Below, one piece after another: positions 1 through 36,786 of a DNA stretch of 36,786 nucleotides. How positions within the stretch are numbered: position 1 is the first letter of the stretch; each line of letters begins with the position of its first letter. Source of the stretch: Methanococcoides sp. GTDB taxonomy: Archaea; Halobacteriota; Methanosarcinia; Methanosarcinales; Methanosarcinaceae. The stretch spans positions 1 through 36,786 of the forward strand of contig JAIORJ010000186.1 in the NCBI GenBank assembly GCA_021108185.1. Reading direction: 5' to 3'. The position numbers and the translations under genes were made by a program. Below the pieces are notes generated by a model. That model worked only from the letters and a program-made list of their open reading frames with translations. It did not search any database and was not told the DNA's origin.

Positions 1-994
1 TGCGTGTTTTTCCTATGACGGCAAGGGCGAACAACCCGAAGATGGCGTTGGCGGTGTTCACACCTGATACTGCTATTATGAACTCCTTTGATCCCTCCAT
101 CTGTTCATCGAAGTCTTCATCTTCAGTTCCTATCTCTTTTTCAAAATCGCTTCTTATGAACAGTCTCGCAAGAACTGCGGCTATGGATGAGGAGATCCCG
201 GGAAGCCAGGCTACAATGGATCCGGCTGCACTTCCGGTTATCACTCCTCTGATAATTCTTTTTACAGGAAGTTCCAGCTTCGAGTATTTCTGTGGGGGGA
301 TACTGGAACCTGAGAACAAACTGATAATAAGCTGGGATGCGCCGAAAAGCCCGCTGAGAAGTGGAAGCAGTATTGACGCAGATCCCATGTCTATCAATGG
401 GTTCATGTTGCTTTCCATTCTGAATGCAAAGGTTCCCAGTATTCCTGTGAGGAGGAAGAGGATGAGGGCGTATGCTTTGTATTTGTATTTCACAAGGGAA
501 CCTTGGTTTATCACACGTTCTCCTTTTTCCGTCATTATAAGGGCTATGGAGATGAGCAGGAGCAACCAGCCAAGATAGGATTGCAGGACAGGATAGAGTA
601 TGCTGAAAGCAAATGCTAGGGGGACTGCAATTAAGAGTGAAAAAACAACTGATCCGGCACTTCCCAGAGCAGAAAGGCGTATGGCTTCGGACCCGTACCC
701 ATCGAGCAACAATCGATGTCCGGGGAGGACTGCCAGTGCCATGTCATCGTTCGGAGCGCCAAGATATATTGCCGGTATGATGTCATGAAAACTATGGGAC
801 AGGGAATTTGCAACTATGGCTACTGCTATATATGTTGGAGGAATGCCCCAGTCCATGAAAATGGGGGATAATGCCACCAGCATAAGTGCGAAGTTGTTCG
901 TGTGTATCCCGGGCACAAGTCCTGAGAATATCCCAAGCGTATATCCGGCAAGTACGGACAATAGTAACATCAATATGGAGATCTCAATATCCAT
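1..994 (-). CDS. TctA-like (COG1784/DUF112-type) membrane permease, partial at left edge
   Basis: The minus strand is open from an ATG at 994 to the window edge, about 331 codons with no stop, so the C-terminus lies outside. The protein is strongly hydrophobic with many membrane segments. The N-terminal part carries GIFSGLVPGIHTNNFALML, then NSLSHSFHDIIPAIYLGAPND and a VLPGH motif, which I associate with the archaeal COG1784 branch of the tripartite tricarboxylate transporter (TctA) superfamily. A second Gly/Pro-rich block with a WLPGISSS motif lies near the edge, as expected for the internal duplication of TctA folds. The substrate is unknown, and no TctB/TctC partner is visible. The start was chosen because it is the first in-frame ATG, with only a weak AAGAAG upstream. 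Confidence 0.8.
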   Translation of the reverse strand, partial: MDIEISILMLLLSVLAGYTLGIFSGLVPGIHTNNFALMLVALSPIFMDWGIPPTYIAVAIVANSLSHSFHDIIPAIYLGAPNDDMALAVLPGHRLLLDGYGSEAIRLSALGSAGSVVFSLLIAVPLAFAFSILYPVLQSYLGWLLLLISIALIMTEKGERVINQGSLVKYKYKAYALILFLLTGILGTFAFRMESNMNPLIDMGSASILLPLLSGLFGASQLIISLFSGSSIPPQKYSKLELPVKRIIRGVITGSAAGSIVAWLPGISSSIAAVLARLFIRSDFEKEIGTEDEDFDEQMEGSKEFIIAVSGVNTANAIFGLFALAVIGKTR

Positions 995-1179
995 GTTTCT
1001 TCTTTGTAAATATTTTTAATTTATCTTTCAGCAGCTATTAATTAATTCTATTGTTGCCTTTTTTTAGAACCATCATTCTGATTTTTTTTCTTTGATTGTA
1101 TCTTTATTGTAATAAACATTTCACTTTTTTTTAATTTTATAATTATTTTATTATCAATTTCTATTTGGAAACGCGATTA

Positions 1180-1211
1180 ATTATTTATGCATTTGACTAC
1201 ATTTAGTCAAA
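1180..1211 (+). promoter_or_regulatory. TATA-like box and perfect inverted repeat before the PH-like membrane protein gene
   Basis: A TATA-like TTATTTATG (1180-1188) is followed at once by TTTGACTA (1192-1199), a 4-nt spacer and TAGTCAAA (1204-1211). With archaeal spacing, transcription would start near 1210, so the dyad would sit between TATA and the start site, the usual place for a repressor operator. The same half-site recurs in a longer dyad at 22759-22791. Confidence 0.5.
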
Positions 1212-1233
1212 CATTAAGATATATGGAATTAAA

Positions 1234-1755
1234 ATGGGCATCAACATGGTCGAAAATACTACGCTATTCAGTGAAACACAAAAATTCAGACAATATTGGC
1301 TCATTATGATATTGCTAACTCCGTCAGCGATTACCTTTTATGGAGCTTACCAGCAGCTTATTCTTGGTATTCCGTTCGGGAACAATCCCGGATCTGATGG
1401 TATGGTCGCCTTGTTCGCAGTGGTATTCGGTTTCTTCTTTCCTGCCCTTATCCTTTCAATGAACCTCAAAACAGAAGTTAGGTATGATGGCCTTTATGTA
1501 CGCTTCTTCCCCTTCCATCTCTCATTCAAAAGGTTTGAATTCGATGAGATTGCCAGCTATCGTATAGTGACCTATAATGCCCTCAGGGATTACGGTGGTT
1601 GGGGCATACGTTATGGACGAAAAGGAAAGGCATACAATGTCAGTGGCAATGGCGGTATAATGCTCGAGTTCAAAAATGGGAAGAACCTTATGATAGGTTC
1701 ACATGATCCGCACGAATTCCTGGATGCAATGAATAAAGCTGCCAGAACTGCCTGA
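1234..1755 (+). CDS. Small membrane protein with PH-like domain (DUF6141-like)
   Basis: 173 aa. Two hydrophobic segments near residues 23-45 and 58-78 are followed by a soluble beta-rich half containing YDGLYVRFFPFHLSFKRF and an acidic FDEIASYRI strand. This layout fits bacterial/archaeal PH-type domains, and the sequence resembles DUF6141 proteins. No catalytic motif is visible and the function is unknown. The ATG at 1234 was kept because GGA lies just upstream; a second ATG four codons later (1246) is possible. The gene stands alone behind an operator-like dyad and ends in a hairpin terminator. Confidence 0.75.
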   Translation: MGINMVENTTLFSETQKFRQYWLIMILLTPSAITFYGAYQQLILGIPFGNNPGSDGMVALFAVVFGFFFPALILSMNLKTEVRYDGLYVRFFPFHLSFKRFEFDEIASYRIVTYNALRDYGGWGIRYGRKGKAYNVSGNGGIMLEFKNGKNLMIGSHDPHEFLDAMNKAARTA

Positions 1756-1786
1756 GACTTCCAGGCAGCTCCTGCATTCGTTTTTT
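1748..1786 (+). terminator. Hairpin terminator overlapping the stop codon
   Basis: CTGCCTG (1748-1754) pairs perfectly with CAGGCAG (1762-1768) across a 7-nt loop, and six T follow at 1781-1786. The left arm overlaps the TGA stop of the preceding gene. Confidence 0.6.
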
Positions 1787-1811
1787 CAGTCTATATGTTT
1801 GAAACAGTTGT

Positions 1812-2666
1812 TCAGAAGAGTTGTTCAACACATTTCTTATACTCTTTGAAAACAAAAGTATCTGCAATGGTCTGGGGACCTGTTGTAAATGCTTCGAGCA
1901 TTGAACTGTAATACCATTCTTGCTCGTCCTTTGGTGCATTGAACCTCTCCCATACATTCTCTCCATCCTTTTCGAGGTCCTGTATAAGTTCTCTTATATT
2001 TGCGAGTTTATCTGCACAGGATAGCAGTTTCACTTCTGACATTGCCCTTGTAATGGACCTTATCATGTACTCCTTGCGTGCTTTCCAGTTCTCTGTATCA
2101 TCACCTTGTTTTAGTTCAGCAGGTTCTGTTACCGCATTGACATAATCGCCTACTGTGAGTCCATATCTTCTTTGAATATCGACCTGGGTGAATTCTGAAT
2201 CCTCTATAACATCATGCAACAAACCTGCAAAGATAAGCTCAGAAGATGCATTCTCTTTGATGAGTATGGAAGCAACGTCCATTAGGTGACTGATGTAAGG
2301 TGTTCCAGACTTCCTTTTGTTTTTCCGGTGGGCATGGTTCACAAAGGCGAACACATCTCCAAGTTCGGTAAGGTCCTTCTCTTCCTTTTCTCCATACATT
2401 TCATCCAGTTCAAGCAACTGGACACGGTAGCTTGCTATCCTCGCGTGTTCATAGGCACTGAACTTGCCATCCTCTTTAATAACCACCATTCGATGAACAT
2501 CGCTTCTCCATATCTTTCTTGAAGGTTCTTCAGACCAGTCTTCAAGATACATGAACAATTCCGGCAGTTTGATCTCTTCTGAAGGATGGCCGCTGTGAAT
2601 TAATAATCCGTTACCTTTTTTCTCAGTATTATCACAATATTTGATGATGATCTCTCGTATTTTCAT
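1812..2666 (-). CDS. HD-domain phosphohydrolase, SpoT/Mesh1-like
   Basis: 284 aa. Residues about 103-270 match the HD hydrolase fold of RelA/SpoT/Mesh1: HAHRK (111-115), KSGTPYISHLMDVA (His127), LLHDVIED (metal ligands His151/Asp152, then Glu155/Asp156) and later SCADKLANIREL, the counterpart of the SpoT ADRLxNMRTL helix. The ARK-EYMIRSI segment before it is also typical. No synthetase domain is present. The first 100 residues form a separate region I do not recognise. In the known family this fold removes the 3'-pyrophosphate from (p)ppGpp or dephosphorylates related nucleotides; the substrate here is inferred. A GGAG ribosome site lies 8 nt before the ATG. It is transcribed alone, opposite its left neighbour. 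Confidence 0.82.
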   Translation of the reverse strand: MKIREIIIKYCDNTEKKGNGLLIHSGHPSEEIKLPELFMYLEDWSEEPSRKIWRSDVHRMVVIKEDGKFSAYEHARIASYRVQLLELDEMYGEKEEKDLTELGDVFAFVNHAHRKNKRKSGTPYISHLMDVASILIKENASSELIFAGLLHDVIEDSEFTQVDIQRRYGLTVGDYVNAVTEPAELKQGDDTENWKARKEYMIRSITRAMSEVKLLSCADKLANIRELIQDLEKDGENVWERFNAPKDEQEWYYSSMLEAFTTGPQTIADTFVFKEYKKCVEQLF

Positions 2667-2823
2667 GAACAGAACTCCGTTTTCTTATCTACTGATCGTC
2701 TATAAGGATTGATATCCTACAGTTAAACATTTCGAATATTCCAGTTAATAGGGGTTGAACTGATGAGGGTAATAAATAATGTAGGAATTAAAAATAAAAT
2801 GTATGTCCCAAGGTTCGATAGGG

Positions 2824-3933
2824 TTAGCTGTTCTTTATGATCCAGGATGTTACTCGTATCCAATTATCAAGAATTGTATCATGATCGTTCAATATATCGT
2901 TAAAGGGTAACTCAATATCAATATCGAAAATTGAAGGCACTTCTCTCATGATGGCAAAAGCTGCTTTCCTGCCGGCGTTTTCCGGTATTAGTCCCCATGA
3001 GACTTCATCCATGATGTGGAGGACGGATGCTGTCAGGCTTACCAGTGTCGGGTCCTTTGCAGCTCTGCGTAGTTTCTCTATAAATGCTGGCTTCTTGTTC
3101 TCACCTTCAAGGGTGGATGCCACTTTCCAGTACATTGCCTCATCCACTTTGAACCTTTCAAGCCTGACAAGCATATCTCGTTGCGTAATGGCTGTAATTC
3201 CCGACTGCATCCCTATGGACTTGATGACGGCTTCGATCATGCATTTCCCTATAAGTTCCCCTAATTTTGAATGCTTGCCTGCATCCGTAAGTCTGATAGG
3301 ACTTGTACCATCTGCCACAATTATCATCATATCGGTTCCGGTACCTGTGGCTATGCCACTGGAATAGCGACTGGGTGCCATAAGCTGTTGCAGTGCAGCG
3401 GTCTTGGCTTCGGTTGCAGTCATTATAGCCCGTGTAAGGGCATAGTCCGGAAGGTCTGCACCAATGAGCAAAATAGCGTTTATCGTTCCTCCGACAGGTT
3501 CGAAGCGTTCATCTTCCTGATAATAGGAGGCTTCATCTCCGGCACGTCCGCCATTGATCTCCACTCCTCCAGTAACAATGACAGTCACCTCAAGACCTCT
3601 GAACGAATCCGAAACGACAGAAGCGTTCTCCATGCTTGCAGTTGTGAGCATCCCTGTAGAATTCTCAGGCTTAATTCCAAGCCTTTTCGCAACTATCTTC
3701 AGATACTCTTCAACATTTCCGCCTTCAAGGTCGGCTGCACCATGGCTTCTGTGAGCGATGGTGTGGTTCAGGACGCTTTCGATGTTATCGTTGTAGCCAC
3801 CGTTAAGCCAGGAAGTGCTAAGCATCTTTCTTCCCTTCGGCAGTTCTACGATAAGGGAACTGTCTTGCAGATAAATGATTTCCTTTCCGGAAGTTTCAAA
3901 AAGTATCTTTCTTTCCATCATATCATTGCTCAT
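2824..3933 (-). CDS. cbiZ: Adenosylcobinamide amidohydrolase (CbiZ) with C-terminal extension
   Basis: 369 aa. CbiZ cleaves the amide bond of adenosylcobinamide to give adenosylcobyric acid, letting archaea salvage incomplete corrinoids, which methanogens need for methyl transfer. The N-terminal 230 residues carry the family pattern: STSWLNGGY, TAGMENASV-type TTASMENASVV, an EVTVIVTGGVE strand, the IATGTGTDMMIIVADG block and AGKHSKLGELIGKCM. About 130 further residues follow (from around 240) that I cannot assign. Start: ATG at 3933 with GAGGCGA just upstream. The gene lies 70 nt downstream of pyrF on the same strand and could be cotranscribed with it. Confidence 0.82.
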   Translation of the reverse strand: MSNDMMERKILFETSGKEIIYLQDSSLIVELPKGRKMLSTSWLNGGYNDNIESVLNHTIAHRSHGAADLEGGNVEEYLKIVAKRLGIKPENSTGMLTTASMENASVVSDSFRGLEVTVIVTGGVEINGGRAGDEASYYQEDERFEPVGGTINAILLIGADLPDYALTRAIMTATEAKTAALQQLMAPSRYSSGIATGTGTDMMIIVADGTSPIRLTDAGKHSKLGELIGKCMIEAVIKSIGMQSGITAITQRDMLVRLERFKVDEAMYWKVASTLEGENKKPAFIEKLRRAAKDPTLVSLTASVLHIMDEVSWGLIPENAGRKAAFAIMREVPSIFDIDIELPFNDILNDHDTILDNWIRVTSWIIKNS

Positions 3934-4003
3934 TGTATCGCCTCAGTACTCATAGGGCTCATCACAGATTCAGGCCAGTTCATCATCACAGGCGAATACA
4001 ATA

Positions 4004-4651
4004 TCAGCAATTCATTTCATCGCATATCTTCTTTGCAGCTTCTGCCGGAGAATCGGAATTATAGATGCTTCGTCCGACTATCACCCAGTCAGCACCTGCT
4101 CTTATAACATCAGCAGCACTGCCTCCCTGAGCTCCCACACCCGGTGAGATAATGCTCAGTTCCTCTCCGATAATTTTACGTATGTCTTTTACTCTTTCAG
4201 GCCTTGTCGCAGGCGCTACGACTCCTGATGCTCCTGCTTCCACTGCCATCCTGGCAATGTCCTCGGCAACCGGGCGGAAGAACTCCACACCACCTGGGTG
4301 GCTCATCTCTGTGACCACATAAACATCAGTTCCGAAATCATTAGCAACCTTCACACAGGAATCAAGACTGTCGCGACCTGTGAACCCGTGGGTGATGATC
4401 CCGGCAGCTCCGGCATTGAACACGTGTTCACAGATAAGTCTGTCAGTATTGGGTATGTCGGCAACCTTGAAATCAGCGATAACGGGTGCAATTTCCACAA
4501 GTTCCTTGACTATACCAAGGCCTTCTCCAAGGACCAGCGGATATCCTACCTTTATGGAATCCACATAGTCGGAAACTTCATTAGCGATACGAAGGGCATT
4601 CTCTCTGTCAGTTACATCCAGAGCAAGGATGAGTCGGTTCTTTTTTTCCAT
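4004..4651 (-). CDS. pyrF: Orotidine 5'-phosphate decarboxylase
   Basis: 215 aa, the normal length of archaeal PyrF. It decarboxylates OMP to UMP, the last step of de novo pyrimidine synthesis. The catalytic array is visible: Asp12 in LALDVTD, Lys34 in SIKVGYP, and Asp60-Lys62-Asp65 in [12 protein letters not shown]. The phosphate-binding C-terminal motifs [10 protein letters not shown] and [11 protein letters not shown] are also intact. Start: ATG at 4651 preceded by AAGGAGTT. It is followed on the same strand by cbiZ and lies downstream of acs with about 70 nt between, so a three-gene transcript is possible, although the pathways differ. Confidence 0.95.
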
Positions 4652-4720
4652 TGGGCAACTCCTTTAAGGTCCGGTATCTCACCAGCCGAACATACAATAG
4701 CTGGTCCGTTTTATTTTAGT

Positions 4721-6670
4721 TCATTGTTCCCCTATTTCATTAACCTTTCTTTTCAGAGCTTCAACAACTGCCGGGTCCTGAAGTGTGGAGATGTCCCCTA
4801 TTTCCGTTCCGTTCGTGATGGCCTTTAGAACACGTCTCATTATCTTGCCGCTTCTAGTCTTTGGCAGCTCCTCGGTGAAGATGATCATCTTTGGGCGTGC
4901 AATAGGTCCTATCTCATCTACCACATGCTGCTTCAATTCATCTTCAAGGCTTGAACAGGAATCACCACAGGATGAGTCAAGGATCACATAGGCATAGATG
5001 ACCTCTCCTTTTATCTCGTCCACTTTTCCGTCAACCGCAGCTTCGGCAACCGAGGGATGCGAGACCAGTGCACTTTCGATCTCCATTGTTCCAAGCCTGT
5101 GACCGGAAACCTTGATGACATCGTCCAATCTTCCAAGTATCCAGAAATTACCGTCCTCATCCTTACGTGCACCATCACCGGCAAGGTAGGTGTCGGTTCC
5201 CCATTTGCTCCAGTATGTGTCAATGAATCTCTGTTCGTCTCCGTTTATGGTACGTATCATACTTGGCCACGGGTTCTGAAGGGCAAGGTAGCCTCCTGAT
5301 CCCATTGGCACTTCATTTCCTTCATCATCCAGGATATTGGCTTTTATTCCCGGGAATGGTCGGGTTGCAGTGCCCGGTCTCATTGTAGTGATGCCCGGCA
5401 ATGGGCTTATCATTATCATTCCGGTCTCTGTCTGCCACCATGTATCAACGATGGGGCATTTCGATTTGCCTATGATCTCATAGTACCAGAGCCATGCTTT
5501 TGGATTGATGGGTTCACCTACACTTCCCAGAAGTCGTAATGAGGACAGATCATACTTTTCTGGGATCTCTTCTCCCCACTTCATGAAAGTGCGTATTGCG
5601 GTAGGTGCTGTGTAGAATATCGTCACACCGTATTTTTCAACAATGTCCCAGAATCTGCCCTTGTCCGGGTAATCAGGTGCTCCTTCGTGCATTACAATGG
5701 TGGCACCGTTGGAGAGGGGTCCGTAGACAAGATATGAGTGTCCTGTGATCCATCCGATATCTGCAGTACACCAGAAAATATCATCATCCTTTAGATCGAA
5801 GATCCAGTTCGATGTCACATGTGTCCCGACCATGTAACCGCCGGTCGTGTGAACAACTCCCTTTGGTCTGCCGGTAGTTCCGCTGGTGTACATGATGAAA
5901 AGTATGTCCTCTGAATCCATAGGTTCAGGTTCGCATTCTGAATCCATGTTATGAATGACATCCTTCCACCATACATCCCTTCCATCTTTCATTGGAATTA
6001 CGTTTGCGGCATGATCGACCACAATTACGTTTTCGACCGCCGGGGCTTTTTCAAGCCCTTTGTCGGCTCTTTCCTTTTGCTGTATGAGATTTCCTTTGTG
6101 GAAGTAGCCATTACATGTTATGACAAAACGGCTATGTGCGTCTTCCACGCGCTGTGCCAGTGCTTCGGATGAGAAGCCAGCAAATACGACACTATGGGGT
6201 GCACCTATCCTTGCACATGCAAGCATGGCTATGACAGCTTCCGGTATCATTGGGAGGTAGATGGTAACGACATCTCCTTTCTTCACACCGAGCTCTTTCA
6301 GACCTGCAGCAAAACGAGCAGTTGCATCCCTGAGTTCTTTGTAGGTGTATGTTTCGGAGTTCTCCATTTCTCCTTCCCATATAAGTGCGGTCTTATCACC
6401 ATGTTTTAGGACATGACGGTCAAGACAGTTGTAGGATGCATTCAGTTTTCCACCGTTGAACCATTTTGCATGGGGAGGCTGCCAGTCAAGGACAGTGTCC
6501 CATTTTTTGAACCAGTCGATGTTCTCGGCCAATCCCTCCCAGAACCCCTCGATATCAGCCTCCGCTTTTTCATATATCTGAGGGTCATTCATATTGGCAT
6601 TTCTGACAAAATCTTCCGGTGGGTGGAATTCCTGTTGCTCTTTAAGTAAAGATTCTATTGTTTCTGTCAT
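4721..6670 (-). CDS. acs: Acetyl-CoA synthetase, AMP-forming
   Basis: 649 aa, full length for Acs. It activates acetate with ATP and CoA to acetyl-CoA, AMP and PPi. The AMP-binding loop [14 protein letters not shown] lies near residue 260. DTWWQTETG marks the acyl/adenylate pocket (the conserved Trp selects acetate). The A8-type hinge [16 protein letters not shown] is present, and [13 protein letters not shown] holds the C-terminal catalytic Lys near 607, the usual target of acetylation control. In a methylotrophic methanogen this would serve acetate assimilation, and its PPi product could feed the membrane pyrophosphatase at 8272. A GGGGAAAC lies just before the ATG. A long AT-rich leader region precedes it. 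Confidence 0.96.
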
Positions 6671-7052
6671 GTTTCCCCAGTCCCTATTTTTTTAATGGTT
6701 TGCATCAATGTTAACGATTAATCAGGTAAATATGTAGTGGTCAACTAATATTTTTAATAATTCAACTCATATTTCAATTTTGTAGCCCTATTGAAAATTC
6801 ATTCTCATATGTATTAAATGACAAGTGTTCTTTTGATTTTATATATTTACAAATTCAGTCATATCGATGGTAAATATATTTTTTATTAATTCCATATTTG
6901 TCAGATCGATCTATTTGGTGTGATAATATCTAAAATTATTGATACTGAACAAAGTTCATTCAAGGTACGATGTTTGATTAAAAACAGGCTAAATATGGAA
7001 TGGCAAGCTTCAGCACAAATATTGATACTTATGGAAGGAGTGCAGAATTAAA

Positions 7053-7262
7053 GTGAATTTTCAATATCCTTATCTTCCATCATATGGATCAGGTAAAAAT
7101 GTCTGCCATAATAGTGTAAATCTTGAAAATGGAATTCTGAAAAAGGTAGATAAAATGCCATATGCCGTTTATATGATAAGCGCAGGTATTAGAAAAAACT
7201 TGGGCATGGGGAGTGTGGTGGTACGTCTAAGAAACTACCTGCGCCATATATCCTTTTGTTAA
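7053..7262 (+). CDS. Possible small ORF, unrecognised
   Basis: 69 codons from GTG, with an AAGGAG about 12 nt upstream (7035-7040). The sequence has no recognised motif, membrane segment or repeat, and its composition is that of the surrounding AT-rich spacer. It is kept as doubtful only because it has a ribosome-site-like element and lies in a large gap. Confidence 0.15.
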   Translation: MNFQYPYLPSYGSGKNVCHNSVNLENGILKKVDKMPYAVYMISAGIRKNLGMGSVVVRLRNYLRHISFC

Positions 7263-7351
7263 CAATCTTATAAATAAATTGCGAATGTTAATAACTTCCT
7301 ATTTATATTTAATAGCTTTGTCAATGTCAGGTAGTTAGTATTAGATCTTTA

Positions 7352-7483
7352 TTATTTCTTCGAGCAGCAATCGGGACTTAAAGCCATGATATGAGGTTTT
7401 TTGTAATTATTATTACCTTTCTTGAATTGCTCGAAATCTATTCCGTTTCTGGTCATAAGAATGTTTTCTTCCTTTTCTCCCAT
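7352..7483 (-). CDS. Possible 43-aa small protein ending in a Cys-Cys motif
   Basis: An ATG at 7483 opens a 43-codon frame ending in TAA. The peptide is rich in charged residues (MGEKEENILMTRNG at the start) and ends HIMALSPDCCSKK, a vicinal Cys pair near the C-terminus that could bind metal or form disulfides. No ribosome site is seen; a T/A-rich element lies upstream. It sits downstream of the secreted-protein gene on the same strand, 52 nt away. Coding status is unproven. Confidence 0.3.
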   Translation of the reverse strand: MGEKEENILMTRNGIDFEQFKKGNNNYKKPHIMALSPDCCSKK

Positions 7484-7534
7484 GTTTATACATTAATAAA
7501 AAGTACATTATTTAGGTATTGAAATTTGTTCTTT

Positions 7535-7984
7535 TCATGTCTGCTGATAGAATATATTGGGGGTTGCTTTGACATCGTTTACTGTCTTTGTCTGTCCGTT
7601 GGGGTAGATGACTTCCATGGAATGTACCATGGTGCTGAGATTGCGACTATCGTGTAGGTAGTAGTCATCACTGAGCCTTGAGACATCCTTGAGCGATATC
7701 TTAACGGTGTCATACCCAACTTCCTCTATCTTTACATCTTCATATTTTGAGAATATGTCCCTGAATGAGGATTCGAGATGTCTTGTACCAAAGGCAAGAA
7801 TGTACATTCTGGCAAAGAAATTGAGGTTATATGTTACCGTTACCGAGGCATCGGTCTTGTCAAAGTTCATGACCACTTTATCAAGGTGGATGATATCATT
7901 ATTTTCTGGCATAGCGTATGCGCATATGGGTAGAAATGTGGAAAAGAGGACCAATAATATTACTATGAAAGAAAATGATCTCAT
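7535..7984 (-). CDS. Secreted or surface protein of unknown function
   Basis: 149 aa from the ATG at 7984. This start gives a typical Sec signal peptide: MRSF, a hydrophobic run FIVILLVLFSTFLPI, then CAYA before MPENND. The frame is open 23 codons further upstream, but that extension would bury the signal peptide. The mature part is a small beta-rich domain (VVMNFDKTDASVTVTYNLNF, then acidic and aromatic stretches, ending FYQQT). It has no catalytic motif, Cys pair or C-terminal anchor. I do not recognise the family. It is divergent from the downstream pyrophosphatase gene across a 290-bp intergenic region. Confidence 0.65.
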   Translation of the reverse strand: MRSFSFIVILLVLFSTFLPICAYAMPENNDIIHLDKVVMNFDKTDASVTVTYNLNFFARMYILAFGTRHLESSFRDIFSKYEDVKIEEVGYDTVKISLKDVSRLSDDYYLHDSRNLSTMVHSMEVIYPNGQTKTVNDVKATPNIFYQQT

Positions 7985-8160
7985 ATTCAGTTGAATTGTA
8001 TTACAAGTAAATATTAGTAACGCAAAATATGAAACTATTGGACTAATTTGCATTGAGCGGGTCTAACACATGTGAAATCCGCAGAGAGTGCAACAGTTTA
8101 ACATTTTACAATCGATACATTCATATCTTGTGTGTTCTATTTCAACCTGCTTTTAGCATC

Positions 8161-8264
8161 TTATATAGTTGAACGATTCGTTCCTTCAATGGAACGATAA
8201 TTCAGTGACCCTTATATAATGTATCATATTGATCAAATAATTATTAGATCTAAACAAAAAGGAG
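8161..8264 (+). promoter_or_regulatory. Promoter and dyad cluster upstream of the membrane pyrophosphatase
   Basis: GAACGA-T-TCGTTC is a perfect 13-bp palindrome (8171-8183). CGTTCC (8179-8184) also pairs with GGAACG (8191-8196). The element GAACGAT occurs at 8171 and 8192, 21 bp apart, about two helical turns. A TATA-like box (CTTATATAAT, 8211-8220) follows, so the dyads would lie upstream of TATA, where an activator would bind. GGAG at 8261-8264 is the ribosome site. Confidence 0.5.
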
Positions 8265-8271
8265 TATGAAT

Positions 8272-10290
8272 ATGGATAGTTTAATTTACCTTGCCCCTCT
8301 GGCAGGTATCGTAAGCTTGGCATTTGCTGCATTCTTTGCTTCCGGTGTTCTTAAGGAAGGAACCGGTACAAAGGAAATGCAGGATATATCACTTGCGATC
8401 CAGGAGGGTGCTATGGCTTATCTGAACCGTCAGTATAAGACCGTAGCTGTAGTGGCAATTATTCTTGCTGCGCTTATGTTCTTCCTTCTGGGAGACGACA
8501 GTGGCAAGATCGTAATAGGATTCCTCGTTGGTGCAGCTGCATCCGCACTTGCTGGATATGTTGGAATGAACGTATCTATCAGGGCTAATGTCAGGACAGC
8601 ACACGCAGCTTCAAAGAGCTTGCAGGAAGCAATGTCCGTCGCATTCCGCGGTGGAGCTGTAACAGGACTTGCAGTAGTAGGTCTTGCACTACTGGGTACC
8701 AGTGGTTTCTATATTATTTTCGGTGATGTTGACCTTGTAATCGGTTTCGGTTTCGGTGCAAGTCTTATCAGCCTTTTCGCAAGGGTCGGTGGAGGTATCT
8801 TCACAAAGGCTGCCGACGTCGGTGCTGATCTTGTAGGTAAGATCGAGGCTGGTATTCCTGAGGATGATCCAAGGAACGCCGGTGTCATTGCTGACAACGT
8901 AGGTGACAATGTCGGTGACTGTGCTGGAATGGGTGCTGATCTGTTCGAGACATATGTCGTTACCGTTCTTGCATCAATGCTTCTTGGATCCCTGATCCTT
9001 GAACAATTTCCAAATGCCATCCTTTACCCACTGATCCTCGGTGCAGTGGCTATATTCGCATCCATCATCTCTATGTTCTTCGTGAAGGTAGGTAAAGATG
9101 GAAAGATCATGAAAGCTCTCTATAAGGGTGTTGCAGTATCAGCAATTCTTAGTCTGATCGCATTCTATTTCGTGACCGATTACCTCATGGGTGACATGAG
9201 ATTGTACTACGCATCCCTTGTGGGTATTATCATAATGGTATTGATGGTAGTATTTACAGAGTACTACACTTCCACAAGCTTCCGTCCGGTAAAGACAATT
9301 GCCAAGGCATCCGAAACCGGTGCTGGTACAAACGTCATTTCCGGTCTCGCTATTGGATTTGAGAGTACTGCACTTCCACTTATCATAATCATTGCTGGTA
9401 TACTTGGATCCTACTTCGTAGTAGGCGGTGCAACTGATCCTGCAATGGGTGTTTACGGTATTGCTATTGCAGCAGCAGCAATGTTGTCAACGACCGGTAT
9501 GATCGTAGCTCTTGACTCATACGGCCCTATCACCGACAATGCTGGTGGTATCGCTGAAATGGCAAAGATGCCTGCGGAAGTACGCAAGATCACCGACGCA
9601 CTCGATGCGGTCGGAAACACAACGAAGGCTGTAACAAAGGGTTACGCAATAGCTTCTGCAGCACTCGGTGCACTGGCACTTTTCGCAGATTACAGACACA
9701 AGGTTAACCTCGAAGCAGGTTCACTCAGTCTTGACAACCCTATTGTTCTCGTTGGTCTTCTTATCGGTGCGCTGCTCCCATTCCTGTTCACTGCTGTTAC
9801 TATGAAGGCAGTAGGAAAGGCAGCATTCGCTATTGTTAACGAAGTTCGCCGCCAGTTCAGGGAGATCCCTGGTATCATGGAAGGCACCGCAAAGCCGGAA
9901 TACGGTAAGTGTGTGGACATCGTAACTGCAGCAGCTATCCGTGAAATGGTAATTCCAGGTCTCCTCGCAATCTTCGTTCCACTTTTAGTTGGAGTCGTGC
10001 TTGGTCCAGAGGCTCTTGGCGGATTGCTTATCGGTATCATCGTTGCAGGTCTTCTCCTTGCTCTTACAATGAACAATGGGGGAGGAGCATGGGATAACGC
10101 AAAGAAGCTCATCGAAGACGGAGAATATGGCGGAAAAGGTTCCGATGCTCACAAGGCAGCAATTGTCGGTGACACAGTCGGTGACCCGTTCAAGGACACA
10201 TCAGGTCCTGCACTTAACGCTCTGATCAAAGTCGTGAACATGATCGCTATCCTGTTCTCTTCTCTGTTCATCGGCAAGGGATTGTTCTGA
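8272..10290 (+). CDS. hppA: Proton-translocating membrane pyrophosphatase, K+-independent type
   Basis: 672 aa from ATG 8272, chosen over the ATG at 8266 because GGAG (8261-8264) is 7 nt from the former and only 1 nt from the latter. The enzyme hydrolyses PPi and pumps ions across the cytoplasmic membrane. About 16 hydrophobic helices are interrupted by the catalytic motifs [34 protein letters not shown] and the C-terminal [18 protein letters not shown]. The ion-specificity position is in [10 protein letters not shown]: Lys452 stands where K+-dependent enzymes have Ala, so a K+-independent H+ pump is expected. A T-rich hairpin terminator follows. PPi could come from Acs, PPDK and other biosynthetic reactions. 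Confidence 0.95.
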
Positions 10291-10319
10291 TTCGAACAAT
10301 TTAAAAACGAATTTCGGGT

Positions 10320-10353
10320 CGGGAATATCCCGGTCCATTTCTTTTCTTTTTTT
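10320..10353 (+). terminator. Hairpin plus T-tract after hppA
   Basis: CGGGA (10320-10324), a 3-nt loop and TCCCG (10328-10332) form a short GC-rich stem, followed by a T-rich run at 10338-10353. Confidence 0.6.
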
Positions 10354-10589
10354 CTAATATTAGTTTAATTTCATTGCTTTGAGTATATTGTCGAATGCCA
10401 AAGCTTAAGCTCTTCATCTTTGATCTTTCAGAATAATGAGGATGGCTGAAGGTCAGTAATAGAAGTTATTATATTTGGAAAAATACTTCTTCCCGTCAGC
10501 CAATTTGCTAATAATTCTATATGTATCGATGGTCGATCACTGCTTTACGGGATTAAACGCGATATGGATTTTATCGATTTATCTCAATT

Positions 10590-11045
10590 TCAAGCATCTA
10601 CCATCTCAAAGAGAACTCCACGACTTGTCAACTCTTCAGCTATCTCTTCATAGAATATTCCGGTACCTACTACGTTGTCATGTGTGAATGTCTCCACACG
10701 TCCTGCAGGACCGCCAACTGTTGTTGTCTGTGCACCACACGAAGGACTCTTGGGAACTCCCAGTACTTTGATGGCACAACCTTCCTGATAGAACTGTTCG
10801 ATCATGTCTGCAAAGGGTTCAAACAGTGAATGGCAGAATCTCCTGTAATTTGGATTTTCAAGCTGGTCTCTGGTAATTTCCCTTCGGGATGCACCAAGAT
10901 ATATCAGTTCCGGGCATGGCAATTGTATGATATTCCTTCCCTTTGTATCAACCAATGGAGGTGCCTTTATCCCTTTAAGCCTTGAACTTACATTTGCAAG
11001 ACAGTGCCCGATAACCAGTATTTCCTTCTCCTTATTTTCTTCCAG
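10590..11045 (-). CDS. TudS/DUF523-like cysteine-rich protein with apparent CTG start
   Basis: 151 aa if it starts at CTG 11045. The first standard start (TTG at 10955) would remove ILVIGHCLANVSSRLKG, which has the look of the conserved N-terminus (compare the Cys-containing N-terminal motif of DUF523). No ATG, GTG or TTG lies between the upstream in-frame TGA (11058-11060) and that motif, whereas GAGGAGG sits 7 nt before the CTG. Other Cys motifs are QLPCPELIYLGASRRE and PKSPSCGAQTT. The Cys spacing resembles TudS/DUF523 desulfidases, which use three Cys for an Fe-S cluster to remove sulfur from thio-bases; that role is inference. Transcribed toward the hppA terminator and apparently alone. 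Confidence 0.65.
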   Translation of the reverse strand: MEENKEKEILVIGHCLANVSSRLKGIKAPPLVDTKGRNIIQLPCPELIYLGASRREITRDQLENPNYRRFCHSLFEPFADMIEQFYQEGCAIKVLGVPKSPSCGAQTTTVGGPAGRVETFTHDNVVGTGIFYEEIAEELTSRGVLFEMVDA

Positions 11046-11212
11046 AAAAATTCCTCCTCACTTGTTATTATTTAATTTCTGTTAGTAATTAAAGATGTGG
11101 CAAATATTGTTGTGCTGATGTTAAAGTGATCGGATCATCACAGATATTATATCTATGTAATATTTATATAATGTCAGCTACGGTTTAAGCCTGTCTCAAG
11201 GAGCTACTAAAA

Positions 11213-12118
11213 ATGAATGAAGATCTTGGAAGAATATTGAATAAAGGATTCAGCACCTGGTCACATAATTATGGAATTGCTGTTCCTTTCTTTTTGAACA
11301 TGATGGCATCGCTTTTCATTCTAATGATGGCTATTTTTATAATACCGTTCATTGTAGCTGCAACGTCAATGTCTGATATTGGGAGCGCATCTTCACTCAC
11401 AACAGAAGAAAGCATGGAGCTTCTCATGTCTCTGTTCTCTGATAATATTGTTTTAGTTCTGGTGCTTGGTCTGATAGCATTTTTAGCCATCTCATTTGTC
11501 CAATCATATTTTGAGGCAGGGGCAATCGGAATGGCACAGGCGGCATCCGTGTCAGGACATACTACCTTTAATGACATGTTCCGTGCAGGAAAGGAGAATG
11601 TGTTCAGTCTTTTCCTTACCAGGATCATCATCTCCCTGATATTTATCGCGGGGATTGTGTTCATTGTTCCAGGGATGCTCACCATGGGCGATTTCAATTC
11701 ATTTATTGACAATCCCGAGAACGCCCTTCTTACAAGTCTGTTATTACTCTTCGGATTCTTACTATGGGGTCTTTACGTTCTGGTGATCGACATTATCTTC
11801 AGTATTGTCCGATTTGGTCTTGTCCTGGACCGCCTTGATCCCATGGAAGCCCTTGAAAAAGGTTACAGGTTCTTCATGAACAACAAGTTAGTCGTATTTC
11901 TAATGTATCTGGTAGTGATCGGGCTCTCCATAGCCATCAATATGGTCGGTGAGCTCATCAGCTATGTGGAAGTACTTGCGAATGTATGGATCTTTCTGAG
12001 TTTTGTTCTATCCTTTGCAGTGATACAGCCTCTTGTGACTGTATGGTGGACCCGTCTTTACATGGATCGGACTGGAAAAGAACTCTATGACATAAGCGAT
12101 CTGCTCGAGTATCCCTGA
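11213..12118 (+). CDS. Multi-spanning membrane protein (DUF7847-like), unknown function
   Basis: 301 aa with about six hydrophobic segments: near residues 24-50, 80-98, 135-155, 170-200, 225-245 and 255-280. A soluble N-terminal MNEDLGRILNKGFSTW segment precedes the first. A repeated Gly/Ala-rich loop (EAGAIGMAQAA) and a DPMEALEKGYRFFMNN amphipathic stretch are typical of the archaeal family of poly-TM proteins labelled DUF7847. No transport or catalytic signature is visible. Start: ATG with AAGGAG 9 nt upstream and a TATA box (TATTTATATA, 11161-11170) placing transcription start near 11190. It converges on the tRNA thiolase gene with 54 nt between. Confidence 0.75.
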   Translation: MNEDLGRILNKGFSTWSHNYGIAVPFFLNMMASLFILMMAIFIIPFIVAATSMSDIGSASSLTTEESMELLMSLFSDNIVLVLVLGLIAFLAISFVQSYFEAGAIGMAQAASVSGHTTFNDMFRAGKENVFSLFLTRIIISLIFIAGIVFIVPGMLTMGDFNSFIDNPENALLTSLLLLFGFLLWGLYVLVIDIIFSIVRFGLVLDRLDPMEALEKGYRFFMNNKLVVFLMYLVVIGLSIAINMVGELISYVEVLANVWIFLSFVLSFAVIQPLVTVWWTRLYMDRTGKELYDISDLLEYP

Positions 12119-12172
12119 GAATCAGCTTAATAAATAGGTAATAGAAGAGGCAATAGATAAGATCTACTGTAT

Positions 12173-13081
12173 TCAACTGCGACCAAGCAGTTTACAGGCC
12201 TGACATAGTGATGCTGTGCAGGTCTCCCCGCATACACGACATTTTGAGAGTTCGGTCTGAGGGTATTCTTTAGCAATTATTCCCACCGTTTTGTCGAAAC
12301 CTTTCATAATTGAGTATTTGGTTCCGGGGTGCCTGGCCTCGAACTCATTTATCATATCCCTTACCTCACCCCTCAGGGCTTCATGAGCATAAGGGCACTC
12401 GCTCATATCGAAGGGCAGCTCATTGACGATCGCATACAGAGCCACTTCCTTTTCGGGAACTTTTCTCAGAGGTTTTGCACGAAGGACAAGCCCCTCGATC
12501 GCCCGTGGAGGTGAGAGCCTTATCATCCTATCGACATCTCCTCCGAGGTGGTTCATCATTATCGTCTGTGCCTCATCATCAAGGTTATGGCCGGTGGCAA
12601 GTTTAGTGGCACCGATCTCATTTGCTATCTTGTTCAGGAGCGATTTTCTTAAGACACCACAATAACTGCATGCACCCAGTTTTCTTTCCTGTGCGGTCAG
12701 TTCATCAAGTGTCTTATCATACTCATCTTTAAAAGAGCGGACAATATGTCTGATACCAAGTTCGGATGTCAGTTTTCTTGCCTTTGCCAGAGTTTCCTCG
12801 CGGTATCCGGCTATCCCCTCATCAATGGTAATGGCCACTATCTCAATATCCCTTCTCACGCCGAATATCTTGTGTAAAAGGTATAACAGTACAACGCTGT
12901 CCTTTCCTCCGCTCAATGCCACGGCAATGATGTCACCTTTTTCGATCTTATACTGCTTTCTGATGGTGAGCTTCACCTTGCGTTCAACATCTTCGATAAA
13001 GTGTCTCTTGCATATGTGCATACCGGAGTATTTCTGGAATATAATGGCGTCCCTGTTACATTTCATGCATTTGATAGACAT
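12173..13081 (-). CDS. tRNA 2-thiolation enzyme, TtuA/Ncs6 family
   Basis: 302 aa. The family activates a tRNA uridine C2 with ATP and replaces oxygen by sulfur (U54 by TtuA, U34 by Ncs6/NcsA). Features in order: an N-terminal zinc site (Cys5, Cys8, Cys24, His27), the PP-loop SGGKDS (57-62), three cluster-binding Cys for a [4Fe-4S] centre (Cys138, Cys141 in ACSYCG; Cys229 in MSECPY), ATGHNLDDEAQT (162-173), and a C-terminal zinc site (Cys281, 284, 288, 293, 296). All key residues are present. U34 versus U54 specificity cannot be decided from the sequence. Start: ATG 13081 with AAGGAG upstream. Confidence 0.9.
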   Translation of the reverse strand: MSIKCMKCNRDAIIFQKYSGMHICKRHFIEDVERKVKLTIRKQYKIEKGDIIAVALSGGKDSVVLLYLLHKIFGVRRDIEIVAITIDEGIAGYREETLAKARKLTSELGIRHIVRSFKDEYDKTLDELTAQERKLGACSYCGVLRKSLLNKIANEIGATKLATGHNLDDEAQTIMMNHLGGDVDRMIRLSPPRAIEGLVLRAKPLRKVPEKEVALYAIVNELPFDMSECPYAHEALRGEVRDMINEFEARHPGTKYSIMKGFDKTVGIIAKEYPQTELSKCRVCGETCTASLCQACKLLGRS

Positions 13082-13352
13082 TGGGAAGTGCTCCTTTCAT
13101 TCTCAAAAGGAACTATTATATTAGAACTTTGGGGTAATGGTTAAATTGTAAAAATACTACTCTTCTAAAAATTTAACTTTTTTGAGTTCGAATCCAACCC
13201 TAGCATAGCAAGTCGGGGTAATAGGTATCTTGAAAAATAGATACTCAAAAATTTTAAAAGTCAATTCAAAACAAAATATCAAAAATTGTTTAATTCTTGA
13301 TTTGTTTGATTCATTTGAAAATCATCAATCGTATTTTATAATTGTTAAAAAT

Positions 13353-13622
13353 TTAAGTTTCTTTGTTTTTATCTGATTTTGTTTGCAACATTATTAAAAT
13401 AGCAGAAAATAGGGGCTCTGTAGAAATCCTAATTTGAATAATAAAAATAACTCTGGCAAACCTGTCAATGTTATGCACTAATACCTTGAATTTAATTTCT
13501 TTTAGCTGATTCCAGTACTTTTTTGCTCTAATTTCCTCACCATATTTTCTTTTCAGAACAGAGAACATCATTTCTGCCAGATTTCTATTATGATACAGTT
13601 CTTCATCAAATTCCCATATCAT
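13353..13622 (-). pseudogene. C-terminal fragment of an insertion-sequence transposase
   Basis: 89 codons. The part [19 protein letters not shown] plus the following [18 protein letters not shown] resembles the C-terminal end of DDE transposases of archaeal IS4/IS5-like elements (RN-x2-E-x2-FSxxKR...E-x2-x3-Y/HN-x2-R). A TAG stop sits just upstream of the ATG and the catalytic N-terminal two thirds are missing. The segment RISTEP is encoded by the terminal repeat at 13413-13430, so the natural element end lies inside this frame and the last 23 residues are read from flanking DNA. The element is dead. Confidence 0.6.
13413..13430 (+). repeat. Putative IS terminal repeat, copy 1
   Basis: GGGCTCTGTAGAAATCCT, identical to the sequence at 13813-13830 in the same orientation 400 bp away. 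It coincides with the 3' end of the transposase fragment, as expected for an element terminus. Confidence 0.6.
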
Positions 13623-13812
13623 TTTTCTACGTTACTTACCTTTGATCTTCTTTCTTTTCCTCTCTCTAAAAAAAATATATTGTTCATCACCTATCAACAT
13701 ACTAAAATTTGTATTTAGAATTTGAAATTAGAATCAACGGTTCGTATATTTTATTAGTAGTGTACACTATTTTTAATATTACTTAAAATTCTACTTTAAA
13801 ATGTAGAATTTT

Positions 13813-13830
13813 GGGCTCTGTAGAAATCCT
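13813..13830 (+). repeat. Putative IS terminal repeat, copy 2
   Basis: Identical 18 bp to 13413-13430, in direct orientation. No inverted partner was seen nearby, so this is a solo end of another element copy. A perfect 10-bp inverted repeat (13785-13812) abuts its outer side and another (13844-13893) lies inside. Confidence 0.55.
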
Positions 13831-14063
13831 CAATATTCGGACAATAATCCAATTTAAAAATATTGGGAGATGTGTTGCACGACATTGGATTATAATTTCA
13901 ATAAATGATCTAGTATAGCATGGCGACATACATAATATTTCCTCTGAGTGGGTAAAAAATTTTTAAATTCGGGGGGGCGAACAATTGGGGAATGATAACT
14001 CCTTTTAATTAGTGCTAACTGTGTTAACTTTTTGTTTAATTAATTTTTAGGAGGGAGATATCT

Positions 14064-17000
14064 ATGAAGAATGAAAATCCTCAAGGCACGGAAACAAAGA
14101 ACACCAGTGTTTCCATAGATGAAGTCTTTAGCATAGTTGATTTAATAGAAACGGAAATTAGCAAACATGTTAAGCAACGCGAAACTTACGATGAAAGCCG
14201 AGCAGGTAAAACAAGAATAGATAAAGAAACAATATTATCATCAATCGACGAGAACCTATCAATTAGCGATGCGATTCAAAGCAAAATAAATGAACACATA
14301 TCAATGCGTGTCGCCAAGTCCAGGGTGTATGAACAAAAAGCAGAAGTTGCCTTTAAAAATTTCATTCCATCGAAAGTATCGGAGGAATTGCGTAAAGATA
14401 CAACTTACATTTCCTCGGGCGATAACCAACAGACGGCTCAGGAAACGATTATCAAAGCCGACCTCACTCAAATGGGGGAAGTGAAATGGAAAAAAGGTAT
14501 TACTCTAAGCCTGTCAGATAAGGATTTGAGTGAACTTGGAATTCAAAAAGTTGATGACGGGTCTATCGGGAATGTTCAACCAGACAAACTGATGGCCTAT
14601 ATTGAAAAACGAACATTGCAGACTGAATTGTTTGCCAGAGCAGATTTGCTTACCAATTGCAAAGTAAGCAAAGTTGCTGAACAGGCCCTTGAAGATATTA
14701 TCATTCCTGAACCTGTTGAATACACAGATACAACTCAATCGGATATCTTTGAGCAAAATACTGACAGTGAAGGAAATGAATTAACAGTAGATTCTTTGGT
14801 GAAAGACCAAGTTGCCTTGCAAATGAAGCATACCACTTCCCCGGAGGCGAAGTTGAATTTTGGAATTTCGGACCGTGCAAGTCAAAAGGATATTGAGCTG
14901 GATACGAAAGGATTCAACATAAGCGGTGGTCCGGCAGATGTGGCTGCTTATCATGACTTTTATGATCTTCAGATTGCTTTCCGCCATATATGGACTGAAT
15001 TATTCGATCAAGAGTTGGCTAAAAAAGGAAAAGAGCTTTATGAGGAAGCTCTCAAAGAAAAAGACTATAAAGGTATAAAAATACCGAAAGACACGGTTAC
15101 CTCAGTTGAGGAGCTTAAACAGTTTAAGGACTACTTGCGTCACACCAAAGAAAAAATCGCTGGTGATGATCCAAGATTTAAAGAGGTAAAAACCTATCTT
15201 TTGCCGGAAATAACGGCTTTTCAATGGAGCTGTTTGGACGAGCCAACACAAGATGCAATCTATGGTCTAATGCTCAGTTTGAAGGCAAGTTCCTCCACAT
15301 CTGGTTATGCTCCAGGTGCCGCCGGAAAGGTGGTATTTCAGGAACAAACAGATGCTCGAAAAATACTTGTTACTGCTCTTAATAAAAAAAGCAGAATTGA
15401 AAATCTATTTGAAGATCTGGAAGAACGTTTGAAGGGAAAATACTCATTCGATGTTTTTGCAAAAAACGCCATCAACTTTGGTATCCTTGTTAACTATAGG
15501 CAAAAGTGGAACCCGCTGAATTATCAAGTCGGTGAACTTGTATCTACTATACCAATGGCTCCAAAGGAAGTACGCCGATATACAAAGAAAAAAGTCGTAA
15601 AAAAGAGTAGGGCCATCAAAGAAATAGAGAATGCCTTACAAATCAAAAAAATGGATTCTTCTGATACCTATCGTTCACATGCCGAGATTATTCGCCGTGC
15701 CACGAACAAAACAAATTTCAACCATACGGCTGAAGGAGGGGTTAATTTTGCTGTTTGGAACGCAAAAGGAAGCCATAGTATGACAATTGATGCTGCCAAA
15801 CACTCCTCTCAAACAAAAAAGGAATTTCGCGAAGCCGTATTAAAGGCAGCACAAGAATATAAAAATGAATATAAGCTGGAGATAAATACGACTACCAGTG
15901 AAGAATATGAAGAGGCAACATCAGGCGAAATCAGTAACCCAAATGACGAAATTTCGGTTACGTACTTATTTTATGAACTTCAGCGTCGTTATGAAGTGAG
16001 CGAAAAAATCCATAAACTGACTCCGGTGGTATTAGTAGCCAATGAAGTACCTCGTCCAGATGAAATTGATGAAGATTGGCTGCTGGCCCATGATTGGATT
16101 TTAAGACGAGTGATCCTCGATGATTCTTTTGTTACCGGTTTAGATTACTTATCTGATAAGTTTGTTGGGGATGAGTTGTCAGTGGATGTACTTCAAAATA
16201 ATCTAGACATCCAGTTGAAAATAGTTGATAAGGTTACACAACAAGTAACTATGACTTCCAAAGCCCTTGAGAAAACGCAAGAGGCTCTTGATATAGCCAT
16301 GAACAAATATGCTAAGAGTTTAACCAGCAAGAATGAAGGGTTCTTGTCCGACGTTAATACCTTTTTATTTGGCGGAGCATCAGATACGTCCGAAACGATC
16401 CTGGCCCGGGCAGAAGCAGCCAAGGAAACATTCCAACGTGCCGAGCGGAAAGAAAAAGAGATGCGCACACGTCTTCAACACGAAGTAACGGCACTAGAGT
16501 CTGCGACCAGTAAATACTCTCAAGCTCTTGAAGAACAATTTAATCGCAGAACTGAGATTCTGAGACTTCGAGTGCATGTGAAAGATAATATCCTTTATTA
16601 TATGCAGGCTATTTGGGACCAGGAACCACCAGACCAGCGGTTTTTTAGACTCTACCAACTTAAAGTCCCAGACATTAAGTATACTCCTGGAGTCAAATCC
16701 GCACCTAGTGAAATAGATGTTTGGGTGGGCGGTAAAAAAACGCAATTCATAATCGATTTAAGTATTCCTGCACAAATTGACGTTGATTATAAGAGCTTAA
16801 TAGAAGTCGCAGACCTTGACAACTTGCTTGGTTACAAAGGAAATTACATGATCTTTCCACTTAAACGAAATAATCCCGTGACCCTCTATATGATGCAGGA
16901 CTATATGGATCTACAAGAAACAGCACAGCTATGGGATCCAGATGAAGCAGGCAATTACACTATAGATGAATTAAAACAATTAATTCGATGTTATTTTGAG

Positions 17001-17339
17001 ATAAATCCAGGTGCTTTTACAGAGGACGTAAGGAACAAATATAGGGATTTGCTAATTAAGCGCCTCATGGACCCCCACCATGACAAAGAAATCGTTATCG
17101 CACCGACAGATTCCCTATATATCGAGGCGTTACCAGGCAAGCATCCAATTCTCGAGGATTTCAAGCTTATCCATCGGGTAGTTGATGTTAAAAAGGCACA
17201 ATCTGAAGTGCGTCACGAAGAACTGGAGAATATTCGTCTGGCAGCCAGGGTAGTTAAAGGTGAATTTGATGACCCGGACGTGGAGAAGAAGATTGTTATT
17301 GAAAGGGATACAGACGTTAATGTCTCGACGGATTCCTAA
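14064..17339 (+). CDS. Large unrecognised protein (1091 aa) with central coiled coil
   Basis: I do not recognise a named family. The N-terminus holds two tandem helical repeats sharing SIDE-x2-SI-x-D-x-I (starting near residues 17 and 60). A segment around 285-310 contains GPADVAAYHDFYDLQIAF. Residues about 505-550 are basic and helical (YTKKKVVKKSRAIKEIENAL) and are followed by NPNDEISVTYLFYELQRRY (near 625-645). A long heptad-like coiled coil spans roughly 708-850, and the C-terminal 200 residues form a mixed domain ending LENIRLAARVVKGEFDDPD. There is no signal peptide, membrane helix, Walker motif or visible catalytic triad, so a structural or scaffold role is more likely than an enzyme. 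A very strong AGGAGG site lies 9 nt upstream. It is followed 21 nt later by the 529-aa gene, an apparent operon. The island setting suggests transfer. Confidence 0.75.
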   Translation: MKNENPQGTETKNTSVSIDEVFSIVDLIETEISKHVKQRETYDESRAGKTRIDKETILSSIDENLSISDAIQSKINEHISMRVAKSRVYEQKAEVAFKNFIPSKVSEELRKDTTYISSGDNQQTAQETIIKADLTQMGEVKWKKGITLSLSDKDLSELGIQKVDDGSIGNVQPDKLMAYIEKRTLQTELFARADLLTNCKVSKVAEQALEDIIIPEPVEYTDTTQSDIFEQNTDSEGNELTVDSLVKDQVALQMKHTTSPEAKLNFGISDRASQKDIELDTKGFNISGGPADVAAYHDFYDLQIAFRHIWTELFDQELAKKGKELYEEALKEKDYKGIKIPKDTVTSVEELKQFKDYLRHTKEKIAGDDPRFKEVKTYLLPEITAFQWSCLDEPTQDAIYGLMLSLKASSSTSGYAPGAAGKVVFQEQTDARKILVTALNKKSRIENLFEDLEERLKGKYSFDVFAKNAINFGILVNYRQKWNPLNYQVGELVSTIPMAPKEVRRYTKKKVVKKSRAIKEIENALQIKKMDSSDTYRSHAEIIRRATNKTNFNHTAEGGVNFAVWNAKGSHSMTIDAAKHSSQTKKEFREAVLKAAQEYKNEYKLEINTTTSEEYEEATSGEISNPNDEISVTYLFYELQRRYEVSEKIHKLTPVVLVANEVPRPDEIDEDWLLAHDWILRRVILDDSFVTGLDYLSDKFVGDELSVDVLQNNLDIQLKIVDKVTQQVTMTSKALEKTQEALDIAMNKYAKSLTSKNEGFLSDVNTFLFGGASDTSETILARAEAAKETFQRAERKEKEMRTRLQHEVTALESATSKYSQALEEQFNRRTEILRLRVHVKDNILYYMQAIWDQEPPDQRFFRLYQLKVPDIKYTPGVKSAPSEIDVWVGGKKTQFIIDLSIPAQIDVDYKSLIEVADLDNLLGYKGNYMIFPLKRNNPVTLYMMQDYMDLQETAQLWDPDEAGNYTIDELKQLIRCYFEINPGAFTEDVRNKYRDLLIKRLMDPHHDKEIVIAPTDSLYIEALPGKHPILEDFKLIHRVVDVKKAQSEVRHEELENIRLAARVVKGEFDDPDVEKKIVIERDTDVNVSTDS

Positions 17340-17360
17340 GTTGAATCCGGATGGTTTTCC

Positions 17361-18950
17361 ATGGCTAATCCTACAAACAACACACAGTCGAGTTCTCGTG
17401 GTACTGCAACCACGAGTACGACTCCGGATTCACGATTAAATGCGCGTCCTCATACAGTATTTCGTTACCGAGGTATGAAAAGAGAGTCAGTACAGCGACT
17501 TGACAGCTATGCAGCCTCCCTGCGGCAAGGGATGCAAGCCAGCGTAAGAACAATGTCCAATAGTCAACTTTTAGACGAGGCCAAGCTGCTGAACACTCGT
17601 CTTTTTGAATCAAAAGAAGAAATTGGTCCGCAGGAAAAAGAAGCGATTGCGGAAACCTTGATATTAATACGACAGGAGCTTGCGTACCGTATTCAAAAGG
17701 CTGCAGAACACCAAAAAACGACTCAACCGGTCCTTGAGCATATTAAATGGGAGGGTAAAGGCGGGCATGTCAATGATATCTACCCATTTTTCATGGTTGA
17801 TTATTGGTCGACCTTTGTAAAAACAAAGTCGCTGTCCAAGTTCATCCTCCCGAAGTCTGCTGAAATCGCCAAATGGACGAATACAAAACTAATAGAAGAA
17901 GCAGAAGGACTCAATAATATTTTTCAGAAGTATCTAACGGCGAAAGAAAAAACGAAAAAGAATATAAGCCCGATTGCGGACACATTAATCGTCATGCACA
18001 ATGATATGGATCGGCGGATTGGGGAGGCAACGAGAAAGCAAATGAAGTTCCCCCCCATTCTCAGAGGAGTTACCTGGCTTAGCGAGAATCTTGCAGGAAT
18101 TGCAGAGGGAGTTTCCCCGTTTTCAATGATCGATATCTGGAGCTTGTACAAAAGTTCGAAGCAACGACCGAAACGTCTTGTGAAACGATATTCTTTTGGA
18201 GATGAGGTAATAGAGGGGGATGTCCCTCAAAAACCAAAGAAATGTATAGTCCCTACAAGAATTACAGAGAAGAAGGCGGCAGATAGAGCGCGAAAAGCAA
18301 TTGATATTGCCGCTCGCTTGGCGAACTTCAAGGGGGAATTGTGGTATTACTGCATACTGCATCGGATGGGAAAACGCAATGCTGATATGTGGTGGATGGA
18401 CCAAAATGCGTTTATTGCAGCAGGCATTTTTGAAAAAGATTTGTTGGTAAACTTTAAGTTAAGGATTGAAAAAGATGCAGCAGTTAAGATTACTAAGATA
18501 GGGAATTATACACTTTCAACTAAGCAGATAACAAAACTGAACAAAATTGATAAAGATTGGGCACGAAAAATTGTATACCCTGAAGAATTCGGGATGACTA
18601 AGCATAGAGCTGATTTGGAGTGTATAAAGCTTGCAAAAGTGTTAGCTAAACCTGAACTGGACAAGTATTGGGTCCAGCATTTGAAAAATAGAAATGCCAG
18701 TAGAGAATTACTGAAAATAATAAGAGACTCATGGTGCGATGACAGGATTATCTTGACTAAATTAAGTGAACTTCGCAAGAAAACAGATGATGCATTTTCA
18801 CAGATGAAGACAATTGAAAATAGTGTGCCTAATTGTGATACTTCATCTACGGCGCCCTATCTTACCAGGAAAATTTGTAGTAGATGGAAAAAAGCGGTAG
18901 ATGACAATAATTCCTTTCTCAACTGTAAAAAAAAATATGGGGATAAATGA
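17361..18950 (+). CDS. Unrecognised 529-aa protein with an internal duplication
   Basis: The N-terminal 30 residues are Ser/Thr/Asn-rich and disordered. Two repeats of about 100 residues follow. Repeat 1 (about 65-165) begins NSQLLDEAKLLNTRLF and ends PFFMVDYWSTF; repeat 2 (about 172-270) begins NTKLIEEAEGLNNIF and ends PFSMIDIWSLY. Each is an amphipathic helical unit (with an ETLILIRQEL or DTLIVMHNDM core) closed by a W...PF.M.D.W signature. The C-terminal half (from about 285) is basic and helical, containing HRMGKRNADMWWMDQNAF, and ends in a Cys/Lys-rich tail. No enzyme motif, signal peptide or membrane helix is visible. The start ATG has only GGATGG upstream; translational coupling with the 1091-aa gene is likely. 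Confidence 0.7.
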   Translation: MANPTNNTQSSSRGTATTSTTPDSRLNARPHTVFRYRGMKRESVQRLDSYAASLRQGMQASVRTMSNSQLLDEAKLLNTRLFESKEEIGPQEKEAIAETLILIRQELAYRIQKAAEHQKTTQPVLEHIKWEGKGGHVNDIYPFFMVDYWSTFVKTKSLSKFILPKSAEIAKWTNTKLIEEAEGLNNIFQKYLTAKEKTKKNISPIADTLIVMHNDMDRRIGEATRKQMKFPPILRGVTWLSENLAGIAEGVSPFSMIDIWSLYKSSKQRPKRLVKRYSFGDEVIEGDVPQKPKKCIVPTRITEKKAADRARKAIDIAARLANFKGELWYYCILHRMGKRNADMWWMDQNAFIAAGIFEKDLLVNFKLRIEKDAAVKITKIGNYTLSTKQITKLNKIDKDWARKIVYPEEFGMTKHRADLECIKLAKVLAKPELDKYWVQHLKNRNASRELLKIIRDSWCDDRIILTKLSELRKKTDDAFSQMKTIENSVPNCDTSSTAPYLTRKICSRWKKAVDDNNSFLNCKKKYGDK

Positions 18951-18960
18951 TAAGGAGCAT

Positions 18961-19459
18961 ATGCCGCGGCTAATCGGGTAGCCGGGAGTATTTCTACCCA
19001 ACTACTTTTAAGCCGACTAAAAGGTATGCACTTTACAACAAAGAAGGAGATAATTTCAGTTTCTATGAGCATGAAATATCCTATAAGTTACATGGCTTAG
19101 GCCATTTGAACAATCCTTTTCCTAATGGTGATAAAGAATGGCATGCTGATATCTGGTTGGATATTCTGCGTTTACATTATGGGATTATAAAGCCAATAAA
19201 TATTGAAAGCAAGTATTCTTCTCTTTTTGCTACCCCACAACTTACAGTTAGTACTCCAAATGTACTAAGAAGATTTAAGAAAATTAACAAAAGGAAGCCG
19301 TGGTCAAAGCGGATAAAGCCTTTCAATTTTTGCAGTGTAGGTTTTCAGGTCATAAAGGAAGCTGAGAAACCTGTCAAGCCTTTAGCTCCTTTTTCCAATG
19401 ATCCTCAGAAAATCCGAATCATTTCTCTTCCCCACTTTCGTCCATCATCTCATCGCTAA
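18961..19459 (+). pseudogene. Fragment of a B-family DNA-polymerase-like protein
   Basis: An open frame runs from 18974 to the TAA at 19459 without any ATG; the only usable in-frame start is TTG 19106. Read from 18974 it contains FKPTKRYALYNKEGDNFSFY, then HEISYKLHGLGHLNNPFP, WHADIWLDILRLHYG, and VSTPNVLRRFKKINKRKPW followed by IKPFNF. The KRYALY plus HGLGHL-NP plus STP-x-LLRRF pattern recalls the thumb/C-terminal part of B-family DNA-polymerase-like proteins of large size; this is from memory. The body of that protein is missing upstream. The last 14 or so codons read through the 3' end of the resident ABC-ATPase gene, so the native C-terminus is lost. An AAGGAG-CAT-ATG at 18952-18963 opens a six-codon frame that a +1 shift would join to this one. 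Confidence 0.45.
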
Positions 19460-20117
19460 CTAAAACACCATCTTCGAGGGTGATCACTCTGTCAACATAC
19501 TCAGTATGCCAGTGTTCATGTGTTACCATTACAATTGTCTGGCCATGGTTATCATTCAGATCTTTGAACACATCCAGTACTTGTTTTGAGTTGTTGGTGT
19601 CCAGGTTTGCACAGGGTTCATCAGCAAACATTATGTCAGGCTTTTTGGCTATGGCTCTTGCGATCGCCACTCTTTGCTTTTCTCCGCCAGACAGTTCATC
19701 AGGGATCCTGTCCTCTTTTCCCTTCAGGCCAACCTTTTCTAATGCTTCAAGGGCGGTCTTATAAGACTCCTTTTTTGATTTTCCTTCCATCATGGAAAGC
19801 ACATAAACATTTTCAGCAGCACTCATCTCATTGATGAGTGCATAGTCCTGGAATACATAACCGACCTGCGTTAGCCTATAATAACTTCTTTCAGCTTCAG
19901 GCAAGCTAGAAACCTTTAATCCCCGAATGGTGTATTCTCCGGCAGTCGCATCGTCCAATAGTGCCAGTATCCTCAACAGAGTCGTTTTTCCACTACCGGA
20001 TGCACCCATAATGGCTACGAACTCCCCTTTCTTTATTTCGAATGAAACACCATTTAGAGCCTTGACAGCAGTTTCCCCTGACCCATAATATCTTTTCAGG
20101 TCTTTCACAACGATCAT
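19419..20117 (-). CDS. ABC transporter ATPase, MacB/LolD type
   Basis: 232 aa from ATG 20117 (MIVVKDLKRYYG). The frame extends 15 codons upstream inside the permease gene, but this ATG follows the permease stop by one base and has GGGGA upstream. Walker A GASGSGKTT, Q-loop VFQDYALI, signature LSGGEKQR, Walker B IMFADEPCANLD and switch His in VTHEHWH are all present. It powers the FtsX-like permease encoded just upstream. The 3' end overlaps by about 40 nt the antisense polymerase-like fragment, which suggests that foreign DNA was joined right at the end of this operon and replaced its terminator. Confidence 0.92.
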   Translation of the reverse strand: MIVVKDLKRYYGSGETAVKALNGVSFEIKKGEFVAIMGASGSGKTTLLRILALLDDATAGEYTIRGLKVSSLPEAERSYYRLTQVGYVFQDYALINEMSAAENVYVLSMMEGKSKKESYKTALEALEKVGLKGKEDRIPDELSGGEKQRVAIARAIAKKPDIMFADEPCANLDTNNSKQVLDVFKDLNDNHGQTIVMVTHEHWHTEYVDRVITLEDGVLVSDEMMDESGEEK

Positions 20118-20118
20118 T

Positions 20119-21327
20119 TTATCTTCCCCATATGGCTTTGAGTATGCTCTCTTTTGATACACTCCATGCAGGAAGTGTTCCGGCTATCACTGATAGTGTG
20201 AGCATGGTAATTATGCTTTGAATAAGCAGCATAGGGTCGATAACGGGCCTTATTTCCATGGTTTCGTAGAATACTACCGGATTTGCCTGGAAGTAAAGCA
20301 TGAGTGATAAGTATAAAGCCAATCCTGCGATTATTCCTAAAGAAACATAGAATGTACTAAGGAACGCATAGGACAATACTATTGATCTTGGAGTAATGCC
20401 TATTGCTTTTAAAATACCGATCTCTTTCTTTTTATTAAGTATGTTGATATAGATAATGATAAGGATCAATGCTGCACCCACGATCAAGCTCACGAACTTT
20501 GACATGATATCTATAGCACCCATACTTTGCATTGCCTGCTTTATGAGGGTCTCTGATTTATCAGCCCATGTGAAGACCTGCTCATTCACCCCGGCTTCTC
20601 TGATCTTGTCCTGGATCTGTTCTTCAGTCCCTTGCTTGTCGATCCTTACAACTACACTGGTAGCTTTGCTCTCTTCCAGCCCATATACTTCTTCGATCTC
20701 TTTGTAGTGGACCAGAGCATTAAGGTCAACAAGTTCAAATGTACCTTCCATGATGCCTTTGACCTTATAGGTCTTCTTTACGCCATTGCTGTATGTTACA
20801 TCAACAAGGGACCCTACCTTGACCTCACCCAGGTTATCGTATATCTCTGATCCGAAACCTGTACCTGCGATCATGGCACCGATGATGATCTCATCTCGGG
20901 AAAGCTCTCCCAGGAAATCCCCATCAGTGATAATATATGGATATTGTGATATTTCATATTCTTCTGTAGGAAGCATTCCTGTCACAGTTACTCCCACAAC
21001 ATTCTGTTTATGATCGATCGATGCCCCCACATCGAGTCTCTTCGTTGCAGCCCTTACGCCTTCAACAGCCCGGACCTTCTTCAAGACGCTATCAGCGTTG
21101 TTGATGTATGTGTTGTCGCCTGTTGGTTCTATGACAACATCCCCATAAGGGTAGTCCTGCATGAATCCAGTGAATAGAACGGTCATTCCTCCTATCATTG
21201 ATGGGAGGAACACTAAGTTCATAAAGATGAGCGAGAGAACAAAGACTATGAACACCAGTGTTTTTTTGTTCCCTCTTTTTACACTGCTGGATGCAATAAG
21301 AGCTCCCACCCTGATATCGTTTATCAT
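20119..21327 (-). CDS. ABC transporter permease, FtsX/MacB type
   Basis: 402 aa. One membrane helix near residues 24-45 is followed by a large extracytoplasmic domain of about 220 residues (MacB-PCD type: DVVIEPTGDNTYI, GVRAATKRLDVGA, DEIIIGAMIAGTGFG). Three helices follow near 280-300, 320-350 and 370-395. The cytoplasmic NKKKEIGILKAIGITPRSI coupling segment between helices 2 and 3 is the hallmark of FtsX permeases. Such proteins form dimers with the ATPase and transmit force across the membrane, for export, lipoprotein release or cell-wall control. The substrate is unknown. It is preceded by the CARDB protein gene (12 nt gap) and followed by the ATPase gene (1 nt gap): one operon. Confidence 0.9.
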   Translation of the reverse strand: MINDIRVGALIASSSVKRGNKKTLVFIVFVLSLIFMNLVFLPSMIGGMTVLFTGFMQDYPYGDVVIEPTGDNTYINNADSVLKKVRAVEGVRAATKRLDVGASIDHKQNVVGVTVTGMLPTEEYEISQYPYIITDGDFLGELSRDEIIIGAMIAGTGFGSEIYDNLGEVKVGSLVDVTYSNGVKKTYKVKGIMEGTFELVDLNALVHYKEIEEVYGLEESKATSVVVRIDKQGTEEQIQDKIREAGVNEQVFTWADKSETLIKQAMQSMGAIDIMSKFVSLIVGAALILIIIYINILNKKKEIGILKAIGITPRSIVLSYAFLSTFYVSLGIIAGLALYLSLMLYFQANPVVFYETMEIRPVIDPMLLIQSIITMLTLSVIAGTLPAWSVSKESILKAIWGR

Positions 21328-21339
21328 GTTGGAGACCTC

Positions 21340-22569
21340 TCATTCTTCTTTGTTGTCAGCAGAGTTAACGCTGCCTTCCATTAACTGCTTGATTATCTCA
21401 TCCTTTGACTTTTTCGTTCTGTAATTATTGTAGATCAGTCCACCAATAACCGCTAAGACGATCAATACGATTGCAGCTGTTCCTGCTCCACTATTACTTT
21501 CCAGGACAATAATGTTGATCTTCGTATCGATCTGTTCTTCCCCAAAATCATCACTATACGTAATGGTCACAGGGATCTCGTATTCCCCTGCTTGATCAGC
21601 TATAAAAGTAATTACTGCAGGTCCATCCTCATTTGGATCAAGAGTTCCTATGAATGATTCTTTTAATCCTTTGAATGGATGGTCAGCATAGACCCTGATT
21701 GAATTTATTGTTCTGTCGCCAGAGTTTTCGATCCTCATGGTCAATTCCACAGTCTCATCCATGTAGGGAAGGACCGGATCAACCTTCACAGATGCAAGGT
21801 TCAAACTCCCTTTTTTGTCAAGCACGGTTATTGTGATGTCATATTCATCCTTTTGCATGCCAAAATCATCTTCATACTCTATGATGACAGGTATCTCAAA
21901 CTCTCCTGACCGGTTTGCCTTGAACTTGAACAATGCAGTTTGAGTGCCATTCATGCCAAGAGTTCCAATTGTAGAGTTCTTAATTCCTTTAAACTCATGA
22001 TCTAGGCTAATTGATACAGATTTTGCTATTGCTTCCCCAAAGTTCTCTATGCCTAATCTTAAGTCAACTGTATCTCCCTCATAGATATATTCAGGACTGG
22101 TTTTGACAGAAGTGATCCTTGGTTCGGCATCTTCGCCTATCACACTGATCTCAACTTCATAATATTTCGTTGTCACTAACTCCATATTTGGATATGTCAA
22201 TCTCATCTTTATAATATGAGGCCCAGGTTTGGCATCAGAAGCTGTTCTCATGTGGTATATCAGGTGCCTTTCGCTTGTACTATAAGATAATTTAGGAATT
22301 TTAGTTACCAGGTCTTCTGTAAGTATAATGTCTGGGGGGATGCTGATTATTTCAAAGGTAATTTCTTCAGGAGCTTTGGATCCACAGCTCTCAATATTAA
22401 TCCCCAAAGTGAATTCTTCATCGATACCTATTGAACTGGGACTTATTTCCTGTACCTCTGCGTTTACGCATATCTCACCAGAACTTTGTGCTCCAGCAGT
22501 AGATATTCCTGTTAAGATAACCGTAAAAACCAATAAGAGCAAATATATCAGTCTTGTATGCTTATCCAT
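21340..22569 (-). CDS. Membrane-anchored surface protein with CARDB-type repeats
   Basis: 409 aa. A signal peptide (MDKHTR, then a hydrophobic run to about residue 27, GAQSS) is followed by an N-terminal beta domain (about 32-145) and two similar CARDB-like Ig domains (about 152-250 and 257-355). Both repeats share the pattern E/DTVxLxxxIENxGxxxxxSIxxxxxHxFKGxKxSxIGTLxxN, with a tail GE-EIPVxIxYxDDFG. A single C-terminal membrane helix (TAAIVLIVLAVIGGLIY) and a basic cytoplasmic tail complete it. This layout matches archaeal COG1361-type proteins encoded with FtsX/ATPase pairs, where they may act as the substrate-binding or adaptor arm outside the membrane. The ribosome site GAGGTG lies just before the ATG. 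First gene of the operon. Confidence 0.82.
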   Translation of the reverse strand: MDKHTRLIYLLLLVFTVILTGISTAGAQSSGEICVNAEVQEISPSSIGIDEEFTLGINIESCGSKAPEEITFEIISIPPDIILTEDLVTKIPKLSYSTSERHLIYHMRTASDAKPGPHIIKMRLTYPNMELVTTKYYEVEISVIGEDAEPRITSVKTSPEYIYEGDTVDLRLGIENFGEAIAKSVSISLDHEFKGIKNSTIGTLGMNGTQTALFKFKANRSGEFEIPVIIEYEDDFGMQKDEYDITITVLDKKGSLNLASVKVDPVLPYMDETVELTMRIENSGDRTINSIRVYADHPFKGLKESFIGTLDPNEDGPAVITFIADQAGEYEIPVTITYSDDFGEEQIDTKINIIVLESNSGAGTAAIVLIVLAVIGGLIYNNYRTKKSKDEIIKQLMEGSVNSADNKEE

Positions 22570-22922
22570 TATTTATTCACCTCAGTTCGAATCTTTTCTG
22601 TAAATTCAATAAGATCTTTAAAGATCAAGTATAATGCAGCCATTTGCCGATAACGACCCTCGATTATTTTGAACATTTCTTAATATATACTCTTCCAACA
22701 TTATATATAAAATATCACTGTAGTCGATTATAACGTATTTTGCTATCGATTTCTTGTTTTTGACCATAAAGTAGGCTACTTTATAGTCAAAGCCTATAAT
22801 AGCAGGTTTACACAATTTTGGTGATTTACTCAGTCCGATATGTTCGATAAATGGTGCTATCCATCGACTGAACAGTTGTTTTCATCAAAACGTTAATTTA
22901 TGCAGAACGCAATCTTATTCCG
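22570..22922. other. Divergent intergenic region between the CARDB operon and ccmA
   Basis: The leftward operon has a TATA-like run TATATATAAT near 22695-22710 (minus strand). For ccmA, TTAATTTA at 22893-22900 lies about 27 nt before the ATG, so the ccmA transcript would be leaderless. A long dyad lies between them at 22759-22791. A 65-codon minus ORF across the region has no support and is not called. Confidence 0.5.
22759..22791. promoter_or_regulatory. 33-bp near-perfect dyad, candidate operator
   Basis: The left arm TTTGACCATAAAGTAG and right arm CTACTTTATAGTCAAA are complementary around a single central G, with one mismatch. Its end half-site TAGTCAAA also forms the shorter dyad at 1192-1211. 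With almost no loop, it looks like a protein-binding dyad rather than an RNA hairpin. It could serve either divergent transcript. Confidence 0.5.
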
Positions 22923-23651
22923 ATGGATGCTATACTGTCTCTCAACAATGTCTCAAAGAAGTTCGGCAACATGCCTGTACTAAAAGGCATTGATCTGGGC
23001 ATAAATAAAGGGGAGTTCGTAGCTCTGCTGGGTGCTAACGGAGCAGGCAAGACTACCCTTGTAAAGATCATGTCAGCCCTCTCATCTCCTTCTGAGGGTA
23101 CTGTTATGGTCAATGGTAAAGACATTTCAAAGGACCAGGGTTCATTGAGGGCTATCATAGGTGTCATTTCTCATGAAACATACCTCTACAACGACCTGAC
23201 CGCAGTAGAGAATCTGCGCTTCTTTGGACAGATGTATGGTATCGACAGTAAGAAGCTTGAAGCTCGTATCAGTGAACTGTTGGAGCAGGTCGAGCTCGTA
23301 AAGAGGGTAGATGATCGTGTATCCACATTTTCCAGGGGTATGAAGCAGCGTCTCTCCATTGCAAGGGCACTTTTACATGAGCCTTCAATTCTTTTTCTTG
23401 ATGAACCTTATACAGGGCTTGACCAACACGCATCCCGCACATTTGAGAAGGTGTTGCTGGACCTTGACCCAAAGGACACCACAAGACTGATGATAACCCA
23501 TGACATCAGCAGGACGTACAACATGTGTGACCGTGTTATCATACTTGACAAGGGATGTATTGTCTTTGACAGCCTTATGTCTGAAGTGGCCTCGGCAGAA
23601 GAACTGAGGGACATATACTCATCACACGTGGGTGACAATGATACTTTTTGA
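22923..23651 (+). CDS. ccmA: Cytochrome c maturation ABC ATPase CcmA
   Basis: 242 aa. Walker A GANGAGKTT, signature FSRGMKQR (the Gly-poor variant common in CcmA-type ATPases), Walker B ILFLDEPYTGLD and switch-His MITHDISR are intact. CcmA with CcmB drives release of heme-loaded CcmE from the CcmC complex during covalent c-type cytochrome assembly at the outer face of the membrane. Identification rests mainly on the adjacent ccmB and ccmC. The start ATG has no ribosome site; a TATA-like box about 27 nt upstream suggests a leaderless mRNA. ccmB follows after 12 nt. Confidence 0.9.
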   Translation: MDAILSLNNVSKKFGNMPVLKGIDLGINKGEFVALLGANGAGKTTLVKIMSALSSPSEGTVMVNGKDISKDQGSLRAIIGVISHETYLYNDLTAVENLRFFGQMYGIDSKKLEARISELLEQVELVKRVDDRVSTFSRGMKQRLSIARALLHEPSILFLDEPYTGLDQHASRTFEKVLLDLDPKDTTRLMITHDISRTYNMCDRVIILDKGCIVFDSLMSEVASAEELRDIYSSHVGDNDTF

Positions 23652-23663
23652 TATGGGATCAAC

Positions 23664-24338
23664 ATGATACGTATTCTTCATATTGCAGCAAAGGACCTCA
23701 AAGAGGAGTTCCGCACCAAGCAAATGCTCAATTCAATGGTTCTTTTCTCATTGCTTGTCATAGTAGTGTTCAGTATCACATTTGCTCCTATACTTGGCTC
23801 TTCTCAAGACGTGGCAATGGTCGCTCCGGGTGTACTCTGGATAGCCTTCATCTTCGCAGGTTCCATAGGCCTTTCACGCTCCTTCGTGGCAGAACTGGAA
23901 AACGGCTGTCTCGAGGGTTTGAAATTATGCCCTGTAAGCAGGAGTGCCATATACACTGGAAAGATGATGGCGAACCTGTTGCTGATGCTACTGGTCGAGA
24001 TCATAACTGTCCCTCTGTTTGCGATCATGTTCAATTACTGCATAACAGGATATTTCTGGCTTGGTATCATAATATTCCTTGGTACTGTGGGTTTTGTCTG
24101 TGTGGGAACACTGCTTTCAGCTCTGACAGTGAACACAAGGACTCGGGAAATATTACTTCCTGTGCTGTTATTGCCTCTGTTGCTTCCTGCCCTTATCCCG
24201 GCTGTGATGGCTACCGGAAGTATCCTCATGGGTGCATCCTACGGCGATATCTCTCAGGAATTACGGCTTCTGCTTGTATATGATGTCGTTTTCTTCCTTG
24301 TGGCACAGCTTGTGTTCGAGTATGTAATACAGGATTAA
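23664..24338 (+). CDS. ccmB: Heme exporter membrane subunit CcmB
   Basis: 224 aa, the normal CcmB length, with six hydrophobic helices (about 25-45, 50-72, 95-120, 128-150, 160-182, 200-220). The N-terminus MIRILHIAAKDLKEEFRTKQ and the FAGSIGLSRSFVAELENGCLEGL segment after helix 2 are diagnostic for CcmB. It forms the membrane part of the CcmAB ATPase. It directly follows ccmA, likely in the same transcript. Cytochrome c maturation in this lineage fits Methanosarcina-type methanogens that carry multiheme c-type cytochromes. Confidence 0.9.
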   Translation: MIRILHIAAKDLKEEFRTKQMLNSMVLFSLLVIVVFSITFAPILGSSQDVAMVAPGVLWIAFIFAGSIGLSRSFVAELENGCLEGLKLCPVSRSAIYTGKMMANLLLMLLVEIITVPLFAIMFNYCITGYFWLGIIIFLGTVGFVCVGTLLSALTVNTRTREILLPVLLLPLLLPALIPAVMATGSILMGASYGDISQELRLLLVYDVVFFLVAQLVFEYVIQD

Positions 24339-24400
24339 AACTTATATATCGGTTGAGATGTACTACTTACATTGTTCTAAGTTGATCATCGAGGTTTCCA

Positions 24401-25108
24401 ATGTCGGAGAGTTTTTTAAGAGATAAGTTCCTGCCAGTTCTGTCCGCAACGACCATGTTGCTAGCTATTGGCATGATTATTTTCTACCTTCCGGATATGA
24501 AAGGTGCCTCTGGGGAAACCCTTGATATGAGCTTTAGGATATTCTATTTCCACATGCCTATAGCCATAACTTCCTATCTGGCCTTCACGGTGGTATTCTT
24601 TTCCAGCGTTCTGTTCTTGAGATCAGGTAACTATAATTATGACATTCTTTCCCGCTCGGCAGCTGAAGTAGGTGTCATTTTCGCGTTCCTTGTTCTGGCA
24701 ACCGGTTCCATCTGGGCCAAGGCTACCTGGGGATGGTATTGGGTATGGGAGCCAAGACTTACAACATCTCTTGCACTTTTTCTGGTCTATGTTGCTTATA
24801 TTGTGCTTCGGCAGGCAGTTGATGGTACGGACAAACGTGCACGTTTAGCGTCTGTTTTCGGAATACTCGGTTTTATCTCCGTTCCGCTGAGCTTTTTATC
24901 CATACGCCTGTGGCGTTCAGCTCACCCGTTGATGTTCGGTGACACTTCAGGCTCAAGCGGCGGGGGGCTTGAAGGTACTTCCCTTCAACTGACATTAGTG
25001 GTGAACGTCATTGCATTTGTCCTTCTTTTCATCACTCTTGTGGTGTACAAGATGCGAAACGAGCAGATGGAAGAAATGGCAGATGAGATCCGAGCTTCAC
25101 TTGACTGA
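24401..25108 (+). CDS. ccmC: Heme-handling protein CcmC, with Glu in the WWD motif
   Basis: 235 aa with six membrane helices. CcmC binds heme with its tryptophan-rich WWD loop and two flanking His residues and passes it to CcmE. Seen here: FHMPIAITSYL (His51), the loop WGWYWVWEPRLT (110-121) and SAHPLMF (His175). The usual WWD loop has Asp (WxWDxRLT); here it is Glu117. Start: ATG with GAGGT upstream; a TATATAT run before it (about 24342) may be a separate promoter, 62 nt downstream of ccmB. CcmE and CcmF are not in the window. Confidence 0.93.
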   Translation: MSESFLRDKFLPVLSATTMLLAIGMIIFYLPDMKGASGETLDMSFRIFYFHMPIAITSYLAFTVVFFSSVLFLRSGNYNYDILSRSAAEVGVIFAFLVLATGSIWAKATWGWYWVWEPRLTTSLALFLVYVAYIVLRQAVDGTDKRARLASVFGILGFISVPLSFLSIRLWRSAHPLMFGDTSGSSGGGLEGTSLQLTLVVNVIAFVLLFITLVVYKMRNEQMEEMADEIRASLD

Positions 25109-25163
25109 ACGCCTGACCCTGATTTAGCAAAACCTATAAACGAATGGTAGCTGATTAGAATGC

Positions 25164-26246
25164 ATGCTTTTTGAACCTATAACTATAGCAGGATTGACTG
25201 TAAAGAACCGTTTCGTTCGTTCAGCGACCAATGAGGGAATTGCTGAATTGGATGGAACTGTGACCAAAGGGATAGGGGACATGTATGAAGACCTTGCCCG
25301 GGAAGATGTCGGCTTGATAATTACGGGCTATTCATACGTGGATGTCAAAGGACAAAGCGATGAAAGGCAGCAGGGTATCTATGATGACAGGTTCATCGGA
25401 CCCTATAAGGAAATTGTCTCAAGGGTCCACAAGTATGGCAGCAAGATATTCATACAGATAGTCCATGGCGGCAGGCAATCGATCGTAAAGGAAGGAGTTC
25501 CTCTTTTAGCACCTTCGGCAGTCGAAGATCCAGCTTCCGGTAAAGTTCCTGTGGTGATGACCGAAGAGGATATCCTTGATACCATTGAGAACTTTACAGA
25601 GGCTGCAAGACGTTCAAAGGAAGCGGGATTCGATGGTGTTCAGATACACTGTGCTCACGGCTTCCTGTTAAGCAGTTTCATTTCCCCTTATACGAACCGC
25701 AGGACCGATAAATGGGGTGGGTCTGTGGTGAATCGGACAAGGATAATCACTGAGATCGTTAAAAGAATTCAGGAAAAGGTCGGAAAGGATTTCCCTATCA
25801 TGGTGAAGATGAATGCCACAGATGGTTTTGATGTGTCCTCAGGCAAGATCGGGCTTGATGCTCCTGAATGTGTGGAAATTGCCAGCCTTCTTGAAAAAGC
25901 CGGAGTTTGTGCCATCGAAGTAAGTGGTGGGATATTCGAAGCAGGTCCGGTTATGTCCCAGAAGGGCATTGATTCTGAAGATAAGGAAGCATATTTTAGG
26001 CGTTATTCCAAAATGATCCGTGATACGGTGAAGATACCTGTCATACTGGTAGGCGGAATTCGTACAAAAGCCGTGATGGAGTCTATGTTAAGGGGATATG
26101 CTGATATGGTGTCGCTCAGCAGGCCATTTATTGCCGAACCAGACCTTGTTGTAAATCTTAAGGAAGGGAGCGACCGGGTTAAGTGTGTGTCATGTAATGG
26201 ATGTTTCAGAACGGATGGGGTTTCCTGTACTTATAATTTCAATTGA
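25164..26246 (+). CDS. Old Yellow Enzyme-type NADH:flavin oxidoreductase
   Basis: 360 aa TIM-barrel flavoprotein. The FMN/substrate signature IHCAHGFLLSSFISPYTN, then KWGGSVVNRTRI, is the classic OYE/dienoyl-CoA-reductase block with both active-site His residues; HGGRQS and a late ILVGGIRT phosphate loop bind FMN. The C-terminus has KCVSCNGC plus a fourth Cys before the end, positioned like the [4Fe-4S] ligands of 2,4-dienoyl-CoA reductase, but the FAD/NADPH domains of that enzyme are absent. The substrate is unknown (enoate or other activated alkene). Start: ATG 25164, 55 nt after ccmC, with no clear ribosome site. Confidence 0.88.
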   Translation: MLFEPITIAGLTVKNRFVRSATNEGIAELDGTVTKGIGDMYEDLAREDVGLIITGYSYVDVKGQSDERQQGIYDDRFIGPYKEIVSRVHKYGSKIFIQIVHGGRQSIVKEGVPLLAPSAVEDPASGKVPVVMTEEDILDTIENFTEAARRSKEAGFDGVQIHCAHGFLLSSFISPYTNRRTDKWGGSVVNRTRIITEIVKRIQEKVGKDFPIMVKMNATDGFDVSSGKIGLDAPECVEIASLLEKAGVCAIEVSGGIFEAGPVMSQKGIDSEDKEAYFRRYSKMIRDTVKIPVILVGGIRTKAVMESMLRGYADMVSLSRPFIAEPDLVVNLKEGSDRVKCVSCNGCFRTDGVSCTYNFN

Positions 26247-26254
26247 CCCCTTCA

Positions 26255-26274
26255 TTTTTTTTCTTTTTTTCTTT
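26255..26274 (+). terminator. T-tract terminator
   Basis: Runs of eight and seven T separated by C directly after the OYE stop, without a hairpin; such oligo-T tracts end archaeal transcripts. Confidence 0.5.
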
Positions 26275-26280
26275 GTTACC

Positions 26281-26310
26281 TTTTTATAGTTGTCTCGCCT
26301 TCACTAATTT
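26281..26310 (+). promoter_or_regulatory. Leaderless-type promoter of the S4-FtsJ gene
   Basis: TTTTTATAG (26281-26289) centred about 25 nt before the ATG at 26311, with no ribosome site between; transcription should begin at or very near the start codon. Confidence 0.45.
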
Positions 26311-26988
26311 ATGAGGTTGGATGCATATCTTGTTGAAATGGGTTCTTTTAAGTCACGTGGTCGCTCTAAAAAGGCTATACTTGATGGTCATGTAAAAATC
26401 GATGGTTCTGTTGTAACAAAACCTTCTAAAGATGTTTCTATTGATGATGACGTCAAGGTGGATGAAGGGCTTGATATGCCAAAGGGATATTTCAAGTTAA
26501 AAGGAATACAGGATGAGACCGATCTTATAAAAGAAGGCGATTCTGTTCTTGATCTGGGTTCAAGTGCAGGCGGTTTTATTGTATTTGCATCTGAGATCGC
26601 AGCTGATGTGAGGGGTCTGGAGTTCAGCCGTGAGTTCAGGGAAGAGCTTGGTCAAATAGCTCATGAAAGAAGTAATGTTTCGGTCATGTTCGGTGATGTT
26701 TTTACCTTCCCTCTCGAGACCATGGCGCCGGAGCCCGTGGATGTCATCCTGAGTGATATGACCCTTGAACCGGAGGATTCACTAGCAGCCCTTAAGCGTG
26801 TGCTCCCATTGCTTAAATTGGATGGGCGGTTGCTTCAGGTGATAAAGGTCTCTAAAAGGATCAAGAGGGAACCTCTGCTTAGTATAATGGAAGGGTTTGG
26901 CCTTGAAATTCAGAACGTGCTTGAATCCGAGAAGCAGGAGATATACGTTGTTGCACGCAAGATCGGTGAGGTCGAGGATACGGTTTGA
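26311..26988 (+). CDS. TlyA-like rRNA methyltransferase (S4 + FtsJ domains)
   Basis: 225 aa. An N-terminal S4 RNA-binding domain (about 1-60: MRLDAYLVEMGSFKSRGRSK, then AILDGHVKIDGSVV) precedes an FtsJ/RrmJ-type SAM methyltransferase domain. That domain has the SAM motif VLDLGSSAGGFIVF (about 80-93), an acidic VDVILSDMTLEP strand (about 148) and LLQVIKVSKR with the catalytic-type Lys. This order matches the hemolysin/TlyA family of 2'-O-ribose methyltransferases. The domain is short and the usual N-terminal Lys of the K-D-K-E tetrad (the xxxxYVSRGGxKL of TlyA) is not clear, so the exact target is uncertain. Confidence 0.8.
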   Translation: MRLDAYLVEMGSFKSRGRSKKAILDGHVKIDGSVVTKPSKDVSIDDDVKVDEGLDMPKGYFKLKGIQDETDLIKEGDSVLDLGSSAGGFIVFASEIAADVRGLEFSREFREELGQIAHERSNVSVMFGDVFTFPLETMAPEPVDVILSDMTLEPEDSLAALKRVLPLLKLDGRLLQVIKVSKRIKREPLLSIMEGFGLEIQNVLESEKQEIYVVARKIGEVEDTV

Positions 26989-27133
26989 TCTTTCGATCTT
27001 TGCTCACTCACTCCATCTTATCAATGCTTCTCAAACGTCGATCATTGACCATTCGACCGCTATATCGGTCATTTATTTTTATTGCATAAGTGTTGGTTCT
27101 ACTCAATATTTGACAAGATAAAGGAGGTCTGCA

Positions 27134-27715
27134 ATGCTTCTCAAGATATATGGGAAAGGTCGTCCATTTCGTCTTTTTGTTGCTGGGCTTCATGGGCAGG
27201 AATGGCGGGATACTTCAGATGTATTGTTGAATATTGAGCGCCCGTCATCAGGCACTCTTGCTATACTGCCTGTGGTAATCAGGGGGGACTATATTTCCAC
27301 GCTGGACGGGGATTATTATAAAGATATGGGGAAACTTATCATTGATTTGGTGAAGGCATATCGGCCTGACATCTATGTCGAGTTGCATTCCTATTCTTCA
27401 GATAATTTTCATAAATTGGTCTCAAGCACAAGGATAGATAAAATAGGTGTGCCGGGATTCAGTATTCTGGAAAATAATGTGTTGATGGGTTCAGTTTCCC
27501 CTCATATCAGAAGGGATCATTTTCCGGTGGAAGCTTTGTGTCTGACATTTGAGATCGAAAGGTCTGATCAAAGCTCGAAAGAGTTTGCTGCGAAGATGCT
27601 TCAAATTGTAAAAGAATGCCGGTCAAGGGATGGTTTCATCGAATATATGATGGAACGCTATCCCAATGTGGCTAAAAAAGCAATAGAAGACTATAAAAAA
27701 TTCTATGGATCGTAA
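27134..27715 (+). CDS. DUF2119 protein, M14 peptidase-like motifs
   Basis: 193 aa. The methanogen family DUF2119 is suggested by length and sequence. FVAGLHGQEWRD and DIYVELHSYSSDN look like the HxxE and later His zinc ligands of M14 carboxypeptidases and succinylglutamate desuccinylases, and TFEIERSD near residue 145 could give the catalytic Glu. A zinc-dependent amide or ester hydrolase is a reasonable inference; the substrate is unknown. A strong AAGGAGG ribosome site lies just before the ATG, and a T/A-rich element at 27065-27080 may be the promoter. It converges on the thermosome gene with about 20 nt between stops. Confidence 0.75.
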   Translation: MLLKIYGKGRPFRLFVAGLHGQEWRDTSDVLLNIERPSSGTLAILPVVIRGDYISTLDGDYYKDMGKLIIDLVKAYRPDIYVELHSYSSDNFHKLVSSTRIDKIGVPGFSILENNVLMGSVSPHIRRDHFPVEALCLTFEIERSDQSSKEFAAKMLQIVKECRSRDGFIEYMMERYPNVAKKAIEDYKKFYGS

Positions 27716-27734
27716 GGTTTCCCTTACTATCCAT

Positions 27735-29354
27735 TTACATTCCCATTGCGTCGTAGTTGTGGATGTTGTGTTCAGGGTTCACATCCATCATCTGCTGCCT
27801 TTGTGCTTTGAGCATGTCGTCAACACGTAATACCATGTTGGCAACCTCGGAAGCGGATTTGATAGCCTGTTTCTTTACCCTGAGGGAATCAACAATGCCG
27901 TTCTCGAGAGTATCAATGATCTCTGTTGAGTAAACATCAAGACCAGCGTTCTTTATCTCGGTGTGTTTTGCACGAAGTGCGAGGATGGTGTCTATACTGT
28001 CCATACCTGCGTTGATTGCAATTTCCCTTGGAATGCTCTCAAGTGCTTCAGCAAATGCTGCGACAGCAAGCTGTTCGCGTCCTTCGACACTGGTTGAGTA
28101 GGCTCTGAGTCCCTGTGCGATCTCGATCTCGGAAGCACCGCCACCTGCAACGATCGTGCCATCTTCGATGGTGTTCTTGATCACGTTGAGTGCATCATCC
28201 ATTGTACGTTCAAGGTTATCGGTGATATGTTCCGTACTTCCCCTGAGGAGGATGGTGATGGTGTTCGTGTTCTTGCAACCTCTGATGTATGTCTTACCAA
28301 GGTCGAATGCACCGATCTGTTCAATGAGGTCTGCGGTTCCAAGGTCCTTCTCGGAGATGTCCGTGATATTCTTGACAATGTGTGCTCCGGTTGCTCTTGA
28401 GATCGCTTTAATGTCGTCTTCATTTACACGTCTGATCGCATAGACTCCTTTCTTCTGGAAATAGTCCATTGCGACCTGGTCAATGTTCTTTGTGCCAATA
28501 ATGACGGTTGCTCCGGTCTCAAGGATCTTGTCGAGCATTGCTTCAAAGTCTGCTTTTTCCTGGTCAATGAACTCTTTCATCTTATCAGCTGAATCGATCT
28601 GGAAAGATGCTTTGTTCTTTGTCTTCTTGACAGAGATGTCTGAAGCGAGAATGGCGATCTTTGGTTGCTCCACCTTTTCAGGCATTGCTGAATGGAGGCG
28701 TGCCTTGTTAACAACGATGCCTTCAAGGAACTCGGTCTCATCGATCTGTTGTCCAGGGTCCTGTGTGAGCATTATATTGTTCAGGTCGACCTTTCCATCT
28801 TCTTCTACTTCGAGTGCAGCATCAACACAAATATTTGAGATATGGTCTGCAAACGCTTCTGAAGACTTGCCTGCAATGGTGGTCTTTGCAATGTTCACAA
28901 GGACGTCCCTGTCCTCTTTTGTGACCTGTACTGCATAATTGTCAAGTAATTCCATTGCCTTGCTAGATGCTTCCAGGAACCCTTTGATGATAACTGTAGG
29001 GTGGATTCCGGTGTCAAGGAGCCCTTCTGCTTTTTCAAGAAGTGCGCCGGCAAGAACGACAGCACCTGTTGTACCGTCTCCTGCAATGTTTTCCTGGGTC
29101 TTTGCAACTTCGACGATCATCTTAGCAGTTGGATGTTCGATATCCATACCTTTTAAGATCATTGCGCCGTCGTTGGTAAGTATGATGTCACCCACACCAT
29201 TGACAAGCATCTTGTCCATTCCCTTTGGGCCAAGTGTTGTCTTTACTATATTTGCAACTGCTTTTGCTGCTGCAATGTTCATGTGAAGTGCATCCTTGCC
29301 CTGTGTCTGTTCCTTTCTTGGATCTATAATTGTTGGCTGACCTAATCCTGCCAT
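27735..29354 (-). CDS. thsA: Thermosome subunit (group II chaperonin)
   Basis: 539 aa, full length. It forms the double-ring archaeal chaperonin that folds proteins with ATP. Motifs: TTLGPKGMDKMLVNG (N-terminal ATP site), TNDGAMILKGM, AGDGTTGAVVLAGALL (catalytic Asp and phosphate loop) and the C-terminal VAGGGASEIEIAQGLR. The C-terminal tail ends NIHNYDAMGM rather than in a long GGM repeat. GGAGG lies 9 nt before the ATG and a TATA-like CATATTTAATAA (minus strand, near 29400-29412) is in place. Divergent from dphB. Paralogous subunits would lie elsewhere. The symbol follows common usage; which paralog this is cannot be told. Confidence 0.96.
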   Translation of the reverse strand: MAGLGQPTIIDPRKEQTQGKDALHMNIAAAKAVANIVKTTLGPKGMDKMLVNGVGDIILTNDGAMILKGMDIEHPTAKMIVEVAKTQENIAGDGTTGAVVLAGALLEKAEGLLDTGIHPTVIIKGFLEASSKAMELLDNYAVQVTKEDRDVLVNIAKTTIAGKSSEAFADHISNICVDAALEVEEDGKVDLNNIMLTQDPGQQIDETEFLEGIVVNKARLHSAMPEKVEQPKIAILASDISVKKTKNKASFQIDSADKMKEFIDQEKADFEAMLDKILETGATVIIGTKNIDQVAMDYFQKKGVYAIRRVNEDDIKAISRATGAHIVKNITDISEKDLGTADLIEQIGAFDLGKTYIRGCKNTNTITILLRGSTEHITDNLERTMDDALNVIKNTIEDGTIVAGGGASEIEIAQGLRAYSTSVEGREQLAVAAFAEALESIPREIAINAGMDSIDTILALRAKHTEIKNAGLDVYSTEIIDTLENGIVDSLRVKKQAIKSASEVANMVLRVDDMLKAQRQQMMDVNPEHNIHNYDAMGM

Positions 29355-29521
29355 AGAATTGAACCTCCTGATAGTCTTAATTATAAGAATTGGTATAGTG
29401 GTTTTATTAAATATGAATGAAACTAACTGTGTATGGTTCTATAAATACGTTTCGAACAATTCCCTTGTCTTTATTGCATATGTTCAAAAACTTTAACATA
29501 CAAGCTGATTTTTACCATATT

Positions 29522-30325
29522 ATGCTTGATTTTGTAGGACTTGGTCTGTTCGATGAAAAGGATATTTCTTTAAAAGGGCTTGAAAAGATACGCAATGCTG
29601 ACAAGGTCTATGTTGAGTTCTATACTTCCATTCTAATGGGAACTGATCTCGAAAAGATGGAACAGCTCTATGAAAAGAAGATCACTTTGCTCTCAAGGGA
29701 AGATGTGGAGCAACATGCTGAGGATTGGTTGGTCGGTGCGAAGGACAGGAATGTCGTCTTTTTGACAGGTGGGGATACCATGGTGTCCACGACACATGTG
29801 GACCTGCGTCTGCGAGCAGCGGATATGGGTATCGAGACGACCCTTGTACACGGAGCTTCCATCGCATCTGCTATATGCGGGCTTTCCGGCCTCCAGAACT
29901 ATCGTTTTGGTAAATCCGTCACTATACCTCACCCTTATGTGAGCAGCCGTGGAGTAAGGGTGGTATCTCAGACTCCTTATGATACTATTAAGAAGAACAT
30001 CGAAGCAGGACTCCATACGGCTGTTTTCCTTGACATAGACAAGGACAAAGGCTATATGACAGTCAATCAGGCAATGGAGATCTTGCTTGAGGTCGAGGGC
30101 AAACTTGGTGAAGGTGTTATGAACGATCGCCTCGCAGTAGGGATTGCTCGTGCCGGTTCGCCATCCCCTGTGGTTAAAGCGGATTATGTTGAAGCTCTTA
30201 GGGACTATGCTTTTGGGGGACCGCTCCATATCGTCGTGATCCCGGCAGAGTTGCATTTTGTCGAAGCAGAAGCCCTTGTAAAGCTTGCTGGTGCACCTGA
30301 AGTGATCCTTGAGAATGTAGATTGA
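29522..30325 (+). CDS. dphB: Diphthine synthase
   Basis: 267 aa from ATG 29522 (MLDFVGLGLFDEKDIS), which is the family's normal N-terminus; the frame is open 35 codons upstream but that stretch does not look like DphB and overlaps the divergent promoter. DphB trimethylates the modified His of elongation factor 2 with SAM in diphthamide synthesis. Motifs of the tetrapyrrole-methylase-like fold: VFLTGGDTMVSTTHVDLRLRA, THVHGAS-like TTLVHGASIASAI, and VGIARAGSPSPVVKA. A CTTTAACAT element about 26 nt before the ATG with no ribosome site suggests a leaderless mRNA. Confidence 0.93.
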   Translation: MLDFVGLGLFDEKDISLKGLEKIRNADKVYVEFYTSILMGTDLEKMEQLYEKKITLLSREDVEQHAEDWLVGAKDRNVVFLTGGDTMVSTTHVDLRLRAADMGIETTLVHGASIASAICGLSGLQNYRFGKSVTIPHPYVSSRGVRVVSQTPYDTIKKNIEAGLHTAVFLDIDKDKGYMTVNQAMEILLEVEGKLGEGVMNDRLAVGIARAGSPSPVVKADYVEALRDYAFGGPLHIVVIPAELHFVEAEALVKLAGAPEVILENVD

Positions 30326-30425
30326 TGGTGAATCACTTTCTTCTTTTTAATTTTATTAATATCCGTTTGTCTATAAAGCACAATAGATATAAATCGTAAG
30401 CACCCTTTTTCGTGAGAGAGTAAAA

Positions 30426-32099
30426 ATGCACGGTTCAGTAGGAATTATTTCAGGTGAGACCGGTTCGTTTGGTTTTAACTTCCTTCTTTCAGACAGTACT
30501 GCCGTTCATCGAGGGGAATATGTAAAGGCATGGCACGAGTCGGATGGCTGGGTGCTTTGTCAGGTGTTATCCATCAAAAGGTCAAGTGATGTAGCCAATA
30601 ACAAACATTCTTTCGATGAGGCAAAAAAGGTATTCGATGAACTGAAAAAGGAAAGTAAGGCGAACAAAAGGTCAGATCGTATAGTTGCAGAGGCTACGGT
30701 TATAGGAAGTCGTGATCCATCCGGTCTTCTTAGGTCTCCTAAGACCCCGTTCAGCCCTGGAGATGATGTTTTCCCGGCAGACAATGACCTTATAAGCTCA
30801 GCATTAGGTCTTTCAGGCAATGAGATGTACATTGGCATGCTGGATGGCACGGACATTCCTGTTCATCTTAGTGTGAACAGCCTTGTTCAGAAACATGTCA
30901 GTATCCTTGCAAAGACCGGTAGTGGTAAGTCATACACTGCTGCTGTATTGCTCGAGGAACTGCTTGATCGTAAAGTTCCCCTTCTGATAATCGATCCTCA
31001 TAGCGAATATGCTTCAATGAAGGATCCTTCTTCGAAAAATGATGGTTTCAAGAAGTTTGGCATATCCCCTAAGGGCTATGGTTCTGATGTTACTATCTAT
31101 ACTCCTGCTAACAAAGTGATAAATCCTAATGCCGATGAGCTTTTCAGATTGAACGGGAACAATCTGACGGCAAAGGACCTGACAGCTATCTTCCCTGATA
31201 ACTTCACGGCAACCCATATCGGTATTCTCTATGAGGCCATACAGAAACTGCGGGCTGAGATGGAAACCTATACTCTTGATGATATCATCTTCGAGGTCGG
31301 GAACAATGAGAGCAAGGCTCGCTGGAACGTGATGGGTGTACTTGAGGATATTCGTGATTCCGATATCCTTTCATCCTCTCCCACTGAGCTCAATGAGCTT
31401 ATGTGCAATGGTAAAGCATCGGTCATCGATTTCAAAGGGGTGCCTCCGGAACTTCAGAGTATGATCGTTGCACGTCTTTGTAGTGCGCTTTTCGAGGCAC
31501 GTAAGATGAACACGATACCTCCGGGTATGCTTGTGGTGGAAGAGGCTCACAATTTCGCACCTGAAAGGGGCTTTAGCAAGACCGTAAGTTCTGAGGTACT
31601 GCGCACTATCGCATCGGAAGGAAGAAAGTTCGGTCTTGGGATGATGGTGATATCCCAGCGTCCGGCAAGGATCGACAAGAACGTCCTCTCACAATGTGGT
31701 ACGCAGGTCATTATGAAGGTCACGAATCCAAATGATCTGAAATCCATTAGTAAGGGCCTGGAAGGTGTCAATTCTTTCGTGGAGGACGAACTTATGCGAT
31801 TGCCGCCGGGTGTCGCCATGCTGGTGAGCAATGATATTGAAAGACCGGTCCTTGTGGACATCAGGGTAAGAAAGTCAAAGCACGGCGGTGAATCTGTGAA
31901 TGTCTTGAAGAGCTCGAAAAAGGCGCCTCCTGAACCTGTTAAACGTGCTTCTAAAAAAGCAAGTCCTCCTTCTCCGAAGCCTGCATCTGTGGAGCAGAAA
32001 GTTCCCTCGAACAGTCCACCTCCCAAAAGGACACCTACCAAAGAGGTGGAGAAAGAAGGTGGTGGTCTTTTCAAGAAGATATTCGGTTCGGAAAAGTGA
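30426..32099 (+). CDS. HerA-type ATPase/helicase (DUF87)
   Basis: 557 aa. An N-terminal HAS-barrel domain (about 1-115) precedes an FtsK/HerA-like ATPase: Walker A LAKTGSGKSYT (161-171), IIDPHSEYASM (189-198), Walker B MLVVEEAHNFAPERG (about 367-380), and the sensor/Arg region SQRPARIDKNVLSQCGTQ followed by NPNDLKSIS. This is the standard HerA pattern; HerA hexamers work with NurA, Mre11 and Rad50 in DNA end resection. NurA is not adjacent, so a related DUF87 ATPase with another role is possible. The last 70 residues are a Pro/Ser/Lys-rich flexible tail ending GLFKKIFGSEK. A GAGAGAG precedes the ATG. Confidence 0.88.
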   Translation: MHGSVGIISGETGSFGFNFLLSDSTAVHRGEYVKAWHESDGWVLCQVLSIKRSSDVANNKHSFDEAKKVFDELKKESKANKRSDRIVAEATVIGSRDPSGLLRSPKTPFSPGDDVFPADNDLISSALGLSGNEMYIGMLDGTDIPVHLSVNSLVQKHVSILAKTGSGKSYTAAVLLEELLDRKVPLLIIDPHSEYASMKDPSSKNDGFKKFGISPKGYGSDVTIYTPANKVINPNADELFRLNGNNLTAKDLTAIFPDNFTATHIGILYEAIQKLRAEMETYTLDDIIFEVGNNESKARWNVMGVLEDIRDSDILSSSPTELNELMCNGKASVIDFKGVPPELQSMIVARLCSALFEARKMNTIPPGMLVVEEAHNFAPERGFSKTVSSEVLRTIASEGRKFGLGMMVISQRPARIDKNVLSQCGTQVIMKVTNPNDLKSISKGLEGVNSFVEDELMRLPPGVAMLVSNDIERPVLVDIRVRKSKHGGESVNVLKSSKKAPPEPVKRASKKASPPSPKPASVEQKVPSNSPPPKRTPTKEVEKEGGGLFKKIFGSEK

Positions 32100-32147
32100 T
32101 GTCTCAACGGATGGGTTTATAAAGGCAGTACTTATAGTGGTGTAATT

Positions 32148-32429
32148 GTGGCAGCAGATCTGAATGAAAAGGTCGAAAGGTATGAACGGCTATTGAGAGA
32201 AGCTCTTGCTAAAGCCGATATAATCCCTATCGAGAATTCACATATGCGTACGGTGGCTGAGGATTACAAGAATATGGCCCGCTCCTATTATGAGGACGGT
32301 ATACATTTTATCAAGTCTGAAGACCCCGTGAATGCGCTTATATGTTTCAGTTATGGGCATGCATGGTTGGATGCGGGCGCACGTCTTGGTGTGTTCGATG
32401 TCGATGACGATGTGTTGTTCACAATATGA
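32148..32429 (+). CDS. DUF357 small helical protein
   Basis: 93 aa starting at GTG. The sequence is fully helical: EKVERYERLLREALAKAD, MRTVAEDYKNMARSYYEDG, then ALICFSYGHAWLDAGARLG, which is the DUF357 pattern found across archaea. Function unknown; HEPN/TPR-like helical bundles suggest a binding role. A TATA-like GTTTATAAAGG (32115-32125) lies about 28 nt before the GTG with no ribosome site, consistent with a leaderless transcript. It lies between the HerA ATPase and DUF555 genes on the same strand. Confidence 0.85.
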   Translation: MAADLNEKVERYERLLREALAKADIIPIENSHMRTVAEDYKNMARSYYEDGIHFIKSEDPVNALICFSYGHAWLDAGARLGVFDVDDDVLFTI

Positions 32430-32505
32430 TGATAATTCAATAATTTTATTTTAAATAGAAAACAATGAATGTTTTAAATATAGAGTATTTGGAGAGAATC
32501 AAACG

Positions 32506-32850
32506 ATGACAAATTATCATGTTACACTTGAAGCGGCTTGGTTGGTAAGAGATGTAGAAACAGCGGATGATGCTATTGGGGTAGCCATCTCGGAAGCTGG
32601 TAAAAGATTGAACCCAAAAAAACTTGATTTTGTAGAGGTCGATGTGGGCACTACTTACTGCCCTGCCTGCAGTGAGCCATTTGGCAGTGTTTTCATTGCA
32701 GCTAACACCGCGCTCGTTGGTCTTGTTCTTGAGATGAAGGTATTCGACGCTGAAAGCGATGAACATGCTTCAAGGATCGCTAAATCCGTTATTGGAAAGG
32801 CACTTACGGATGTTCCTCTGAACGTTGTGGACGTTGAATCGTTCGACTGA
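32506..32850 (+). CDS. UPF0212/DUF555 protein
   Basis: 114 aa, the family's usual length. The conserved features are [21 protein letters not shown] at the N-terminus (alpha/beta), the [11 protein letters not shown] strand, a CPACSEPF Cys pair and a C-terminal helix-strand. The family is restricted to methanogens and relatives and its function is unknown; the CxxC could bind metal. GGAG lies 11 nt before the ATG. It is followed 14 nt later by the PfkB kinase gene, probably cotranscribed. Confidence 0.9.
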
Positions 32851-32864
32851 AACGGAGTTTGAAT

Positions 32865-33767
32865 ATGTCTGATTCCATCTCCGTTGTGGGCCACGCTGCA
32901 ATAGACTTTCTTTTTGATGTGGAGGGCATTTCAGGTCCCAATGAATCAAATCCTATTGTGGAATATCGGCGTTTCTACGGAGGTGGGGCAGCCAATATCG
33001 TTGCAGCTATTGCTATCCTTGGCGGGAAATCCCAGTTGATATCCGCCGTGGGTGATGATTTTTCAACTTCCGGCTACGAGGGATACCTTGAGTCTTTAGG
33101 TGTCGACCTTTCCCTGCTTTTCAGGCTTAAAGGGGAAAAAGGAACGGCTGCATATGTTTTTACTGATCCTTTTCATAATCAGTCCACTTATTTCTATTGG
33201 GGTGCTTCTGCAAAACTGAAAGAGCTGGAACCTCCTGAAGTTGATTTTGTCCACCTTGCTACTTCGGAGTCAAATTTCAATGCAAAGATGGCAATAAAAG
33301 CGAAGTTCGTGTCTTTCGATCCGGGGCAGGACCTTGTGACATACACAAGGGAAAATCTTGAAACTGTCCTTGCGAATACTGATATTCTTTTCACTAACAA
33401 GCATGAGATTAAGCGGGTCTGTGAGATGACCGAAAGCTCTTTTGAGGATATCAGGGCGCAGATCGATGTTGTCGTTGTCACTTACGATGCTGATGGAAGC
33501 AAGATATTCACTGCAGATGCTGAATATGAAATTCCTATAGTTCCTGTAAAGGCGCTCGACCCTACAGGTGCGGGTGATGCTTATCGCGCGGGTTTCCTTG
33601 TGTCATACAGGCGTGGTTATTCTCTTGATGTATGTGGCAGGATAGGCGCAACAGTTGCTTCCTTTGCAGTAGGGACCGTTGGATGCCAGACCGATCTTCC
33701 AACATGGGATGATATGGTTGTCAGGTACGAAAGTAATTTTGGAGCATTTCCATCTTTGGATGGTTAA
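32865..33767 (+). CDS. PfkB-family sugar/nucleoside kinase
   Basis: 300 aa from ATG 32865; a TTG two codons upstream is in frame, but GGAG is spaced correctly for the ATG. N-terminal motif YGGGAANIVAAIAILGG (the family's GG-x-AxN signature) and the C-terminal ALDPTGAGDAYRAGFLVSY (anion hole and catalytic Asp, near 235-245) are intact. Ribokinase-fold enzymes phosphorylate sugars, nucleosides or cofactors; the substrate cannot be told. The archaeal relatives include broad nucleoside kinases. A GTTGTT/AACAAC hairpin with T-run ends the transcript. Confidence 0.88.
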   Translation: MSDSISVVGHAAIDFLFDVEGISGPNESNPIVEYRRFYGGGAANIVAAIAILGGKSQLISAVGDDFSTSGYEGYLESLGVDLSLLFRLKGEKGTAAYVFTDPFHNQSTYFYWGASAKLKELEPPEVDFVHLATSESNFNAKMAIKAKFVSFDPGQDLVTYTRENLETVLANTDILFTNKHEIKRVCEMTESSFEDIRAQIDVVVVTYDADGSKIFTADAEYEIPIVPVKALDPTGAGDAYRAGFLVSYRRGYSLDVCGRIGATVASFAVGTVGCQTDLPTWDDMVVRYESNFGAFPSLDG

Positions 33768-33798
33768 GTTCCTTTCATTATCCTTTTTTCAACAGGTC

Positions 33799-33828
33799 GT
33801 TGTTTTCCCTAACAACAAATTATTTTTA
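33799..33828 (+). terminator. Hairpin terminator after the PfkB kinase
   Basis: GTTGTT (33799-33804), 6-nt loop, AACAAC (33811-33816), then a T-rich stretch to 33828. Confidence 0.5.
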
Positions 33829-33901
33829 CACATTTCTATACTAAAACCTGTCAGGTAAGGGTTTGCGTTATCCTGTGATCAAAGCAGAATTGATCATATG
33901 T

Positions 33902-33942
33902 AAAAAAAAGTTATCAATACCGTGTATTTCGACACGGTATTG
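33902..33942 (-). terminator. Hairpin terminator after ppdK
   Basis: A perfect 10-bp stem (CAATACCGTG at 33915-33924 with CACGGTATTG at 33933-33942) and, on the minus strand, eight T beyond it (33909-33902). T-rich DNA on the other side may let it work both ways. Confidence 0.7.
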
Positions 33943-33952
33943 TTGATGTTGT

Positions 33953-36607
33953 TTATTGTTTGTTCTCAAGGACTGCGTGTGCGGCTGCAAGCCTTGCAAT
34001 AGGCACACGGAATGGTGAACAGCTGACATAGTTCAGTCCGACGTTGTGTCCGAACTTTATGGATTTTGGTTCTCCGCCGTGTTCTCCACAGATGCCTATC
34101 TTGATATCAGGTCTTGTTGCACGTCCTTTTTCGATTCCTATCTTCACAAGCTGACCTACACCATCCTGGTCGAGCACTGCGAACGGGTCATCCTCAAGGA
34201 TGCCGCTTTCAAGGTAGGATGGCAAGAACTTACCTGCATCATCTCTGCTGAATCCGAAGGTTGTCTGTGTCAGATCGTTAGTCCCGAAGGAGAAGAACTC
34301 TGCTTCCTTTGCTATCTGGTCTGCGGTGAGGGCTGCTCTTGGCAGTTCTATCATCGTACCTACCAGATAGTCGAGCTTAATTCCCATTTCTTCCATCACA
34401 GATTCAACGACGGTGGTAACGTGTTTCTTGACGAACTCAAGCTCTTTTACGTGGCTTACAAGAGGTATCATTATCTCAGGTACTATCTTCATACCTTCCT
34501 TTGAAAGCTCGCATGCAGCTTCGATGATAGCTTGTGCCTGCATTTCGTATATCTCAGGATATGTGATACCAAGGCGGCATCCCCTGTGTCCGAGCATTGG
34601 GTTTATCTCTTTCAGATATTCGATACGTTCGCCTATCTTCTTTACCCTTTCTAGTTCTCCCTGTGGTGCGTCAGAAGAGTCGAGTTCCCTGAGCTTATCC
34701 ATGACTTCTTCGTGGACTGGCAGGAACTCGTGGAGGGGTGGGTCAAGTAATCTGATAGTTACCGGGAATCCTTCCATTGCTTTGAAAATGCCGATAAAGT
34801 CCTCTCTCTGCATTGGCAGGAGCTTCTTAAGCGCCAATTTTCTGGACTCGATATCCTCGGCCATTATCATTTCACGCACAGCTGGAATCCTGTCCTCTCC
34901 GAAGAACATGTGCTCTGTTCTGCACAATCCAATTCCCTCTGCACCGAAATCACGTGCAACCACAGCATCATGTGGTGTGTCGGCATTTGTCCTTACTTTA
35001 AGGGTGCGTACTTCATCAGCCCATTCGAGTATGGTCTCAAGCTCGTCAGTAACTCCCGGAAGGATGAGGTCGACCTCTCCTAAAATGACATTTCCTGTGG
35101 AGCCGTCAATGGAGATCATGTCGCCTTCTTTGACGGTATAATCACCAACATTGAAGATCTTCTCTTTCATGTCGATGGTGATCTCGCCGCATCCTGCAAC
35201 ACATGGTTTACCCATGCCTCTTGCGACAACAGCAGCGTGTGATGTCATTCCACCGCGAACTGTCAGGATACCTTCTGCAGCGTTCATTCCACCGATATCT
35301 TCAGGTGATGTCTCTGCACGTACAAGGATGGTCTTCTCACCATTCTTTGCCATCTCTTCAGCATGTTCGGCTGTGAACACGACCTCTCCGACAGCTGCTC
35401 CCGGGGATGCAGGAAGTCCTGTTGCCATTACTTCGTATGTTGAGGTGGGGTCGATGTTCGGATGCAGAAGTCTGTCTATCTGTTCAGGCTCTACCCTTAA
35501 GAGAGCTGTCTCTTTATCGATAAGTCCCTCTTCGACCATTTCGGTAGCTATCTTAATGGCCGCTGCTGCCGTTCTTTTACCGGTCCTTGTCTGAAGCATG
35601 AACAGTTTGCCTTTCTCTATGGTGAACTCGATGTCCTGCATTTCCTTGAAGTGCTCCTCCAGTTTCATGTAGATATCAACGAGCTGGTTATAGACCTCAG
35701 GCATAGTGTTCTTGAGGGTCTTGATAGGTTGTGGTGTTCTGATGCCTGCAACCACATCTTCGCCCTGGGCATTGATGAGATATTCTCCGAAGAATCGCTT
35801 CTCACCTGTTGCTGGGTCTCTTGTGAACGCAACTCCTGTTCCGGAGGTTTCGCCCATGTTACCATAGACCATGCTCTGTACATTGACTGCGGTTCCCCAT
35901 TCTCTTGGGATGCCGTTCAGTTTTCTGTAGGTTTTAGCACGCTGGTTGTTCCATGAGCTGAACACTGCATCGATGGCCATCTGGAGCTGTTCCCTTGCAT
36001 TTTGAGGGAATTCCTTTCCGGTCTCATCTTTGATGATCGTCTTGAACTTTTCAACGAGTTCCTTAAGATCTTCCACTTCAAGGTCGTTGTCCTGCTTTAC
36101 GCATTTGTCTTTCTTCTTTGAAGAAAGGGCGGACTCGAACTTTTCATGGTCGATATCAAGCACTACGTTAGCAAACATCGTGAGGAATCTTCTATAACTG
36201 TCATAAGCGAATCGTTCGTTTCCGGTCTTAGTAGCAAGTCCGACCACCGAATCATCGTTAAGGCCAAGGTTGAGGACCGTGTCCATCATTCCCGGCATAG
36301 ATACACGGGCACCTGATCGTACTGAAAGGAGAAGTGGGTTCTTTAGGTCCCCGAAATTCTTCTTTGTTCTACTTTCAAGTTGTTTGATAGCGTTATCGAT
36401 ATGCTCTTCAAGGCCTGGAGGGTACTGCCCGTTCTTAAGATAGAGCGTACAGACCTCCGTTGTGATCGTAAAGCCAACTGGCACTGGAATTCCCAGATTT
36501 GACATTTCTGCGAGGTTGGCACCTTTGCCCCCAAGCAGGTCTTTCATACTGTTTTTGCCTTCAGTTTCGTTGTTTCCGAAAATGTACACAAATTTATTAT
36601 CTGCCAC
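33953..36607 (-). CDS. ppdK: Pyruvate, phosphate dikinase
   Basis: 884 aa, full length. It interconverts pyruvate, ATP and Pi with PEP, AMP and PPi, feeding gluconeogenesis in methanogens. The N-terminal ATP-grasp domain has LGGKGANLAEMSNLGIPV; the swivelling phospho-His domain has GGMTSHAAVVARGMGKP with the catalytic His near 457 and the regulatory Thr next to it; the C-terminal PEP domain has GICGEHGG and SFGTNDLTQTTFGFSRDD, plus LGHRGCRLGITYPE. Start is GTG with GGGAGGAAAA 4 nt upstream. Its PPi product is a substrate for the membrane pyrophosphatase at 8272. It ends in a strong hairpin terminator. Confidence 0.97.
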   Translation of the reverse strand: MADNKFVYIFGNNETEGKNSMKDLLGGKGANLAEMSNLGIPVPVGFTITTEVCTLYLKNGQYPPGLEEHIDNAIKQLESRTKKNFGDLKNPLLLSVRSGARVSMPGMMDTVLNLGLNDDSVVGLATKTGNERFAYDSYRRFLTMFANVVLDIDHEKFESALSSKKKDKCVKQDNDLEVEDLKELVEKFKTIIKDETGKEFPQNAREQLQMAIDAVFSSWNNQRAKTYRKLNGIPREWGTAVNVQSMVYGNMGETSGTGVAFTRDPATGEKRFFGEYLINAQGEDVVAGIRTPQPIKTLKNTMPEVYNQLVDIYMKLEEHFKEMQDIEFTIEKGKLFMLQTRTGKRTAAAAIKIATEMVEEGLIDKETALLRVEPEQIDRLLHPNIDPTSTYEVMATGLPASPGAAVGEVVFTAEHAEEMAKNGEKTILVRAETSPEDIGGMNAAEGILTVRGGMTSHAAVVARGMGKPCVAGCGEITIDMKEKIFNVGDYTVKEGDMISIDGSTGNVILGEVDLILPGVTDELETILEWADEVRTLKVRTNADTPHDAVVARDFGAEGIGLCRTEHMFFGEDRIPAVREMIMAEDIESRKLALKKLLPMQREDFIGIFKAMEGFPVTIRLLDPPLHEFLPVHEEVMDKLRELDSSDAPQGELERVKKIGERIEYLKEINPMLGHRGCRLGITYPEIYEMQAQAIIEAACELSKEGMKIVPEIMIPLVSHVKELEFVKKHVTTVVESVMEEMGIKLDYLVGTMIELPRAALTADQIAKEAEFFSFGTNDLTQTTFGFSRDDAGKFLPSYLESGILEDDPFAVLDQDGVGQLVKIGIEKGRATRPDIKIGICGEHGGEPKSIKFGHNVGLNYVSCSPFRVPIARLAAAHAVLENKQ

Positions 36608-36786
36608 TAAGTTTTCCTCCCACTGGAAGATATTTGATTAAGGGTTTGGATAGCGTTTAATGCTTGCAATGATCATGTCATTTAAATGAAATTATTTTCA
36701 TTGCCCGAAGTTATACGGACATGGATCTCATTGGACATATCTAGACGACACTGCCGTTTATCGTGTGATTACTCTTAAGTGTTGTC
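36608..36786. other. Upstream region of ppdK
   Basis: AT-rich leader with two overlapping dyads: the palindrome CATTTAAATG (36679-36688) and AATGAAA/TTTCATT (36685-36702). They lie about 75-95 nt before the GTG, around the expected TATA position on the minus strand. No gene is seen before the window ends. Confidence 0.4.

What the first reader, a model, noticed from the sequence alone, without database searches (positions are those of the whole stretch)
14064..18950. Two-gene operon of large unrecognised proteins in an accessory island
The sequence shows a 1091-aa protein with helical repeats, a basic helical centre and a long coiled coil, 21 nt before a 529-aa protein with an internal duplication. 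Neither has a signal peptide, membrane helix or enzyme motif. IS debris lies on the left and a broken polymerase-like fragment on the right, which points to horizontal acquisition. A two-part assembly (large scaffold plus smaller repeat protein) is an inference; some blocks of the large protein (YLFYELQRRY, LENIRLAARVVKGE) look conserved in a way I associate with uncharacterised bacterial proteins.
Basis: partly seen in the sequence, partly recalled or inferred. Interest (0 to 1): 0.75.

Follow-up and report, generated by a model that had tools for sequence, protein, structure and literature searches.

The report
Two-gene carrier-and-effector cassette in methanogens
A methane-making archaeon carries a rare, mobile pair of genes: a large protein also found in scattered bacteria and archaea, followed by a gene that differs from host to host and in several hosts looks like a toxin, so the pair may be an undescribed way of delivering toxic proteins between microbes.

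Summary
The two ORFs are real (1091 and 529 aa, 21 nt apart) and form a mobile cassette: window 13986-19016 is 95.5% identical to a copy at an unrelated site in another genus of the family. The surrounding 9.75-kb island is absent from six congeners. dN/dS is 0.23-0.46.

Gene 1 matches nothing significant in Pfam, NCBIfam, PHROGs, PADLOC or PDB sequences. Homologues are rare but occur in Methanosarcinaceae, ANME-1, Methanomicrobiales, a haloarchaeon and seven bacterial phyla. In 25 of 25 distinct loci with downstream sequence, gene 1 is followed on the same strand by a second gene that changes from host to host.

Six of 23 second genes carry a recognisable toxin-type domain (pre-toxin TG, Extensin-like peptidase, PIN-like DUF5615). 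P0002 does not. Many carry a short [SND]RG[TLIV] tag (12 of 20 versus 12 of 197 other ORFs; motif chosen post hoc).

Best reading: a two-gene carrier/effector system in which gene 1 loads and delivers tagged cargo. Carrier fold, binding, delivery route and the activity of the window's own cargo are not shown. Contractile-sheath and TcB genes were not found in the five archaeal host genomes tested, so neither looks obligatory.

The parts
14064..17339 (+). Gene 1: conserved carrier protein P0001, 1091 aa, no known family
   Evidence: ORF; homologues in archaea and bacteria; no significant family match; dN/dS 0.23-0.24
17361..18950 (+). Gene 2: variable-slot cargo protein P0002, 529 aa, no known domain
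   Evidence: ORF; found in 3 genomes, each time beside the carrier; dN/dS 0.25-0.46
13986..19016 (+). Transferred unit: both genes with short flanks
   Evidence: 95.5% nucleotide identity to G013 (another genus) with unrelated flanks on both sides
17394..17405 (+). Tag SRGT (residues 12-15 of P0002) in a stretch that looks low-complexity by eye
   Evidence: Motif enriched in partner proteins
17538..17840 (+). First copy of the internal duplication of P0002 (about residues 60-160)
   Evidence: Score 125 versus shuffle maximum 45
17859..18173 (+). Second copy of the internal duplication of P0002 (about residues 167-271)
   Evidence: Same alignment
16164..16586 (+). Predicted long helical hairpin of P0001 (residues 701-841), with a mildly hydrophobic tip at about 755-775
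   Evidence: AlphaFold2 models; tip hydropathy
16590..17336 (+). C-terminal domain of P0001 (residues 843-1091), rich in invariant residues, including MQAIWDxEPxDQR
   Evidence: Alignments A2 and A3
13135..22883 (.). Accessory island holding the cassette, an ABC transporter pair and a CARDB protein
   Evidence: Positions 13135 and 22883 are nearly adjacent in 6 congeners; Pfam calls of the neighbours
13356..13830 (.). Probable IS remnant: transposase-like fragment (13356-13622, -; by eye) and two copies of an 18-nt end-like repeat, one inside it (13413-13430) and one to its right (13813-13830)
   Evidence: Repeat search; related end sequence left of the G013 copy; no Pfam match for the fragment

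Best explanation
This is a two-gene polymorphic effector cassette. Gene 1 encodes a conserved carrier of about 1060-1370 aa. Gene 2 encodes the cargo, whose body is swapped between hosts and which often carries one or more short [SND]RG[TLIV]-type tags. Shown by sequence: strict gene order, conserved gene 1, variable gene 2, toxin-type domains in a minority of cargos, tag enrichment, and horizontal transfer within and between domains of life. Inferred: the carrier binds cargo through the tag, the complex acts outside the producing cell or on a rival, and the carrier's long helical hairpin helps the cargo across a membrane or wall. In the window, P0002 would be the cargo of a Methanococcoides-type methanogen; its activity is unknown.
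For: Gene order: in 25 of 25 distinct loci with downstream sequence a same-strand ORF of 213-797 aa follows at -17 to +178 nt. Among other genes of the loci, 93 of 264 have a same-strand neighbour within 180 nt. Variable slot: among 23 cargos the similarities at E 1e-3 are L015/L017/L020, L022/L023, a weak L011/L012 match, and the PT-TG stretch of L021 with L022 and L023. Toxin-type domains above Pfam's cut-off in 6 of 23: PT-TG in L009, L021, L022, L023; Extensin-like_C in L014 and PIN-like DUF5615 in L061, both only in scans of the C-terminal piece. Below cut-off: Tox-SHH in L008. Recurrence: the Fluviicola cargo (L014) and an extra gene behind the Hydrogenophilales cargo (L009) share the same peptidase-like domain (BLASTP E 5e-33). 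Tag: 12 of 20 cargos versus 12 of 197 control ORFs; two within 40 aa in 5 of 20 versus 0 of 197. Mobility and selection.
Against: No interaction, secretion or toxicity is shown. 17 of 23 cargos, P0002 among them, have no toxin-type domain above cut-off, and some have weak matches to non-toxin families (Sirohm_synth_C in L015, dTDP_sugar_isom in L024). As a whole protein L014 scores below the Extensin cut-off (23.9 versus 25.4). The tag was noticed and then tested in the same data; its strict form is missing from 8 of 20 cargos, lies deep in the protein in L011 and L012, and P0002 has only one copy. No immunity gene was recognised next to P0002. The carrier models are weak (pLDDT 58 and 68, pTM 0.44-0.46) and the fold matches are generic helical hairpins. 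C-terminal pieces of four cargos found nothing on plasmids beyond the source records and one near relative that also carries the module. Many loci are single MAG contigs, and one pair shows probable mis-binning.
Confidence: 0.55

Rival explanations
1. The cassette is a Tc-like injection toxin: the carrier forms a TcA-like channel and gene 2 is the injected toxin.
For: The predicted hairpin (P0001 about 701-824) aligns to the channel hairpin of TcA structures at Z 10.9-12.2; TcA entries make up 10 of the 50 rows shown and 7 of the 50. The tip region holds the most hydrophobic 13-mer of the hairpin in 10 of 14 distinct homologues. P0001 has no hydrophobic N-terminus.
Against: The same Z is reached by colicins, IpaB/SipB, YscO and PI3K iSH2, so the match is generic. 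TcB (PF12256) was not found in 13 of 19 carrier genomes, including the 5 archaeal ones. No RHS or TcA family hit in P0002 or in the carrier alignment. The tip is only mildly hydrophobic (0.6-2.3).
Confidence: 0.2
2. The cargo is delivered by a contractile injection system (eCIS or T6SS) encoded elsewhere, and gene 1 is an adaptor for it.
For: 10 of 19 carrier genomes hold a sheath gene (PF04984), against 3 of 14 control genomes. Several host groups are ones I associate with eCIS (recalled).
Against: Sheath was not found in 9 of 19, including the 5 archaeal hosts and Microbulbifer. No neighbour gene other than the cargo is shared widely among the loci.
Confidence: 0.1
3. Gene 1 is an intracellular scaffold, compartment or chaperone that holds variable enzymes through a tag, with no role in conflict.
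For: A tagged, variable client plus a conserved large partner is also the logic of compartments and scaffolds. P0001 and P0002 have no hydrophobic N-terminus. Most clients have no recognised toxin domain, and two have weak matches to metabolic families.
Against: The client domains above cut-off are toxin-type or cell-wall-type rather than metabolic. Distribution is patchy and mobile.
Confidence: 0.15
4. The pair is an anti-phage defence system or a structural module of a virus.
For: Mobile island, rarity, accessory distribution.
Against: No PADLOC hits in 8 proteins. No carrier relative in 50,697 phage records; pattern scans of viral contigs found no relative of either protein. No significant PHROGs match to P0001 or P0002; 7 further proteins gave one weak hit (E 0.0047, unknown function).
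Confidence: 0.07

Closest known systems
Polymorphic toxin systems (PMC3482391, passages seen)
   Same: Conserved trafficking part with exchangeable toxin parts; PT-TG pre-toxin domain in four cargos; described as rare in archaea
   Different: Conserved part is a separate gene of no family known to the libraries searched; no immunity gene recognised in the window; toxin domain of P0002 unrecognised
Tc toxin complexes (PMC7861908, passages seen)
   Same: Large protein with a predicted long helical hairpin next to a variable, sometimes toxin-type gene
   Different: TcB not found in 13 of 19 carrier genomes; no RHS cocoon in P0002; carrier about half the size of TcA; no sequence match; hairpin match is generic
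Extracellular contractile injection systems and their cargos (PMC11297309, start of abstract in a search listing)
   Same: Variable cargos in bacteria and archaea
   Different: Sheath not found in 9 of 19 carrier genomes, the 5 archaeal ones among them
Archaeal peptidoglycan hydrolases (PMC12352652, passages seen)
   Same: Possible archaeal weapons acquired by transfer; an Extensin-like peptidase cargo occurs in bacterial copies of this module
   Different: Those are hydrolases with recognisable domains; P0002 shows none
Thermococcales hypervariable module with Ig-domain protein (PMC8416519, start of abstract in a search listing)
   Same: Large upstream protein with variable downstream genes in archaea
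   Different: Not compared at sequence level here

Membership tests
Polymorphic toxin system | Conserved delivery part with highly variable toxin part | tested here: inconclusive
   Carrier conserved and downstream gene variable in 25 of 25 distinct loci, but that the carrier delivers anything is inferred
Polymorphic toxin system | Recognisable pre-toxin or toxin domain in the variable part | tested here: inconclusive
   6 of 23 cargos (L009, L021, L022, L023, L014, L061); not P0002
Polymorphic toxin system | Cognate immunity gene downstream | tested here: inconclusive
   Next window ORF (19106-19459) matches no Pfam family; other loci not examined
Tc toxin complex | TcB component (PF12256) in the genome | tested here: not met
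   Not found in G000, G008, G013; 13 of 19 carrier genomes lack it
Tc toxin complex | TcA fold with channel hairpin and TcB-binding domain | tested here: inconclusive
   Hairpin matches at Z 10.9-12.2, tied with unrelated hairpins
Tc toxin complex | Pentameric A subunit forming a pore | not testable with these tools
   Needs biochemistry or cryo-EM
Contractile injection system (eCIS/T6SS) | Sheath gene (PF04984) in the genome | tested here: not met
   Not found in G000, G008, G013; 9 of 19 carrier genomes lack it, the 5 archaeal hosts among them
Anti-phage defence system | Match to a known or candidate defence family | tested here: not met
   No PADLOC match at E 0.1 for 8 carrier and cargo proteins, P0001 and P0002 included
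Encapsulin-type compartment | HK97 shell fold in the carrier | tested here: inconclusive
   Not among the rows shown, but the lists are capped and the models weak

The most novel reading that the evidence does not exclude
A self-contained protein-delivery device, independent of every known secretion machine, shared by methanogens, ANME archaea, haloarchaea and bacteria. One carrier gene loads any cargo that bears a short RG-type tag, and the carrier inserts its helical hairpin into the target to pass the cargo. It would give methanogenic archaea an acquired protein weapon.
Probability: 0.25. Interest if true: 0.88.

Novelty: new variant of a known kind. Interest (0 to 1): 0.63.

Why it matters
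Polymorphic toxin systems are described as rare in archaea (PMC3482391, passages), and I know of few weapons of methanogens (recalled). Here is a mobile two-gene unit with no matching family in the libraries searched, moving between archaea and bacteria with its cargo exchanged. Being so small, it is directly testable: two proteins, one candidate tag. If the carrier delivers tagged proteins by itself, it would be a new delivery route and possibly a simple tool.

Tried and rejected
Known families: Pfam, NCBIfam, PHROGs and PADLOC gave nothing significant for P0001 or P0002; PF09986 (E 0.02) and PF07130 (E 0.0082) are below cut-off and were rejected. PDB sequence searches gave only three weak matches for the carrier (best E 0.012, in the coiled-coil part) and sub-threshold Cry8 matches for P0002 (E 0.33 and 0.67), rejected. 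Viral origin: rejected. PF12256 and PF04984 partners: rejected as obligatory; some genomes are incomplete MAGs, so single absences are weak.

Fold searches: Foldseek's best PDB rows were SMC/Rad50 coiled coils with very low TM-scores, and the viral library gave mainly long-helix proteins with low TM-scores. Encapsulin or HK97 shells were not among the rows shown; this does not exclude them.

C-terminal pieces of four cargos against plasmids: L009 and L008 none, L021 only its own record, L022 its own record and S. mexicanum. So the same toxin domain on other known toxins was not seen there. L007 (Desulfobacterales) was dropped: its whole 3.4-kb contig is 99.8% identical to Methanophagales locus L005, so probably mis-binned. 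Two archaeal matches (G037, G184) cover only the N-terminal domain and were not counted as carriers. The control set held four partner-type ORFs and duplicate loci by mistake; one search repeats the count without them (197 ORFs). Papers: searches showed no description of this module in their listings; one open-access library only.
Full report
What is there. The window lies in a 2.3-Mb archaeal genome of 230 contigs. The nearest named genome is a Methanococcoides MAG (L004; carrier 99% identical; flanks about 95-96% identical). The two ORFs are as described: 14064-17339 (1091 aa, P0001) and 17361-18950 (529 aa, P0002), 21 nt apart. Neither matches a family in Pfam, NCBIfam, PHROGs or PADLOC at a meaningful level.

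A mobile cassette. Window 13986-19016 is 95.5% identical to a stretch in G013, a genome of another genus in the same family, and the flanks on both sides are unrelated. Between the window and G013, the carrier has dS 0.097 and dN/dS 0.23, and the cargo dS 0.121 and dN/dS 0.25. Between the window and G008, which holds the cassette at the same place, dS is 0.016 (carrier) and 0.012 (cargo; dN/dS 0.46 on only 11 changes), while the neighbouring TtuA-like gene has dS 0.213. The cassette therefore spread much more recently than its surroundings diverged. Flanks from eight congeners were fetched. In six of them (G001, G003, G004, G006, G007, G010) window positions 13135 and 22883 lie 52-86 nt apart, so the whole 9.75-kb island is absent. 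G005 has a different 4.4 kb in place of 13173-19402, and the G009 contig ends too soon to tell. IS-end-like repeats stand left of the window copy, and a related end sequence stands left of the G013 copy. In G013 an ORF that looks to me like an IS5-type transposase also lies on the left (identified by eye).

Distribution of gene 1. Relatives were found in 3 of 60 near genomes. In samples by phylum: 5 of 392 genomes of the window's own phylum, of which 3 are near full-length and 2 cover only the N-terminal domain; 3 of 235 in the phylum of G436 (Myxococcota), two of them already known; 1 of 292 in the cyanobacterial phylum and 1 of 296 in Bacteroidota, in both cases only the genome used as centre. 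In the genus Microbulbifer, 1 of 48, again the centre itself. The genome scan, seeded with six P0001 peptides, gave 17 loci, one of them dropped as probable mis-binning. Plasmids: 18 of 72,556 records at E 0.01, of which 4 match over 74-83% of the protein and 14 over only 24-31 residues. None in phage records; pattern scans of viral contigs found none. By the tree's labels and the plasmid records the bacterial hosts fall in seven phyla: Pseudomonadota, Thermodesulfobacteriota, Cyanobacteriota, Bacteroidota, Myxococcota, Acidobacteriota, Chloroflexota; several are single MAG contigs. Named isolates among the hosts are Microbulbifer sediminum, Dethiosulfatarculus sandiegensis, Salinirubellus sp., Sinorhizobium and Ciceribacter, so the spread over both domains is not an artefact of binning. 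In the tree of 24 carriers, archaea sit in at least two and probably three places. Methanococcoides and Methanophagales lie in a clade with Chloroflexi and Acidobacteria rows (99/97 and 96/93). Methanomicrobiales is sister to Dethiosulfatarculus (100/100). Salinirubellus is in the same four-row clade, set apart by the Hydrogenophilales row with 94/91. The root is arbitrary, and L061 and L024 are long branches.

The variable partner. I counted 25 distinct loci with sequence downstream of the carrier: the window, G008, G013, L005, L006, L008-L024, L058, L059, L061. Dropped: L007 (copy of L005), L025 (remnant), L060 (no downstream sequence), L063 and L064 (N-terminal domain only), and short repeat fetches of the same places. 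In 25 of 25, a same-strand ORF of 213-797 aa starts between -17 and +178 nt after the carrier (ORF starts are mechanical; the L019 carrier is only a C-terminal piece and the L008 carrier is split). As a control, 93 of 264 other genes in the loci have a same-strand neighbour within 180 nt. The partner genes hardly resemble one another: at E 1e-3 the only similarities among 23 are L015/L017/L020, L022/L023, a weak L011/L012 match and the PT-TG stretch of L021 with L022 and L023. P0002 itself was found in 2 of 392 genomes of the phylum and 3 of 19 carrier genomes, always beside the carrier.

What the partners look like. Pfam scans covered 20 whole partners (P0002 and 19 others) and the C-terminal part, or for the short ones the whole, of 20; L058, L059 and L061 were scanned against Pfam by C-terminal part only. 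Above Pfam's cut-offs: PT-TG pre-toxin in L009, L021, L022, L023, and, in scans of the C-terminal piece, Extensin-like_C in L014 (26.6 versus 25.4; 23.9 as a whole protein) and the PIN-like DUF5615 in L061. That is 6 of 23. Below cut-off: Tox-SHH in L008 (E 0.036) and CdiA tRNase in L006 (E 0.18), and, against the toxin reading, Sirohm_synth_C in L015 and dTDP_sugar_isom in L024. The other partners, P0002 included, have nothing above cut-off. An extra gene behind the L009 cargo is homologous to the L014 cargo, from a different phylum (E 5e-33), and both keep DPHPxGxAxDLTG and HMxHFHL motifs expected of a zinc peptidase of the Extensin/M15 type (motif reading from memory; no convincing PDB match). 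That the same effector domain appears beside carriers in two distant bacteria is the best sign that the slot is functional.

A short tag. By eye, many partners carry SRGT, NRGI or DRGL in a stretch that looks disordered (disorder was not predicted), often repeated. Tested on 20 partners (23 minus L017, L020, L023), [SND]RG[TLIV] occurs at least once in 12 of 20 versus 12 of 197 other ORFs of 200 aa or more in the loci (Fisher 1.3e-8), and at least twice within 40 residues in 5 of 20 versus 0 of 197 (which cleans the control: 15 of 216 and 0 of 216). Block shuffling gives on average 0.05 proteins with two copies, and whole-protein shuffling 2.9 copies against 19 observed. The motif was chosen after looking, so these figures are optimistic. 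A looser form, [SNDEQ]R[GAM][TLIVC], is in 17 of 20 but also in 65 of 197 controls; twice within 40 residues it is in 9 of 20 versus 4 of 197. L008, L009, L013, L015, L018, L022, L059 and L061 lack the strict form; in L011 and L012 it lies deep in the protein; P0002 has one copy, at residue 12.

The carrier. AlphaFold2 with 16 rows gave pLDDT 58; residues 440-1091 with 15 rows gave 68.5. Better predicted parts are long strands at 470-498 and 632-659, a helical hairpin at 701-841 and parts of the C-terminal domain. VIA rows for the hairpin include many Tc toxin A subunits at Z 10.9-12.2 (7 of the 50 rows shown, 10 of 50), but colicins, IpaB/SipB, YscO and PI3K iSH2 tie with them, so no family can be assigned. 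The hairpin tip holds the most hydrophobic 13-residue window in 10 of 14 distinct homologues (not in L008, L009, L016, L017), with values of 0.6 to 2.3, mild for a membrane segment. Many homologues have an extra N-terminal region, in one of the 16 rows weakly matched by the carboxypeptidase-regulatory-like model (E 0.001); the window's protein lacks it.

Partners elsewhere in the genome. Sheath gene PF04984: 10 of 19 carrier genomes, 0 of 5 archaeal ones (3 of 14 control genomes). TcB PF12256: 6 of 19, 0 of 5 archaeal (1 of 14 control genomes). Some genomes are incomplete MAGs, but neither machine looks obligatory. Salinirubellus was not tested for either.

Conclusion. The most economical reading is a two-gene carrier/effector cassette that behaves like a polymorphic toxin system with a separate, undescribed carrier. 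Gene order, variability, tag enrichment, transfer and selection are shown; binding, export, target and toxicity are inferred. I put 0.55 on this reading and 0.25 on the bolder one, in which the carrier delivers cargo unaided.

Noticed in passing
L064 2669-5754 (G037, same order): A carboxypeptidase-regulatory-like domain gene, a protein with Cys-rich repeats LHCRTGLPDMT near its C-terminus, and a radical-SAM-like gene (by eye) stand together; it looks like a peptide-modification cluster.
   Followed up: no
L025 and 13 other Sinorhizobium/Ensifer plasmids: Only a 24-31-residue piece of the carrier matches. In the one examined (L025) it lies between nolF/glmS and virB genes: probably a decayed copy.
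   Followed up: partly
L062 10585-13860 (G013): The carrier of G013 has one in-frame TAG at the position of residue 780; intact copies exist elsewhere. This family of archaea can read TAG as pyrrolysine (recalled), so it may be broken or read through.
   Followed up: partly
L005 6768-10185 and L007 1-3418: A contig binned as Desulfobacterales is 99.8% identical to a Methanophagales contig: mis-binning between consortium partners, or very recent transfer.
   Followed up: partly
L066 8784-13196 (G005): At the same chromosomal place another congener has 4.4 kb of different genes, so the site between the TtuA-like gene and the ABC transporter looks like an insertion hotspot.
   Followed up: partly
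L058 and L011 (G427); L059 and L016 (G432): Microbulbifer sediminum and one Kofleriaceae genome each hold two carrier genes with different partner genes.
   Followed up: partly
L008 9755-13643: The Acidobacteriota carrier is split into two ORFs, perhaps a frameshift or a sequencing error.
   Followed up: no
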